A DNA stretch of 64,000 nucleotides, taken from assembly GCF_019670125.1 (NCBI RefSeq), contig NZ_AP023033.1, positions 4,303,501-4,367,500 on the forward strand, in the 5' to 3' direction. This DNA comes from Agarivorans aestuarii. GTDB taxonomy: Bacteria > Pseudomonadota > Gammaproteobacteria > Enterobacterales > Celerinatantimonadaceae. The notes under the pieces were generated by a model. That model had not been told where the DNA came from, did no database searches, and saw nothing but the letters and a program-made list of their open reading frames with translations. Both the position numbers and the translations under genes were made by a program. Of the stretch, positions 1-64,000 are shown one piece after another; position 1 is the stretch's first letter; each line of letters opens with the position of its first letter.

Positions 1-618
1 TCCGCCTACGTCTAATTCTGATTCACTCCGAGCTATTGCATCGATGCAAAACCTTGCTAGATCTTTGCCATGAATAGGATTAGCTCGCACCTCGCCATTG
101 CCAAACATGTACACTTTCCCGCTTGCAGCCATACGATACAGTTCTGTCATATCGGAGAAAAAGCCATTTGGCCTTAGCACACAGCCTTGCAGCAATGAAG
201 AGCTTAATAAGCGCTTGGCGAACTTTTCTTTAGCCGCCAACAAACGCACTTGCGGATATTTTTTAGCATTAAAAGCCGAGACATAAATGAATTTACTGAC
301 CGCCGCTTGCTCTGCTTCTAACAGAAGATTCAAATTGGCTTGGTAATCCACATCCCGATAAGTCAGGCCATCTTGTTGTCGAGTAATACCCAAACAGGAA
401 ATCACTACATCTACATCGTCGCAGATGCCTTTCATAGCTTTTGGCTCGGAGACTTGCGCTTGAATAATTTGCTGCTCGGGTACACCTTTATCCAGTAACT
501 TAGCCCGGTTTCTCGCAACGGCCTTAAAATCTATATCGCTGGCTAACAGCTGCTCAACAATGTGCAGACCTAAATAACCTGTGGCACCAACCAACAATAC
601 TTTTTGCTCCTTATCCAT
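1..618 (-). CDS. NAD(P)-binding NmrA/SDR-like protein, C-terminus beyond window
   Basis: The frame opens at an ATG at 618 and runs off the left edge with no stop, giving 206 visible residues. Residues 7-17 (VLLVGATGYLG) form the glycine-rich nucleotide-binding loop of an atypical short-chain dehydrogenase/NmrA-like Rossmann fold. About residue 115 the segment FIYVSAFNA fits the usual position of the catalytic-region strand, but the classic YxxxK pair is not obvious, so a redox reaction cannot be assumed. Its start overlaps the stop of the upstream membrane protein by 8 bases, so the two are probably translationally coupled and co-transcribed under the divergent TetR-type regulator. The substrate is unknown. 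The family call is confident; the enzymatic activity is not. Confidence 0.8.
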   Translation of the reverse strand, partial: MDKEQKVLLVGATGYLGLHIVEQLLASDIDFKAVARNRAKLLDKGVPEQQIIQAQVSEPKAMKGICDDVDVVISCLGITRQQDGLTYRDVDYQANLNLLLEAEQAAVSKFIYVSAFNAKKYPQVRLLAAKEKFAKRLLSSSLLQGCVLRPNGFFSDMTELYRMAASGKVYMFGNGEVRANPIHGKDLARFCIDAIARSESELDVGG

Positions 619-1237
619 CGGTTTTATTCTCCACTTTTTGTTTAGTTTCTAAATCCGGGCGATAAGGCTCTTCTCGCAATATATGGCTAATGAGTAGTTT
701 GAGATAAAACAAAGGCAGAAACCACGCTAACCCCGGTGGAGCATCAAACACAGCCAAGGCAAGTACTAGCGCAAACGAATACAAGATCAAGGCCACCGGA
801 CGCTGCAAATACAGCGGCGTTTTTAATACCCACGCACAAGCGACAAGCATATAAGTACCGGTTAGCAAAACCCACCACACATCCAGCTGCAAAAAAGCCC
901 AACTGAATAGGCTTAGCTGCACAAAATGCAAAGCTATAAAACTCATATGTTGTTTAAAGCCTTGTCCATCGCGATGAAACCAGCGCTTAGCACTAGAAGT
1001 AGCATTAGTAATGATGCCGCCAACAATATCAACCGCAAGCATACCCGCCACAACAAACTGAAATACACTCCATCCCAGCTCGCCGTGCCATGCCCACAAC
1101 AGCAGAGCTGCGCTCGATATAAAAGGTATATACAGTTGCAAAGCTTTCTCCGCATCAGTAGCACCAGGGCCAATAAAGCTATCAACTTTCCCCTTCACGC
1201 CTGCTCTCAATTCGGGCAGCTGCCAATCAATATTCAT
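611..1237 (-). CDS. Six-helix membrane protein of unknown function
   Basis: A 208-residue protein with about six hydrophobic segments (roughly residues 35-52, 57-79, 97-118, 120-138, 147-164 and 169-187), so an inner-membrane protein. I do not recognise the family. An in-frame GTG lies at 1246, but I prefer the ATG at 1237 because AAGGTGAG sits just upstream of it at ribosome-binding distance. It is first in a two-gene unit with the NAD-binding protein. The unit is divergent from a TetR-type regulator, and an inverted repeat with TetR-operator geometry lies about 17 bases upstream of the start. The context suggests a regulator-controlled pair; the trigger cannot be read from the sequence. Confidence 0.7.
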   Translation of the reverse strand: MNIDWQLPELRAGVKGKVDSFIGPGATDAEKALQLYIPFISSAALLLWAWHGELGWSVFQFVVAGMLAVDIVGGIITNATSSAKRWFHRDGQGFKQHMSFIALHFVQLSLFSWAFLQLDVWWVLLTGTYMLVACAWVLKTPLYLQRPVALILYSFALVLALAVFDAPPGLAWFLPLFYLKLLISHILREEPYRPDLETKQKVENKTDG

Positions 1238-1253
1238 AACTCTCACCTTATTT

Positions 1254-1267
1254 AGACCATATGGTCT
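1254..1267. promoter_or_regulatory. Perfect palindrome, candidate TetR operator
   Basis: AGACCATATGGTCT is a perfect 14-base inverted repeat between the divergent membrane-protein gene and the tetR-like gene. A degenerate version (GTCCGAGTGGTCT, 1311-1323) shares the TGGTCT half and lies just upstream of a TATAGT hexamer (1341-1346) that could be the -10 box of the regulator gene. Two sites of this shape in a divergent gap are typical of TetR autoregulation. Binding is inferred. Confidence 0.55.
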
Positions 1268-1376
1268 TTTTAAAATAAAACCAATCGATACAAAGGTAAA
1301 GTTTTATTTTGTCCGAGTGGTCTAAAAAAATAACCCATGTTATAGTGCTAGGCGTAACAGAGAGCTAGAGAATCAA

Positions 1377-1925
1377 ATGCCAAAGCTGATAAATCACGAT
1401 GAAAAGCGCAAAGAGATTGCGCTAAAAGCCACAGAGATATTTCTCGAATATGGCTACAAAAATATTGGAATGCGCCAACTGTGTGAACAACTAGGCATGA
1501 GCAAAAGCGCTGTCTACCACTACTACAAAAGCAAAGATCAGCTTTTTATTGCAGCCACCCAAGCCATTGTAAGTGTTGATGCATCGGCGCTAATTGATCA
1601 ACCACTAGCCACTAAGGCCACCATTGATCAGAAAATAGAAAACTTTATCGTTATCTTAAGGCAAATGGCGCCACGATTTTTTAAAGAAATGCAGCTAGTG
1701 TCGGACTATATCGAGGTAATTGGTGAAGACAAAGTGGCTAGCGACCCTTGTATGCTACTGGCAAATAAAAAGTATTTAGAATTACTGTCTACCTACGTTT
1801 CAGCCGATGATAAAGCAAGCCTTTACACCTTACTCTTGGGCTTGCTTAATCATCAAATCATGTTGGGCGAAGCCCTAGAAGATAGCTACATCACCGACAT
1901 GCTAGTACCACATTTGAATCACTAA
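1377..1925 (+). CDS. TetR/AcrR-family transcriptional regulator
   Basis: A 182-residue protein with a TetR-type N-terminal helix-turn-helix. The region from ALKATEIFLEYGYKNIGMRQ through MSKSAVYHYYKSKDQLF (about residues 16-56) is the signature block, with the recognition helix containing SAVYHYYKSKD. The C-terminal 120 residues are the variable ligand-binding and dimerisation region, so the effector cannot be predicted. It is divergent from the membrane protein/NAD-binding protein unit, with a perfect palindrome in the gap. It most likely represses that unit and itself, as is usual for the family. It ends inside a bidirectional hairpin shared with the convergent YgiW-like gene. Length and start are normal. 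Confidence 0.88.
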   Translation: MPKLINHDEKRKEIALKATEIFLEYGYKNIGMRQLCEQLGMSKSAVYHYYKSKDQLFIAATQAIVSVDASALIDQPLATKATIDQKIENFIVILRQMAPRFFKEMQLVSDYIEVIGEDKVASDPCMLLANKKYLELLSTYVSADDKASLYTLLLGLLNHQIMLGEALEDSYITDMLVPHLNH

Positions 1926-1948
1926 AAGGCTGATTGCCTTTAGTGATT
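1917..1948. terminator. Bidirectional terminator between tetR-like and ygiW-like genes
   Basis: AATCACTAAAAGGC (1917-1930) pairs with GCCTTTAGTGATT (1936-1948), with one bulged A, around a 5-base loop. The stem contains the stop codons of both convergent genes. There is no long T-run, so it may act partly as an RNA-end stabiliser. Confidence 0.55.
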
Positions 1949-2350
1949 AGTCGCTAAACTTACCCGTTCGACATCAATTTTAGTGCTAGTCCATTCACGA
2001 TCAACTTCACCACTGATCACTAAAATAGTCTCGGGAGTTGCGCTAATGCCGTGCCAATCTTCATAATCGATTTCTACGGTGATTTCGCCGGTAGCATCCT
2101 TAAAGCGATACTTTTCGTTCCCCACTGACTCAACAATAGTCCCCGTAAGGGTAACGTAACTTTCATCTCTTGCTTTTAACGCATGCGCAACTGAGTGCTC
2201 CGCTTTACCACCTGGGCCACTAAAACCGACAACATTTGTAGCAGTGCTTGCTTGGTCTTCCGAAACAAAGCCCGTTTGAGCCATCACACTTTGCATTGAC
2301 ACAGTGCTAAGAAAGGTGAATAGACCTACCGTTAATAATGTATTTTTCAT
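1940..2350 (-). CDS. YgiW/YdeI-family periplasmic OB-fold stress protein
   Basis: A 136-residue protein with a cleavable signal peptide (hydrophobic residues 5-20, cleavage likely after VMA near residue 24). The mature part is a single bacterial OB-fold (BOF) domain of the YgiW/YdeI type, recognisable from ALKARDESYVTLTGTIV, the FKDATGEITVEI strand pair and the closing VDREWTSTKIDV. Family members sit in the periplasm and are linked to tolerance of peroxide, metals or cationic peptides. The molecular activity is unclear. AAGGTAG precedes the ATG at 2350. It is divergent from a LysR-type regulator, which may control it, and convergent with the TetR-like gene. Confidence 0.85.
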   Translation of the reverse strand: MKNTLLTVGLFTFLSTVSMQSVMAQTGFVSEDQASTATNVVGFSGPGGKAEHSVAHALKARDESYVTLTGTIVESVGNEKYRFKDATGEITVEIDYEDWHGISATPETILVISGEVDREWTSTKIDVERVSLATNH

Positions 2351-2440
2351 GTTGCTACCTTTTAATATATGAATAGAAGCTAAAGGCTAAAATCATTGTT
2401 TTAGCGCCTTGCTAATGAAGTACTGCTTGCCATTCTAAGC

Positions 2441-2492
2441 ATCGATACCTATATTAAAAGTTAGATAACATCGTCAATACCGATACATATAT
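2441..2492. promoter_or_regulatory. Direct repeat in divergent ygiW-like/lysR-like gap
   Basis: ATCGATACCTATAT (2441-2454) recurs as ACCGATACATATAT (2479-2492), 38 bases downstream. The second copy overlaps the ATG of the LysR-type gene. The arrangement suggests two binding positions on nearly the same helix face, possibly for the LysR protein itself. Confidence 0.35.
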
Positions 2493-3372
2493 GTTAAACC
2501 CAGAATTGCTTAAGTGTTTTGTAACCGCCGCAGAAACGGGCTCGTTTAGCCAAACAGCCCGTGTGCTTGGAAAACGCCAAAGCACGGTAAGTGGCAACAT
2601 TGCAAAATTAGAAGATGACTTAGGTTTTTTACTCTTTGATAGGACAGGGCGCTACCCCCAGTTAACCAAGCAAGGAATGGCTCTATACGACAGTGGAAAA
2701 TTGATTGTTGATAGCCAAGCGCGGTTTATTGCCAACGCCAAAGGACTAATCGCAGGCGTACCGGTGAGTTTTACCTTAGCTATCGCAGAGATTTTACCGA
2801 CCAATTTACTGACTACGCTGTTTGAAAAGTTATCCGCCAAAGCGCCGTATATACAGCTACAGTGCTTGCGACTTCCTGCGCAACAGATTATTGAGGCGGT
2901 CTCAAATAACACAGTGCAGTTGGGTTTTATTCCGTCAATAGAAGGTAACTCAGATAGCTACGAGTTTATTAGCGCCGCCAATATTCCTTTTCGTTTGTTA
3001 TGCGGAGACAAACATCCTTTTACGAAAAAAAAGAGAATTAGCAACGACGACTTAGCGCACTCTAGCCAAGTACTGTTTCATTCTCACAAAGAGACATATT
3101 TGGCTGATTTAGCAAAAATGGCGACACATGTTTGGTATTGCCAAGGGTATGAGCTAGCCTTGGAAGCGGTTCGCTCAAATACGGCCTGGGGCTTTTTCCC
3201 CTACTTAAAACAAAATATTGAAGGTGTTAGCTTTTTTACACCTGACTTTATGCAATCTTCACCAGTGATTCCGCATGATCTAATATGGCCAAAGCACCAA
3301 GTTAAGAGTCACATTCATCAGTTCATTGAAGATGTGTTCATACAAGAAATCAGTAAGCTAAGTGCTCCCTAG
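2491..3372 (+). CDS. LysR-family transcriptional regulator
   Basis: A 293-residue LysR-type regulator. Residues 1-60 are the winged helix-turn-helix (LLKCFVTAAETGSFSQTARV, then QSTVSGNIAKLEDDLG and LFDR), and residues from about 90 form the periplasmic-binding-protein-like effector domain. The ATG at 2491 has no purine-rich ribosome-binding site, since the sequence just before it is an AT-rich repeat copy. The mRNA may be leaderless or the gene weakly translated. It is divergent from the YgiW-like stress protein, so that gene is its most likely neighbour target. The effector is unknown. Its stop codon lies inside a long hairpin. Confidence 0.88.
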   Translation: MLNPELLKCFVTAAETGSFSQTARVLGKRQSTVSGNIAKLEDDLGFLLFDRTGRYPQLTKQGMALYDSGKLIVDSQARFIANAKGLIAGVPVSFTLAIAEILPTNLLTTLFEKLSAKAPYIQLQCLRLPAQQIIEAVSNNTVQLGFIPSIEGNSDSYEFISAANIPFRLLCGDKHPFTKKKRISNDDLAHSSQVLFHSHKETYLADLAKMATHVWYCQGYELALEAVRSNTAWGFFPYLKQNIEGVSFFTPDFMQSSPVIPHDLIWPKHQVKSHIHQFIEDVFIQEISKLSAP

Positions 3373-3385
3373 CATTAGCTTACTG
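3351..3385 (+). terminator. Long hairpin over the lysR-like stop codon
   Basis: CAGTAAGCTAA (3351-3361) pairs perfectly with TTAGCTTACTG (3375-3385). Inside, TGCT and AGCA extend the stem, giving about 15 pairs. No T-run follows, so factor-independent termination is uncertain. Confidence 0.45.
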
Positions 3386-3418
3386 ATAACGTTTAAAGTT
3401 AGCTTGTTGGATTTCCCT

Positions 3419-4312
3419 TTATTGCTCTATTTCCAACACTATTTTGTCCATTAACGACATGGCTAAGTCGTTATCGTAGTATGCCGCTTCGTTAATAAAC
3501 GCTGGATATACTGTTTTCTCGCCTTGATAACAAATGTCTTCGCCCATAAAGGTTCTAAAAATAGGGTCACCAGTATTAATTGGCTGGTAGTCATTGTCTT
3601 GCACATTGCTGTGCACCATCGCTAGTCGTTCACCCTTGTCGTTAAGCGGTAGTTTAATGCTATCGAGATACAAAAAGGCCTCAACTTGTTTAGGTAGCTC
3701 GGGTAAATCTTGTTGATTATGCAGCTCTACAAAATCAAGAATATGCCCGGTCATTTGCTCCATTTGCTCCAACACATCTTGGCGCAACACCGATTGCGGC
3801 TGCGGCCCTACCTCAATTAAAACGCCATATTTACCACAACTTGCGAGGAAGCGGTGATTACTCATATCCTCTTCTGGCTCATCGAGAAACACTACGGCTT
3901 CTGGCATCTGCATAGTGACGTAAGCGGCAAGTTGTTTGTAGAAAGGCGTTTGCTCTAACAAGATAAGGGTAGGTCCCATGTTAGAGGTGGTATTGTGCAA
4001 GTCGATAACCAAATCCATGTTCGGTTTTGATTTAGGGCCAAGCTGCTGGTGCAGCGCTTTAGCGCGTGATTGCTCATAATTGGCCAAACTAAAATCAGCC
4101 AAGTTACTGGCGCTAAATTGGCGATTTAAATCGGCATCAATGTAGCGTTTGTTTTCACCATGCGCTTTAGGGTTGGCAAATACAGTTTCTACTTTGAGGC
4201 TAGGACGGGCAATAAGCTGAGGATGTTGCTGCCATTTATTTATTAAGTACACCCCACTAAATTCATTACCGTGGGTGCCACCTACAATGGCAACATTATT
4301 AATCTTCGACAA
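3419..4312 (-). CDS. Aspartoacylase (AspA/AstE family)
   Basis: A 297-residue zinc carboxypeptidase-like enzyme that most closely recalls aspartoacylase, which hydrolyses N-acetyl-L-aspartate to aspartate and acetate. The zinc-binding motif GGTHGNE places His14 and Glu17 near the N-terminus, and the third ligand is the His of VIDLHNTTSN (about residue 107). RYIDADLNRQFS is the substrate-binding block, and VLIEVGPQPQ is a signature shared with animal ASPA. I chose a TTG start at 4312 because AAGGAG lies 8 bases upstream; an upstream in-frame TTG at 4342 would add 10 residues. The gene stands alone with no amino-acid degradation partners, so another N-acyl amino acid substrate remains possible. 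Confidence 0.82.
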   Translation of the reverse strand: MSKINNVAIVGGTHGNEFSGVYLINKWQQHPQLIARPSLKVETVFANPKAHGENKRYIDADLNRQFSASNLADFSLANYEQSRAKALHQQLGPKSKPNMDLVIDLHNTTSNMGPTLILLEQTPFYKQLAAYVTMQMPEAVVFLDEPEEDMSNHRFLASCGKYGVLIEVGPQPQSVLRQDVLEQMEQMTGHILDFVELHNQQDLPELPKQVEAFLYLDSIKLPLNDKGERLAMVHSNVQDNDYQPINTGDPIFRTFMGEDICYQGEKTVYPAFINEAAYYDNDLAMSLMDKIVLEIEQ

Positions 4313-4366
4313 GTGCAGCTCTCCTTTTATACCAACCAGCAATCAGCCTTGAGCTTAAAAGGAAAT

Positions 4367-4390
4367 GCGCTTTGACTCAAGCCAAAGCGC
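4367..4390 (-). terminator. Hairpin after xylR
   Basis: GCGCTTTG (4367-4374) pairs with CAAAGCGC (4383-4390) across an 8-base loop, just downstream of the xylR stop on the minus strand. The following bases on the minus strand (ATTTCCTTTT) are only moderately T-rich. Confidence 0.45.
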
Positions 4391-4402
4391 CGTTGCTGCT
4401 GA

Positions 4403-5581
4403 CTATTCTTCTTGCTCTTGTTTACTAATACGGTAAGCCTTAGGCGTTAACTCTAAGTCTTTCTTAAATACCGCATACATGTATTGCAAAGAAGGGTAAC
4501 CACATAGCTCCGCAATGTCGGAGGTGGAAAGCTCGGTATTACGCAACAAACTCATGGCTTGTTCTAACTTGGCACAGTGAATTTCTTGGTGAACCGAGTG
4601 GCCAATATCATCTTTAAAGCGCTTTTCTAGGTTTGAACGCGATACTTTTACATAATCTAATACTTGCTCAACCTTAATGCCTTTACAGGCGTTATGGCGA
4701 ATAAAGTGCATCGCCTGAATAACGTAAGGGTCTTTTAGCGCTTTGTAATCGGTAGATTGGCGCTCAACCACTTGCTCTGGGCCTACCAGCTCACGCACTT
4801 TACGTAACTCTTGCCCTTGCAGTTGGCGGTGCAATAGCTTGGCCGCTTGGAAGCCCATTTTACGACAACCTTGCGCTACCGAACTCAAAGATACTCGGCT
4901 TAAATGGCGAGTTAAGTCTTCATCATCAATACCAATAATTGACACTTTGTCTGGCACGATGATCCCCAAGTGATCACACACTTGCAGCAAGTGGCGCGCT
5001 CGCGCGTCAGATACCGCAACAATGCCTACCGGTTTAGGCATAGATTGAATCCAATCCGCCAGGCGGTTCATTGCATACTGCCAAGACTCTGGGGTGGTCT
5101 CCATGCCGCGATAAACCGCACACTCGTAACCATCACCTGCTACCAATTGTTGGAAAATAGCTTCACGCTCCATCGCCCAGCGGTTGCCCTCATTAGGTGG
5201 CATGCCGTAGTAAGCGAAGTACTCTAAACCCTTGGCTTTTAGGTGCTCGTAGGCTGAATTAACCAAAGCGCGGTTATCGGTGGCCACGTAAGGAAAATCG
5301 GGGTATTGCTCTGGGTTTTCGTAAGAGCTGCCCACAGCCACCACTGGCACACGTAGGCCAGTTAAGGCTTTTTCAATTTCAGGGTCGTCGAAGTCGGCAA
5401 TAATGCCGTCGCCTACCCAATGTTGTAGTTTGCTGATCCGACAGCGAAAATCTTCCTCTAGAAATATATCCCAATCACATTGTGATGCCTGTAAGTAATC
5501 GCCAATACCTTTAATGATCTGACGGTCATAAACCTTATTTGCATTAAATAACAATGTAATTTTGAAACGTTTATCAAACAT
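4403..5581 (-). CDS. xylR: Xylose operon regulator XylR
   Basis: A 392-residue regulator with the E. coli XylR architecture. Residues 1-275 are a LacI/periplasmic-binding-protein-like sugar domain (opening with FKITLLFNANKVYDRQIIKG, then GDGIIADFDD), and residues about 285-390 are an AraC-type DNA-binding domain ending FKKDLELTPKAYR. In the family, xylose binding lets the dimer contact tandem operator half-sites and activate xylose genes. TAGGAG lies at good distance from the ATG at 5581. It is divergent from xylB, and the 284-base gap holds CGTAAT-type motifs and a CRP-like site. Identity is confident; the regulon is inferred. Confidence 0.95.
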   Translation of the reverse strand: MFDKRFKITLLFNANKVYDRQIIKGIGDYLQASQCDWDIFLEEDFRCRISKLQHWVGDGIIADFDDPEIEKALTGLRVPVVAVGSSYENPEQYPDFPYVATDNRALVNSAYEHLKAKGLEYFAYYGMPPNEGNRWAMEREAIFQQLVAGDGYECAVYRGMETTPESWQYAMNRLADWIQSMPKPVGIVAVSDARARHLLQVCDHLGIIVPDKVSIIGIDDEDLTRHLSRVSLSSVAQGCRKMGFQAAKLLHRQLQGQELRKVRELVGPEQVVERQSTDYKALKDPYVIQAMHFIRHNACKGIKVEQVLDYVKVSRSNLEKRFKDDIGHSVHQEIHCAKLEQAMSLLRNTELSTSDIAELCGYPSLQYMYAVFKKDLELTPKAYRISKQEQEE

Positions 5582-5656
5582 GTGGGGCTCCTAAAAGCAC
5601 GGTGCCAATCAAGATTTAATTTAATATCTAAAAAAAAAGAGCCGAACGCTACTGTG

Positions 5657-5668
5657 AAAAATCGTAAT
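5657..5668. promoter_or_regulatory. XylR-site-like motif, copy 1 (xylR-xylB gap)
   Basis: AAAAATCGTAAT resembles AATTTTCGTAAT at 5743-5754 and the reverse complement of ATTACGAAATTT before xylA. The recurrence at xylose promoters suggests XylR recognition; the assignment is inferred from position and similarity. Confidence 0.4.
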
Positions 5669-5686
5669 GTGATTATGATCATGCAC
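5665..5686. promoter_or_regulatory. CRP-like site in xylR-xylB gap
   Basis: The 22-base stretch contains TGTGA, six bases, then TCATG. The left half matches the CRP consensus exactly and the right half is degenerate. Catabolite control would be expected for xylose genes. Confidence 0.35.
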
Positions 5687-5741
5687 ATTTCAAACGAAAC
5701 TGTGAACTCAGGCACGCCATGGAAAAACGCTATTCCTCTGG

Positions 5742-5755
5742 TAATTTTCGTAATT
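5742..5755. promoter_or_regulatory. XylR-site-like motif, copy 2 (xylB promoter)
   Basis: TAATTTTCGTAATT carries two TAATT elements 9 bases apart, a direct-repeat layout typical of AraC-type domains. It lies about 110 bases before xylB, and a related sequence occurs upstream of xylA. Confidence 0.45.
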
Positions 5756-5865
5756 GAGCCAAGTTTCCAATCCGCGGCAGGATGAGCTCATATTTAAAAC
5801 ACTTTTGCTGCCGCTTAATTACAGTGTAGTTTCGCCGAGCAGCTCGCGTCCAATAAGGAACTTCT

Positions 5866-7317
5866 ATGTATATCGGTATTGATTTAGGCACCTCTGGAGT
5901 AAAAGTTGTGCTGCAGGCTGAAAACGGTGACATTTTAAGCCAAGCCACCGAAAGCTTAACAGTATCTCGTCCTGCACCGTTGTGGTCTGAGCAAGCTCCG
6001 CAAGACTGGTGGCAAGCCACTCAAGATGCACTTAGCGCATTAAGCAAACAGCACTCGCTAGCGGAAGTTAAAGCGATTGGCCTAAGTGGCCAAATGCATG
6101 GCGCTACCTTACTGGATGCCCAAGGCGAAATTTTACGCCCAGCCATTTTATGGAACGACGGCCGCAGTGCGGCTCAATGTGAAGAAATCGAGCGCGCAGT
6201 GCCTAATTCTCGCGATATTGTTGGCAATCTGATGATGCCAGGTTTTACCGCGCCTAAACTGCTTTGGGTTAAGCAAAACGAGCCGGAAATTTTTGCCAAG
6301 GTCGACAAAGTACTACTGCCTAAAGATTACTTGCGTTACTTGCTGTCGGGCAACTTTGCCTCTGATATGTCAGATTCAGCCGGCACCATGTGGTTAGACG
6401 TAGCCAAACGCGACTGGAGTGATGAAATTCTAGCGGCCACTGGCCTTAGCCGTGAACACATGCCTGAACTATTTGAAGGCAGCGAAGTTACCGGTAACCT
6501 TAAAGCAGAACTCGCCGAGCGTTGGGGCATGCCCGCCGTGCCATTAGTAGCAGGTGGTGGCGATAACGCAGCTGGCGCTGTAGGTGTAGGCATTACTAAG
6601 CCTGGCCAGGCGATGTTGTCTTTAGGCACTTCAGGTGTTTACTTTGCTGTAAGTGATGGTTACCTAAGCAACCCCGAATCAGCTTTACATAGCTTCTGTC
6701 ACGCTCTGCCTAGTGCTTGGCACCAAATGTCGGTCATCCTTAGCGCCGCATCGTGTTTAGATTGGGTAGTTAACTTAACCGGCCAAGCAGACGTGCCAAG
6801 CATGTTAGCCGCCGTAGAAGCCGCGCCAGAAAGTGATAACCCAGTGTACTTTTTACCTTACTTATCAGGTGAGCGTACTCCGCACAATAACCCAGAAGCC
6901 AAGGGCGTATTCTTTGGCATGACTCATTCAACTGGCCCATTAGATTTATGCCGCGCGGTCTTAGAAGGCGTGGCTTATGCCTTTGCCGACGGCTTAGACG
7001 CACTGCATGCAACGGGCTTAAAACCAGAAGAAATCACCTTAATTGGTGGCGGTGCGCGCAGTCAGTTTTGGCGTCAAATGCTAGCCGACGTATTTGGCCA
7101 AGCAGTAAGTTACCGCTTAGGCGGCGAAGTAGGCCCAGCACTTGGTGCTGCACGTTTAGCCCAACTAGGGGTAACCGAGAATCCAGATCTAGCCGCCATT
7201 TGCCCAGTGCCAGAGTTAGTTGAAGTTCACCAAGTGAATGTCGAGCGCCATGCTGTTTACGCTAAACGCCGCGAAACTTACCAAGCGCTTTACCCAAAAC
7301 TAGCACCACTTTTTTAA
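5866..7317 (+). CDS. xylB: Xylulokinase
   Basis: A 483-residue FGGY-family kinase that phosphorylates D-xylulose to D-xylulose-5-phosphate with ATP in the cytoplasm. Residues 4-10 (GIDLGTS) form the first phosphate-binding loop, GQMHG (75-79) is the xylulokinase substrate motif, and Asp233 in AGGGDNAAGA aligns with the catalytic Asp of E. coli XylB. A second ATPase block, LIGGGARSQFWRQM, lies near residue 390. Length is normal for the family. AAGGAA lies 5 bases before the ATG. It is divergent from xylR and separated from xylA by 6 kb, unlike the E. coli xylAB operon. A strong hairpin follows the stop. Confidence 0.96.
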   Translation: MYIGIDLGTSGVKVVLQAENGDILSQATESLTVSRPAPLWSEQAPQDWWQATQDALSALSKQHSLAEVKAIGLSGQMHGATLLDAQGEILRPAILWNDGRSAAQCEEIERAVPNSRDIVGNLMMPGFTAPKLLWVKQNEPEIFAKVDKVLLPKDYLRYLLSGNFASDMSDSAGTMWLDVAKRDWSDEILAATGLSREHMPELFEGSEVTGNLKAELAERWGMPAVPLVAGGGDNAAGAVGVGITKPGQAMLSLGTSGVYFAVSDGYLSNPESALHSFCHALPSAWHQMSVILSAASCLDWVVNLTGQADVPSMLAAVEAAPESDNPVYFLPYLSGERTPHNNPEAKGVFFGMTHSTGPLDLCRAVLEGVAYAFADGLDALHATGLKPEEITLIGGGARSQFWRQMLADVFGQAVSYRLGGEVGPALGAARLAQLGVTENPDLAAICPVPELVEVHQVNVERHAVYAKRRETYQALYPKLAPLF

Positions 7318-7332
7318 GCAATAAACCCAACG

Positions 7333-7359
7333 AACAGCCATAGCCTTGCTATGGCTGTT
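7333..7359 (+). terminator. 12-bp perfect hairpin after xylB
   Basis: AACAGCCATAGC (7333-7344) and GCTATGGCTGTT (7348-7359) form a perfect 12-base-pair stem with a CTT loop. The next bases are CTGCC, not a T-run. It may be an mRNA-stabilising or partial-termination structure between xylB and the second regulator gene. Confidence 0.55.
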
Positions 7360-7451
7360 CTGCCAGTTAAGTGAACACATCTGATAAATCCGCATTTATC
7401 ACATGTGCTCACCCCGGCCCATTGAACGTAGTAATACGGAAGACAAATACT

Positions 7452-8666
7452 ATGGCAAAGAACTATCGCGTAGCGCTTCTTTTGAACGCTAACATGGCTT
7501 ACGACCGAGGCATCATTACCGGCATATCATCATTTGTGAAAAATGGTGCTCCTTGGAGTTTGTTCATTGGAGAACAAAATCTATTTTCGGTGGACGATTT
7601 TAGTAAGTGGCAGGGTGATGGCGTAATTGCCGACTTCGACCACCCAGAAATTCGCGATGCGATTAAGTCTCGAAATATTCCAGTAGTGGGCATTGCCAGT
7701 AGCGAAACCGTAGCGAATACCATGCAAGATTACCCGGTGGTGATGTCTGACAATAAACAGATCATCAATATGGCGGCACGTTTCTTAAAAATGCGCCGTT
7801 ATACCCATTTAGCATTTTGTGGTTACCCCAACCGCCCCTTTAATGACTGGTCGGCCAACCGCGAGCAGCTGCTGCGCGATTGGTGTGAGCGTAACCAATG
7901 CGCCTATAGCCAGTTTAGTGCTAAAGACAACATTGATACCTGGGACAGTGACTTACAGTGTTTAGTTGATTGGCTCAGCCGCCTACCTAAGCCAGTAGGG
8001 ATCATTGCTGCCAACGATGTGCGCGCTCGCCAACTGAGCTACGCCTGTCAGCAGGCTAAAATAAACATCCCCGAAGAAGTCTCTATCATGGGGATAGACG
8101 ATGACGAACTAAACTGCACCTTAAGTTTGCCTACATTAACTTCGGTTCGCCAAGGTACCCGTGCCATGGGGTACTTAACCGCCTCGCTTCTGCAGCCGCT
8201 AATGGATGGCAAAAACTTAGTTAAACGCCATCACTTTGTGCAACCTGAACGGGTTATTGGCCGAGATTCTACCGACTTTTTCCATTTTAAAGACAACCTA
8301 GTGCGGGGCGCGTTAAGCCTTATTCGAATTAACCAAGGCAATATCAAGGTAAAACAAATTCTGGCCGAACTAGGCTGTTCTCGTGGCGCTATCGATAATA
8401 AATTCCATGAAGAGTTAGGCATGTCTCTGCACGCTTACTTGCTCGACACACAGCTTAATTTGGCGCTAGAGCTATTGGTGGATACCGAGCAAACCTTAAG
8501 TGAGATAGCTAAAGTGGTGGGCTTTAGCAGCCCGCAGTATTTGTCATGCGCAATTAAGAAACGCTGGAACATGACTCCCGGCATGTTGCGCGAACAAAAG
8601 GGTGTAACAAACCGAGAGCTAGCTCCACTTATTGAAGATACCGAAGAGTTAATCGAACAAGCCTAG
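7452..8666 (+). CDS. Second XylR-like (LacI-sensor plus AraC) regulator
   Basis: A 404-residue paralogue of XylR with the same architecture. It has a sugar-binding-protein-like sensor at about residues 1-280 (YRVALLLNANMAYDRGIITG, WQGDGVIADFDHPEI) and an AraC-type DNA-binding domain at about 295-390 (SEIAKVVGFSSPQYLSCAIK). The segment aligned with EEDFR of XylR reads GEQNLFS here, and the recognition-helix regions differ strongly, so ligand and DNA targets may differ. The frame is open from an ATG at 7371, but GGAAG lies about 9 bases before the ATG at 7452, where homology also begins. It lies between xylB and tal. It may serve a related pentose or control tal-tkt; both are inference. Confidence 0.85.
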   Translation: MAKNYRVALLLNANMAYDRGIITGISSFVKNGAPWSLFIGEQNLFSVDDFSKWQGDGVIADFDHPEIRDAIKSRNIPVVGIASSETVANTMQDYPVVMSDNKQIINMAARFLKMRRYTHLAFCGYPNRPFNDWSANREQLLRDWCERNQCAYSQFSAKDNIDTWDSDLQCLVDWLSRLPKPVGIIAANDVRARQLSYACQQAKINIPEEVSIMGIDDDELNCTLSLPTLTSVRQGTRAMGYLTASLLQPLMDGKNLVKRHHFVQPERVIGRDSTDFFHFKDNLVRGALSLIRINQGNIKVKQILAELGCSRGAIDNKFHEELGMSLHAYLLDTQLNLALELLVDTEQTLSEIAKVVGFSSPQYLSCAIKKRWNMTPGMLREQKGVTNRELAPLIEDTEELIEQA

Positions 8667-8818
8667 TTTCATCAAGCTGGCATAATTAGCTGCCGCTATA
8701 AGCGAGTAAGCGCAGTGATAGCCTAGCTTGTTGAGTAATTACGCTATTCCAGAGCACAACCAAGAGCTGAGGGTTTGGTAAAAACTTAACCCAACAGATC
8801 TGGTGAAGATCAAAAAAA

Positions 8819-8866
8819 CATCATCACTGTTATTAAAACTCTGCGGTGGTGATGCGTTTCTTTTTT
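8819..8866 (+). terminator. Terminator-like hairpin after second xylR-like gene
   Basis: CATCATCAC (8819-8827) pairs with GTGGTGATG (8846-8854) with one G-U pair and an 18-base loop, followed by CGTTTCTTTTTT. The T-rich tail supports factor-independent termination; the long loop weakens it. Confidence 0.5.
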
Positions 8867-8944
8867 CAACAAATCAGCGCACCATGCAAGGGAGTGTGAC
8901 AGCAACATGAAGCTTGCGTGGCCCAATTCAACAAAACGCTTAAT

Positions 8945-8966
8945 AAAGCGTGATCTGGATCAGGGC
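8945..8966. promoter_or_regulatory. CRP-like site upstream of tal
   Basis: CGTGATCTGGATCAGG contains GTGA, six bases, then TCA, close to the CRP consensus TGTGA-N6-TCACA. TGAT-N4-ATCA also fits FNR loosely. It lies about 180 bases before tal. Confidence 0.4.
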
Positions 8967-8996
8967 TGCGAAAATTCAACATTAGCGCTAAAAAAA

Positions 8997-9016
8997 GCGT
9001 AATTGCGCTTAATTGC
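8997..9016. promoter_or_regulatory. Tandem 10-base repeat upstream of tal
   Basis: GCGTAATTGC and GCTTAATTGC sit end to end with one mismatch, exactly one helical turn apart. The geometry suits an AraC-type regulator. CGTAATTG also occurs in the xylB promoter motif, so XylR or its paralogue is a candidate binder. Confidence 0.45.
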
Positions 9017-9135
9017 CAGTCTGGCACTTTAATACGGACATGAAGCTTAGCTTTGGTCAATGACCTTCAACCAATAATGAAGGCTCGCCAAACAAGCCGC
9101 ACAATTAGTTTTCATTACAAGGGTCTATACATCTT

Positions 9136-10095
9136 ATGAGTTCTCTACTTACACAGCTAAAACAATACACCACGGTTGTTGCCGATACCGGCGACTTAGA
9201 CACAATGCGCAAATTCTCACCTGAAGATGCCACCACAAACCCATCGTTAATTGTTAAGGCCTTAGGTTTACCTGAGTACTCAAGCCTACTTAAAGACGTA
9301 GCCGACTGGGCTAAAACCCAATCAAACGACCAAGCCGAACAAATCGAAATGGCTGCCGACAAACTGGTAGTAACTATTGGTTGTAAAGTACTTGAGTTAG
9401 TACCGGGTCGTATTTCTACCGAAGTAGACGCACGTTTGTCATTTGACACCGAAGCCAGCATTGCTAAAGCACGCCGCTTAATTGAGCTTTACCAAGCGGC
9501 TGGCATTAACAAAGAACGTGTATTGATTAAGTTAGCCTCTACTTGGCAAGGTATTCGCGCCGCAGAGCAATTAGAGAAGGAAGGCATTAACTGTAACCTT
9601 ACTTTGTTGTTCTCATTTGCCCAAGCCCGCGCTTGTGCCGAAGCTGGCGTATTCCTTATCTCACCTTTTGTTGGCCGTATTCTTGATTGGTACAAAGCTA
9701 AAGACGCTAACGCAGACTTCGCTGGAGCTAAAGATCCGGGTGTTATCTCGGTATCAGAAATCTACAGCTACTACAAAGACCACGGCTACAACACTGTTGT
9801 GATGGGCGCAAGCTTCCGTAACATCGGCGAAATTGTAGAACTTACCGGTTGTGACCGCCTAACCATTGGCCCAGCCTTACTTGAAGAGCTAGACCAAACC
9901 GAAGCGCAACTAGACGTTCGCCTACAAGATAGAGGTGTTAGTAAAAACCGTCCTGCTGCAATGACCGAAGCAGAATTTTACTGGGCGCATAACGAAGATG
10001 CCATGGCAACGGAAAAACTGGCAGAAGGTATTCGTGCCTTTGCAGTTGACCAAGTGAAGCTAGACAACATGCTAATTGAAGCGCTAGAAGCTTAA
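9136..10095 (+). CDS. tal: Transaldolase
   Basis: A 319-residue class I transaldolase that transfers a dihydroxyacetone unit between sugar phosphates in the non-oxidative pentose-phosphate pathway. Lys132 in VLIKLAST is the Schiff-base lysine, at the same number as in E. coli TalB, and Asp17 in VVADTGD is the second catalytic residue. The segment [20 protein letters not shown] is typical of the TalA/TalB group. It is 27 bases upstream of tkt, so the two form an operon. Its place beside the xyl genes suggests expression with xylose use, when the pathway carries high flux. Confidence 0.96.
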
Positions 10096-10122
10096 GATTT
10101 ATTAATTATTAGGAAATAGAAG

Positions 10123-12126
10123 ATGACTCACCCTCGTCAACAATACGCTAACGCAATCCGCGCTTTAAGCATGGACGGTGTACAACAAGCAAAGTCGGGC
10201 CACCCTGGCGCACCTATGGGCATGGCAGACATTGCCGAAGTACTATGGCGCGACCATTTAGCGCATAACCCTAGCAACCCAAGCTGGAGCAACCGCGACC
10301 GCTTTATTTTGTCTAACGGCCATGGCTCTATGTTGTTGTACTCGCTACTTCACCTAAGCGGTTACGCACTGCCAATTGAAGAGCTTAAAAACTTCCGTCA
10401 GTTACACTCTAAAACCCCGGGTCACCCAGAATATGGTTACGCACCGGGCGTAGAAACCACGACCGGTCCACTAGGCCAAGGTATTGCTAATGCTGTAGGT
10501 ATGGCGCTAGCAGAGAAAATGTTAGCCGCACAATTCAACCGTGACGGTCACGATATTGTTGACCACTTCACTTACGCCTTTATGGGCGACGGTTGTTTGA
10601 TGGAAGGTATTTCTCACGAAGTATGTTCATTGGCCGGCACCCTAGGTTTAGGTAAGCTAATTGCGTTTTGGGATGACAATGGCATTTCTATTGACGGCCA
10701 CGTTGAAGGCTGGTTTAGCGATGATACTCCAGCACGTTTTGAAGCTTACGGCTGGAACGTGGTACGCGATGTTGATGGTCACGATCCTGAACAAATTAAC
10801 GCAGCAATTGCCGCGGCTAAAGCCGACATTACTAAACCTACGCTAATTTGTACTAAAACCATTATTGGTTTTGGTTCACCAAATAAGTCTGGCTCGCATG
10901 ATTGTCACGGCGCACCTCTAGGTGATGAAGAAATTAAAGCGGCTCGTGAATTCTTAAACTGGCCACACGCCGCGTTCGAAATCCCAGCAGATGTTTACCA
11001 AGCTTGGGATAACAAAGCTAAAGGCAGCGAGCACGAAAACGCTTGGAACGACAAGTTTGCCGCGTACAAAAAAGCCTACCCAGAGCTAGCTGCCGAATAC
11101 GCACGTCGCGTAGAAGGTCAGTTACCAGAAAACTGGAAAGCTGAAACTCAAGCTTTATTGCAACGCTTGCAAAACGAGCCAGCAAACATTGCTAGCCGCA
11201 TGGCGTCTAAAAACACCCTTGATGTAATTGGTAAAATCTTACCTGAATTGCTAGGTGGTTCTGCCGACCTTGCACCATCAAACCTAACCTTCCACGCTAG
11301 CTCTAAATCAGTAAGCGCAGAGGATGCCTCAGGTAACTACTTACACTACGGTGTACGTGAGTTTGGTATGTCGGCAATGCAAAATGGTATTGCTTTGCAC
11401 GGCGGCTTTGTTCCTTACTCGGCCACCTTCTTAATGTTTATGGAATACGCCCGCAACGCGGTACGTATGGCAGCATTAATGAAACAACGTTCTATTTTTG
11501 TTTACACCCACGACTCTATTGGTCTTGGCGAAGATGGTCCTACTCACCAACCGGTTGAGCAAGTGGCTAGCTTACGTTTAACACCAAACATGGAAACATG
11601 GCGTCCTTGTGACCAAGTTGAATCAGCTGCTGCTTGGATCAATGCCGTAGAACGTATTGATGGCCCGAGTTCGTTAATCTTCTCTCGCCAAAACCTTGCT
11701 CAACAAAAACGTAGCGGTGAACAACTAGAGTTGATTAATCGCGGTGCTTACATTCTTAAAGACTGTAGTGGCAGCCCAGAGCTTATTCTTATCGCCACTG
11801 GCTCAGAAGTAGAGCTGGCTGTTGAAGCCGCAGCCAAGTTAAGCGAGCAAGGTAAGCAAGTGCGTGTTGTATCTATGCCTTGTACCGAGCGTTTCGACAA
11901 ACAAGATGCTGCTTACCGCGAAGCAGTACTGCCAAAAGCTGTTCGTGCTCGTGTAGCGGTTGAAGCACTACAAGCCGACTTCTGGGGCAAATACGTTGGC
12001 TTAGATGGCGTAACTGTAGGTATGACAAGCTTTGGCGAATCGGCACCTGCTGGTGAGCTATTCAAACTATTTGGCTTTACTGTAGAAAACGTAATAGACC
12101 AAAGCTTAAGCTTGCTCAATAGCTAA
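10123..12126 (+). CDS. tkt: Transketolase
   Basis: A 667-residue thiamine-diphosphate enzyme that moves two-carbon units between pentose, hexose and other sugar phosphates. [17 protein letters not shown] (about residues 26-42) is the N-terminal signature. [12 protein letters not shown] (about 155-166) is the thiamine-diphosphate/Mg motif, and the pyrimidine domain carries [19 protein letters not shown] near residue 465. Full length for the family. AGGAAATAGAAG precedes the ATG. It is co-transcribed with tal and followed by a strong terminator. The cofactor dependence links it loosely to the thiamine operon in the same window, but no shared control is visible. Confidence 0.96.
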
Positions 12127-12145
12127 GATTTTTACCTATCGAGCT

Positions 12146-12176
12146 AAAGGCGCTGATGATTCAGCGCCTTTTTTTT
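12146..12176 (+). terminator. Rho-independent terminator of tal-tkt
   Basis: AAAGGCGCTGA (12146-12156), loop TGAT and TCAGCGCCTTT (12161-12171) form a perfect 11-base-pair stem running into a T-tract. This is a textbook intrinsic terminator. Confidence 0.9.
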
Positions 12177-12325
12177 CATCTTTAAATGATGTTAATTGAC
12201 AAGCAAAGCCGAAAAAGTAAGACTCAACTCACCAAACCAAAGTATTTACTCTAGCTAAACCACTGATCTTAAACAGCTGTCTATACTTATTGTTGGGGCT
12301 TGAAAGATACTAAAAAGGACTGTTT

Positions 12326-13075
12326 TTGCAGCTATTCTCAAGGGTAATGATAACGCTTATCGTAAGCTTGCTTGTTAGCCAAGTAAAAGCGGAGCCCTTA
12401 CGTTTAGTTTATCCAAATTTTCCTCCTTATACTTATGCCAGTGACGAGCAACCAGCTGCTGGTAACTTTCTAGTCGACAAAATCATGCAAGTGCTGGAAC
12501 AGCCATACAAAATGGCCCCGGTACCCAACTACAAACGCGCGCTTAGCGATGTGCAATACGGCGTGGCCGATGGTTTTTTCTTTGCATCTCAGAACAGCCA
12601 ACGCGATGCTATCGCCGAGTTTTCGATGCCCATTGTTTACAACAATTGGAGTTGGTTTTTCCGCTATGACAGCTATTTCGATCCAGATGCCAACAACTTT
12701 AAGACCGACGTAAAAGTTGCCTCAATTGAAGGTACCAATACCTTACGCTGGCTTAATACTCATCACTTCAAGGTGGTTGGCAAGCAAAAAAATGTTGCTA
12801 AACTTGCGCAGCTACTGTTTGACCTAAAACGCATAGACGCCGCATTTTTGTCGGCCGATGTATTTAAAAGTAGCCATGTTCACCCCAACCTAGTAAGTGG
12901 TGAATATATTGAAGTTGTGCAGCGTTCTGCCCCCTTTGGTATCTACATTTCCAAGGCTTACTTGGAACAACATCCCGGCTTTATGCAAGACCTCAACCGA
13001 GCCATCAGCGAAGTGCAAAACAAATACTTAGACAACACTTACTCGTTGTCGGGACTAAAGCGCAACGCTGATTAA
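12326..13075 (+). CDS. Orphan periplasmic solute-binding protein (SBP family 3-like)
   Basis: A 249-residue secreted protein with a signal peptide (hydrophobic residues 7-19, likely cleavage after VKA at about 22). The mature part is a two-lobed family-3-type binding fold, opening LRLVYPNFPPYTYASDE and continuing with a segment rich in aromatic residues. It resembles the amino-acid-binding-like proteins often found without a transporter. I chose a TTG start at 12326 because AAGGAC lies 5-10 bases before it; the next ATG is 21 bases downstream. No permease or ATPase gene is adjacent. It lies between tkt and xylA with its own upstream gap and is probably a separate unit. The ligand is unknown. 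Confidence 0.7.
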   Translation: MQLFSRVMITLIVSLLVSQVKAEPLRLVYPNFPPYTYASDEQPAAGNFLVDKIMQVLEQPYKMAPVPNYKRALSDVQYGVADGFFFASQNSQRDAIAEFSMPIVYNNWSWFFRYDSYFDPDANNFKTDVKVASIEGTNTLRWLNTHHFKVVGKQKNVAKLAQLLFDLKRIDAAFLSADVFKSSHVHPNLVSGEYIEVVQRSAPFGIYISKAYLEQHPGFMQDLNRAISEVQNKYLDNTYSLSGLKRNAD

Positions 13076-13448
13076 GCGCCCTTATACACTCAATAAATCA
13101 AACACTCGCAACTAGTGGCTGCAATTAACTCATACCAGCATTTACCGCTAGGCAAACATGGGTTTCATGCCATACAAGATAAGATGAATAGCTTTTCATC
13201 CAGTGTTTACCGCTTAAAACACCACTAAATAGCATTACGAAATTTCACACACCCGCAATGTTATTGCAGATTTTTTGAAAATTCCTAAAAAAGCGCTGTT
13301 TAAAACGCGAGTTAGCGCACGAAAAGTAAATAGCTGAAAAAAGTCTGCATTTTTCATAATTGAGAGAAAGCTAAGCAAGGCTAACAATAAGCTCACAGAA
13401 GGAGATTGGTTCTCCGATGAAAACGCATTCTTTTTTAGGAGTAGTTCC
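13076..13448. other. 373-base xylA promoter region
   Basis: No supported gene. It contains one XylR-site-like motif (13234-13245), a short hairpin (GATGAA/TTCATC near 13183-13200) and two ribosome-binding-like sites, AAGGAG at 13399-13404 and TAGGAG just before xylA. Between them GGAGA and TCTCC (13401-13415) can pair around TTGGT. Confidence 0.5.
13234..13245. promoter_or_regulatory. XylR-site-like motif upstream of xylA
   Basis: ATTACGAAATTT matches the reverse complement of the xylB-promoter motif (AATTTTCGTAAT) at 10 of 12 bases. It lies about 205 bases before xylA and is followed by TTTCACA, a CRP-like half-site. Confidence 0.45.
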
Positions 13449-14771
13449 ATGGCTCAATATTTTGACCAGTTTGAAAAAATCGCATACGAAGGACCAGAGT
13501 CCACTAACCCACTAGCGTTCCGTCACTACGACGCGAAAAAAGTAATCATGGGTAAAACCATGGAAGAGCACCTACGTTTTGGTGCTTGTTACTGGCACAA
13601 CTTCTGCTGGGATGGTTTTGATATCTTTGGTACTGGCACTTTCGACCGCCCTTGGCAGAAGCCTGGCAACGCGCTTGAAATGGCTAAGATGAAAGCTGAC
13701 GTAGCCTTCGACTTCTTCTCTAAAGTAGGCACGCCTTACTACTCTTTCCATGACGTAGACGTAGCTCCAGCGGGTAACTCTATTAAAGAGTACGCAGAAA
13801 ACATGAAGGTGATGATGGACGTGCTTGCTCAGAAGCAAGACGAGACCGGCATGAAGCTTCTTTGGGGTACAGCAAATGCATTCTCAAATGCACGTTACAT
13901 GTCTGGCGCTGGCTCTAACCCTAACCCAGAAGTATTTGCTTACGCTGCGAGCCAAATCTTCACTGCTATGAACGCAACCAAAATGCTAGGTGGTGAAAAC
14001 TACGTATTATGGGGCGGCCGTGAAGGTTACGAAACCTTGCTAAATACTGATCTACGCCAAGAGCGCGAGCAGCTAGGTCGCTTGTTCCAAATGGTAGTAG
14101 AGCACAAACACAAAATTGGCTTTACCGGCACAATCTTAATTGAGCCAAAACCAGCTGAGCCTACTAAGCACCAATACGACTACGACACTGCAACTGTTTA
14201 CGGCTTCTTGAAGCAATTTGGTCTAGAAGACGAAGTGAAAGTAAACATTGAAGTTAACCACGCTACTCTAGCGGGTCACTCTTTCCATCACGAAATTGCG
14301 ACTGCTATTTCACTAGGCCTATTTGGTTCTATTGATGCTAACCGCGGTGATGCGCAATTAGGTTGGGATACTGACCAATTCCCGAACAGTGTTGAAGAGT
14401 GGACGCCAGTAATGTACGACATCTTGCGTAACGGCGGCTTTAAAACTGGTGGTTTAATGTTTGATACTAAACTACGTCGCCAAAGTATCGATCCAGCTGA
14501 CTTCTTCCACGGCCACATTGGCGGCATGGACACTTGTGCCCTTGCACTAGAAAAAGCAGCTAGCCTAATTGAGAGCCAAGAAATCAGCAACATCGTTGCA
14601 GATCGCTACGCTGGTTGGAGCGGTGACCTAGGTAAAGCCATTATGACTGGCGATTACAGCCTAGAGTCTTTAGCCACTCAAGCAATTGGCGACAACATTG
14701 ACCCTAAACACGTATCAGGTCGTCAAGAAGAGCTAGAAAACATTGTTAACAAACATATTTTCAGCAAGTAA
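13449..14771 (+). CDS. xylA: Xylose isomerase
   Basis: A 440-residue class II xylose isomerase that converts D-xylose to D-xylulose, a TIM barrel needing two divalent metals. His101 and Asp104 in [11 protein letters not shown] are the catalytic pair, at the E. coli numbers. [16 protein letters not shown] and [15 protein letters not shown] are the metal-binding blocks. TAGGAG lies upstream of the ATG at 13449. The gene is transcribed alone, about 6 kb from xylB, with its own promoter region and terminator. It catalyses the first intracellular step for xylose imported by XylFGH, encoded 19 kb away in this window. Confidence 0.97.
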
Positions 14772-14804
14772 ACACTAAGCCTATTCCTTATGTGTACTCG
14801 ATTT

Positions 14805-14830
14805 GCCGACGCTATGCGTCGGCTTTTTTT
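14805..14830 (+). terminator. Rho-independent terminator of xylA
   Basis: GCCGACGC, loop TAT and GCGTCGGC (14805-14823) followed by TTTTTTT make a perfect intrinsic terminator 34 bases after the xylA stop. Confidence 0.92.
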
Positions 14831-14839
14831 ATGCCCTCA

Positions 14840-15190
14840 TCAAGACAAACTAGCACCATTAACTACTCCAACTTCTAGATCTAAAGGATCCACCCCCTGT
14901 AAGCAACCAGCATTTACTCGAGTAAGTTCTGGCGCTGTACGCGGGTTATGAAAAGTATAAATACCACAGTGTTTACAAAAGTAATGCTTGGCCACTTTGG
15001 TGTTCCATTGATACAAGGTAAGATCCTGCTCCCCCTGCAGTAAGCTAAAGCTATCAACTTCGGCGGTCACCATTACGATGCCCTTACGCTGGCACAAACT
15101 ACAATTGCAGCGCACCGCAGGTTCCAAGCTAGTACGTAAACTAAACTTCACTGCCCTACAGTGACACTGACCTTGATACTGATGGCTCAT
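14840..15190 (-). CDS. GFA-family zinc protein
   Basis: A 116-residue protein of the glutathione-dependent formaldehyde-activating enzyme (GFA/CENP-V) fold. It carries the paired cysteine sets CHCRAV (about residues 10-12), CNCSLC (29-34) and CKHCG (73-77) that bind two zincs. Family members are mostly uncharacterised. The founding enzyme accelerates formation of S-hydroxymethylglutathione, but that activity is disputed and should not be assumed here. It stands alone, convergent with xylA and divergent from the ligE gene. Length and Cys spacing are typical. Confidence 0.85.
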   Translation of the reverse strand: MSHQYQGQCHCRAVKFSLRTSLEPAVRCNCSLCQRKGIVMVTAEVDSFSLLQGEQDLTLYQWNTKVAKHYFCKHCGIYTFHNPRTAPELTRVNAGCLQGVDPLDLEVGVVNGASLS

Positions 15191-15403
15191 TTCAGGCCTC
15201 CAATGAATAGAAGAGAATGCTAACGTTAGGCGCCAGTGATAATAATATCTAGTTATTTACCAATACTTAGTCGTGAGGTCTAAGCATCAATCATTGCAAT
15301 ATCATTAGATAACACATTAATAACATAGATAAAGCATAAAGCCCTAGCGAGCAACGATGTTTTGCACTACCATTAATAACAATTAACTCACTATAGGTAG
15401 AAC

Positions 15404-16249
15404 ATGGATCGTTCGATTAGCAACAAGCTTGGCCTATGCATGCTACTTTTTAGCTCGCAAGCACTACATGCTCAAAGTCCACAGCCGCCAGCGCTAGTAT
15501 TAGCCAGCGATTATCAGCAAGGTTTAGACCTGCAAAACTATTGGGTATGTGAAAAGTACGACGGCGTAAGAGCCTACTGGGACGGTAAACAGTTACTTAG
15601 CCGCGCAGGCCATGTCATTGAAGTTCCTCAGACAATCAGCAAGCAACTGCCCGAGATGGCGGTAGACGGTGAACTGTGGCTAGGTAGAGGCAGATTTAGT
15701 GAACTCGTCAGCCTAATAAAGCAACAATCGCCTAACTTGAACAAATGGCAAGAGGTTCAGTTTGTGGTGTTTGACTTACCCCACTACCCCGGCCCTTATC
15801 AGCAGCGCTACCGCCACTTGCAAACTTTGAGCAGCACTAGCGAGTTCATGCGGGTTCCGGTTTATCGCGCCTACCCAGGAAGGCCAACACTAGAACAACA
15901 ACTGGCTAAAATTAGTGCCGAAGGTGGCGAAGGTTTAATGCTACGTGACCCTCAATCCATGTACCTTCCAACACGCAGTAATGCCCTAATCAAATACAAA
16001 AGTTACCAAGACGCCGAGGCTAAAGTGGTCGCCTATAGCGATGGAAAAGGAAAATACCGTGGCATGCTTGGCGCATTAGTGGTGCAAGACCAGCAAGGCC
16101 GGCAGTTTAAAATTGGCAGTGGTTTAAGTGACCAATTACGTGCTGACCCACCACCTATTGGCAGCTTGGTGGAATATCGCTACAACGGACTCACCGAGCA
16201 TGGCAAACCCCGCTTTGCGCGTTTTGTTAGGGTTCACCAAACCTTATAA
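15404..16249 (+). CDS. ligE: Secreted ATP-dependent DNA ligase, LigE type
   Basis: A 281-residue minimal ATP-dependent DNA ligase with a signal peptide (hydrophobic residues 9-20, cleavage near LHAQ at residue 23). KYDG at 51-54 is motif I, with Lys51 as the adenylated residue. GGEGLMLRDP is motif IV and LIKYKSYQDAEAKV is motif V, followed by a short OB-fold domain. There is no extra DNA-binding domain, as usual for Lig E. Family members are exported to the periplasm in many gammaproteobacteria and are thought to act on extracellular or incoming DNA. It is convergent with a secreted retropepsin-like gene, 6 bases apart. Confidence 0.9.
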   Translation: MDRSISNKLGLCMLLFSSQALHAQSPQPPALVLASDYQQGLDLQNYWVCEKYDGVRAYWDGKQLLSRAGHVIEVPQTISKQLPEMAVDGELWLGRGRFSELVSLIKQQSPNLNKWQEVQFVVFDLPHYPGPYQQRYRHLQTLSSTSEFMRVPVYRAYPGRPTLEQQLAKISAEGGEGLMLRDPQSMYLPTRSNALIKYKSYQDAEAKVVAYSDGKGKYRGMLGALVVQDQQGRQFKIGSGLSDQLRADPPPIGSLVEYRYNGLTEHGKPRFARFVRVHQTL

Positions 16250-16255
16250 TTGAGG

Positions 16256-16792
16256 CTACTTCAGGTTTTTATTGCGCTCTACATCAACCAAGTAATCACC
16301 CTCAAGCCAGTTGCGGCCTATCAGCAATTTATAATGCATTTTGCTGCGATCGCGCAGGTTTACATCCACGGTTTTAGCCTGCCCTTGCCAAGCAATCGCC
16401 AAGGCAACTTTGTAGCGAATTTCTAGACCTTGAGAATTACGCACCGCTGCAACATCGGTAATTAAGGCTTTACCTTGGTGCTTTTCGCCATGTTCGTTCT
16501 CGGTGGTAAATTGCAAATACTTACCAACATTTTTACGCATAAGCGGGCGCACCACAGATTTCTGTTCAGCTTCGCTGTAGTCAGCAGGGTCGATGTTTTC
16601 ACCATCAATCACCCGCATGTTTTCTGCGTGCAAAGAAGTGCTGGCTGCCCCGGTATCAATCCGAGTTAAAAAGCTTAAGTCAGCTTCTACTACTTTAACG
16701 TGCTCTGCAGCACCCACAGTAAGTTTCTCGGCCATTGCGCCACTTACCACGGTAAGTACTAGCGTTACGGCTACTAGTAATTTCTTTAACAC
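16256..16792 (-). CDS. Secreted retropepsin-like aspartic peptidase (RimK-associated family)
   Basis: A 178-residue protein with a signal peptide (residues 1-21, cleavage after AMA). The mature domain is the family often annotated as ATP-dependent zinc protease and now placed with retropepsin-like aspartic peptidases. DTGAASTSLHA at 46-56 has the D-T-G-A catalytic motif with Asp46, and IGRNWLEGDYLVDV is the closing hydrophobic block. The start is a GTG at 16792 with AGAGG upstream. Relatives often occur with RimK-type ATP-grasp ligases; the nearest one here is 27 kb away (43724). It may trim glutamate-modified or other periplasmic peptides, but the substrate is unknown. Confidence 0.78.
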   Translation of the reverse strand: MLKKLLVAVTLVLTVVSGAMAEKLTVGAAEHVKVVEADLSFLTRIDTGAASTSLHAENMRVIDGENIDPADYSEAEQKSVVRPLMRKNVGKYLQFTTENEHGEKHQGKALITDVAAVRNSQGLEIRYKVALAIAWQGQAKTVDVNLRDRSKMHYKLLIGRNWLEGDYLVDVERNKNLK

Positions 16793-16915
16793 ATCACACC
16801 TCTTTACTTGTTATTAGTCTTAAACCACAACTTCTAACTAATGACTGCGGCTTAAGGTCGCATACCTTAGCATGATTCTCTATAATTTGCGGTAAGCTCA
16901 AGGATGAGGACTCCC

Positions 16916-17656
16916 ATGAGACGACTCGCAGTTTTCTTACTAATCATCAGCTCTGGCCTGTGCCAAGCTAAAACCATCGATATACAAAGCTTTGTTTTTC
17001 CACCTTATATAATGGTTAATGCTCAGGGTAAGGCCGAAGGCATCATTGTAGAATTGATTCAACAAAGCTTTGAGAAACTAGACGTTGAAGCCAACTTTGA
17101 AATTAGCAATTGGGCCCGCGCCTTTGCTAAAGTAAAGAGCCACCAAAGCCAAGGCTTGATTCCCACTATGCGAACTCCCGACCGTGAAGCGTATTTTTAT
17201 TATCCTGATACCGCGTTTTTGCTGCTAGATCAGCATTTAATTGCACATAGCTCTTGGCAAGGAAATCAATTCTCTGGTGACTACGCCGAGCTAGATGACT
17301 ATCGTATAGGAAAAGTTCGCAATGCCCGCATCTCACCAAGTTTTGATAATGCACTAAGTCAGCAAGTATTCGACGTAGAGAAACACAACAGTGTAGAAGG
17401 GTTGGTGAAATCCTTATTGCGCGGGCGACTAGACATGATTGCCACCGACAGTCGCCAAGCTCAGCTGGTTGCCATGCAAGAGGGACAAGCAGACAGTATC
17501 AAGCTGATTAAACCTGCCTTGGGACAAGTACCGGTATACCTAGCCTTTAGCAAACAACAAGTAGACCTTGAGTTTGTTGAGCGCTTTGATCAGCAACTTA
17601 AGCTGCTACTAGAGCAAGGGGCACTAGAACAGCTAGAAGCAAAATACTTGCACTAG
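16916..17656 (+). CDS. Second orphan solute-binding protein (SBP family 3)
   Basis: A 246-residue secreted protein with a signal peptide (hydrophobic residues 6-17, cleavage after CQA). The mature part has the family-3 binding fold of polar amino-acid transporters: VFPPYIMVNAQGKAEGIIVE at the N-terminus and LVKSLLRGRLDMIATDSRQA in lobe 2. I chose the ATG at 16916 because GAGGA lies 5 bases before it; an ATG at 16904 has AAGG too close. No transporter genes are adjacent. It ends convergently with thiH with a 4-base overlap. It might be a stand-alone scavenger or sensor component; the ligand is not readable. Confidence 0.78.
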   Translation: MRRLAVFLLIISSGLCQAKTIDIQSFVFPPYIMVNAQGKAEGIIVELIQQSFEKLDVEANFEISNWARAFAKVKSHQSQGLIPTMRTPDREAYFYYPDTAFLLLDQHLIAHSSWQGNQFSGDYAELDDYRIGKVRNARISPSFDNALSQQVFDVEKHNSVEGLVKSLLRGRLDMIATDSRQAQLVAMQEGQADSIKLIKPALGQVPVYLAFSKQQVDLEFVERFDQQLKLLLEQGALEQLEAKYLH

Positions 17657-18765
17657 CCTAGTACCCGATCCCAGTCTTTCCACACCACTTGATAGCCAGC
17701 TTGTTTTACTGCATCGGCGACTACTTCTGGGCGGCGTTCGTCACTAATTTCAAACTGTTCAAGCGCTTTGGTGCTATCGTCTGCATAACCACCAGGTTGA
17801 GTGCTCGAAAATGCACTCATGCTGGTAATGCCAAGGGGAATAGCATGATTACGGAAGTGCTCAGACTCTCGGGTAGATAGCGACAGCTCAACATCTGGGT
17901 TAAACAAACGATAAGCACAAATAAGTTGTACTAATTGTTTGTCGGTCATCACCGATTTGGGCTGGAAGCCGCCTTCACAAGGGCGCAAGCGTGGAAAAGA
18001 AATTGAAAACTTACTCCGCCAATATTTGCGCTCTAAATATTGCAAATGAGCAGCTACATAAAAACAGTCACTGCGCCATTCATCCAAACCAATTAGTGCG
18101 CCAATGCCCATTTTACGAATACCAGCCTCTCCTAAACGTTCAGGAGTAGCAAGGCGAAAATCGAAATCGCGTTTTTTACCTTTAGGGTGAACCTCGGCAT
18201 AGCGGTGGCGATTATAGGTTTCTTGATAAACCATCACCGCGTCTAAGCCAAGGCTAATCAACTCCTCATACTCGTCTTGCTCAAGGGGCTGAACTTCCAT
18301 AGAAACATGAGAAAAACGCGCCTTAATTCTTGGCAGAACTTCGCGAAAGTAATCCATACCCACTTTACGTTCCGACTCACCGGTAACTAATAGAATATGG
18401 TCAAAGCCTAGCTGCTTAATAGCTTCTAGCTCAGCGTCTAACTGCGCCATATCTAAGGTGACGCGACGAATTTTGTTGCCCATGGAAAAGCCACAATAGT
18501 CACAAACATTGCTGCACATATTGCTGAGATATAAGGGGATATAGAATTGCTGAGTTTTGCCAAAGCGCTGCTGAGTTAAACGCATACTGCGCTGTGCCAT
18601 AAGCTCAATGTAAGCTTCAGCAGCCGGTGAAATAAGCGCCTGAAAATCATCAAGGTCCAGCTTATCTTTGGCCAGCGCTCGCTCTACATCAGCAGCGGTT
18701 TTACTGTTTATTGCCATATGAACAGCGGTATTGTCGTAACGGGCTAATTGCTCAGCAAAACTCAT
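17653..18765 (-). CDS. thiH: 2-iminoacetate synthase ThiH
   Basis: A 370-residue radical-SAM tyrosine lyase that makes dehydroglycine (2-iminoacetate) for the thiazole of thiamine, releasing p-cresol. The [4Fe-4S] cysteines are Cys84, Cys88 and Cys91 in MCSNVCDYCG (CxxxCxxC). Length is as in E. coli ThiH. Use of ThiH rather than the oxygen-dependent glycine oxidase ThiO fits a facultative anaerobe. It is last in the thi operon, 12 bases after thiG, with AGAGAAG before its ATG. Its 3' end overlaps the convergent binding-protein gene by 4 bases, and no terminator is visible between them. Confidence 0.95.
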   Translation of the reverse strand: MSFAEQLARYDNTAVHMAINSKTAADVERALAKDKLDLDDFQALISPAAEAYIELMAQRSMRLTQQRFGKTQQFYIPLYLSNMCSNVCDYCGFSMGNKIRRVTLDMAQLDAELEAIKQLGFDHILLVTGESERKVGMDYFREVLPRIKARFSHVSMEVQPLEQDEYEELISLGLDAVMVYQETYNRHRYAEVHPKGKKRDFDFRLATPERLGEAGIRKMGIGALIGLDEWRSDCFYVAAHLQYLERKYWRSKFSISFPRLRPCEGGFQPKSVMTDKQLVQLICAYRLFNPDVELSLSTRESEHFRNHAIPLGITSMSAFSSTQPGGYADDSTKALEQFEISDERRPEVVADAVKQAGYQVVWKDWDRVLG

Positions 18766-18777
18766 GGGCTTCTCTAA

Positions 18778-19545
18778 TTACAAAGTATCTAAAAATGCAG
18801 TGAGGGGACTCGATGCCTCAGCGTGACGCAACTCTGCGCCCAAACCTGCCAAGTAGGCACTACGCCCAGCTTCAACCGCTTGAGCAAATGCCTTAGCCAT
18901 TGCTACCGGATCTTTAGCCACTGCCATAGCAGTATTAACCAACACTGCATCTGCGCCTAACTCCATAGCAAGAGCAGCATCTGAAGGCGCTCCAATACCC
19001 GCATCAACCACTACCGGTACATTGGCTTGCTCAATAATAATCTCTAAGAAATCGCGGCTACGTAGCCCTTTGTTAGTGCCAATAGGCGCGCCTAAGGGCA
19101 TCACTGCGGCACAACCAACATCTTCAAGGCGTTTGCATAATACGGGGTCAGCATGTACGTAAGGCAACACCACAAAACCTTGTTCTACCAACTTCTCTGC
19201 TGCGGCTAAGGTTTCGATAGGATCGGGCATTAAGTACTTAGGATCTGGATGAATTTCTAATTTGAGCCAATTAGTGCCTAGGGCTTCTCGAGCTAACTGG
19301 GCGGCAAATATCGCTTCTTCAGCGTTACGTGCCCCCGAAGTATTAGGCAATAGGTTCACCCCTGCTTGAATAAGCGGAGCCAGAATATCGTCTTGCTGAT
19401 CTTGCGCATCGACACGTTTCATCGCCATAGTAACTAGCTGGCTACCGCTAGCTTGAATACTTTGACTCATTAACTGTGGGGTCGCAAATTTGCCAGTGCC
19501 GGTAAACAAACGGCTGGTAAAACTCTTATCTGCAATCTTTAACAC
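18778..19545 (-). CDS. thiG: Thiazole synthase ThiG
   Basis: A 255-residue TIM-barrel enzyme that joins deoxyxylulose-5-phosphate, dehydroglycine and ThiS thiocarboxylate into the thiazole phosphate. Lys95 in NWLKLEIHP is the Schiff-base lysine, and [20 protein letters not shown] is the phosphate-binding end. I chose a GTG start at 19545, giving [20 protein letters not shown], because GAGGAAG precedes it and homology starts there. A longer frame to 19623 would overlap thiS and add 26 unlike residues. It lies 11 bases after thiS, with which it works as a complex. Confidence 0.94.
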
Positions 19546-19556
19546 AAGGCTTCCTC

Positions 19557-19760
19557 TTATCCGCCAGCAATGGCGCGAAATACTCTTACTTTGGCTTGGT
19601 CTGCCAGCTTGGTGCTTGCCCACTCGCTGCGAGTCACAATGTTGCCATTAAGCACCACCGCAATGCCTTCAGGTGCTTGCAGGTGCAATGCCAATAGTTG
19701 CTCAATGTTGAGCTCAGCATCAAGCGACTGCGCTTGACCATTAAATTCAATATTAATCAT
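19557..19760 (-). CDS. thiS: Sulfur carrier protein ThiS
   Basis: A 67-residue ubiquitin-like protein ending in Gly-Gly (FRAIAGG), the C-terminus adenylated by ThiF and converted to a thiocarboxylate that supplies the thiazole sulfur. The start is the ATG at 19760, overlapping the thiF stop by 4 bases and so translationally coupled. Size and tail are exactly as expected. Confidence 0.94.
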
Positions 19761-20542
19761 GATGTTTGTTTATCTTTTCCACATACCGGACAGTTTGCAT
19801 CGGCGTTCACGTTAAGGTGAAACCATTCAAGGCTATGCGCATCAAAACTGGAAAAACGGCCGAGTTGAGCAGAAGGAATGCCCGCTATCAATTTGATCGT
19901 TTCTAAGGCTTGCAGGCTACCAATGGTGCCTACAACTGGGCCAAGAATACCAGCATTACTGCAGTTGAGTTGCTGTTCACTGGCATTAGGAAATAGGCAG
20001 TGATAGCAGCCTTGTTCAGCCTGGCGAAAATCAAACACCATTAACTGTCCATCAAAGGCAACCGCAGCTCCACTAACTAGTGGCACTTTGGCCATAACAC
20101 AAGCTTGGTTTACCGCATAACGGGTAGCGATGTTGTCACTGCAATCAAGCACTACATCGGCTTGAGCCACTTCCATGGCCAGCAACATCTCATCCATTTT
20201 ACGGTTAACGGTTCGCACCTGAATGTTTGAGTTTAGAGCTTGCAAATGCTGCTTAGCCGCCACGACTTTAGGCTGTTTAATGTCGTCTTCTCGGTACAAG
20301 ACTTGGCGCTGTAAATTAGAGCTGTCTACTTCATCAAAATCTGCCAACACTAATTTGCCAACACCAGCCGCAGCCAAATACAAGGCTGCAGGTGCGCCCA
20401 ATCCGCCCATGCCAACCAGCAATACCTGCGCACTCTTTAACTTGAGCTGCCCCGCTTCACCAACATCCTTAAGTAACAGATGGCGGCTATAACGAAGAAC
20501 TTCTTGATCGCTTAAGGTTGATTGCTTGCTGGTTTGGCTCAT
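19757..20542 (-). CDS. thiF: ThiS adenylyltransferase ThiF
   Basis: A 261-residue E1-like enzyme (HesA/MoeB/ThiF) that adenylates the C-terminus of ThiS. The nucleotide loop is VGMGGLGAPAALYLA (about residues 43-57), and the zinc site is built from CYHC (about residues 181-184) and CPVCG near the C-terminus. The cysteine in LNCSNAGILGPVVG probably corresponds to the sulfur-relay cysteine of E. coli ThiF. AGGAAG precedes the ATG. It sits between thiDE and thiS in the operon, 26 bases after thiDE. Confidence 0.94.
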   Translation of the reverse strand: MSQTSKQSTLSDQEVLRYSRHLLLKDVGEAGQLKLKSAQVLLVGMGGLGAPAALYLAAAGVGKLVLADFDEVDSSNLQRQVLYREDDIKQPKVVAAKQHLQALNSNIQVRTVNRKMDEMLLAMEVAQADVVLDCSDNIATRYAVNQACVMAKVPLVSGAAVAFDGQLMVFDFRQAEQGCYHCLFPNASEQQLNCSNAGILGPVVGTIGSLQALETIKLIAGIPSAQLGRFSSFDAHSLEWFHLNVNADANCPVCGKDKQTS

Positions 20543-20568
20543 AGTGCTTCCTAATGCTGACTGGCTAT

Positions 20569-24031
<3,463 letters not shown>

Positions 24032-24142
24032 CTAAATAAAAATTTAAGTAATGAGGCTTGTCGGATGTAGGAAAAGTAACCAAATGTTAGACCAAGAGTG
24101 CATTTTTACACTAGTGGTAACAGAAGGAATTGATTACTTATC

Positions 24143-24243
24143 TTGTTCCCTGCGCAGGCATTATCCTGATCAAGTTATACGGATCCCACACAACGTAGCT
24201 TAGCTAACCGTGGTCTCAGCCTTTCGGCACTCCGACAAGAGAG
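24143..24243 (-). promoter_or_regulatory. TPP (THI-box) riboswitch before thiC
   Basis: On the minus strand the conserved order is present: GTCGGAGTGCCGAAAGGC, then the invariant CTGAGA, a variable helix, then CTTGATCAGGATAATGCCTG and GCAGGGAACAAG closing the aptamer. The outer stem pairs CTTGTC with GAACAAG. It lies between the promoter and thiC, the standard place for TPP-dependent control of thiC operons. Confidence 0.93.
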
Positions 24244-24371
24244 CCGAGTATAGGGCCGATAAAACCAAACCACAATAGTGATATTAAGAAAGCCAATGAT
24301 GATATTCGCTATTTTGCTTAAAACTAGGCTAACAGGTTTAGATAGGCATTTGGCCTAAGCCAACAATGGGA

Positions 24372-24914
24372 TTAGAAGAAACTTTGCGGAATATTAAGTA
24401 CATCACCAGCAGAAACACGGTCTTCAAGGCTTACTCGCTCGCGCTCATCGGGAGTCGCCCCTTCTGCTTGTATAGTAATTTTGCTTTTACCGGCACGCTC
24501 GGTAAAACCACCTGCAAGAGTGATAGCACGATTTACCGTTAAGCCGGGTTGATAAGGGTAAGCACCTGGGCGAGCCACTTCACCATTAATAAAAAAGGGC
24601 CGGTATTCAACCATGGTTACTTGCACCATTGGGTCAACTAAATAGTCACCCTTTAGGCCATTTTGGATCTGTAACTGCAGCTCGGTGAGGGTAAGGCCAC
24701 GTACTTTTATTTCACCTAAAAAGGGGTAACGAATAAACCCGTCATCAGATAAACGGGTTTCCAAGCTAAGCTCTGGCTCACCGTATACGCTTACTCTAAA
24801 GCTATCACCTGCCGCTAAACGGTAGTTACTCACCGTTTCAGCATGCGAAGAAAAACACAGCACGCCGACTAGTAAAACTAGTCCTTTTTTAAGGCGCGCA
24901 ATGTGTTTTCTCAT
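24372..24914 (-). CDS. Short Wza-type polysaccharide export protein
   Basis: A 180-residue secreted protein with a signal peptide (hydrophobic residues 11-21, cleavage near SHA at 25). YRLAAGDSFRVSVYGEPEL opens the Poly_export domain, and FFINGEVARPGAYPYQPGLT is an SLBB domain. It is about half the length of Wza, so it lacks the extra SLBB repeats and the C-terminal outer-membrane helix. Such short forms occur in exopolysaccharide systems that use a separate outer-membrane beta-barrel. The gene 13 bases upstream encodes such a barrel protein. AAGGG precedes the ATG. No polymerase or glycosyltransferase genes are nearby. Confidence 0.87.
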   Translation of the reverse strand: MRKHIARLKKGLVLLVGVLCFSSHAETVSNYRLAAGDSFRVSVYGEPELSLETRLSDDGFIRYPFLGEIKVRGLTLTELQLQIQNGLKGDYLVDPMVQVTMVEYRPFFINGEVARPGAYPYQPGLTVNRAITLAGGFTERAGKSKITIQAEGATPDERERVSLEDRVSAGDVLNIPQSFF

Positions 24915-24927
24915 AATTAACCCTTGG

Positions 24928-26115
24928 TCATAAACTCAGTCTCAACTTAAGACTGGTAACTTGCTTATCATAGGTAACGGCCTGAAGCGTAGAATCTTTA
25001 TCTCTCCATAGCTGCCAAAGTGAAATTTCTAGCCAGCGACGAAATTGATAGCTCACGCCTATCCGGCCTTCATATATTTTGTCTTGTCGCTCCACACCAA
25101 CATAATCATCGTTGTCGTAACCAACCGTAAAGGTTGTCGCTAGGCGCTCTTGCCAGTAATGCTCCCAGTCTAAAGTGATATTGGTATTGTCGATAACATC
25201 ACCACCTTGCTCCGGGGCCTTGGCTTGTCGACCACCTTCCACACTAAAGGTGGAGTAGGTGCGAGGCGACCAATCGGCAGCTAAAGACCAGCTTAAATCG
25301 CTAAACTTTTCACGTTCACCTTCTTTAAAGTCACGTTGTTGCCAACCGATTTTAGCGCGACCATTGGTTTTACCGGTAATCGCCCAGTCTCCGCCTACAA
25401 AGCCGAAAAAATCGTTAAAGTCGCGACTTGCTGTATTTGGCTCGATGGTTTTGTAGTCACTTTTGCCAGCCTTAAGTTCTGCCAATAAACGGGTAGCCGA
25501 AGATACCCGATAGAAGAAGCGGGCACTGCCATCAAAAGCATTACGATCACGATACTGAGTAACATCACGAAAGTTTTGGTAATCCAGCTGACGAGCATTG
25601 GCTTCTAACTCGATTTGCGCGGTAGCGCTTCTGGCACCAAAGCCATATAAACCATGCAGCTCATGGAAGTTATATTGCACGGGCTCATCAATCACGCCAC
25701 CTACACCAGAGGAAATACCTTCACCACGTTGATCATGGTCACGGCGAAAATCGTAACGCAATTTAGCACGTTGGCGAGCGCTAAACTCCCATTCGCCATT
25801 TACCCGTAGATGATGATCTAAGAAGTTATCTTCAGAGCTGTCGAAGTACTCGCCCCACACCAAGCGATATGCCGCATAATAAGTGCTTTTTTCTTGCTCA
25901 GAAATAGCAGCAATGGCTGGCGAGACAATGGTTCCCCAGGAAGAAATTTGGTCAGTATTACTGTTGGTAAGGTTGCTGTCGTATAAACCTAGTACTTCAA
26001 TACTAGGTACAACACCTACTCCGTCTGCACTATACCACTTGGCAGGCTGCATGTTGGCCAAACTAGGGCCTGCAATTGCTAGGGCTGGCAGCAAGATGAT
26101 CCCTATCTTGCGCAT
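24928..26115 (-). CDS. Outer-membrane beta-barrel protein (BBP2-like) for exopolysaccharide
   Basis: A 395-residue protein with a signal peptide (residues 1-20, cleavage after SLA). The mature part is rich in alternating hydrophobic and polar strands, typical of a transmembrane barrel, and begins VVPSIEVLGLYDSNLTNSNT, the opening seen in the BBP2_2 family of exopolysaccharide-locus outer-membrane proteins. The C-terminus ends in hydrophobic strand residues (LKLRLSL) and not the usual terminal Phe. GGAGG lies just before the ATG. It forms a two-gene unit with the Wza-like protein. It is presumably the outer-membrane exit for a polysaccharide made from genes elsewhere. Confidence 0.8.
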   Translation of the reverse strand: MRKIGIILLPALAIAGPSLANMQPAKWYSADGVGVVPSIEVLGLYDSNLTNSNTDQISSWGTIVSPAIAAISEQEKSTYYAAYRLVWGEYFDSSEDNFLDHHLRVNGEWEFSARQRAKLRYDFRRDHDQRGEGISSGVGGVIDEPVQYNFHELHGLYGFGARSATAQIELEANARQLDYQNFRDVTQYRDRNAFDGSARFFYRVSSATRLLAELKAGKSDYKTIEPNTASRDFNDFFGFVGGDWAITGKTNGRAKIGWQQRDFKEGEREKFSDLSWSLAADWSPRTYSTFSVEGGRQAKAPEQGGDVIDNTNITLDWEHYWQERLATTFTVGYDNDDYVGVERQDKIYEGRIGVSYQFRRWLEISLWQLWRDKDSTLQAVTYDKQVTSLKLRLSL

Positions 26116-26256
26116 CGATAATCCTCCAAAACGTCTTTAGCTACCTTAGCAAAGGCCAAGGACTAGGCTCAACGCTTTTTATCCACCTTGCGTAGATTAA
26201 ATGTGAATATTGTGTGTCATTTGGCGATAAGGCTTTAGCGGCTGTTGAACTTTCTA

Positions 26257-26299
26257 GCTGATTTTCGCGGACAAAACTTAACCGCGAAAAATCGGCAGC
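26257..26299 (-). terminator. Hairpin after menA
   Basis: AGCTGATTTTCGCGG and CCGCGAAAAATCGGC pair across an 11-base loop, with one extra base in a T/A tract. It lies immediately downstream of menA on the minus strand and may also protect the divergent-side mRNA end. There is no clear T-run. Confidence 0.5.
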
Positions 26300-26301
26300 C
26301 C

Positions 26302-27213
26302 CTAGTATTGAAACTGCAAACCAAGGCTAAACAACAAGGCGATGAAAAAACTTAGCTTGGCGGTGAGCTGCAATTGCTTGTCCAGTAACTGATGCTGGCG
26401 CGCCAGCATCACGGTTTTTGTTACCTTCATTAAGACTAAAGCAGGCAACAAACACAGCCAAGCAAAATTAGCGCTACTTTGCCAAACAATAAAGCTGGCA
26501 AATAGCAATAAAGCCAGCGCCACCAATACCAAGTGGTAACGACGGGCATTACGCTCGCCTAAGCGCACCGCCAAGGTGAGCTTTCCAGCAGCTTTATCAG
26601 GCGAAAAGTCTCGCAAATTATTAATATTGAGCACTGCCGTCGCTAGCAAACCATTGGCAGCCGCTATCATCATCACTGGCCAACTCAGGCTTTGGGTATG
26701 CAAGTAGTAAGAGCCCATTACGCCCAGCAAACCAAAGAACAAAAACACGCTAATATCACCAAAACCACGATAACCGTAAGGTCGAGAGCCCATGGTATAG
26801 GCCATGGCCGCAACAATCGACAGCCCACCTAAAGCGACAAACCCTAACCAAGCCTGTAGGTTGCTGCCCAAACTTACCGCCAGCAGCGCGATACCGCTTA
26901 AGGCAGCCAATAGCGCAAGCACAATAATGGCTCGAAGCATTTGCTGCTTAGTCAACAATCCAGCTTGAATCGCACGAGCGGGGCCCACTCGAGTATCATC
27001 ATCAACCCCACTTACAGCATCGCCATAATCATTGGCTAAATTGGAAAGAATTTGCAGCAATAAGGCCGTTAGCAAGGCTAGCAGCAACACAGGCCAAGCA
27101 AAGATTCCCTCAGAATAGGCCAGTGCAGAACCTAAAATTATCGACGCGCTCGCTAAAGGCAAGGTGCGTAAACGCGCCGCATGAAGCCATGATTTCAAAG
27201 TAATATTCAACAT
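26302..27213 (-). CDS. menA: 1,4-dihydroxy-2-naphthoate polyprenyltransferase
   Basis: A 303-residue UbiA-family integral membrane enzyme that prenylates dihydroxynaphthoate to demethylmenaquinone. The first Asp-rich motif is NLANDYGDAVSGVDDD (about residues 61-76) and the second is NINNLRDFSPDKAAGK (about 196-211). Eight or nine hydrophobic helices surround them, and the N-terminal AARLRTLPLASASIILGSA is typical of MenA. No strong ribosome-binding site precedes the ATG. It is divergent from menF across 117 bases and acts in the same pathway as the menFDHBC genes. Confidence 0.95.
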   Translation of the reverse strand: MLNITLKSWLHAARLRTLPLASASIILGSALAYSEGIFAWPVLLLALLTALLLQILSNLANDYGDAVSGVDDDTRVGPARAIQAGLLTKQQMLRAIIVLALLAALSGIALLAVSLGSNLQAWLGFVALGGLSIVAAMAYTMGSRPYGYRGFGDISVFLFFGLLGVMGSYYLHTQSLSWPVMMIAAANGLLATAVLNINNLRDFSPDKAAGKLTLAVRLGERNARRYHLVLVALALLLFASFIVWQSSANFAWLCLLPALVLMKVTKTVMLARQHQLLDKQLQLTAKLSFFIALLFSLGLQFQY

Positions 27214-27330
27214 TAAGATAAGAACTTAGCGCCTATTATTGCTCAGCATCAAGGCTGAGCCAAATCTGACTATAAACTTGTAACAAAAACAGCTACATTG
27301 AAACGGTGTAATAAAGCAGGAATAGTTAAG

Positions 27331-28653
27331 GTGAGACTCACTGCTAGCCAGTTTCAAAATGCCATAAACCAGCTTAGGCTATTGCCGCAGCAGGGTTTTC
27401 AGCAGGTTTGTATAAAACTGCCAAAGCTCGATCTTCTCGCCTGGCTTAACCAGCAACAACACACCACCCGCGGTTACTGGAAAAACAAACGCCAGCAACA
27501 AGTTGCCTTTGTGGGCGCGGCTAAATCGGTGCTCGACTTAGAACAGCTGCAATCGGTGTGTGACCAATTAGACCCACACAATAACCAGCTGCGCTTTTAT
27601 GGCGGCATTGCCTTTGCTCGCCAAAGTGCTCTTTGGTCAAGCTTTCCGCATCGCCGCTTTATTCTGCCGCGCTTTGAAATACGTTGTGACGGCGAATATA
27701 CCCGCTTGTTCATCAATGCTAATTTTGAACATCAACCAGAGCTAGAGTATCAGCGCATCGAAAAGGCCTTTGCTGCCTTAAAACCAGCACAAGCCCTGCA
27801 GCACACGCCACTTAAAGCCTTGTCTCGCCAAGACCAACCTAGTCGCGAACAATGGCAGCACTTGGTTAAGCAAGTCACCAGCGAAGATTTTCAACAACAC
27901 ACCGCCAAAGTTGTGTTGTCTCGGCAAACCAATTTGCAACTAAACGCCGAAATAAACGCTTTTTCTTTGCTACAACAATGGCAACAAAAAGAACGTAACT
28001 GCTACAGCTTTTTATTTCAGTTTGATGGAGTAACCAGCTTTTTAGGCTGCAGCCCAGAACGTTTGTATTCTCGTGAAGGCAGCCAATTGGTCAGTGAAGC
28101 ATTGGCCGGCACTGCGCCACGTGGAGAAACCAGCGAGCTAGATGCTCAACTGGGCGAACAGCTACTAGAAGACGCCAAAAATAAGCTAGAAAACCAACTG
28201 GTAGTGGATGATTTAACCCGCCGCTTAAAAGAGCTAAGCCTGCATGTACGCACCTTAGATAATCTAGAGTTGCTAAAGCTAGATAGAGTGCAGCACTTAA
28301 AACGCAGGATTCAGGCCCGTATTAGCCCCGCCTTAGACGACCGCTCGTTATTACAAGCTTTGCATCCCACTCCCGCAGTAGGCGGCTTGCCACGTTCTTC
28401 TGCAGTGCAATACATTCTTAAAAATGAAGGCTATGCCCGTGGCTGGTATGCTGGCGCAGTAGGTTGGTTAAGTGGCGCCCAAAGTGAGTTTTCGGTGGCT
28501 ATTCGCAGCGCCTTAGTTACCCCTCAACACTTGAGCACCTTTGCTGGTGCAGGCATTGTGGCAGGCTCACAAGCTGAACAAGAATGGCAAGAACTCAACC
28601 ACAAAATCGCCACGGTATTGCAGTTGGTAGATAAGGACCTACTCCTTGATTAA
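27331..28653 (+). CDS. menF: Isochorismate synthase MenF
   Basis: A 440-residue chorismate-utilising enzyme that makes isochorismate for menaquinone. The C-terminal half carries the family signature: AKVVLSR with the catalytic lysine, SFLGCSPERLYSR, ALAGTAPRG, LHPTPAVGGLPR and FAGAGIVAGSQAEQEWQEL. I prefer a GTG start at 27331 because AGGA lies 9 bases upstream. The frame is open back to a TTG at 27298 without a ribosome-binding site. It is first in the menF-D-H-B-C operon and overlaps menD by 8 bases. Confidence 0.93.
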   Translation: MRLTASQFQNAINQLRLLPQQGFQQVCIKLPKLDLLAWLNQQQHTTRGYWKNKRQQQVAFVGAAKSVLDLEQLQSVCDQLDPHNNQLRFYGGIAFARQSALWSSFPHRRFILPRFEIRCDGEYTRLFINANFEHQPELEYQRIEKAFAALKPAQALQHTPLKALSRQDQPSREQWQHLVKQVTSEDFQQHTAKVVLSRQTNLQLNAEINAFSLLQQWQQKERNCYSFLFQFDGVTSFLGCSPERLYSREGSQLVSEALAGTAPRGETSELDAQLGEQLLEDAKNKLENQLVVDDLTRRLKELSLHVRTLDNLELLKLDRVQHLKRRIQARISPALDDRSLLQALHPTPAVGGLPRSSAVQYILKNEGYARGWYAGAVGWLSGAQSEFSVAIRSALVTPQHLSTFAGAGIVAGSQAEQEWQELNHKIATVLQLVDKDLLLD

Positions 28654-30376
28654 AAATATTAATATTGCCTGGGCTGAGTGCTTAATAGAAGATTGCATTC
28701 GCCACGGCATTGAGCACTTTTGTATCGCCCCCGGCTCTCGGTCTACGCCATTAACTTTAGCGGTGGCTAAGCACCCTAAAGCCACTAGCCATTGCCACTT
28801 TGACGAACGCGGTTTAGGCTTTTTTGCTTTAGGCTTAAGTAAGGCTCGCCAGCAAACTGTAGCCATTATCACCACCTCGGGCAGTGCGGTTGCTAATCTT
28901 TACCCAGCGCTGGTTGAAGCAAAGCAATCGAGCATTCCATTGTTAGTGCTTAGCGCCGACCGACCGCTTGAGCTTGTGGCTGTTGGTGCTAACCAAGCCA
29001 TCGAACAGCAGGGGATGTTTGCCAACTACCCGGTATATAGCGGCCAACTAGCCGAACCCAGTGTTGATGCCTCACTTGCCAATATGCTTAGCGAGCTGGG
29101 TCATGCCTTAGCGCTGCAGCAACAAACGCCTGGCCCAGTGCATATAAACTGTCCTTACCGTGAACCCTTTTATCCTGAACAAGCTAAACAAGATTTAACT
29201 GCACTTTATAAGCAACTTGAAGCTTGGATAAACAGCGGCTCGCCCTATTACCAACAACATCCTAATAGCTCCCAGCCGGTCGTTAGTCAGCAGTGGCCAG
29301 AGCTACTCGAAAAGTCCAAAGTTTTGGTAATAATAGGCCAGCAAACGGCCGAGCAAAGCCAAGCCATTATAACTTGGGCGCAGCAAGCAGGCTGGCCAGT
29401 GGTAGTCGATTGCCAAAGCCATTGGCAAACAGCTCAAGAAGGTGCTGGGCTGATTCAACACGCAGAGCTATTACTCGCCAACTCGCGATTTGCCGAACAA
29501 GTACAAGCCGAACTGATAATTCAGTTTGGTGGCAAGCTGGTGTCGAAACGCCTTAACCAATGGCTGGCCAAGAGCTCAGCACAGTACTATTTAATTGATC
29601 AATCAGCGCAGCGGGTAAACCCCGGCCACAGTATCCAGCAGCGCTGGCAATGCAGCGCCCAAGCTTGGCTACACGCTCATCCGGTTAAGGCAAGCGCTAC
29701 TAGCCAGCAGTATTTAGAGCGATGGACCCAAGCTCAACAAGCCATTAGCGAGGAGGTTAATGCTGCCTTACTCGATTACTCTGAGCTAGCAATATGCGCA
29801 CAAATTTCCGTCCAGCAGAACCCACAATCGGCGCTATTTATGGGCAATAGCATGGTCGTGCGTTTGTTTGAACTACTTGGCCAGCCTTGCCAAGCAGAGC
29901 ATTACTTTGCCAACCGAGGGGCTTCGGGCATTGATGGTTTATTAGCCACCAGTGTGGGAGTTGCCGAAGGTCTGCAACAAACGTGTACTTTGGTGATTGG
30001 CGATACCTCGTTATTGCATGACTTAAACTCCTTAAGCCTTGCCGCTAATAGCCAGCAAAATTTAGTGATAGTGCAGTTTAACAATAACGGCGGCGAGATA
30101 TTTAATCTGCTACCAGCACTATCACCTGGTCCGCAAGATCAACAGCTAAGCAAACAGTATTACCAGTTGCCTCATCAGGCCGACTTTGCCGCAGCAGCAG
30201 CCACCTTCAATTTGGCTTATCAACAGGTGGTAAATTTCGAACAATTCAGCCATGCTTTTGAGCGCGCACAGCAACAAGCCGGAGCCAGCTTGATTGAAGT
30301 CTGCTTTACTCCAGGCGATGCCAGTGCGCGTTATCAATCTTTAATTAGTCAGGTAGCCAGCCACGATGCACTTTAG
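28646..30376 (+). CDS. menD: SEPHCHC synthase MenD
   Basis: A 576-residue thiamine-diphosphate enzyme that adds the succinic semialdehyde unit from 2-oxoglutarate to isochorismate. FCIAPGSRSTPLTLAVA and HFDERGLGFFALGLSKA near the N-terminus and NRGASGIDGLLATSVG in the cofactor domain are MenD signatures. The start is a TTG at 28646 with AAGGA 8 bases upstream, overlapping menF by 8 bases and so translationally coupled. Length is normal. Its 3' end overlaps menH by 11 bases. Confidence 0.95.
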   Translation: MIKNINIAWAECLIEDCIRHGIEHFCIAPGSRSTPLTLAVAKHPKATSHCHFDERGLGFFALGLSKARQQTVAIITTSGSAVANLYPALVEAKQSSIPLLVLSADRPLELVAVGANQAIEQQGMFANYPVYSGQLAEPSVDASLANMLSELGHALALQQQTPGPVHINCPYREPFYPEQAKQDLTALYKQLEAWINSGSPYYQQHPNSSQPVVSQQWPELLEKSKVLVIIGQQTAEQSQAIITWAQQAGWPVVVDCQSHWQTAQEGAGLIQHAELLLANSRFAEQVQAELIIQFGGKLVSKRLNQWLAKSSAQYYLIDQSAQRVNPGHSIQQRWQCSAQAWLHAHPVKASATSQQYLERWTQAQQAISEEVNAALLDYSELAICAQISVQQNPQSALFMGNSMVVRLFELLGQPCQAEHYFANRGASGIDGLLATSVGVAEGLQQTCTLVIGDTSLLHDLNSLSLAANSQQNLVIVQFNNNGGEIFNLLPALSPGPQDQQLSKQYYQLPHQADFAAAAATFNLAYQQVVNFEQFSHAFERAQQQAGASLIEVCFTPGDASARYQSLISQVASHDAL

Positions 30377-31166
30377 CGTTTACGGACAAAGCCAACACCC
30401 CTGTTTAGTTTTTTTACATGGATTTCTAGGTAGCGGTAGCGACTGGCAAGCGCAAATTGCAGCGCTTAGCCAGCACTACTACTGCGTAACGGTGGATATA
30501 GCTGGCCATGGCATGAGCGCCCAGCAGCGGCTCAAACCACGCAATGCCTTTAAAGATTTTAGCCACCAGCTCACCGCATGCTTAAAGCGCCTTAAAATCG
30601 CCCATTACCATTTAGTGGGTTACAGCCTAGGTGGACGCTTAGCGCTGCAACACGCTTTACTTACCCCCAAAGGTATTGAACGACTGGTTATCGAATCTGC
30701 CAACACTGGCTTAAGTGATGAAGATGCACGCCAACAACGTTTAGTGCACGACAACCGCTGGGCAGACCGCTGGTTAACAGAGCCTCTGGATACGCTAATC
30801 AACGAATGGTACCAACAAGCAGTATTTGCCAACCTAACTAGCCAGCAGCGGCAGCAGCTTATCCGACGCCGCCAACATCAAGACCGACAAGGTATTGCCG
30901 CAACCTTGCGTGCAACCAGCTTGGGTTTGCAACAAGACCTTAGTCGGCAACTTGGTCAGTTAAAAATGCCGCTAGATTTTATTGGTGGAAGCCTAGACAA
31001 TAAATACCAAGCGCTAGCCAAACAGCTACAACAAGATTACCCGCGCCTTAAATGTCACATCATTGAAGGCGCTGGGCACAATTGCCATTTTGAACAACCG
31101 ACACTGTTTCTCGAACAACTGTCCAGTGTCCTCAATAACGATAGAGAAGAGAATGACTCAAATTGA
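30366..31166 (+). CDS. menH: SHCHC synthase MenH (alpha/beta hydrolase)
   Basis: A 266-residue alpha/beta-hydrolase that eliminates pyruvate from SEPHCHC. Ser87 in [10 protein letters not shown] is the nucleophile, [10 protein letters not shown] forms the oxyanion region, and the His of GAGHNCHFE completes the triad. MenH proteins share low overall identity, but position in the operon settles the call. It overlaps menD by 11 bases and menB by 14. Confidence 0.92.
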
Positions 31167-31998
31167 TAGCTCAGCAGTAACTTGGCAGGATGCCGACAAT
31201 GGATACGAAGATATTCGCTACCATAAATCCCCCTGCGGCATCGCCAAGATCACCATTAACCGCCCGCAAGTTCGCAACGCTTTTCGCCCTTTAACCGTTC
31301 AAGAAATGATGCACGCCTTAAACGATGCGCGCATCGACCCTGAAGTGGGTGTGATTATTCTTACTGGCGAAGGTGAACTGGCTTTTTGTTCTGGCGGCGA
31401 CCAATCGGTGCGTGGTGATTACGGCGGCTATAAAGATGACCAAGGGACCCATCACCTAAATGTATTAGATTTTCAACGTCAAATTCGTACCTGCCCTAAA
31501 CCTGTGGTAGCCATGGTAGCCGGTTACGCTGTAGGTGGTGGCCATGTATTACACATGATGTGTGACTTAACCATTGCCGCCGACAACGCCAAATTTGGCC
31601 AAACTGGTCCTAAAGTAGGCTCCTTTGATGGTGGCTGGGGAGCCAGTTACATGGCGCGCATAGTCGGCCAAAAGAAAGCGCGCGAGATTTGGTTTTTATG
31701 CCGTATGTATGATGCAAAAGAAGCACTGGATATGGGCTTAGTGAACACCGTAGTGCCCTATGCAGAGCTAGAAAAAGAAACCGTGCAGTGGTGTCGTGAG
31801 ATGTTGCAAAACAGCCCTATGGCTCTGCGCTGTTTAAAAGCGGCACTCAATGCTGATTGTGATGGCCAAGCAGGCTTACAAGAACTCGCTGGCAACGCCA
31901 CCATGCTGTTCTATATGACTGAAGAAGGCCAAGAAGGCCGAAACGCCTTTAACGAAAAACGCCCGCCTGAGTTCAGTAAATTTAAACGTAATCCATAA
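31153..31998 (+). CDS. menB: 1,4-dihydroxy-2-naphthoyl-CoA synthase
   Basis: A 281-residue crotonase-fold enzyme that closes the naphthoate ring from o-succinylbenzoyl-CoA. The signatures [35 protein letters not shown] and [14 protein letters not shown] are diagnostic of MenB. I chose the ATG at 31153 with the AGAGAAGAG stretch upstream; the frame is open 30 codons further inside menH. It overlaps menH by 14 bases. A 261-base gap with tandem repeats follows before menC. Confidence 0.95.
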
Positions 31999-32068
31999 CG
32001 GCAATGGTGAAGGGCAGAATCCTCGTATGCTTTAGCGAGTTTTCTGTCCAACTCTTCATTTAACCTAG

Positions 32069-32130
32069 TCCACTTGCACCGCTCAAATAGCTCACTTGCA
32101 CCGCTCAAATAGCTCACTTGCACCACTCAA
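32069..32130. repeat. Three tandem copies of a 22-base repeat
   Basis: The unit CTCACTTGCACCGCTCAAATAG is present as a near-complete first copy (about 32069-32090, first base differs), a perfect second copy (32091-32112) and an 18-base third copy with one change (32113-32130). It lies in the untranslated gap between menB and menC. There are no spacers, so it is not CRISPR. Confidence 0.88.
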
Positions 32131-32259
32131 CCAGCTTAAAAATACCCACTAAAGCATAATAATAAATCGCATATTTGCTATTGCGGCCATTCCGTACAAA
32201 GTGATAAATTTGCAGAGTGATGAGAGCTTCATCACGTCTAGTATTTGAGAGGTCTCAGC

Positions 32260-33180
32260 ATGCTCTGTAACTGGCAAAGTGCTACCTTAAGTCGCTATAC
32301 CCAAGCATTTGTTGAACCCATACAGCTTGGTTCTTTAAAACATAAGCAACGCCAAGGTCTTTACCTCGAAATTCGCTTTCGTGATGGCCGCTTGGGACGC
32401 GGAGAAATAGCTCCACTACCCGGATTTAGCGAAGAAACATTAGCGCAAGCAGAGCAGCAAATTACCGACTACTTACAAGGGCATGTTCAACGTAAGTTGT
32501 ATCCAAGTGTTGCCTTTGGTATTGACTGCGCGATGGCAGGGTTACCACCAACTACTCCCATTGTTTCTGGCTACCCACTACTTAATGGCGACTTCGCTCA
32601 CTGCCAACAAGTACTGGACTCTCAATCTGGTAATCTAGCCAAATTAAAAGTGGCTCGCCAATCCCCCAAACAAGATCTCGAACTGATTCAGCAACTACAA
32701 CGCAGCTATCCTGATTTACAGCTACGTTTAGATGCAAACCGCGGTTGGATATGGAACCAAGCGATTTTTGTTTTAGAGAATATCGATCTTAGCCGCATCG
32801 ACTATATCGAAGAACCGCTAATGAATAGCCAACAATGTGAGTTGTTAGCCCAACGTACAGGCGTAGGCATTGGCTTAGATGAAACCTTACAAGACAGTAG
32901 CTACCGCTATCATTACTTCGAAGGTTTGCGCTGCTTAGTCATTAAACCCAGCTTATTGGGCCCTTGGCGAACCTGTGCCAGCATTATCGACCAAGCACAA
33001 GCTAACCAAGTAAGTTGTGTGCTTAGCTCAGCTTACGAAAGTGAATTTGGTTTACAGTGGATCAACGCCATGGCCAAACAATATACTCCAGAGCAAGCGC
33101 CGGGTTTAGATACGCTAAAGACATTTAGTGAGCAAGCGGCTCAAATTGAGTTAATCGGCGAGTTTCAACATCACAGCTAA
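32260..33180 (+). CDS. menC: o-Succinylbenzoate synthase
   Basis: A 306-residue enolase-superfamily enzyme that dehydrates SHCHC to o-succinylbenzoate. AKLKVAR holds the KxK catalytic lysine. LRLDANRGW, IEEPL and IGLDETLQD supply the metal-binding Asp/Glu ligands, and VIKPSLLG carries the second lysine. I chose the ATG at 32260 with GAGAGG 7-8 bases upstream; the frame extends back to a TTG at 32245. It follows menB after a repeat-bearing gap, so it may have its own promoter. No menE follows. Confidence 0.93.
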   Translation: MLCNWQSATLSRYTQAFVEPIQLGSLKHKQRQGLYLEIRFRDGRLGRGEIAPLPGFSEETLAQAEQQITDYLQGHVQRKLYPSVAFGIDCAMAGLPPTTPIVSGYPLLNGDFAHCQQVLDSQSGNLAKLKVARQSPKQDLELIQQLQRSYPDLQLRLDANRGWIWNQAIFVLENIDLSRIDYIEEPLMNSQQCELLAQRTGVGIGLDETLQDSSYRYHYFEGLRCLVIKPSLLGPWRTCASIIDQAQANQVSCVLSSAYESEFGLQWINAMAKQYTPEQAPGLDTLKTFSEQAAQIELIGEFQHHS

Positions 33181-33198
33181 TGTGAGCTTTACCTGCGT

Positions 33199-33227
33199 TT
33201 TAAGTGAAGCTAAAGCTTTCACTTAAA
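33199..33227 (+). terminator. Hairpin after menC
   Basis: TTTAAGTGAA (33199-33208) pairs perfectly with TTCACTTAAA (33218-33227) around a 9-base loop, 18 bases after the menC stop, followed by TCTCTTTG. Confidence 0.6.
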
Positions 33228-33399
33228 TCTCTTTGTGAAAAAAGACAATATCTTTATTTTCAGCAGCTTATTATAAAAATTTCAAACTTTCTTCCACCGC
33301 CCTTTTATTAACTTTATTATCAAATTAATAAAATATAAGCAAAAGTGTGACTCAACTATAGTGCCAACTTTTAGTAATTCTTAAAAAGCTGCACCTTTG

Positions 33400-33413
33400 A
33401 GAAAACGTTTTCT
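33400..33413. promoter_or_regulatory. LacI-family-type operator before xylF
   Basis: AGAAAACGTTTTCT is a perfect 14-base palindrome with the central CG and AAACGTTT core used by LacI/GalR-family repressors. It lies about 185 bases before xylF. No LacI-family repressor with its own N-terminal helix-turn-helix is encoded in this window. Confidence 0.6.
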
Positions 33414-33420
33414 TGAGACC

Positions 33421-33435
33421 TGTCACATAGTGACA
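33421..33435. promoter_or_regulatory. Inverted repeat before xylF
   Basis: TGTCAC-ATA-GTGACA has perfect 6-base arms and sits 8 bases after the LacI-type palindrome. Binder unknown; it does not have the CRP spacing. Confidence 0.4.
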
Positions 33436-33595
33436 CTTAATGTGAATAAACATTATAGCTGTATGAAAAAGCATCATTGGTGAGTGTATCTTATAAGCCT
33501 AATCTGGTTCACGAGGAATGAGTTTTTGGGATTACCTCTACACCCTACAATTAGCTAAAAAATATAAAACAAGCTATAAAGCAAGGAGCCAAAAC

Positions 33596-34588
33596 ATGAA
33601 AAAACTGACCACTCTATTGTGCGCAGTCGCGTTAGCCGTTTCCGCCCCAGTGTTTGCCAAAACCGTTAAAATTGGTATGGCCATCGATGATCTTCGCTTA
33701 GAGCGCTGGCAAAAAGACCGAGACTTTTTTGTTGAGAAAGCCGAGGAACTTGGTGCCAAAGTATATGTTCAATCGTCCAACAGTAATGAAACCGCCCAGA
33801 TCTCTCAGATTGAGAACATGATTTCTCGTGGCGTAGACGTATTAGTCATTATTCCCTACAACGGCAAAGTATTGTCTAACGTGATTGCGGAAGCTAAATC
33901 CGAAGGTATTCGAGTATTAGCCTACGATCGCTTGATCAACAATGCCGATATCGATTTCTACTTGTCTTTCGACAATGAAAAAGTGGGCGAGCTACAAGCT
34001 CAAGCACTGATTGAGCGTAAAGCCGACGGAAACTTCTTCCTAATGGGCGGCTCACCAGTTGATAACAATGCTAAGTTGTTCCGCCAAGGACAAATGAACG
34101 TGTTGCAGCCACTGATCGACAAAGGTGATATTAAAGTGGTGGGTGACCAATGGGTTGATGGTTGGTTAGCCGAGAATGCCCTAAAAATCATGGAAAATGC
34201 CTTAACTGCTAACGACAACAATATCGATGTGGTAGTTGCCTCGAACGACTCTACTGCAGGTGGTGCGATTCAAGCATTAGACGCACAAGGTCTAGCTGGT
34301 AAGGTGCATATTTCTGGTCAAGACGCCGATTTAGCCGCTAGCCGCCGCGTGGTAGCTGGTACCCAAACCATGACCATTTATAAGCCAATTAAACTGCTCG
34401 CCACTACAGCAGCAGAGCTGGCAGTGCAAATGGGCAACGGCCAAATGCCAGAGTCGAACTCTAGCTTAAACAACGGTACTAAAGACGTACCTTCTTACCT
34501 GCTTACGCCAATTCCGGTAGACAAGTCGAATATCGACCAAACCGTTATTGCCGACGGTTTCCACAGCAAAGACGACGTATACCAATAA
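33596..34588 (+). CDS. xylF: Xylose-binding periplasmic protein XylF
   Basis: A 330-residue periplasmic D-xylose-binding protein. A signal peptide (residues 1-22, cleavage after VFA) precedes VKIGMAIDDLRLERWQKDRD, a segment nearly identical to E. coli XylF. Further matches are VLVIIPYNGKVLSN, FFLMGGSPVDNNAKLFRQGQ and VVGDQWVDGWL. I chose the ATG at 33596 with AAGGAG 7 bases upstream; the frame extends back to 33518 without support. It delivers xylose to XylGH and is followed by an attenuator-like hairpin, which would let it be made in excess. Confidence 0.96.
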   Translation: MKKLTTLLCAVALAVSAPVFAKTVKIGMAIDDLRLERWQKDRDFFVEKAEELGAKVYVQSSNSNETAQISQIENMISRGVDVLVIIPYNGKVLSNVIAEAKSEGIRVLAYDRLINNADIDFYLSFDNEKVGELQAQALIERKADGNFFLMGGSPVDNNAKLFRQGQMNVLQPLIDKGDIKVVGDQWVDGWLAENALKIMENALTANDNNIDVVVASNDSTAGGAIQALDAQGLAGKVHISGQDADLAASRRVVAGTQTMTIYKPIKLLATTAAELAVQMGNGQMPESNSSLNNGTKDVPSYLLTPIPVDKSNIDQTVIADGFHSKDDVYQ

Positions 34589-34616
34589 CAATTAAGCACT
34601 ATTTCACTACGCAGTA

Positions 34617-34648
34617 AAAAAGGGTGGGGCCATCGCCTCGCCCTTTTT
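34617..34648 (+). terminator. Attenuator-like hairpin between xylF and xylG
   Basis: AAAAAGGGTGGGGC (34617-34630), loop CATC and GCCTCGCCCTTTTT (34635-34648) make a 14-pair stem with two G-U pairs ending in a T-run. xylG begins 13 bases later, so it probably causes partial termination that keeps binding protein above ATPase and permease. Confidence 0.75.
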
Positions 34649-34661
34649 ATTAGGAGTTATG

Positions 34662-36185
34662 ATGAGCCAAAGTAGCTTATTAATGATGTCTGACATCGTT
34701 AAAAAATTCTCCGGAGTGATTGCGCTTAATGGGGTTAATTTCAATTTAGAACGTGGCGAAGTTGTCTCGCTTTGTGGCGAGAACGGCTCTGGGAAATCCA
34801 CCTTAATGAAGGTGTTAACCGGTGTTCACCCCCATGGTAGTTACGAAGGACAGATCATTTATAAAGGCGAGCCGCTTGCTTCGCGCAATATTCGCGATAG
34901 CGAAGCGAAAGGCATTGCTATCATTCACCAAGAGCTCACCCTGGTTAAAGAGCTATCGATCCTAGAAAACATTTTTCTCGGCGCAGAAATCACCAGCTAT
35001 GGGGTACTTGATCACAGCGCCATGTTTAAGCAAACCGAGAATTTGCTTAAACGGGTTAAGTTGGATGTATCACCAGACACGGCTATTCGTGAACTGGGGG
35101 TTGGCCAACAGCAACTGGTCGAAATTGCCAAAGCTCTATCCAAAAAGGCCGAAGTATTGGTTCTTGATGAGCCAAGTGCACCACTCACCGAGTCTGAAAC
35201 ACGAGTATTGCTAGATATTGTTAAACAGCTACGCAGCGAAGGCGTAAGTTGTGTATACATCTCCCACAAACTCACCGAAGTGAAGGAAATCTCTGATCGC
35301 ATTTGCATTATTCGCGATGGTGAGCACATTGGAACTCAAGATGCTAAACACATGTCCACCGACGACATTATTAGCATGATGGTAGGTCGCGAGCTTAAAC
35401 AGCTATTTCCCCGTGAAGAGCACCCTATTGGCGACGCGATCCTCAAAGTTGGGCCGGTTAACGCCCAATTGAGCAAATCGTCCAATCTTAAACAAGTAGA
35501 CCAAGTAAGTTTTAGTCTGCGTAAGGGTGAGATTTTGGGCGTAGCTGGCTTGGTGGGTTCGGGCCGTACCGAACTTATGCAGTGTTTATTTGGTTCTTAC
35601 GAAGGCATTTACCAATGCCCTGTGGAACTAGATGGAAAACCGATAAAAATTCGCCACAATCGCGATGCTTTGAATCACGGCATTGCCATGGTGCCTGAAG
35701 ATCGTAAACGCCATGGCATTGTGCCAATTATGGGAGTGGGTCAAAACATTACCCTAGCCGGTTTAAACATGTTTAGTGGCTTAGGCCAAACCGTCAATGA
35801 ATCTGCTGAACAAGCAGCCATAGAACAATCCATTCAACGCCTTAAGGTAAAAACAGCATCCCCAGAGTTGGCCATAAAAAGCCTCAGCGGAGGCAACCAA
35901 CAAAAAGCTATTTTAGCCAAATTTTTATTATTGCAGCCGCGTATTTTGATCCTTGATGAACCCACAAGAGGCATCGATGTAGGGGCAAAATATGAAATTT
36001 ATAAGTTGATGTATCAATTGGTTAAACAAGGGATCAGCATCATTATGGTGTCCTCCGAATTGCCGGAAGTATTAGGCATTAGTGACCGAGTATTAGTGAT
36101 GCATGAAGGTAAATTGAAAGGCCTTCTAGACAATCAAGACCTGAGCCAAGAAATGGTGATGGACTGCGCGTTGGCCGAGGAGTAA
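34662..36185 (+). CDS. xylG: Xylose ABC transporter ATP-binding protein XylG
   Basis: A 507-residue double ATPase of the sugar ABC (CUT2) type. The N-terminal domain has the Walker A motif [15 protein letters not shown] near residue 40 and Walker [11 protein letters not shown]. The C-terminal domain has the degenerate loop [19 protein letters not shown] and [12 protein letters not shown]. Two ATGs lie together; the second (34662) has AGGAG at 5 bases. The first half closely follows E. coli XylG. It lies 4 bases upstream of xylH and powers xylose uptake with XylF and XylH. Confidence 0.95.
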
Positions 36186-36189
36186 CAAG

Positions 36190-37368
36190 ATGTCGAGTCA
36201 AGAAACAACAATCAATAGCACCACAAACAAGGTGAGCTTGATGAGCAATTTGAAGAAAATGAAGTTGCAAGTATTGGTGATGTTTGCAGCCATTGCGGTA
36301 ATTATGCTGTTTTTCTACTTCGCCACGGAAGGGAGCTACTTAACCCCACGAAATATTTCCAACTTGCTGCGCCAAACGGCCATTACTGGGATACTCGCCA
36401 TTGGTATGGTGTTTGTGATCATCTCGGCAGAGATTGATTTATCGGTTGGCTCAATGATGGGTTTATTGGGCGGTGCAGCGGCCATTATGGATGTGTGGTG
36501 GCAACTACCGTTACCGCTAACCATTGTTCTAACCCTGTGCGCGGGCTTTTTATTGGGCCTATGGAATGGCTGGTGGGTAGCCTATCGCAAGGTTCCTTCA
36601 TTCATTGTCACCCTGGCTGGTTTACTGGCTTTTCGCGGCATACTCATAGGAATCACTGGCGGCAGCACTGTTGCCCCCACTACCCCTGACATGGGAATTA
36701 TCGGTCAAAGTTATTTGCCAGACATGTTCTCATTGATCACCACGGTTGGCGCACTGGCGGTGTTTTTTGCTTGGCAAGGCAAACTGCGTAAAACGCGCAC
36801 CGAGCACAAATTAAGTAATAACCCCGTCACTGGCGATATATTCAAGTTTGGCCTGATTGCCATCTTCGCCCTAGGCACGGTATTACTATTAAACGACTAC
36901 CGCGGTGTTCCCACTCCCGTATTGTTGCTGGTTGTGCTGATGTTTGCCGCTGCCTTTATGGCCAAGAAAACCGCCTTTGGTCGCCGCATTTACGCCATTG
37001 GTGGCAATCTTGAAGCCAGCCGTTTATCTGGTATCAACGTTGAGCGCACCAAGCTATCAGTATTTGCTATTAATGGCTTATTGGTGGGCGTGGCGGGCTT
37101 AATTTTGGCTTCACGTTTAGGCGCGGGTTCGCCATCTGCTGGTAACATCGCCGAGTTAGACGCCATTGCGGCATGTGTGATTGGCGGCACCAGTTTAGCC
37201 GGTGGGGTGGGCACAGTATTTGGCGCAGTGATGGGCGCATTTATTATGGCCAGTTTAGATAACGGCATGAGCATGATGGATGTACCAACATATTGGCAAT
37301 CCATCATCAAAGGTAGCATCTTGCTATTGGCGGTTTGGATGGATGTAGCCAGTAAGAAACGCGCTTAA
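36190..37368 (+). CDS. xylH: Xylose ABC transporter permease XylH
   Basis: A 392-residue integral membrane permease of the ribose/xylose (BPD_transp_2) family with about ten hydrophobic segments. [34 protein letters not shown] and the C-terminal [20 protein letters not shown] are family signatures. The N-terminus carries about 15 polar residues before a second in-frame ATG; the start could be slightly later. It is last in xylFGH. A G-U-containing hairpin (37389-37424) follows 20 bases after the stop. Confidence 0.95.
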
Positions 37369-37388
37369 ACTGATAATTCACCTAATAA

Positions 37389-37424
37389 AAGCCGGCCCTA
37401 GCCTACAAAGCAAAAGGCTGGCTT
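37389..37424 (+). terminator. Hairpin after xylH
   Basis: AAGCCGGCC (37389-37397) pairs with GGCTGGCTT (37416-37424) with one G-U pair around an 18-base loop. No T-run follows, so it is a weak terminator candidate. Confidence 0.4.
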
Positions 37425-37474
37425 CGCTAACAATCTTGGCTAAACTTAAACATTATTAACTAGCCAAAATCTCT

Positions 37475-37936
37475 ATGAGCACAGAACCACTTCACGGCGA
37501 CTATCAGCTGTACCTACTCGACAACTTGCTAATAGCCAGCGCTCAAGGCGCGTGGAATCAAGCTATCAGTGAACACTTTGCTGAAGACTTCAAACGTATT
37601 GGGCAATCACTATCAGCACCTTGGGCACATTTAGTATTGTTAGAACAATGGGAATTAGCAGTACCGGAAGCAGAGCTGGCAATCAGTGAACTGCAGCAAT
37701 GGTGTATTCAAATGGGGATGAGCCACGTGGCGCAAGTATTTAGCTTTTCACCACTCAAACAATACCAACTTCAACGTATGTTGCCGGCTGAGCAACACTA
37801 TAACAAACAGGTTTTTCTTGAAGTCACTAACGCAACGCAATGGTTAAACCAGCAAGGTTTTAGTGCTGCCAAGCTGCTGTTCTTAGAAAGTGACAAACCA
37901 AGTATGATTCAGCGCCACTTTGATAAGGTGGCTTAG
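37475..37936 (+). CDS. Unknown 153-residue cytoplasmic protein
   Basis: I do not recognise this protein. It has no signal peptide or membrane segment, and it alternates short hydrophobic strands (YQLYLLDNLLIASAQGAW, WAHLVLLEQWEL) with amphipathic helices (AELAISELQQWCIQMGM). The pattern is loosely like STAS/SpoIIAA-type small alpha/beta domains, but no signature confirms it. It lies after xylH with a hairpin between, and its 3' end overlaps the convergent diguanylate cyclase gene by 4 bases. It is probably a real gene, given its length and amino-acid composition. Function unknown. Confidence 0.55.
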   Translation: MSTEPLHGDYQLYLLDNLLIASAQGAWNQAISEHFAEDFKRIGQSLSAPWAHLVLLEQWELAVPEAELAISELQQWCIQMGMSHVAQVFSFSPLKQYQLQRMLPAEQHYNKQVFLEVTNATQWLNQQGFSAAKLLFLESDKPSMIQRHFDKVA

Positions 37937-39663
37937 CCGATTGCCGAGGGTATATCTAAAGCATAATAACTAAATTGGTTACGCCCCTTAGACTTAGCTT
38001 GATACATCGCTGCATCGGCATTACGTATCAACAGTTCTGGATCGCTACCATCCGCTGGATACATGCTAATACCTACGCTGGCGTAAACCGGCTGGATATG
38101 CACCCCTAAGCTCACTTCTTGAGCTAAACGACGCAGCACCGTATTCACCACCTCGTTGGCTTCTTCGGGCTCTGATATTGATTCCAATGCCAGCATGAAC
38201 TCATCACCAGCAAACCGAGCCACCGAATCGCCAGAGCGGATAGAATCGCGCAATACTGTTGCAACCTGCTTTAATAAGAGGTCACCGGCTTCATGGCCTA
38301 AATTATCATTAACCGTCTTAAAGTTATCTAAATCGATAAACACTACGGCTAGGCTATTTTGTTCGGTTTGAGCACGGTGAACCGAACCGCGTAGCTGCTC
38401 CAAAAACAAACTGCGGTTAGGCAAACCGGTTAAACTATCGTGGCTGGCCATATGGCGAAGGTTAATCTCATTGTCTTTAAGCTCAACAATTTGCTTATTG
38501 ATTTGCCGCGACATGGCTTTAAAGGTATTGGCTAATAAGCCAATTTCATCTTTACGCTCGATAGGCAAGAGCTGGGCAGCGGGCAGCTTACCCTTAGAAA
38601 AAGAGTTTACTGCAGTCACCATATTCCGAATAGGCTGAGACAGAACCTTGGCAAACATCAGCGAAGTAAGTAGCCCAACTAAGCTCAGCGCTAAACAAAC
38701 CTTAATCATCGAACCCGCTAAAGAGTCCATAATATGGCTTAAGCTAGGCAGTGGGCTTGATAGACCCAACATTGCCATTTTAGGGCTAGATTTTGGCCCA
38801 TAAAACAAAGGGGTGAAAGACACGGCTCGCTCATATTTGTAAACCGCGGAGGAGTCTAGCACAAAGGTTCTTGGCTGCAGATCATTAAACAGCACTTCCA
38901 TCTGAGGGAAGTCACGCTGCATTAAATAGCGATGGCCAAAATGAAAACCAAACTGCTTATCGGGATTAGGATTAACTAAGTAGTCACCTTTTTGATTAGC
39001 TAAATAGATAGCTACGCCTTCGGGCAAATCGGCCTGCATTTGGCTAAACAGCCTTTCTAAACCCACATTCACAACCACCAAGCCCAGCGCTTTGCCATTG
39101 GAAAATACCGGTGAAGCAATCTTTAAAGTAGGCTGGTGTTGCCCAAGTTCAACCCCTTTTTCATTGTGAATATCCACATCGGATAAGTAGCTCTCGCCTG
39201 CATCTAAACGCAAGGTGCGAAATACATAGGGATAGTGGGCTTTTTCTTCTAGACTCGCGGCGGGAATAGCAATTAAACCATCACTTAACCTATCTACGCG
39301 AATTAGCTCGCGGCCAAAGTTTTCCGCGCCAATAAAGCGAACCTGAAAATAAGAAGGATTTAAACTCAGTTTTTGCTTAAAAATATCTTTTAACTGCTCG
39401 GAAAGTACCAGCTTATTGTCAGCCTCAAAGTAGCCCGCTGTTTGCGGAATAGAGCTTAAAAACAATACATCTTTGGTTATTTCATCAATGCTACTACTGA
39501 ACTCTCGGGTAAGGATTTGGGTGGTTGTGGCTAATTCTCGCTCGGCACTTTCTGCTAACAAACCTCGGCTTTCATGGTAACTAACTGCAGCGGTAACTAC
39601 TGAAGCTAAAATTCCAAAGCCGGCAAACCAAAGACCAAAACGAAGAGAAATGGAGTTGATCAT
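37933..39663 (-). CDS. Membrane diguanylate cyclase with periplasmic Cache-like sensor
   Basis: A 576-residue protein that should make cyclic di-GMP from GTP. One transmembrane helix (about residues 8-28) precedes a periplasmic Cache-like domain (about 30-290). A second helix follows (about 305-325), then HAMP (about 325-380) and GGDEF (about 405-570). The active-site loop reads RFAGDEF, with Ala for the first Gly, a substitution found in working enzymes. DSLTGLPNRSLFLEQL is the start of the domain, and no EAL domain is present. Its ATG overlaps the stop of the PotD-like gene (ATGA), so the two are co-translated. The binding protein may present a ligand to its periplasmic domain. Confidence 0.88.
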   Translation of the reverse strand: MINSISLRFGLWFAGFGILASVVTAAVSYHESRGLLAESAERELATTTQILTREFSSSIDEITKDVLFLSSIPQTAGYFEADNKLVLSEQLKDIFKQKLSLNPSYFQVRFIGAENFGRELIRVDRLSDGLIAIPAASLEEKAHYPYVFRTLRLDAGESYLSDVDIHNEKGVELGQHQPTLKIASPVFSNGKALGLVVVNVGLERLFSQMQADLPEGVAIYLANQKGDYLVNPNPDKQFGFHFGHRYLMQRDFPQMEVLFNDLQPRTFVLDSSAVYKYERAVSFTPLFYGPKSSPKMAMLGLSSPLPSLSHIMDSLAGSMIKVCLALSLVGLLTSLMFAKVLSQPIRNMVTAVNSFSKGKLPAAQLLPIERKDEIGLLANTFKAMSRQINKQIVELKDNEINLRHMASHDSLTGLPNRSLFLEQLRGSVHRAQTEQNSLAVVFIDLDNFKTVNDNLGHEAGDLLLKQVATVLRDSIRSGDSVARFAGDEFMLALESISEPEEANEVVNTVLRRLAQEVSLGVHIQPVYASVGISMYPADGSDPELLIRNADAAMYQAKSKGRNQFSYYALDIPSAIG

Positions 39664-40700
39664 GGCAGGCTCATCATCTGCAAGGTTTTGCCGCTAAGAA
39701 TATTTTCCCAAAACTCACTGCGGCGTTGATGGTCTTCCACTTCTTCGAGCCAAATGATCTTGTCTTCAGGTAGCGAGCGAGTGTCTTGCACAATGGTATT
39801 AGCTAAGCCTTGGCGCTCGGTTAACAACTGGCTAACCCAAGGCTCTAAGGTGAAATCAATCCACTTATGGGCTAAGTCTTGGTTTTTCACCCCACTAGAC
39901 ATTGCCCAGCAATCTAACCAAGCCAAGGCACCTTCTTGCGGAATAACATATCCAATGTCTGCGCCTGCATCTTGCAACTGTTTGAGCTGCTGAGCGCCAT
40001 AGTTAGCAAATACTAAAGCTACCGACTCTTGATTATAAAATTCTGAGGCTTCTTCGGGAGAGCTATAAAAGGTTAATACATTGCGCCTTAAGGCCAATAG
40101 CTGCTCTGTGCTGAGCTTAAACTCTTGGTCAGTTTGCTGAAAAGGATTATCTACACCTTGCACCATGCCAGCTAAGGAATAGTTATGGGCACTGCCATTG
40201 TATGCCAGAACCTTTCCTTGATACTGAGGATCCCACAATACTTGCCAGCTAGTGGGCGGCTGTTCAAAATAATTTTTATTGTAGATTAAGCCCATTTCAG
40301 AATAGGTATAAGGAATAGCATATACCTGCTCATCCCGGGTAACGCCGGGGATATCCTGTAAGGATCTAAACCGAGGCAACTGTTTGGCCATATTGCCAAT
40401 GGTTTGCGGCTCAAGAGGTGTAGCAAGCTCGGCATCAATATAGCGCTGTAACTCAGCTGTATTAACCGCAAAAACATCGTAGTTTTCGCCTTGTTTATGG
40501 CCCATTCTCAGCCACATTTCATCATCGCTAGTAATGTAGCTAACTTTAACCTTAACCTTATAGCGCTGTTCAAAGGCCGCGACCATATCGGCGTCGGCGT
40601 AACCCGGCCAAGCCAATACCCGTAAGTCTACTTGCTCGGCAGCCTTGGCGCTGTTGAGCCAAGTAAAAGCCAATAAAATGATAGATAGTAGTCGCAACAT
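39660..40700 (-). CDS. PotD-like periplasmic polyamine-type binding protein
   Basis: A 346-residue secreted protein with a signal peptide (residues 1-20, cleavage after AKA) and a PotD/PotF-like binding fold. VDLRVLAWPGYADADMVAAF, the early SDDEMWLRM segment, YAIPYTYSEMGLIYNK and AIPYTY-type aromatic residues fit extracellular binding proteins for polyamines. No polyamine permease or ATPase is nearby; instead the stop overlaps a diguanylate cyclase. This recalls NspS-MbaA of Vibrio cholerae, where a PotD-like protein controls a membrane c-di-GMP enzyme. GGGAACAGGGA precedes the ATG. The ligand is inferred, not shown. Confidence 0.8.
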   Translation of the reverse strand: MLRLLSIILLAFTWLNSAKAAEQVDLRVLAWPGYADADMVAAFEQRYKVKVKVSYITSDDEMWLRMGHKQGENYDVFAVNTAELQRYIDAELATPLEPQTIGNMAKQLPRFRSLQDIPGVTRDEQVYAIPYTYSEMGLIYNKNYFEQPPTSWQVLWDPQYQGKVLAYNGSAHNYSLAGMVQGVDNPFQQTDQEFKLSTEQLLALRRNVLTFYSSPEEASEFYNQESVALVFANYGAQQLKQLQDAGADIGYVIPQEGALAWLDCWAMSSGVKNQDLAHKWIDFTLEPWVSQLLTERQGLANTIVQDTRSLPEDKIIWLEEVEDHQRRSEFWENILSGKTLQMMSLP

Positions 40701-40852
40701 TCCCTGTTCCCTGATGTCTTAAGCGTCTTGTTAAGCTTGCAGATTCACTATTAACAAGACCAATAAGTATACGATCCTTGATGTATTTGTGAATAGAAAA
40801 CTTATGCGGCAGCACACATTGATCAAACAAAGCAAACCGTCATCTGGAATTC

Positions 40853-41662
40853 TTATTCTTTCGCTTCGAGGACTCGACCCAATAATTCAAAGTATTGCAA
40901 AGTACAATCACCAATCTCCACTAGATGCTGAGCATCAGGGTAGCCGCCCTGTTTAGCCAGAACAGTTTGCTTGGTGCCACTCACTAAATAATTATTTTTG
41001 ATGTCTTCTCGGCTTTGGATCCAAGCTTCAAACGCCCGCGCCATCATCTCGGTAGGCAGGCTATAATAACGCTGCCCTAGTTGTTTATCTAAAGCTACAG
41101 AGCGTGCCACATAAGAGTGTAAATCTTTACCCTGTTGGCTTAAAAAAACCGCTGCAAACAACTGGTCAAGTCGCCGGTTTAAAGGATGGGTATATTGTTT
41201 GTCATCCGCCAACCAACGCGTAGAGGCAAACTCACGAGGCTGAGGAGGGCTAGAAAACAACTTTGCCGCCATATAATGGTCAAAAGCATGCCACCACTCA
41301 TGAGCTAGCGCGCCAGCACCGGCATTTTTGGCTAGTGCCAAGGTTTGACTGCCGGGTGCATAGTGGGCTTGCACATTGGCCTGGCCACCAGTGCCAAAGG
41401 CCAAGCTTAACGAACCTCTCAAACCTATGGCCAGCGGCGGTAAGTTAAGCAAGAATGCAAGGTCTGCCAAGGCATCAAAGATTAGCTCTGCGGCGCGTTG
41501 TTTCTCTTGTTTATTAACCCAAGCGCCAATAGCTAAACCAGCAAAACCAAAGGTATGCTTAATATCGGCAAAATCGACACTATCACCATGGCGATAGTCG
41601 GGACCACGCCGATAATACTGGCGATTAAGCCCTACTCCCGCTGTTTTATTCTCACCGCTCAA
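40853..41662 (-). CDS. HExxH metalloprotein, CLCA_X/LPD1-like
   Basis: A 269-residue protein with the zinc-protease motif HEWWHAFDHY (His121, Glu122, His125, and a third His129), preceded by NAGAGALA. The shape fits the LPD1/CLCA_X group of predicted metallopeptidases, also found as a domain in polyvalent proteins of mobile elements. RQYYRRGPDYRHGDSV at the N-terminus and YSLPTEMMARAFEAWIQSRE near residue 215 are the other distinctive blocks, with Glu and Arg that could complete the site. No signal peptide is seen. The start is a TTG at 41662 with AGGAG 12 bases upstream, so it could begin slightly later. Substrate unknown. Confidence 0.7.
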   Translation of the reverse strand: MSGENKTAGVGLNRQYYRRGPDYRHGDSVDFADIKHTFGFAGLAIGAWVNKQEKQRAAELIFDALADLAFLLNLPPLAIGLRGSLSLAFGTGGQANVQAHYAPGSQTLALAKNAGAGALAHEWWHAFDHYMAAKLFSSPPQPREFASTRWLADDKQYTHPLNRRLDQLFAAVFLSQQGKDLHSYVARSVALDKQLGQRYYSLPTEMMARAFEAWIQSREDIKNNYLVSGTKQTVLAKQGGYPDAQHLVEIGDCTLQYFELLGRVLEAKE

Positions 41663-41677
41663 TTGGCTAACACACTC

Positions 41678-42050
41678 CTAAAGAGTCTGGCCTTTAGGAT
41701 TGTCTCCGTAAGCATTAGCAGCGCTCTCACTGTCAGACAAAAAGAAAAATAGCAGCACTAATACACCAATAATGGGCAATAGCAGTATAAACAGCCACCA
41801 GCCACTGCGGCCTGTATCATGCAGTCGGCGCACAGCTACCGCAATCGATGGCAACAACACAGCCAAAGCCTAAATACTGCCAAGTACACCAAAACCAGAC
41901 TCAAGATTTACTGTGCCAGTTACTTGATCGACAAAGCTTAATATCACGCCAATCACACTATTAATAAGTACAAACATCCAATACTCTTTGCGCCGAGCAC
42001 GCCCGCCAAACACCAAGTATTTTTTAAGTACAGCTATATACCAATTCATT
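41678..42050 (-). pseudogene. DUF805 membrane protein, frameshifted and with an in-frame stop
   Basis: From the ATG at 42050 the frame reads MNWYIAVLKKYLVFGGR, the usual DUF805 start. At about 42000 an extra G shifts the frame. Removing it restores ARRKEYWMFVLIN, an exact family motif. In the restored frame a TAG at 41870-41872 interrupts at a position where relatives have an aromatic or other residue, and then [20 protein letters not shown] and [20 protein letters not shown] continue to the natural stop. Start to TAG is 178 bases, not a multiple of three, confirming the shift. Two independent lesions argue for decay and not a single sequencing error. Confidence 0.85.
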
Positions 42051-42111
42051 TTGTTGCTCCTCAGAGTTAGGGCTTGAGAGTTAGTTTACCTTAGCGCGCA
42101 AGGCTCAAGGC

Positions 42112-43539
42112 TCAATGCTGAGTGATTTGCACCGCGCCATCGACAAAATCAATAAAGTGCTTAATGCTGGGCAAGGCATCGTCGAGATGATGAGTCACAT
42201 ACACTAGCTGACTAAGCTTGTGTTTGGCCACTAACTCTAAAGCTTTTAACACGATATTGCGCTGCAAAAAATCTAAGCCTTGGCAAGGCTCATCCAGCAA
42301 TAATAGTTGCGGCCCTTTCACCAAGGCGCGAGCAATAATCAACAAACGCTGTTGCCCATAGGACAAACTTTTAAAGTAGTGCTTTTCTAAGTTAGCCAGA
42401 CCAAATAGTTGTAACCATAAACGTGCTTGTTCAAGCTCAAGTTCACTGGCTTGTTGATAAACGCCAATAGAGTCGTACAGACCCGACAACACCACCTCAA
42501 GGGCACTACAGTTGACCCGATATTGTAAATGTAAGGCCGCCGAGACCATGCCAATATGCTGCTTAACTTGCCAGATACTTTCACCGCTACCACGGCGAAA
42601 TCCCATAACCTCTATTTGATTACTGTAACACTGTGGGTGGTCACCAAAAATCAGATTCAACAAGGTGCTTTTTCCACAACCATTGGGGCCACGAACTTGC
42701 CAATGCTCGCCGTAGTGTATTTGCCAATTTAAGCCACTAAACAATGTTTCACCGGCATAACTCACCGAGCCTTGGGTGATAGAGAACAGTGGTGAAACTG
42801 GCTCGGTTTGTTGAGACTCACGCAGAGCCTGCACAATAGCCAAAGATTGTTGCTGAGCTTGATGTTCCATTTGCTGGCGCTCGGGATGCTGCAACCACTG
42901 CTCAATGGTGAGTTGCTGGCTTAGCCCTTGCTCATCAAGCACCGCTACGTGACTAATTGACGCCGGCAACTCATCGTCACGCGAGCTAATAATCAATAGC
43001 TGACACTCTTTGGCTAGTTGTTCAAGCAGGGCGAGTAATTGCTGTTGGTGGCGGAGATCTAAGCCGGCAAAAGGTTCGTCTAAAATCAACAATTGTGGTT
43101 GCTTAATCAGTGCTAATGCCAGCATCAAGCAACGCGTTTCGCCAGTTGATAACAAACGAAAACCGCGCTTAAGTAAGTTTGTTAAATCACACTGCTGGCT
43201 CACTCGCTCAAGTAAACGCGGCTCAGAACAGCCAGCTTCAAGCAACTCAAGTACTGTGTGCCCGCTATCTATTTGATCGGTGAACTCACTGTCATCATCG
43301 GCCAGTTCCAGTTCAAGCAAAGCCTGTTGCTGCTCTAAAGAGACTAAAGCAATGCGCTGTGGTTGTTTGCTTAAGGTGGCTCGCTCGGCTACTAAATCTC
43401 CCACCAACCAAGCGCCCAACAAAGATTTACCGCTGCCACTATGGCCAAAGATCGCCCAGTGCTCGCCAGCTTTTAACTCCCAGCGTTTTATCGCTAACTG
43501 ATGCTGACCAGCCAGTAGGTGTAAATCTTCAATAAACAT
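42112..43539 (-). CDS. ModF-like tandem ABC ATPase
   Basis: A 475-residue protein with two ATPase domains. The first has the Walker A motif GHSGSGKS (about residues 31-38) and Walker B LLILDEPFAGLD. The second has GPNGCGKS (about 285-292), LSYGQQRLLIIARAL and LLLLDEPCQGLD. Length and layout match ModF/PhrA, which is associated with molybdate genes in E. coli but has no known permease partner. Here no modABC genes are adjacent, so the gene name is not certain. No membrane segments occur. No clear ribosome-binding site precedes the ATG. It is divergent from the ATP-grasp/OlsF operon. Confidence 0.78.
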   Translation of the reverse strand: MFIEDLHLLAGQHQLAIKRWELKAGEHWAIFGHSGSGKSLLGAWLVGDLVAERATLSKQPQRIALVSLEQQQALLELELADDDSEFTDQIDSGHTVLELLEAGCSEPRLLERVSQQCDLTNLLKRGFRLLSTGETRCLMLALALIKQPQLLILDEPFAGLDLRHQQQLLALLEQLAKECQLLIISSRDDELPASISHVAVLDEQGLSQQLTIEQWLQHPERQQMEHQAQQQSLAIVQALRESQQTEPVSPLFSITQGSVSYAGETLFSGLNWQIHYGEHWQVRGPNGCGKSTLLNLIFGDHPQCYSNQIEVMGFRRGSGESIWQVKQHIGMVSAALHLQYRVNCSALEVVLSGLYDSIGVYQQASELELEQARLWLQLFGLANLEKHYFKSLSYGQQRLLIIARALVKGPQLLLLDEPCQGLDFLQRNIVLKALELVAKHKLSQLVYVTHHLDDALPSIKHFIDFVDGAVQITQH

Positions 43540-43682
43540 TCAGCGCAACCATCCGAAAGTCTTACATTTATTGGTAACTATTCTCGCTTAGACTGGAGCA
43601 TTAATACACTGTATTGGGTTAATCAATTTGCTGAACTAGACTAAATCTAACGGAGATTGAATTATTTATCGAAATACGCAGG

Positions 43683-43696
43683 TCTGTTAGAACAGA
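43683..43696. promoter_or_regulatory. Inverted repeat before the ATP-grasp/OlsF operon
   Basis: TCTGTT-AG-AACAGA is a perfect 6-base inverted repeat 27 bases upstream of the first gene of the operon. It could be an operator; the binder is unknown. Confidence 0.4.
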
Positions 43697-43723
43697 TAAA
43701 AAGCAAAAGGAAGTGCCGTTACT

Positions 43724-44851
43724 GTGACTGAACAAACAAATACCAAGCCCTCTTCGCCTTACGTATCCCCCGGTATGCCGGCCCTAGATATGAACGGAAA
43801 AACCACTTCTTTCTTTGAATTTTGGCCAACTTGGGCAGTGTATATTCCAGTGGTATTTCAATGGATAGCCTTAGGCATTCGCCATCGCTCATTCACCTTA
43901 CCGCTATTGGCAAACCCCAAACTCCCTTTAGCCGGCATGGTCGGTGTAGGCAAAAGCGAGCTGCTGGCTCAAGCTACCGGATCATGCGACGACGCAGTCC
44001 TTGCCTGGATGAAAGTCAATCGCACCGGCGCTCCGATAGCTCGTCAAGTAGAAGACTTACTACAGCAAATGGAGCAACGCGGCTTAAAATTTCCAGTGGT
44101 AGGAAAGCCCGATATTGGCTGCCGTGGGGCGGGAGTAAAGTTGCTGCATAACCGCCAAGAGCTGCAAGATTGCCTAGAAAACTATCCACTCAATGCAGCC
44201 ATGTTGATTCAAAAACTGGCCAGCTATGAAGCCGAGGCAGGTGTGTTCTTTGTACGCCACCCCGACCAGCCACAGGGTGAGATTATTTCTTTGGCACTAA
44301 AGTACACGCCTTATGTAGTGGGTGATGGCCAGTCCACCTTAAAACAGCTGATTCAGGCGGACCCTCGCGCTAGCGAACTGCAACACCTGTATTTAAGCCG
44401 TCATCACGACAAACTAGACAGCATTATCGATGAAGGCCAACCCTATAAATTGGTGTTCTCGGCCAGTCATTGTCGAGGCGCTATTTTTCGCGATGCCAAT
44501 GACTTAATCACTCCAGAATTAAACCAAGCGATTAACCAAATGATGGTCGATTTGCCCGAGTTCTATTACGGCCGAATGGACATTAAATTCGCTGACATCA
44601 CTCACTTACAACAAGGTATCAAACTAGAAATAGTCGAAATAAATAGCGCCAGTTCAGAGTCCCTGCACATTTGGGATCGCAAAACCCCCTTTCGCGAAGC
44701 GATGCGCTCATTATTGTTTCAATACAAAACCTTATTTGAACTAGGTGCTGCCAATCGAAAACGTGGTTATCGCCCACCTAAATTTAAAGAGCTGCTAGTA
44801 CGCTGGAAACATGAGCGAGAACTCACCGCTTGTTATCCAGAAACGGATTAA
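43724..44851 (+). CDS. ATP-grasp ligase, D-Ala-D-Ala-ligase/RimK-like
   Basis: A 375-residue protein. Residues about 110-345 look like an ATP-grasp carboxylate-amine ligase: FPVVGKPDIGCRGAGVKLL with the nucleotide-binding lysine, MLIQKLASYEAEAGVFFV, and the metal-binding end FYYGRMDIKF and KLEIVEINSASSES. The N-terminal 110 residues hold a hydrophobic stretch near 30-55 (FWPTWAVYIPVVFQWIAL), so it may touch the membrane. The start is a GTG at 43724, with AGGAAG 10 bases upstream. It is first in a six-gene operon, 10 bases before an OlsF-like lipid synthase, so it may add an amino acid to a lipid or head group; that is inference. Confidence 0.72.
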   Translation: MTEQTNTKPSSPYVSPGMPALDMNGKTTSFFEFWPTWAVYIPVVFQWIALGIRHRSFTLPLLANPKLPLAGMVGVGKSELLAQATGSCDDAVLAWMKVNRTGAPIARQVEDLLQQMEQRGLKFPVVGKPDIGCRGAGVKLLHNRQELQDCLENYPLNAAMLIQKLASYEAEAGVFFVRHPDQPQGEIISLALKYTPYVVGDGQSTLKQLIQADPRASELQHLYLSRHHDKLDSIIDEGQPYKLVFSASHCRGAIFRDANDLITPELNQAINQMMVDLPEFYYGRMDIKFADITHLQQGIKLEIVEINSASSESLHIWDRKTPFREAMRSLLFQYKTLFELGAANRKRGYRPPKFKELLVRWKHERELTACYPETD

Positions 44852-44861
44852 GGAGTAATCC

Positions 44862-46643
44862 ATGCAGGAAAAAAACAATCCATTTAGGCTGAGTATGCGC
44901 CCACAGTGGTTAGCCAGAGTGGTAGAAAAGGTGCTAGGTTTAAGTAGCTTGGCCAAGCACTACGATGCTGCCCCCAACTTTGTAGATGACAGCCAAACAG
45001 CACAAAAGTTTTTGCGTCATACCATGCGCTGCTTAGAGTTCTCGCTACTCGCCAATAACCCTGAGGCACTTAAAAACGTGCCGCAAGAAGGGCCGCTACT
45101 TATTGTAGCTAACCATCCTTTGGGTGGCTTAGAAGGCGTAGCCATGAGTGAATTATTGCTGCAAGTGCGCCCAGACTTAAAAGTGCTCACAAATGAACTG
45201 TTAGCCAATATTGAAGAGTTTAAAGATCTCTTTATTGGCGTAGATGTGCTCTCGGAGCAAGCCGCCAAGAAAAATGCCCGCGGCATTCGCATGTCTTGCC
45301 AGCACCTGTCTAAAGGCGGTGCTTTGATGATTTACCCGGCGGGTATGGTGTCGGCAATCAATACTGAAACGGGTCAAATAGAAGATCGCCAGTGGAATAA
45401 CTTAGTAGGTCGTTTAGCCAAACGTTATAAGGCTCACGTATTGCCTTGTTTTGTTAGCGGCCGTAATTCAAAGCTGTTTTACCTTGCCGGTTTATTGCAT
45501 CGTCGCCTCCGCACCGCCTTGTTACCCAGAGAGCTAATAAACAAACGTGGCCGCGAATTTACCATGCAAATTGGCGAAATAATTGCTCCTAAAGATTATC
45601 AAGACTTAAGTGATGAACAAGCCGTTACCGATTACTTGCGGGTAGCGACTGATTTACTGAGTTTACCTAATAATAAAAAAGCTAAAGCTGCGCCCAAGCA
45701 CCCGCCGCTGCACTTAGTTGAATGTTTACCTAATGGCCGCCAAGAACTACGTAAGCAGTTAGATACTTTAGAAGACTGCATCTTAGTCAGCCACCGTCAC
45801 TTTAGTGTTTATTGCGCCCCCTACCCACGCTTAGGGCCAATCATGGATGAGATAGCCTTGGCCCGCGAAGTCACCTTTAGAGCTGCCGGAGAAGGTACCG
45901 GCAAACACTTAGACAGCGACCAATTTGACCCTCACTATTTACACTTATTTGTTTGGGACAACGACGCTCATTGCTTAGTAGGTGGTTACCGCCTGGGTCA
46001 TGCCAACGAAATTGTTGAGCAACACGGCATCAATGCTCTGTATAGCCGCTCACTATACGATTTTGACCAAGCCTATTTAAAACGCATGGGCGACTGTTTA
46101 GAAATGGGTCGCTCCTTTGTGGTACCTAAATACCAGCGCCATCCTCGAGCGCTCGATTTACTGTGGCAAGGCATCGGCCATTACGTGGCTAAAAACCCGC
46201 AATACCACACCTTATTTGGTTGCGTGAGCATCTCTCAAGAACATTCAGAATTGGCTCAAGCCTTTATCTCCGATTCAATGATTTCGGCTTTTCGTGCCGA
46301 GCAACGCTACCTAAACGATGTTAAGCCTATGGTGCCTTTAAAAGTGAAAGGCAAAGTATGGTCGAGCAAGGTATTGGCCTCACTCAGCAACATTGCCATT
46401 CTCAATAAGCTAGTGGGCCAATGTGAGCCGGGGAAATCCATTCCCATTTTGCTGCGTCATTACTTAGCGCTAAACGGTCGATTTGTCTGTTTTTCGGTGA
46501 ACAACAGCTTCAACCAATCGCTAGATGGACTCATTATTGTTGATTTAAGGAAAACCCCTGAGAAATATTTACGTCGTTACCTCGGTCAAACTGGTAGTGA
46601 ACGATTTTTAAATAAATGGAGAAACAATGAAGCAGCTGCGTGA
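44862..46643 (+). CDS. olsF: OlsF-like bifunctional ornithine-lipid synthase
   Basis: A 593-residue fusion. Residues about 60-270 are a PlsC-type O-acyltransferase (IVANHPLGGLEGVA at 81-94, with the NHPxGG form of the catalytic His, and MIYPAGMVS). Residues about 310-590 are a GNAT-like N-acyltransferase of the OlsB/hemolysin type (CAPYPRLGPIMDEIALAREV, FRAAGEGTG, MGDCLEMGRSFVVPKYQ). In OlsF the C-terminal part makes lyso-ornithine lipid and the N-terminal part adds the second acyl chain. TAAGGAG lies before the ATG. The amino-acid substrate could also be lysine, glutamine or glycine, as in relatives. It overlaps the DinB-like gene by 17 bases. Confidence 0.82.
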   Translation: MQEKNNPFRLSMRPQWLARVVEKVLGLSSLAKHYDAAPNFVDDSQTAQKFLRHTMRCLEFSLLANNPEALKNVPQEGPLLIVANHPLGGLEGVAMSELLLQVRPDLKVLTNELLANIEEFKDLFIGVDVLSEQAAKKNARGIRMSCQHLSKGGALMIYPAGMVSAINTETGQIEDRQWNNLVGRLAKRYKAHVLPCFVSGRNSKLFYLAGLLHRRLRTALLPRELINKRGREFTMQIGEIIAPKDYQDLSDEQAVTDYLRVATDLLSLPNNKKAKAAPKHPPLHLVECLPNGRQELRKQLDTLEDCILVSHRHFSVYCAPYPRLGPIMDEIALAREVTFRAAGEGTGKHLDSDQFDPHYLHLFVWDNDAHCLVGGYRLGHANEIVEQHGINALYSRSLYDFDQAYLKRMGDCLEMGRSFVVPKYQRHPRALDLLWQGIGHYVAKNPQYHTLFGCVSISQEHSELAQAFISDSMISAFRAEQRYLNDVKPMVPLKVKGKVWSSKVLASLSNIAILNKLVGQCEPGKSIPILLRHYLALNGRFVCFSVNNSFNQSLDGLIIVDLRKTPEKYLRRYLGQTGSERFLNKWRNNEAAA

Positions 46644-47139
46644 CGCTACCGTAGAAGCACTTCAGCAAGTGCAACAATTAGTAGAAGAGAGTGATGGAGC
46701 ACTCTATAACCAGCCTTCGGTTCACAGTGAGTCAGGCATTGGCCGCCACGTGCGACATATACTCGATCACTTCCTAGCATTACAGCATGGCTTGGATAAA
46801 GGCAGTATTGATTACAACTCTCGCCACCGAGATAGCGATATAGAAAACGATCCAAGCCTAGCCTTACAACTAATCAATCAGCTGTGTCACTGGTTCCTTC
46901 ACCCACAGTCGAGCATTAATGAGCGGCCGATTAAGGTGGAATCTGAAATATCTTTGAAGCAGCAACAAAGCATGCAGTTTGATAGCAGCTTAAGTCGCGA
47001 GCTTTGCTACTTAATCAACCACACTGTGCACCATGTTGCCTATGCCAAGTTAGTGGCAAAAGAACTCGGCTTGTCGGTAGACAATAACATGGGCATTGCC
47101 CCTAGCACTGCCAGCTATCTGCGCCAACAAGGCAACTAA
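46627..47139 (+). CDS. DinB-like four-helix metal-binding protein
   Basis: A 170-residue all-helical protein of the DinB/YfiT-like superfamily. The three metal-binding histidines are probably in GIGRHVRHILDHF (about residues 37-49) and INHTVHHVAYAKLV (about 137-150). Such proteins include thiol-dependent transferases and hydrolases, but the substrate here is unknown. GGAG precedes the ATG, which lies inside the 3' end of the OlsF-like gene. The stop is immediately followed by the TANGO2-like start with no gap, so expression is tightly coupled. Confidence 0.75.
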   Translation: MKQLRDATVEALQQVQQLVEESDGALYNQPSVHSESGIGRHVRHILDHFLALQHGLDKGSIDYNSRHRDSDIENDPSLALQLINQLCHWFLHPQSSINERPIKVESEISLKQQQSMQFDSSLSRELCYLINHTVHHVAYAKLVAKELGLSVDNNMGIAPSTASYLRQQGN

Positions 47140-47928
47140 ATGTGTACTGTTAGTGTGCTTAAGCTTGGCCAGCAAACCGTGGTAACAATGAACCGCGACG
47201 AAGCGCGTCACCGCCATGAAGCGGGCATCAAACAACAAACTCATGGCGACACGCAATTGGTTTATCCAGTAGACGGGCAAGCTGGTGGTACTTGGTTTGG
47301 CTTTAACAATCATGGCTTGGTATTAGCCCTGTTAAATCGTTACCAAGATCCGCAACATAGCGGCGCACTAAGCCGAGGAAAAATCATTCCTCAAGCCTTA
47401 GCTTTAGGCAGTTATCAAGCGGTAACACAACACTTAGCAGAACAGAACTATCAGCACTTCAACCCCTTTGACTTGCTGTTGGTATCGGCCAAACATTGTC
47501 AGCATTTTAGCTGGAGCGGCAAACACTTAAGCCAGCAACAGCTTAACGACGAGGCGATTCAGCTCAGTTCTTCAGCCTTAAATACCCAGCAAGTATTGGC
47601 TAGCCGGAAACGCCGCTTCCAACAATGGCTAGAGCGTGAACCTAACTCTGCCGAACGAGTACTTAGCGATATTCACCTACAGCAATGCCAAGAAAACCGC
47701 AGCCATTCGGTACTTATGGACAGAGATGAAGCCCACAGCAAAAGCATTTGCCAAGTACGCCTAAGTGCCCAAGATAGCGAATTTGATTACTACCCAGAAG
47801 CTAGCCTACAAGCGTGGCGACAGCAACTTAGCCAAGCTACTCAGCCCTTAGACGCCAGCTTACTAGAGAAACAACAACACCAACTTTCCATCATCCGTTC
47901 TGATTTAATCGACGAGGTAACCCCATGA
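47140..47928 (+). CDS. NRDE/TANGO2-family protein
   Basis: A 262-residue protein that starts MCTVSVLKLG with Cys2, the position of the nucleophile in Ntn-hydrolase-like members, and has the NRDE motif at 18-21 followed by ARHRHEA. GGTWFGFNNHGLVLALLNR is the second conserved block. The animal relative TANGO2 is tied to lipid or heme handling, and the bacterial role is undefined. It starts directly after the DinB-like stop and overlaps the YHS gene by 4 bases (ATGA). Confidence 0.85.
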   Translation: MCTVSVLKLGQQTVVTMNRDEARHRHEAGIKQQTHGDTQLVYPVDGQAGGTWFGFNNHGLVLALLNRYQDPQHSGALSRGKIIPQALALGSYQAVTQHLAEQNYQHFNPFDLLLVSAKHCQHFSWSGKHLSQQQLNDEAIQLSSSALNTQQVLASRKRRFQQWLEREPNSAERVLSDIHLQQCQENRSHSVLMDRDEAHSKSICQVRLSAQDSEFDYYPEASLQAWRQQLSQATQPLDASLLEKQQHQLSIIRSDLIDEVTP

Positions 47929-48359
47929 AAAAGCTAATACTCGCCTTACTGTTTGTCTCCGGATACAGCTTTGCTGCAGATCCTATCTACACGTCTTGGT
48001 TTAATAACCTAGCCATCAAAGGTTACGATAGCGTGGCTTATTTTACTGAAAACAAACCAGTAGAAGGCAAAGAGAGTTTTGAATATGAATGGCAAGGTGC
48101 CACTTGGCGATTCAGCTCTGCTGATAACCTAGCTATGTTTAAAGCTGAGCCAGAAAAATACGCGCCCCAATATGGCGGCTATTGCGCCTATGCCGTAGCC
48201 AAGGGCAAAACAGCCAGTATTGAACCGGAACAATTCACCGTATTAGATGGCAAGCTATATCTCAATTACAACGCCAGTGTGCAACAAAAATGGACCGCCG
48301 ATCGCGATAACTTCATTGTAAGCGCAGATAAAAACTGGCCAGCAGTACTTAATGATTAG
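47925..48359 (+). CDS. Secreted YHS-domain protein
   Basis: A 144-residue protein with a signal peptide (residues 1-18, cleavage after SFA). The mature part carries a YHS-type domain: AIKGYDSVAYFTENKPVEG, then FSSADNLAMFKAEPEKYAP and YGGYCAYAVAKGK with the conserved Cys. The domain is thought to bind metal, and many secreted examples are uncharacterised. It overlaps TANGO2 by 4 bases and the next membrane gene by 8. Its presence in a lipid operon is notable. Confidence 0.85.
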   Translation: MKKLILALLFVSGYSFAADPIYTSWFNNLAIKGYDSVAYFTENKPVEGKESFEYEWQGATWRFSSADNLAMFKAEPEKYAPQYGGYCAYAVAKGKTASIEPEQFTVLDGKLYLNYNASVQQKWTADRDNFIVSADKNWPAVLND

Positions 48360-48744
48360 CAACTACCGCAAGCTAGTTAATCGGCTTAGTCCTTGGCAAA
48401 TAGCCTTGCTGGCTGCCTTGGTTTATGGCGCTTGGGCAGCCTTTGTAAATAGCGAACACGGTAACCAAGTGGCGCTAAAAGCAGGCTTAGTGCAAGGTAG
48501 CTACGCCTTTGTCTCTACTTGGTTAATTAGCTTTATTGCCAAATCGATGTTGGTTTACTGGGGCTATACTCAGAAGGTGCGTTGGTCGGCAATGTCGGTG
48601 GCTTGGTTAGTTATGCTGGCGATTCCAGTCTTGTTACATACTTGGCAACAAACACCCGATTTATTAGAAGCCATTCTGCCCGGTTTAGCCATTGGTAGCC
48701 TCTACCTGTGGAGTTATTGTCAGCAGTTAGAGCAACAAAGCTAA
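48352..48744 (+). CDS. Small four-helix membrane protein
   Basis: A 130-residue integral membrane protein with four hydrophobic segments (about residues 13-30, 45-62, 75-95 and 101-120). I do not recognise the family. The ATG at 48352 overlaps the YHS stop by 8 bases. It is the last gene of the operon that begins with the ATP-grasp gene, and it converges on the next minus-strand gene 13 bases away. Confidence 0.65.
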   Translation: MISNYRKLVNRLSPWQIALLAALVYGAWAAFVNSEHGNQVALKAGLVQGSYAFVSTWLISFIAKSMLVYWGYTQKVRWSAMSVAWLVMLAIPVLLHTWQQTPDLLEAILPGLAIGSLYLWSYCQQLEQQS

Positions 48745-48757
48745 GCCGTTGTTCTAA

Positions 48758-49267
48758 CTAGTGCTGCTCTTCGCCTACGTGTTCTGGGTGTTGATCTGCG
48801 CTGGGCGGTACCGCGCTAAGATAAGCATAATCAATTTTAGCTTGCTCTTCTTTTGCTCGACGTCGCTGAACCTGATAGTGCTGCAAACGCTTCACTTTTC
48901 TGCTTTGAGGGTTGGTCCAAGCCACATATACCAACAAACCTAAGCTCATCATACTTGCGGCACTAAACAAAGCGGCGATAGAAGACTCCACCAAACTGGT
49001 GGCAAAAATCATATTTAAGATATGCACTACCGCAATAGCGGTAAGCAACAAGCGACCGTGTAAGCTGCCATGTAGCAGTGAATAACTGGCTAACACGCTA
49101 AGAAACAGCAGCACTAGTGCAAATTCAAAGCGTAAAGGAAAGATCCAAACTCGCTGGATAATGTGAGTATCAGAGAAGCCGCCACTAAAAGCAGTGGCTA
49201 GAAATGCCAATAATGCACAAGCAATATAAGCGCTCATCGCCAGTTTGAGCATTCTGGTATGGCTCAT
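48758..49267 (-). CDS. Unknown four-helix membrane protein
   Basis: A 169-residue protein with four hydrophobic segments (about residues 8-27, 38-58, 69-88 and 95-113) and a charged cytoplasmic tail that ends HPEHVGEEQH. The tail contains RKVKRLQHYQVQRRRAKEEQ, probably a short coiled coil. I chose the ATG at 49267 with GAGGA 7 bases upstream; a TTG at 49273 adds two residues. No family is recognised, and it is a single-gene unit. Confidence 0.6.
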   Translation of the reverse strand: MSHTRMLKLAMSAYIACALLAFLATAFSGGFSDTHIIQRVWIFPLRFEFALVLLFLSVLASYSLLHGSLHGRLLLTAIAVVHILNMIFATSLVESSIAALFSAASMMSLGLLVYVAWTNPQSRKVKRLQHYQVQRRRAKEEQAKIDYAYLSAVPPSADQHPEHVGEEQH

Positions 49268-49273
49268 GTTCAA

Positions 49274-49695
49274 GTCCTCAATCCTTGTTGGCCATGTTTA
49301 TATTATAAAACATAATTACCGACTTACTGACAAATGAACAATTAACCATGTCGCTAGCGCAATTTATCTGGCTATTCTGTGAGATCACCAACGAATACCG
49401 CTAGCATTTCCGTTGCCAGCGCAGTGGAGCAAAGTGCCATACCGCTTAACACAATAATTCCTAAGTACTTGGTCAATACAATGCTTAAAGCTAATACCTT
49501 GAGTATGCCTTCATTCATAGCGTTTCTTCCTATAAGCGGCTAAGAGGCCTACCATTGTGCTCAAAATATCGGCGCTTAATTGCGAGTCACTTCACCGCTT
49601 TAGCAAGCAAAGTTGGGATCGATTGAAACATTGATTGAAGACAAAGCCAGCTGCAGTAAAGCTATGAAAAGTTGGTATTTTTGAACTCAAGCAGA
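49274..49695. other. 422-base gap holding one small gene
   Basis: Apart from the 48-residue frame at 49372-49518, I see no gene, strong hairpin or recognisable operator here. Position 49519-49695 is the 3' flank of the second diguanylate cyclase and shows no clear terminator. Confidence 0.5.
49372..49518 (-). CDS. Possible 48-residue single-helix membrane protein
   Basis: The frame starts at the ATG at 49518 with GGAAG about 7 bases upstream and ends at TAG (49372-49374). The product begins MNEGILKVLALSIVLTKYLG and continues with a hydrophobic stretch through residue 34, giving one long or two short membrane helices, followed by an acidic tail (VFVGDLTE). It resembles no family I know. It has its own ribosome-binding site and an uninterrupted hydrophobic core, which support it as real, but it is short. 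Confidence 0.45.
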   Translation of the reverse strand: MNEGILKVLALSIVLTKYLGIIVLSGMALCSTALATEMLAVFVGDLTE

Positions 49696-51519
49696 TCAAA
49701 CATCGATATCCAAAACCGCTCGATTACGCCCTTGATTTTTTGCCTTATACAAACATCTATCGGCAAGTTCTAATAACTGAGTCGGATCAATGACATCATC
49801 GGGCTCAACCAAAATGCCGCCTATACTAATGGTAAGCACCGAACTTACCTTTGAGTCAGCATGCTCGATTTGTAGCTTGGCGACTTCTTGAACCACCTGT
49901 TCAGCCATTTTAGGCAGCTCTTGTTGATTCGCGTCAGAGACCAAAATTGCAAATTCTTCACCACCTACCCGCGCCACACAATCTTCACTTCGCTTTACCA
50001 CTTCGGTCAGCGCTTTAGCCACTAGCTTTAAGGCTTCATCACCTTGTACGTGCCCATAGTGGTCGTTATAAGCTTTGAAATAATCAATGTCGGCCATCAG
50101 CACTGCCAGCTGGGCTTTATGACGTCGCGCACTGGTAACCGCTCGGTTCAACTCTCGTTTAAAAGGGCGTCGATTAACTAAACCGGTTAACTCATCGGTT
50201 TCGGCTAATACCTGCAAACGCTCATTCACTTGTAACAGTTCGTTTTGCAGGCGATTCATCGCTTGGTCATTTTTTTCGTTAATCAGCAAACCACTAATGG
50301 CAGCAGCAAACTGGCTAAGCAATACCACTTGGTAGTCGTCCCAAATCGCGCAATAACTCAAGCTTACACAGTTAAGTAAACCAAAAGCCTTGTTACCATC
50401 GCTTAAAGGGATCCCAACAAAGGATTTAATGCCATATTGAGTAAGCAGCTGATACTCCGCGGGAGCATGCCGTTTAAGCTTATTCACATCATTCACTACA
50501 ATGGGCGCAACGCTAACCAAACGTCGTTTTAATTCGTTAAGCTGGCTTAAGTCCACCTGCTCAATCGGTGCTAAATGGCCGGGAATACTCCATACGTCTC
50601 GATAGATGGCTTGCTGGCGCTCAAATTCGAGCACCACCACCCTTTCAACCGGAAACAAACTGCCTATGGCGGAAGTAGCGCGTTGCAATAAAGCTTTTGA
50701 ATTACTGGAGCTTTGGTTAAGAAAAGACAAGGAGATTTCTGATAACAGCTGGTTGGCTTCGGTTTGCCAGTTAAGCACTGCAGTGCGTTGCTCAACGGTT
50801 TCTTCAAGCACTTGGCGATGCTGGTGCAGTTGCTGCTCGGCTTCTAAACGCGCATCTAAACCACGTCGTAAACGCTGCTGCAACTGCTGCATAGAGCTGG
50901 CAACTAAGCCGATTTCGTCATTGCGTTTAAGTAGTTTACTCGGCAGCTGAACGACTTGCTGTTCTTCGGTAAATATCTGGTCTGCCGCCTCAGCTAAGCG
51001 GCGTAAGTCACCGGTGACAATGCGCCCAACTAACAACAAAATAATCAAACTCATTAAGAAAGTTTTTAGACCGTTAGTTAACAGTATTACCAAGGCTTGA
51101 GCTTTAATATCTTGCTTAATCAGCGATAAGTCTAAGCCCACGGTAAGCTTGCCCAATGCAGTACCTTGGTGATTCAGTGAATAAACATAAAATTTCTGGC
51201 TTAAGTCCGCTTCACCAACGCCCGAAGCCATACCTTCGTCGGTTGAGAAATGAACCGATGACACGTATTGCTGCCGAACAAAACCTTGCAGCAAATCATC
51301 CAGCAGCTGGTAATCAATTTCCCATACTGCTCGCTCTATCGCGCTCAAGTTAGCTTGGTTATATTCATCAACCCACTGCTCAACATTTTTAACTGCGCCG
51401 GAAAAATTAAAAGCCAGTTGCACCGCTACAGATAACAAAGCAAACAAAGTACTGGCACTTACAATTAATATAACCAAACGTTTGGCAATGGGAGTGCGAA
51501 GTTTAAAAGCGCCTTTCAT
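49696..51519 (-). CDS. Membrane HAMP-GAF-GGDEF diguanylate cyclase
   Basis: A 607-residue protein. Two membrane helices (about residues 15-37 and 140-162) flank a small periplasmic domain, followed by HAMP (about 162-215), a coiled coil (to about 260), GAF (about 265-420) and GGDEF (about 440-600). The active-site loop is the canonical RVGGEEFAIL, preceded by TDELTGLVNRRPFKREL. No EAL domain. It lies 6 bases after a LuxP/RbsB-like periplasmic binding protein gene and is very probably co-transcribed, so the sensed signal may reach its small periplasmic domain through that protein. This architecture differs from the first diguanylate cyclase of the window. Confidence 0.88.
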   Translation of the reverse strand: MKGAFKLRTPIAKRLVILIVSASTLFALLSVAVQLAFNFSGAVKNVEQWVDEYNQANLSAIERAVWEIDYQLLDDLLQGFVRQQYVSSVHFSTDEGMASGVGEADLSQKFYVYSLNHQGTALGKLTVGLDLSLIKQDIKAQALVILLTNGLKTFLMSLIILLLVGRIVTGDLRRLAEAADQIFTEEQQVVQLPSKLLKRNDEIGLVASSMQQLQQRLRRGLDARLEAEQQLHQHRQVLEETVEQRTAVLNWQTEANQLLSEISLSFLNQSSSNSKALLQRATSAIGSLFPVERVVVLEFERQQAIYRDVWSIPGHLAPIEQVDLSQLNELKRRLVSVAPIVVNDVNKLKRHAPAEYQLLTQYGIKSFVGIPLSDGNKAFGLLNCVSLSYCAIWDDYQVVLLSQFAAAISGLLINEKNDQAMNRLQNELLQVNERLQVLAETDELTGLVNRRPFKRELNRAVTSARRHKAQLAVLMADIDYFKAYNDHYGHVQGDEALKLVAKALTEVVKRSEDCVARVGGEEFAILVSDANQQELPKMAEQVVQEVAKLQIEHADSKVSSVLTISIGGILVEPDDVIDPTQLLELADRCLYKAKNQGRNRAVLDIDV

Positions 51520-51525
51520 AACAGC

Positions 51526-52551
51526 CTACTCAGTAAACTGAAAGCTAAGCGGATTGCCGGCTTCTAGCAACAAGTTCTCAAACATCACGGCATCCCACTT
51601 TTTTTGTTTTACTGTCTCAAAAGCCTCTGTCCCTGGCTGCAACATGACAAACAAGGGAGCATTCACTTTACTTGCCAGTGCTTGTCCTTGAATATGTCGA
51701 TGAATCAAACTTAGTCCCCAACCCGCCGCGGTAAAGTGGCCACCCGCCAAGGCGCTAATTTCACCTTGCTCACGCAACAACAAGGCTTGTTGTGAGGTAT
51801 TTACGGTGCCAACAATCACATCCCTACCTGGTTGCTTTCCTAATTCTTTAATCGCTTTAATACTGCCAAAAGCCATGTGATCGTTAGCTGTCCACAGGTA
51901 TTTCAAATCGGGGTAACGTTTCAGCAAAACTTTGGTTTGTTGGTAGCTACGCTGCTCATCCCAATGGCCATAAATAACCTGCTTTAAGTCAACACCGGCT
52001 TGGTGTTGAAAAAAATCGACAGCGCCGGCTGTGCGCTCTACTGAAGCAGGAGTGGTTTTATCGCCCGAGATAATTACTGCTTCACCAGTCACTTGTTCGG
52101 CATTTAAGTACATGGATTGGGCCGTTTGATAACCCGCCCACAAATTGTTAGGCACGATGCAAGACAGCAAGTAGTTTTGCCAATGAGGATTATTATTACG
52201 AAGCTGTTGCTGTTCAACACTGACATCATTAAGCAAAACCAATACATAAACCGATTGCCCTTCTAGCAGGCTAAGCATACGAGGCAAGGCTTGCTTTTCG
52301 TTCACTAGCATGAGGTAATCGGGCAGCCGCTGATTGTTGATCATCCATTCGATGTGCTTAATCATTGAGTAATGATTACGCTCTCCATGAAAAGTACGGT
52401 AATCAAGCGCTAAACGCTTAGCGGCAGCATTAGCAAATAAATCTACGTCTTGCCAAAAGCTTTCTTCAGCTTTACCGGGGTTTATAAAAACCACCGACGC
52501 TTTTCCCCAAGCTATAGGACAAACCAACAACAAAAGTAGTAGGATTTTCAC
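51526..52551 (-). CDS. LuxP/RbsB-like periplasmic sugar-type binding protein
   Basis: A 341-residue secreted protein with a signal peptide (residues 1-17, cleavage after AWG). The mature fold is the two-lobed family-1 (Peripla_BP_4) type used by RbsB and LuxP: VVFINPGKAEESFWQDVDLF, GEAVIISGDKTTPASVERTA and LWTANDHMAFGSIKAI. The start is a GTG at 52551 with no strong ribosome-binding site. No ABC permease or ATPase is adjacent; a diguanylate cyclase starts 6 bases downstream. A signalling role similar to LuxP-LuxQ is therefore likely, with an unknown ligand. Confidence 0.82.
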   Translation of the reverse strand: MKILLLLLLVCPIAWGKASVVFINPGKAEESFWQDVDLFANAAAKRLALDYRTFHGERNHYSMIKHIEWMINNQRLPDYLMLVNEKQALPRMLSLLEGQSVYVLVLLNDVSVEQQQLRNNNPHWQNYLLSCIVPNNLWAGYQTAQSMYLNAEQVTGEAVIISGDKTTPASVERTAGAVDFFQHQAGVDLKQVIYGHWDEQRSYQQTKVLLKRYPDLKYLWTANDHMAFGSIKAIKELGKQPGRDVIVGTVNTSQQALLLREQGEISALAGGHFTAAGWGLSLIHRHIQGQALASKVNAPLFVMLQPGTEAFETVKQKKWDAVMFENLLLEAGNPLSFQFTE

Positions 52552-52658
52552 GTGCTAACTACCAACGCGACTAAATTTCACTTACTTAAAATATAAACCA
52601 CCCGCCAGATTTAGCGCGTCTAGTTAACTAAAAAAACCGTTTAAGCAGAAATAACAGC

Positions 52659-52685
52659 AAAAAAGCGCCAACTAGGCGCTTTTTT
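52659..52685. terminator. Bidirectional terminator downstream of Bcr/CflA gene
   Basis: AAAAAAGCGCC, loop AACTA and GGCGCTTTTTT make a perfect 11-pair stem with A and T tracts on both sides. It lies between the minus-strand efflux gene and the minus-strand binding protein gene and could terminate either direction. Confidence 0.85.
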
Positions 52686-52712
52686 CATAAATACTACAGC
52701 TAATTCAACTAG

Positions 52713-53882
52713 CTAATTACTGGTTTCAAACCGTAAGCCACCTTTGCAAATGGCTAGCGTCATGGCCGCAAATGGCAGCGCCATTAACAAGGCAAGTTGC
52801 TCGGTATTGGCTAAACCACTTACACCTAAGATGCCCACTAAACTTGCAGAACCGGTCATTTGTACAAAGCCCAATAAAGCAGAAGCCGTGCCCGCTTTGT
52901 CACCAAAAGGCGCTAAAGCGCTGCCAGTTCCCACTGCAATTAACAGACAAAAACCAATACTAGAAACAAATACCGGAGCCATAAACGCCAGCGGATGCAA
53001 TACTTGCTGGCCTAGTACTAAGGCAATGGCCGCGCCTGCCATCAAACTTGCGCCAAGCCATAAGCCAGCCGTTTGTCCGATCCGCTTAATCACTTGAGGG
53101 GCCAAGAACGCGGCCACGATATTAATGGCAGCGTTGCAGCCAAACCACAAGGCATAATCAGCACTAGATAGCTGCATATCCACCATTAAACGGCCAGCAG
53201 ACTGCGAAACATAGCCAATAATCATCGCCATACCCAACATCACTAACAGCGAATAAAAACGAAAGCTGGCTACAGTAATAACCGAATAGTAACGGCTAAA
53301 AGAATACAAGCGCCCAGTAAACACGTTAGCTTGAGGTTTAGTTTCTTTTAAACCAAATAGCAGCGCCAAAAATACCACCAGCGCAAATGCCACCATAAAC
53401 CAAAAGTTTGCTGCCCATGACCACCAATGGGTAAGCACGCCGCCTAACAAAGGTGCTAAGGCCGGTACGATGCAAATCACCCCGTTTAAATAGCTAAAGA
53501 TGTTTTTTGAGCGCTCGGCGCCAAATACATCACGCACCCCGGCAAATGCCGCCACCGACAAGCAACTGGCTGCCAGGCCTTGAGCTAAGCGCGCTAGCAT
53601 TAATAGCTCATAACTACTGGCTATCGCCGCCAAGGCAGAGCTCACCAAATATAACAGCGCACCTACCAAAGCCACTGGCCTACGGCCATAGCGGTCGGCC
53701 AATGGGCCCACTAACAACTGGCCAATACCAAAAGAAAACAGAAACACCGGAATTGCCTGAGCAATCCAAGCGACTGGCACCTCAAAAACATCTGCCATTT
53801 GCGGAATGGCGGGTAAGAAAATATCAATCGCTAAAGGTGAGAACAGCACCATTAACATGAATAGGGGTAAAGGCTTCGACAT
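52713..53882 (-). CDS. Bcr/CflA-family drug efflux transporter
   Basis: A 389-residue major-facilitator protein with about 12 membrane segments. SPLAIDIFLPAIPQMADVF and FLFSFGIGQLLVGPLADRYG with RRPVALVGAL are the Bcr/CflA signature. Family members export drugs such as bicyclomycin and chloramphenicol; the substrate here is unknown. I chose the ATG at 53882 with GGAG 6 bases upstream; the frame is open 9 codons further upstream. It is divergent from a LysR-type regulator, which may control it. Confidence 0.88.
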   Translation of the reverse strand: MSKPLPLFMLMVLFSPLAIDIFLPAIPQMADVFEVPVAWIAQAIPVFLFSFGIGQLLVGPLADRYGRRPVALVGALLYLVSSALAAIASSYELLMLARLAQGLAASCLSVAAFAGVRDVFGAERSKNIFSYLNGVICIVPALAPLLGGVLTHWWSWAANFWFMVAFALVVFLALLFGLKETKPQANVFTGRLYSFSRYYSVITVASFRFYSLLVMLGMAMIIGYVSQSAGRLMVDMQLSSADYALWFGCNAAINIVAAFLAPQVIKRIGQTAGLWLGASLMAGAAIALVLGQQVLHPLAFMAPVFVSSIGFCLLIAVGTGSALAPFGDKAGTASALLGFVQMTGSASLVGILGVSGLANTEQLALLMALPFAAMTLAICKGGLRFETSN

Positions 53883-53976
53883 AGCATGCTCCAAAAACGA
53901 GGTGGGCATTGTAAGTCCTGCACTTTATGAATCATAATGATAGTTTAGATTCACTCATAGTCCTCACAGGAATATC

Positions 53977-54915
53977 ATGTCTCAGCAATACGATCTTAAT
54001 CTACTGCGAGTTTTACTCACCTTGCTTGAGGAGCGCAGTGTTTCCAAAGCGGCAGATAAGCTATTCCTTACCCAATCGGCAGTGAGTAAGCAATTGGCCA
54101 AATTGCGTCAGCAGCTAAACGATCCTTTGTTTATTCGCCATGCCAGTGGCTTAAGCCCAACCCCAAGGGTACGCAGCCTAGAACCTAAATTGCGCCAGTG
54201 GCTGCAAAGTGCTAATGAAATGATTGAAGCAGAAGGCTTTGAGCCAGCGCTTAGCCAACGTAACTTTCGCTGCTGCCTTAATGAAACCTGTTTTGCCACC
54301 CTGTTGCCGCGCTTTTTTGGCAAACTCATGCAACAAGCACCCGGCTTAAAATTAGATACTCACAGGCTAGAACCCGGCAGTATGGAAGGCTTGCAAAAAG
54401 GCGAATTTGATTTAGCTATCGTCGCTCGCGATAACGACGAACGCGCGCCTAGTCATTATCAAGTAAAGCAATTGCCGCCTCAAATTCATAGCTTTGAGCT
54501 ACTTAGAGATGACCATGTTTGTTTAGTTAGAAAAGACCACCCAGTATTAAGCCAGCAATGGGATTTAGACTGCTACATGCAGCAAGCTCACCTAAATTGT
54601 GAATGTGAAGTGGGTGACCGTTGGTTATTGCACTCGGTGCTTGCAGAGCAAGGGCTGCATATTGAAAACAGCACCCTTACTGCAGATTTTTTTGCTGCGG
54701 CCTTGCTTTGCCAATCTAGCGACTTGGTGTTTACCTGCACGCGTAGTTTTGCCCAGCAAGTGGCAAAGACTCACCAACTAGAATTACTGCCTTTACCCAT
54801 TTACATGGCGCCGTTTAGCTACTTATTGGCTTGGCCACAACACTTAGAAAACGACCCGGCGCACAGCTGGCTGCGAGAGCTGATTATCGAGCATTGCCAT
54901 GAGGCCAAGCCTTAA
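53977..54915 (+). CDS. LysR-family transcriptional regulator
   Basis: A 312-residue LysR-type protein. The N-terminal DNA-binding domain covers LNLLRVLLTLLEERSVSKAA, FLTQSAVSKQLAKLRQQLND and LFIRHASGLSPTPR (about residues 7-65). The remaining part is the effector domain. It is divergent from a Bcr/CflA efflux gene, with 94 bases between starts, and so may control that gene. The effector is unknown. It is followed convergently by the antiporter gene with a 27-base gap. Confidence 0.88.
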   Translation: MSQQYDLNLLRVLLTLLEERSVSKAADKLFLTQSAVSKQLAKLRQQLNDPLFIRHASGLSPTPRVRSLEPKLRQWLQSANEMIEAEGFEPALSQRNFRCCLNETCFATLLPRFFGKLMQQAPGLKLDTHRLEPGSMEGLQKGEFDLAIVARDNDERAPSHYQVKQLPPQIHSFELLRDDHVCLVRKDHPVLSQQWDLDCYMQQAHLNCECEVGDRWLLHSVLAEQGLHIENSTLTADFFAAALLCQSSDLVFTCTRSFAQQVAKTHQLELLPLPIYMAPFSYLLAWPQHLENDPAHSWLRELIIEHCHEAKP

Positions 54916-54942
54916 GTTTAGCGGGTCTTAAGCTCAGCCTAG

Positions 54943-56136
54943 CTAAGATTCGTCTTGATTAAGTTTAAGTTTTTTCGCCAAAGGTTCGATAGCAGCACCT
55001 TGAATAAACACCGAATAAAGCACCACAAAAAACACCATGTGCATCATCTCTAACGCGCCTTCTACACCAGCCGCCGCGGGAATTAAGGCAAATACAATGG
55101 GGGTAGCCCCTTTTAAGCCAATCGATGAAATGAACAAACGCTTCTTCCAAGTGGCTTGGCGAAATGGCAAATAACACAGTTGCACCGCCAAGGGTCGCGC
55201 CACCAGCATCAAAATAGCGCTTGGGACTAAGGCAACCCACAATACATCTAGTAATTGTTGCGGGAAGATTTGCAGCCCTAGAATAATAAACATCACTGCT
55301 TGGGCTAACCACGACAAGCTATTAAAAAAGTGCTTATTCACTTCTTTACCACGCTTCAAGCCATTACCAATTACCACACCGCTCACGTAACAAGCTATTA
55401 GCACGTTACCGCCAGCTAACTCACTGCCATAAGTGGCTAAGATAAAACAGGCCAATACAAACACTGGAATTAAGCCATATTCTTGCAGGCTAATTTTACT
55501 TAACGCCAGTACACATACCTTGCCCACAATAAAGCCAATCGCCAATCCGCCAATGACTTGAACCGCCAAGGTTTGGCTAATTTCCATAGCCGATACGCCG
55601 CTGTCAGGTGACAAAGACAAAGCAGTAAGAATCACCACCATAATTAGCGCCACCGGGTCATTAGTGGCTGACTCAAACTCCAATACCGTATCGGTACTTT
55701 CTTTTAGTTTGAGCTTTTTCGATTCTAAAATTGAGAACACCGCAGCAGCATCGGTGGACGACACCACCGCAGCAAACAGCAAGCAATAGATAAAGTCGTA
55801 ATCAAATATTAGGTAAAAAATAGCGGCAAAAATAAACGAGGTGAACACCACCCCCAGCGAAGACAATACCCCACCTTCTTTATAAGCAACCTTAATACTT
55901 TGCAAAGGCGTATTAATACCGCCCACAAATACAATGATGTTTAAAGCAAAAGACCCCACCAGCGAAGTAACCGCCAGATTATCGTAAACAAAGTTGAATT
56001 CGCCATTACCAATGGATAAACCCACCCCCATAAAAATCAGCAGCGAAGGAATACCTAAGGTACGTGAAGGGTGATGTAATAAGATGCCAATAGCTATAAG
56101 ACTAGCAAGGCCAAGTAAAATCCACTGATAGGGCAT
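54943..56136 (-). CDS. CPA1-type cation/proton antiporter lacking a C-terminal domain
   Basis: A 397-residue protein with about 12 membrane segments. SSTDAAAVFSILESKKLKLK and EFESATNDPVALIMVVIL contain the transport-site Asp residues typical of the NhaP/NhaP2 group, which exchanges K+ or Na+ for H+. Characterised NhaP2 proteins are about 570-580 residues with a cytoplasmic TrkA_C region; here the chain ends soon after the last helix (LAKKLKLNQDES). GGAGAC precedes the ATG. The ion is not determined by the sequence. It is divergent from cpdB. Confidence 0.82.
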   Translation of the reverse strand: MPYQWILLGLASLIAIGILLHHPSRTLGIPSLLIFMGVGLSIGNGEFNFVYDNLAVTSLVGSFALNIIVFVGGINTPLQSIKVAYKEGGVLSSLGVVFTSFIFAAIFYLIFDYDFIYCLLFAAVVSSTDAAAVFSILESKKLKLKESTDTVLEFESATNDPVALIMVVILTALSLSPDSGVSAMEISQTLAVQVIGGLAIGFIVGKVCVLALSKISLQEYGLIPVFVLACFILATYGSELAGGNVLIACYVSGVVIGNGLKRGKEVNKHFFNSLSWLAQAVMFIILGLQIFPQQLLDVLWVALVPSAILMLVARPLAVQLCYLPFRQATWKKRLFISSIGLKGATPIVFALIPAAAGVEGALEMMHMVFFVVLYSVFIQGAAIEPLAKKLKLNQDES

Positions 56137-56283
56137 AGCGTCTCCGAATTTTTTGCCTATTTTATCATAGCTAAGACCATGAATTATTGTTGAAAAGCGT
56201 CTTTATTTTGCTATTGAGAGTGCCACCTTGCACCGCTCTGCTATGGTTTACTTTATTGTTTACTGTTTCCAAGCGGAGCCACC

Positions 56284-58248
56284 ATGAATAGTTTAAAAAT
56301 ACTCCTTTTCACCTGCCTATTTATTAGCACCTATAGCTACGCTCACGACTCCACAATTAAGCTCAGAATCATCGAAACCACTGACATTCACGCCAACATA
56401 ATGGACTTTGACTATTACAAGGATAAACCCTCCGCCAAAATAGGTTTAGTGCGTACCGCTACCCTCGTTAAACAAGCCCAAGCAGAAGTGGATAATAGCG
56501 TGCTGGTAGATAATGGCGACCTGATACAAGGCAGCCCAATGGGCGACTATATTGCTGACAGAGGGTTAACTGGCCAACAAATTCATCCGGTTTATCAGGC
56601 GATGAATAGCCTCGATTACGATGTCGGCAATATAGGTAATCATGAGTTTAATTATGGCTTAGACTTTTTAGAAAAAGCATTAGCTGGCGCCACTTTCCCC
56701 TATATCAATGCCAACGTAATCCGCAGCGACAACCAACAAAACTACTTTAGTCCTTACCTAATAAAAGACTACAGCTTTAAAGATACAGCCGGTCAAAGCC
56801 AAAACCTCAAAATTGGCTACATTGGTTTTGTACCCCCGCAAATTATGATTTGGGATAAAGCTAACTTAGAAGGCAAGGTAAGCGCACAAGACATCAAACA
56901 AAGTGCCGAACGTTGGGTGCCAAAAATGAAGGCAGAAGGTGCCGATATTATTGTTGCCATTCCGCATTCAGGCCTATCAACCGACCCTTACAAGGTCATG
57001 GCTGAAAACTCGGTTTACTATTTATCTGAAGTCGCTGGCATTGATGCCATAGCCTTTGGTCATGCGCATACAGTGTTCCCCGGTAAAGGCTTTGATAACT
57101 TGCCTGGCATAAATAATCAAAGCGGCACCATTAATGGGGTAGCCGCGGTAATGCCAGGGCGTTGGGGCAGCCACGTTGGCATCATCGACTTAGAACTATC
57201 ACATACCGAGAACGGCTGGACGGTAAGCAACAGCCAATCCACTAACCGCCCTATCTTTGACAGCGCCAATAAAAAATCCCTCGCCGAGGCTGATTCAGCC
57301 ATGGTGGCCGCTGTCGCGGAAGATCACCAAGCCACCCGTGACTTTGTCAATCAGCCTTTGGGTAAATCCAGTGATGTGATGTACAGCTTTTTAGCCTTGG
57401 TACAAGACGACCCCACCATTCAAATTGTTAACTTAGCGCAGGCCGACTATGTAAAAACCTTAATTCAAGGTGACCCAGACTTAGCCGATTTACCGGTGCT
57501 ATCGGCCGCCGCGCCTTTTAAAGCGGGTGGGCGTAAAAACGACCCGAGCAACTATACCGAAGTGGAGGCGGGCGAACTTACCTTTAGAAATGCCGCCGAT
57601 TTATATTTGTACCCCAATACTCTAGTGGTATTAAAAGTTACCGGTGCTGAAGTGAAAGACTGGCTTGAATGCTCGGCTGGTCAGTTCAACCGTATCGATC
57701 CTAACCAAGCCACCCCGCAAGCCCTAATCAATTGGGAGCAATTTAGAACCTATAACTTTGATGTGATTGATGGGGTTACTTACCAAATTGACGTAAGCCA
57801 AGCCGCCCGTTTCGACGCCGATTGCAAGGCGGCAGATTTAAATTCTGAACGGATTAAGCAGCTGCAATACGCTGGCAAAGCCATCGACCCCAAGCAGCAG
57901 TTTTTAATCGCCACCAATAATTATCGCGCCTACAGTGGCGGCTTTGCTGGCACCGGCGAAGACAAAGTGGTGATTCAAGCACCCGACGAAAATCGCAGTG
58001 TATTAGCCAACTATATTAAGCGAATAAGTAAAGAAAAAGGACAAATTAGCCCTAGCGCCGACAATAACTGGCGTTTTAGCCCTCTAGAGTCGAAAACCAA
58101 AGCGAAGCTAAACATTTTCTTTGAAACCTCGCCCAGCGATAAAGCTGCTGCATTTATTGCCGAAAAGGCGATTTATCCAATGCAAAAGCTTTCTTTAGAT
58201 GATGTTGGCTTTGCCCTTTATCAAATAGATCTTCAAAGCAAACCCTAA
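56284..58248 (+). CDS. cpdB: 2',3'-cyclic-nucleotide 2'-phosphodiesterase/3'-nucleotidase
   Basis: A 654-residue periplasmic enzyme with a signal peptide (residues 1-20, cleavage after YA). The N-terminal metallophosphoesterase domain has [33 protein letters not shown] and AFGHAH, the full set of metal ligands. The C-terminal part (about 370-560) is the 5'-nucleotidase domain with a substrate aromatic region. It degrades external nucleotides, including 2',3'-cyclic NMPs, to nucleosides. GCGGAGCC precedes the ATG. It is a single-gene unit followed by a hairpin. Confidence 0.93.
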
Positions 58249-58268
58249 ACATCGGTTCTGCTGTTTTA

Positions 58269-58296
58269 CTCCGCTGCAGCCTAATCAGCAGCGGAG
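58269..58296 (+). terminator. Hairpin after cpdB
   Basis: CTCCGCTGC (58269-58277) pairs with GCAGCGGAG (58288-58296) around a 10-base loop, 20 bases after the stop. CTTTGGCCTTT follows, only weakly T-rich. Confidence 0.6.
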
Positions 58297-58439
58297 CTTT
58301 GGCCTTTAAGCCTATTACGGCCTGGAAAATGCGATGGAAGTAAAAAATTTACTTGTTGTTCAATAATATGTGAGGAAAGTTGAGCGCCAAATTCAAAAGT
58401 ATGAGATTGTAGCGGCAGACGGGTTCATGGAGGACAATA

Positions 58440-59687
58440 ATGGCAACGCTGTCGTTTAAATTAAAACTACTTATTAGCATCACCCTATTATTTATATGCG
58501 TACTGCTTAGTATGCTGCTGTTTGGCGGTGTGTCGCTAAGTGCTGAGCAAGCTGCTGCTGCGAGCCAATTAAGTGCAAGCGAGCTACAAGCATTGTTTGC
58601 TCAAACTGCAGCCGATGCTAGAGGAAAAATGATCCTCAGTTCAGCAGTGGTTGCCGTGGTTGCACTATTTATTGTGTCGCAACTGGTGCAAGGTTTCTTA
58701 GAGCCTTTAAGCCAAATCACCCGCCGCATTGGTTACCTAGCCGGAAATGATGGTGACTTAACCATGAAGCTAGATGTGCAAAAGCACCAAGAGCTGGTAG
58801 CCATGGCAACCCAATTTAACGCCTTTACCGAAAAACTACGAATAATGGTAAATCAGCTGCAACAGCAATCAAATCAGCTTACCAATGGCTCACAAACTCT
58901 GGCTAAAAATGCCGAGTCTGCGGGAGAAGCAAGCCGCTTACAACGCAACGACACCGACAGCGTGGCTGCCGCAGTAAATGAAATGTCATCTACTGCTAGC
59001 GACGTAGCAGAACTGGCAAATGGCACCGCAACCAACGCTCAAGAAGCTGAAAAACAGTTAAGCCAAACTCAGCAAGAGTTCCAAAGCTCTGTTGAACAAA
59101 TTCGCGATATCTCTGGCAGTATGGAAGGCATTAGCGAACGAATCACTCAAGTAGCGGGTCGTAGCCAAGACATTAACAGTATCTTGGAGACCATTCGTGG
59201 TATTGCCGAGCAAACCAACTTACTGGCATTAAACGCAGCAATTGAAGCAGCGCGCGCCGGAGAACAAGGCCGAGGCTTTGCGGTAGTTGCTGACGAGGTA
59301 AGAAATCTAGCTGGCAGAACTCAAAGCTCTACCGAAGAAATTAACCAGCTGATTCAAGCACTACAAAGTGATGTAAATGCCACGGTAGACTTAATTAGCA
59401 CCAGCCGAGAAAAAGTGAATACCACCGCGGTAGACACCGAAGCCAGCTACGAGCAGCTGCATAAAGTGGTAGAAAGCATTTCGGTAATTAACGATAACGC
59501 CGCCCAAGTTGCTACTGCCGCACATCAACAAAGCCATGTGAGCGAAGATATTAACCGCAATATTAATGGCATTGGCGAAGCCGCAGGCGTACAGAATAGT
59601 TTGGCTCACGATATCGAAAGTATTAGCGCTGAATTATCGCAAGTAGCGCAGGCACTTGATACTCAGCTATCAACACTTAAAGCCTAA
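58440..59687 (+). CDS. Methyl-accepting chemotaxis protein with a short periplasmic loop
   Basis: A 415-residue receptor. Two membrane helices (about residues 8-28 and 64-84) enclose only some 35 periplasmic residues, too small for a classic ligand domain. HAMP follows (about 85-140), then the signalling domain with the highly conserved [20 protein letters not shown] and [19 protein letters not shown] tip (about 246-284). The short loop suggests that it senses membrane state or couples to another sensor protein. GGAGG precedes the ATG. It forms its own unit, with a terminator after it. Confidence 0.9.
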
Positions 59688-59705
59688 TCTGCGCTTCATC
59701 TCGTC

Positions 59706-59730
59706 AAAGGCTGCCATGGCAGCCTTTTTT
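59706..59730 (+). terminator. Rho-independent terminator after chemotaxis gene
   Basis: AAAGGCTGC, loop CATG and GCAGCCTTT are perfectly complementary and run into TTTTTT. A textbook terminator 18 bases after the stop. Confidence 0.9.
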
Positions 59731-59873
59731 ATTCCTTCAAAACCTAAACCACTCCAACTCACGCTTACTCCATTTATTTAAAAGCCTTAAGAACTCCGTT
59801 AACTAAGCCACACATTCACATCAGCAGCTGAACTACACTTTATCTAGGCCTTGTTTGGAGAGGGACTGATATC

Positions 59874-61313
59874 ATGACCATGACCTTACAGTTTCTTGGT
59901 GCAGCCGAGGAAGTCACCGGCTCTTGTCACTTGCTTACGCTAAACGATAAACGGGTGTTACTTGATTGCGGATTAATCCAAGGCAGCAAAGCCGATGCAA
60001 TGCGCAACTACCAAGCATTTAGTTTTGATCCCTCACAAATTGACGCGGTTATTCTTAGCCACGCCCATATCGACCACTCTGGCAGAATACCGCAGCTGGT
60101 GAAATCTGGTTTTACCGGTCCTATTTATACCCATAAGGCCTCGGCAGAACTGTGCGCCATTATGCTAAAAGATGCCGCCATGCTGCAGCAGCGCGACACT
60201 GAGCGACTCAATAAAAAGCGCCTAAAAAGAGGCCTCGAACCGCTGCAAGCCTTGTTTGATGAGCAAGACGTAGAACAAACCGTGCAGCAGTTTATACCTT
60301 TAAATTATGGCGAAAGCGTTCAAGTACTTCCGCAATTAAGCCTGCAGCTCTCCGACGCCGGGCATATTCTGGGATCTGCCATCGTTGAGTTATGGATAAA
60401 TGAAATAGGCACCCGCAAAAAAATCGTCTTTAGCGGAGATTTAGGCCGTGAAGGCATGCCCATTTTAGGTGATCCGGAAATTATCCACGAAGCCGACTTA
60501 GTGTTAATGGAAAGCACCTACGGCAACCGCTTGCACCGCAGCTGGCAGCAAACCATCGATGAACTGGAGCAAATATTTGCAGCAGCCACTAGTGGCAGCC
60601 AAGGGAACATTTTATTACCGGCATTTTCCGTAGGTCGAGCCCAAGAACTACTCTATCTATTTCACCTCTACGCCAAGCAATGGGACCTTTCGCGCTGGAG
60701 AATTTGTTTAGATAGCCCCATGGCTATCGAAGCCACCAAGGTATATATCAACAATTACCCGGTGATGGATGACGATTTTAAACGCTTTACTCGGCAGCAT
60801 CCGGGAGAGCATCCGCTGTTGTCGAATGTAGAGTTTATTCAAAGTACCGAACAATCCATGGAGCTTAATGAAATAAGCCAAGGCTTAATTATTATTGCTG
60901 GTAGCGGCATGTGTAATGGCGGGCGCATTCGCTGCCACCTTGAGCACAACCTATGGCGGCCTGAATGCGATGTAATTATTTGTGGTTACCAAGCCATTAG
61001 CACACCCGGTCGCATGCTAGTAGATGGGGCTAACTATCTCACTATTCGCGGCAAACCGGTTAAAGTTGCCGCCAAGCTGCACACGGTTGGGGGGCTTTCT
61101 GCTCATGCCGACCAAGCCGAATTGATCCACTGGTACCAACAATTCGATAACGCTCCTCCACTAATATTGGTGCATGGCGAGCAACAAGTACAACAAGACC
61201 TGCTGGCGGCAATTAAAGCATCTCTAAGCCAACCAGCAGCAATGTTTGCCGCTAAACAAGGAGATAAATTGGATTTAAGTGCCTTGCCAGAACTGGTTTG
61301 GCTAGGACAGTAA
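59874..61313 (+). CDS. Metallo-beta-lactamase/beta-CASP hydrolase
   Basis: A 479-residue protein. The metallo-beta-lactamase core has HAHIDHSGRIP (HxHxDH, about residues 63-74), SDAGHILGSA and FSGDLGREGMP. The beta-CASP insert (about 205-360) includes ILLPAFSVGRAQELL, and the end has GGLSAHADQAEL. These features are those of the CPSF73-like RNA nuclease branch, so RNA processing is likely although unproven for this subgroup. An MTMTLQFLGAAEEVTGSCHL opening is typical. A GAGAGGGA stretch precedes the ATG. A single-gene unit. Confidence 0.85.
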   Translation: MTMTLQFLGAAEEVTGSCHLLTLNDKRVLLDCGLIQGSKADAMRNYQAFSFDPSQIDAVILSHAHIDHSGRIPQLVKSGFTGPIYTHKASAELCAIMLKDAAMLQQRDTERLNKKRLKRGLEPLQALFDEQDVEQTVQQFIPLNYGESVQVLPQLSLQLSDAGHILGSAIVELWINEIGTRKKIVFSGDLGREGMPILGDPEIIHEADLVLMESTYGNRLHRSWQQTIDELEQIFAAATSGSQGNILLPAFSVGRAQELLYLFHLYAKQWDLSRWRICLDSPMAIEATKVYINNYPVMDDDFKRFTRQHPGEHPLLSNVEFIQSTEQSMELNEISQGLIIIAGSGMCNGGRIRCHLEHNLWRPECDVIICGYQAISTPGRMLVDGANYLTIRGKPVKVAAKLHTVGGLSAHADQAELIHWYQQFDNAPPLILVHGEQQVQQDLLAAIKASLSQPAAMFAAKQGDKLDLSALPELVWLGQ

Positions 61314-61386
61314 AATAACCTAAGTATTTGACCACCCAAGGCTTAACTGATAGAAAAGTAACTAAATGTATTTGCTTGGTACAAGC

Positions 61387-61797
61387 ATGAAATTATCTAT
61401 TTTGTTACTGCCTTTTTTATTAACCAGCGGCTTACTGCATGCTCAAGATGCAATAAATCCTGATTCGCTAATTGGTTTGTGGGGTAGCTCTGAAGATCAA
61501 GGCCAATCCATTTGGGGTTACGACCAATACAATGCCGACGGCACCATTAACAGCTGGGGAACCTTTCCCGACAGCATTGCTGATTTTAGAATAGATGGCC
61601 GTTACGAGATTTCTGGCGATTTGGGCAGGACGATTTGTTTAACCATTAGCCGAACATCACACCCAGACATATTGCCAGTTGGTACACAATGGTGTGACCA
61701 AATCATTTCGATTAGTGAAGATGAATTTGTTTACCAAGATCCCGATGGCGAACAACATGTGGTTTATCGCCAAAAGGTAGGCGAGGCATATTATTAA
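61387..61797 (+). CDS. Secreted unknown protein, small beta domain
   Basis: A 136-residue protein starting MKLSILLLPFLLTSGLLHA, a typical signal peptide, with cleavage near LHA. The mature 117 residues alternate short strands (LIGLWGSSEDQGQSIWGYDQ, GRYEISGDLGRTICLTI) and include two cysteines that could pair. The pattern suggests a small lipocalin-like beta-barrel, but no signature is diagnostic. The frame is open 7 codons upstream to an ATG at 61366, with no clear ribosome-binding site for either start; the signal peptide favours 61387. Stands alone. Confidence 0.55.
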   Translation: MKLSILLLPFLLTSGLLHAQDAINPDSLIGLWGSSEDQGQSIWGYDQYNADGTINSWGTFPDSIADFRIDGRYEISGDLGRTICLTISRTSHPDILPVGTQWCDQIISISEDEFVYQDPDGEQHVVYRQKVGEAYY

Positions 61798-61820
61798 TAT
61801 CGAGCTGACTAAGTTAAGCG

Positions 61821-62450
61821 CTAAACAATATAGCCGTACACAGTAGCAAAATGGCAGGCGCAGCCTGCAACTACAAAAACATGCCAGATAGCATGTGTGT
61901 AAGGTTTGTGCTTGGCCACATAAAACAGCGCGCCCACGCTAAACAATACTCCTCCGGCAGCTAATAGCCATAAACCTTCGCCCGAAATATGCTGATACAT
62001 TGGATAAGCTAACGCCAAAGACAACCAACCCATCGCCAAGTAAGTACTCAATGATACTTTGGGGAAACGGGTGCCAGTGAGCAACTTAAAGCCCACGCCA
62101 AAAGCCGCTAGCGTCCAAATTACAATCATCGAAATTAGCGATAACCAACCGTCAAAAGACACCAGCAATATTGGTGTATACGTTCCAGCTATTAACAGAT
62201 AAATCGCAGAATGATCAAACAGCTTTAAGCCAGCTTTCCATGCGCTATGGCTAACCGCATGGTAAAGAGAAGAGGCCAAAAACAACAAGACTAAAGACCC
62301 GCCATAAATACTTACAGCCACCACTTCAGTTAGGCCTTCGGCTTTGCTCAGTAGCATAAACAAACCGACCACTGAGATAAGCAAACCAATGAGGTGAGAA
62401 ACTACATTCAGTAATTCTTCTTTCGCGCTGTAGTGCTTTGCAGCCTGCAT
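61821..62450 (-). CDS. TrhA/hemolysin III-family membrane protein
   Basis: A 209-residue integral membrane protein with seven hydrophobic segments. EELLNVVSHLIGLLISVVGL opens it, SLYHAVSHSAWKAGLKLFDH is the family His/Ser motif, and HAIWHVFVVAGCACHFATVY closes it with two more metal-binding-type histidines. This is the PAQR/hemolysin III group (YqfA, TrhA) with roles in membrane lipid homeostasis in some bacteria. I chose the ATG at 62450; the frame extends 7 codons upstream to a TTG. The label hemolysin is historical. Confidence 0.85.
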   Translation of the reverse strand: MQAAKHYSAKEELLNVVSHLIGLLISVVGLFMLLSKAEGLTEVVAVSIYGGSLVLLFLASSLYHAVSHSAWKAGLKLFDHSAIYLLIAGTYTPILLVSFDGWLSLISMIVIWTLAAFGVGFKLLTGTRFPKVSLSTYLAMGWLSLALAYPMYQHISGEGLWLLAAGGVLFSVGALFYVAKHKPYTHAIWHVFVVAGCACHFATVYGYIV

Positions 62451-62471
62451 GTTGTTACCTAAATTTAACAA

Positions 62472-62774
62472 GTCGCCGACCAGCTTATTATTTCAGCGTA
62501 CACTTGTACACTGAAAAATTGTAATGCTTTTATTACAAGCCGGTTCACTTGAACCAAAGCAGCTCTTCTGATGCTTAAACTCACTTAGTTAAGCCTCAGA
62601 AAGGCTTCCACTTTTTGGTGTTTTACTTTCCATTTACATGCAAAGACCAAGCGCAGTTAGTTTTTGTTTCAAGCAAGCAGCATTAATCCGCGCGTCGCAA
62701 GTTCATCACCTATAATCAAATAGCCGTGCAAGTCTTACTTATTTCTTTTTGGATTAAGCAAACAAGGATCGTCA
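62472..62774. other. 303-base gap before GalT-like gene
   Basis: No gene. It holds one hairpin (62519-62538: TTGTAAT, loop GCTTTT, ATTACAA) and short direct repeats of GTACAC/TGTACA near 62498-62512. No clear promoter consensus was found. AAGGATC precedes the next ATG. Confidence 0.45.
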
Positions 62775-63923
62775 ATGAGCAAACAGTTACCTCTTGCCTT
62801 AGCAAAATCGCTTGCCTTAAGTGAAGATCTTGACCAGCTTCAATTTCATCACTTACTAGAAAACATTAGCCAAGATCCACAACTAAAGCAGTTTGCTCCA
62901 GACGGCGTTTGCCAAATTGATCCACGCAACGGTAACTTAGTGATTTATAACTCTGCTCGCGCTAAACGGGTTCACACTACAGCGCAACCTACTGCAGTTA
63001 AAGAAGATGAGCACTGCCCTATTTGTGAAGGAAAAAGCGCCGATATTCTCGACATAACCGAGCACAGCGAGGGATTTACTTTTATCAACAAAAACCTCTA
63101 CCCCATTTTTCACCCTATCGAAGATATTCCTTTAGAAAACGCCGACTACTTCCTCCACCAAGACCCAGAACACCAAGGCCGTGCATCCTATGGTTTTCAT
63201 CTATTGCAGTGGACTTCTTCGCTACACGATAAAGACTGGCATAACCTACCATTCTCCGATGCGCTGATTAGCTTTCAGCGCTTGGCAAACCTAGAAAAAA
63301 ATCTGTTATGCCAACCCACCGACTTTATGGCGCGCTCTGAAACCAAAGTGAATAAAGACGTAGTTAGTGGCTATGTGTCTATTATCAAAAATTTTGGCGC
63401 TACAGCTGGTGCTTCTTTAGTACATGGCCACCAGCAAATTGCCTATAGCAACATTTTGCCGCAGCACTTTTTCAATAACTTGCGCTTTAGAAAACGCCAC
63501 AACAAATCCTTTAGCCGCTACATGTTAGAAGAGAACCCCAGCGAGTTATTGGTAAAAGACTATGGCGAATTGCAGCTAATCGTACCGTATTTTATGAAGC
63601 GACCTTTAGACATGCTGCTAATTGTAAAAGACAGCAACAAACGCTACTTGCATCAGCTCAACAGCATAGAGCAGCAACAATTAGTAGAAGGGATGCAGCA
63701 AGCCATACAAGCTATTCTTCATCTCATGGAGCAAATGGGCATTCCGCCTGCCTACAATATGATCATCAACAATGGGCCGGGCTGTGGGTTGTACCTTGAG
63801 TTTTTACCTAAAACTCAAATGATGGGTGGTTATGAGCAAATAGGCTTATTTGTTTGCCAAGCCAATGCAGCCGATTCGGCTGAGTTGTTGCGTCAGCACA
63901 TTTGCCCACCTAAAGATAAGTAA
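62775..63923 (+). CDS. GalT-like HIT-superfamily nucleotidyltransferase
   Basis: A 382-residue protein of the galactose-1-phosphate uridylyltransferase branch. CPIC at 81-84 is the usual zinc-binding pair, and GASLVHGHQQI near residue 218 has the HxHxQ nucleophile motif of nucleotidyltransferases. YNMIINNGP and LPKTQMMGGYEQ fit the C-terminal half. No galK, galE or galM lies nearby, and overall divergence from GalT is visible, so the sugar phosphate or nucleotide substrate may differ. AAGGATCGTCA precedes the ATG. It is the last gene of the window; 63924-64000 shows nothing further. Confidence 0.75.
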   Translation: MSKQLPLALAKSLALSEDLDQLQFHHLLENISQDPQLKQFAPDGVCQIDPRNGNLVIYNSARAKRVHTTAQPTAVKEDEHCPICEGKSADILDITEHSEGFTFINKNLYPIFHPIEDIPLENADYFLHQDPEHQGRASYGFHLLQWTSSLHDKDWHNLPFSDALISFQRLANLEKNLLCQPTDFMARSETKVNKDVVSGYVSIIKNFGATAGASLVHGHQQIAYSNILPQHFFNNLRFRKRHNKSFSRYMLEENPSELLVKDYGELQLIVPYFMKRPLDMLLIVKDSNKRYLHQLNSIEQQQLVEGMQQAIQAILHLMEQMGIPPAYNMIINNGPGCGLYLEFLPKTQMMGGYEQIGLFVCQANAADSAELLRQHICPPKDK

Positions 63924-64000
63924 CAAAATTTTTCACTGTGTAAATACTAATGCAGCGCTCAACAATACAGCCCTAATATCAAGCAAAAATCATATAAATC

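What the first reader, a model, noticed from the sequence alone, without database searches (positions are those of the whole stretch)
37933..40700. PotD-like binding protein translationally coupled to a Cache-GGDEF cyclase
The two genes share an ATGA overlap, so the proteins should be made together. The binding protein has no transporter partner. The pairing recalls NspS-MbaA of Vibrio cholerae, in which a PotD-like protein controls a membrane c-di-GMP enzyme, but here the enzyme has a Cache-like sensor and a GGDEF domain without EAL. A polyamine-linked c-di-GMP input in another architecture is plausible.
Basis: partly seen in the sequence, partly recalled or inferred. Interest (0 to 1): 0.7.

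Follow-up and report, generated by a model that had tools for sequence, protein, structure and literature searches.

The report
Binding protein coupled to c-di-GMP enzyme
A marine bacterium makes a ligand-binding protein together with a membrane enzyme that produces the signal c-di-GMP; the pair is kept together across many distant bacteria, resembles the cholera bacterium's polyamine sensor in logic, but seems to have arisen separately and probably senses something other than polyamines.

Summary
In an Agarivorans genome a PotD-superfamily solute-binding protein (SBP, 346 aa) overlaps by ATGA a dCache-HAMP-GGDEF cyclase (576 aa), without a transporter of its own beside it. The pair is a conserved module: 76 of 80 fetched beta/gammaproteobacterial relatives (of 241 found) have the Cache partner just downstream, usually with GGDEF alone, in 18 of 80 with GGDEF-EAL. 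Among 148 genomes of the order, all 11 with a close SBP have the Cache partner beside it. SBP divergence tracks the Cache domain (partial rho 0.66) far better than GGDEF (0.13-0.15).

The polyamine reading is not supported. Three of the four acidic residues that hold spermidine in PotD are gone; E171 is His and W229 Asn in 93 of 93 rows. NspS-type proteins group with PotD/PotF, this family does not. MbaA-type periplasmic domains show no detectable relation to this Cache domain, and the same genome carries a separate NspS-MbaA-like pair.

Verdict: probably a third, independently assembled lineage of SBP-controlled c-di-GMP receptor, ligand unknown. It should work like NspS-MbaA but is not a member. 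Binding, complex formation and activity are untested; structure prediction did not run.

The parts
39660..40700 (-). Periplasmic solute-binding protein (346 aa, SBP_bac_8, PotD superfamily); the N terminus looks like a signal peptide (by eye)
37933..39663 (-). Membrane diguanylate cyclase: dCache-HAMP-GGDEF (576 aa)
   Evidence: hydrophobic stretches near residues 5-29 and 311-342
39660..39663 (-). ATGA overlap of SBP stop and cyclase start (translational coupling inferred)
   Evidence: 4-nt overlap in 54 of 87 pairs
38902..39510 (-). Periplasmic dCache-type sensor (PF21623 match, residues 52-254)
38497..38655 (-). HAMP relay domain (residues 337-389)
37975..38448 (-). GGDEF domain (residues 406-563)
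38197..38211 (-). AGDEF active-site motif (residues 485-489)
38227..38238 (-). RSGD product-inhibition (I-site) motif, residues 476-479
   Evidence: RxxD-x5-xG[DE]EF in 84 of 87 partners
40185..40187 (-). SBP His172, at the alignment position of PotD Glu171
   Evidence: His in 93 of 93 rows
40002..40004 (-). SBP Asn233, at the alignment position of PotD Trp229
   Evidence: Asn in 93 of 93 rows

Best explanation
The two genes encode one receptor. The SBP is secreted to the periplasm, binds a small ligand that is probably not a linear polyamine, and docks on the dCache domain of the partner. Docking (or its loss) is relayed through HAMP to the AGDEF cyclase and changes c-di-GMP synthesis; an I-site limits output. 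Translational coupling keeps the two proteins in step. Shown by sequence: overlap, domain content, linkage across the family, co-occurrence, SBP-Cache co-divergence, loss of most polyamine contacts, and separate grouping from NspS. Inferred: docking on the Cache domain, direction of control, cyclase activity, ligand class.
For: Linkage in 6 of 6 congeners examined, in another genus of the family (4-nt overlap kept at 45% SBP identity), and in two other families of the order with a GAF-GGDEF-EAL partner. 76 of 80 fetched relatives (of 241) have the Cache partner. In 148 genomes of the order, window genome included, 11 have the SBP at E <= 2.8e-95. Ten of them have a close Cache homologue (E <= 2.1e-52) and the eleventh, G105, a divergent one (3.8e-19), each next to the SBP. 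The best Cache hit in any other genome is 3.6e-28. SBP distances follow Cache distances given GGDEF (partial rho 0.66) but hardly GGDEF distances given Cache (0.13; 0.15 in a 46-row set under 75% identity with Cache columns subsampled). A PotB/PotC-like permease lies in the fetched DNA of 2 of 80 loci, a PotA-like ATPase in 6 of 80. No neighbour family occurs in more than 9 of 83 loci. Pocket. Tree.
Against: There are no binding, interaction or c-di-GMP data. Neighbouring SBP and sensor genes are not always linked in function: the abstract of PMC11113362 reports no binding between AgtS and AgtB or PA0602, nor between AruS and PA4985. Three of 80 loci have the SBP without a Cache neighbour (L126, L127, L131); in a fourth, L088, the contig ends. 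One of 80 (L067) has both an ABC permease and an ATPase ORF upstream on the same strand. Operon inheritance by itself raises SBP-Cache correlation; the contrast with GGDEF could also come from exchange of output domains. The pocket reading rests on alignment at about 23-29% identity, without a model (structure jobs failed). The family is rare: 1 of 369 class genomes, the window's own, at E <= 1e-60. In the tree some long branches meet.
Confidence: 0.74

Rival explanations
1. It is a polyamine sensor like NspS-MbaA: the SBP binds putrescine, spermidine or norspermidine and controls the cyclase.
For: The SBP belongs to the PotD superfamily; its PDB matches include PotD/PotF-type proteins. W31, Y34, W261 and D263 of the polyamine pocket are kept. 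Gene order and overlap resemble nspS-mbaA (PMC9993111, section 17).
Against: The PotD E36 position is Gly in 93 of 93, D168 is Gly/Thr/Ala/Ser in 88 and Asp in 3, E171 is His in 93 of 93, W229 is Asn in 93 of 93; the PotF D247 position is Ser/Thr/Arg/Ala in 84 and Asp in 3. NspS-type proteins lie with PotD/PotF. Eight ABC-linked relatives from the plasmid collection show no annotated polyamine-metabolism gene nearby, although one has a tyramine oxidase and one a second operon annotated PotD/PotF family. The genome already has an NspS-MbaA-like pair.
Confidence: 0.12
2. The Cache domain binds its own ligand directly, and the SBP only buffers or presents another compound, or assists folding.
For: dCache domains commonly bind small ligands themselves (general knowledge; the abstract start of PMC7584622 describes AI-2 binding to dCache). 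Weakly related Cache sensors occur without the SBP (one in the window genome).
Against: Close Cache homologues occur only in genomes with the SBP among 148; SBP-Cache co-divergence.
Confidence: 0.1
3. The SBP serves a transporter encoded elsewhere and its place beside the cyclase is incidental.
For: Its relatives include ABC binding proteins; some SBPs are encoded apart from their permeases (general knowledge). L067 has ABC genes upstream.
Against: 76 of 80 loci keep the pairing and 2 of 80 have a PotB/PotC-like permease in the fetched DNA.
Confidence: 0.04

Closest known systems
NspS-MbaA (Vibrio cholerae, Sinorhizobium meliloti)
   Same: PotD-superfamily SBP gene directly upstream of a membrane c-di-GMP enzyme gene, usually overlapping; in NspS-MbaA the SBP gates the enzyme (PMC9993111, passages and section 17).
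   Different: NspS-type proteins group with PotD/PotF, this family does not. MbaA-type periplasmic regions gave hhalign probability 3.9% against this Cache domain and no Cache match. MbaA has EAL and lacks the I-site; here there is no EAL and an I-site. Pocket residues differ.
Vibrio parahaemolyticus scr system (ScrB-ScrC, names recalled)
   Same: Cited with NspS-MbaA as an SBP-activated c-di-GMP enzyme (PMC9602780 and PMC11113362, passages).
   Different: Sequences not fetched; details of its SBP and sensor are recalled, not tested.
LuxP-LuxQ (recalled)
   Same: An SBP docks on a tandem PAS/Cache-like periplasmic domain.
   Different: Output is a histidine kinase and the SBP is of another family; not tested here.
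PotD / PotF polyamine-binding proteins
   Same: Same superfamily by sequence.
   Different: They work with ABC transporters; most polyamine-coordinating acids present there are lost here.

Membership tests
NspS-MbaA | SBP gene directly upstream of, and coupled to, a membrane c-di-GMP enzyme gene | tested here: met
NspS-MbaA | SBP in the NspS clade | tested here: not met
   24 family rows form one clade (100/98); 4 NspS-type rows form one clade (100/99) that joins PotD/PotF (100/99). The tool warned that long branches meet. BLASTP 24% to NspS-type and 24% to PotD.
NspS-MbaA | Predicted norspermidine contacts W41, D70, D90, F131, Y233, D236, W261, D263 of V. cholerae NspS | tested here: not met
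   Window keeps W41, D70, W261, D263. Lost: D90->N80 (Asn 93/93), F131->T132 (Thr 90/93), Y233->N233 (Asn 93/93), D236->A236 (Ser/Thr/Arg/Ala 84/93) (list from PMC9993111)
NspS-MbaA | MbaA-type periplasmic domain | tested here: not met
   hhalign probability 3.9%, E 0.011, between 16 Cache N-termini and 4 MbaA-type N-termini; shallow profiles
NspS-MbaA | GGDEF plus EAL output | tested here: not met
   Window partner has GGDEF only; 18 of 80 relatives have EAL too
NspS-MbaA | Response to polyamines in vivo | not testable with these tools
   needs experiment
PotD/PotF polyamine-binding proteins | Acidic residues that bind the amino groups (PotD E36, D168, E171, D257) | tested here: not met
   Only the D257 equivalent is kept (Asp 92/93) (list from PMC11414716, passages)
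PotD/PotF polyamine-binding proteins | Aromatic contacts (PotD W34, Y37, W229, W255) | tested here: inconclusive
   Trp 93/93, Tyr 93/93 and Trp 91/93 kept; the W229 position is Asn 93/93
SBP-activated transmembrane receptors (general class) | SBP encoded with, and acting on, a receptor sensor domain | tested here: inconclusive
   Linkage and co-divergence met; physical interaction not tested
GGDEF diguanylate cyclase | GGDEF domain with active-site motif | tested here: met
   PF00990 E 3.6e-49; AGDEF motif. PMC9993111 states that motifs with another residue for the first Gly are functional. Enzyme activity not tested
ScrB-ScrC | ScrB-type SBP and ScrC-type sensor domain | not tested
   sequences not fetched

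The most novel reading that the evidence does not exclude
The SBP-dCache pair is a separate receptor module, perhaps moving horizontally, that evolved independently of NspS-MbaA, detects a non-polyamine ligand (perhaps amino acid-like or hydroxylated, held by W31/Y34/W261/D263 and the invariant N80/H172/N233), and has been wired both to cyclase-only and to cyclase-phosphodiesterase outputs across beta- and gammaproteobacteria, so that a genome such as this Agarivorans runs two unrelated SBP-gated c-di-GMP inputs side by side.
Probability: 0.6. Interest if true: 0.62.

Novelty: new variant of a known kind. Interest (0 to 1): 0.5.

Why it matters
Two papers read in passages cite two SBP-activated c-di-GMP enzyme systems. 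A third of separate ancestry would show that recruiting a binding protein to gate c-di-GMP is a repeated evolutionary route. It also warns that a 'PotD-like' label next to a GGDEF gene should not be read as polyamine sensing. The family offers a conserved, testable pair whose ligand can be screened directly, in organisms from methylotrophs to marine and soil bacteria.

Tried and rejected
Polyamine ligand: rejected as most likely on pocket grounds, kept as a rival.

NspS orthology: rejected by the tree and by the separate NspS-MbaA-like pair in the same genome.

Ligand from gene neighbourhood: clustering of neighbours in 83 loci (top 18 clusters printed) gave no family in more than 9 of 83; the larger clusters were mostly same-genus synteny or ORFs that look antisense, judged by eye. 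Neighbourhoods of 8 ABC-linked relatives in the plasmid collection point to varied sugar-, lactone-, polyol- or acetoin-type catabolism, not one substrate. Only two of the eight SBPs (L140, L141) are in the tree; the other six were picked by similarity to L140, and that gene table is incomplete.

Burkholderia members (L138, L139): the records carry no annotation there, so I could not tie them to a studied B. cenocepacia gene (passages of PMC5835511 and PMC6335245).

Promoter scan: one 10-of-12 match upstream of the SBP (40793-40766), but fewer matches in all (4) than in shuffles (mean 6.2), so no evidence.

Lipobox idea: 9 of 92 family SBPs show a lipobox-like pattern, several doubtful; the window SBP was not in that scan.

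Literature: searches (no hits) listed no title or abstract start that describes this pair; most subscription papers are not held.
Full report
What is there. On the minus strand of the window a 346-aa solute-binding protein gene (39660-40700) overlaps a 576-aa gene (37933-39663) by the four bases ATGA. The first matches SBP_bac_8 and, far below their equivalog cut-offs, the YdcS, PotF and PotD models. The second matches PF21623, HAMP and GGDEF, with dCache_1 below its cut-off and no EAL; its motif is AGDEF with an RSGD site five residues before it. The genome is taken to be an Agarivorans: the same-genus genome G005 has a contig of the same length (139162) and the same 79% SBP match as a named Agarivorans sp. 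Toyoura001 contig. The genome has 54 GGDEF matches in all. The ABC genes at 33518-37368 lie on the other strand and have their own binding protein.

The pair is a module. Six of six congeners examined have it in the same neighbourhood. G007, of the same family but another genus, has it with 45% SBP identity and the same 4-nt overlap. G016 and G023, of other families, have it with a Cache-GAF-GGDEF-EAL partner. A pattern-based scan of a collection of 84,980 species genomes found 241 encoding stretches, and the best 80 were kept. They include Rhodoferax, Methylomonas, Thiobacillus, Pseudomonas, Thauera, Hahella and Neptunomonas. Of these 80, 76 have a Cache protein downstream on the same strand (up to 1.5 kb allowed): 55 with GGDEF, 18 with GGDEF and EAL, one with GGDEF cut by the contig end, one cut before an output domain, and one without an output domain in the same ORF. 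Four have none, one of them because the contig ends. Of 87 pairs, 54 have the 4-nt overlap and 84 have the I-site pattern. The motif is GGDEF in 65, AGDEF in 11, SGDEF in 6, HGDEF in 1, GGEEF in 1, not found in 3. These 87 include at least two duplicate loci (L042=L058, L098=L156) and close relatives. No neighbour family occurs in more than 9 of 83 loci. A PotB/PotC-like permease lies in the fetched DNA of 2 of 80 loci and a PotA-like ATPase in 6; one of them, L067, has both upstream of the SBP on the same strand. Some loci are only a few kilobases long.

Control. Of 19 PotD/PotF-like loci outside the family, one has a GGDEF gene just after the SBP and 14 have a permease. This was a convenience sample, and five NspS-MbaA-type loci, which do have a GGDEF-EAL gene, were left out.

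Co-occurrence and co-divergence. In 148 genomes drawn from the order (window genome included), 11 have the SBP at E <= 2.8e-95. Searching with the Cache region gave close matches (E <= 2.1e-52) in 10 of those 11 and a divergent one (3.8e-19) in the eleventh, G105; in each the Cache gene lies next to the SBP. The best hit in any other genome is 3.6e-28. SBP distances correlate with Cache distances (rho 0.77) and less with GGDEF distances (0.52); the partial values are 0.66 and 0.13 in 86 rows. In a 46-row set under 75% identity, with Cache columns subsampled to the GGDEF length, they are 0.66 and 0.15. Shared inheritance of an operon alone would not favour one domain of the partner; SBP-Cache contact would, but exchange of output domains could add to it. 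The family is rare and patchy: 1 of 369 genomes drawn evenly from the class, the window's own, at E <= 1e-60.

The pocket does not look like a polyamine pocket. Spermidine in PotD is held by E36, D168, E171 and D257 and by W34, Y37, W229 and W255 (PMC11414716, passages). In PotF the proximal amine is held by S38, D39 and D247, and D247, D278, E185 and D39 are at least 96% conserved (PMC8666671, passages). Across 93 family rows the E36 position is Gly in 93, E171 is His in 93, W229 is Asn in 93, S83 is Asn in 93, Y85 is Ala in 93, and D168 is Gly/Thr/Ala/Ser in 88 and Asp in 3. Kept are W34 (93), Y37 (93), W255 (91) and D257 (92). Of eight norspermidine contacts predicted in NspS (PMC9993111), the window keeps four and loses four. 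The constancy of the replaced residues argues for a specific, different ligand rather than decay. PotD, PotF and NspS-type rows, including those of the window genome, carry Asp or Glu at the His172 position; an ABC-linked SBP of another family (L166) also has His there, and one unassigned ABC-linked SBP of the window genome (L177) has Pro. All this rests on sequence alignment at about 23-29% identity; no structure model was obtained.

Ancestry. In a 39-row tree the 24 family rows form one clade (100/98). They lie with two alphaproteobacterial ABC binding proteins and one long-branched SBP; that set is parted from NspS plus PotD/PotF by a branch with 100/99, while the nearer join of the family with the two alphaproteobacterial rows is weak (84/52). 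The four NspS-type proteins form one clade (100/99) next to PotD/PotF. The program warned about long branches. Eight ABC-linked relatives from the plasmid collection have mostly sugar-, lactone-, polyol- or acetoin-type enzymes nearby; one also has a tyramine oxidase, one a choline dehydrogenase, and one a second operon annotated PotD/PotF family. MbaA-type periplasmic regions gave hhalign probability 3.9% against this Cache domain and no Cache match in Pfam. The window's genome also has an NspS-like SBP (33% to L157, 23% to the window SBP) seven bases before a GGDEF-EAL protein, near 4,127,400 of the chromosome. So two SBP-c-di-GMP pairs, apparently of separate origin, coexist.

Mechanism. 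The best-supported model is that the SBP binds a periplasmic ligand and docks on the Cache domain, and the signal passes through HAMP to the cyclase. Two papers cite NspS-MbaA and the Vibrio parahaemolyticus swarming system as SBP-activated c-di-GMP enzymes (PMC9602780 and PMC11113362, passages). LuxP-LuxQ, recalled, is the closest structural analogy. Caution comes from PMC11113362 (abstract): neighbouring SBPs and kinases of P. aeruginosa did not interact in those assays. The direction of control and the ligand remain open.

Standing. No listing showed a description of this pair. I rate it a new variant of a known kind.

Noticed in passing
G000:C1 about 4127402-4130813 (L179:4403-5428 and 5436-7814): A separate NspS-like SBP followed 7 nt later by a 792-aa GGDEF-EAL protein (AGDEF, EVL motifs): an NspS-MbaA-like pair in the same genome.
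   Followed up: yes
L055:4020-7193 (G031): Two tandem PotD-like SBP genes after ABC genes, followed 84 nt later by a 262-aa GGDEF protein; possibly another SBP-cyclase pairing.
   Followed up: no
L045:7362-10445 and L048:222-3317: Same SBP-Cache module with GAF-GGDEF-EAL instead of GGDEF alone.
   Followed up: partly
G000:C1 4242959-4244923 (L197:2960-4924): A second Cache-GGDEF protein (about 654 aa) with a distantly related Cache domain; no PotD-type SBP found in the 8 kb around it.
   Followed up: partly
window 40853-41662: CLCA_X family / LPD1 protein upstream of the pair, syntenic in the genus; function unknown.
   Followed up: no
L126, L127, L131: Family SBP without the Cache partner beside it; in L131 the converging neighbour begins with a PAS-like sequence (named by eye).
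   Followed up: partly
window 33518-37368: Peripla_BP_4 binding protein, ABC ATPase and permease genes (xylFGH-like by order, name recalled) beside the pair in the genus.
   Followed up: no
L067:2183-4520: PotB/PotC-like permease and PotA-like ATPase ORFs upstream of a family SBP in one Rhodoferax MAG, the one locus of 80 with both.
   Followed up: no
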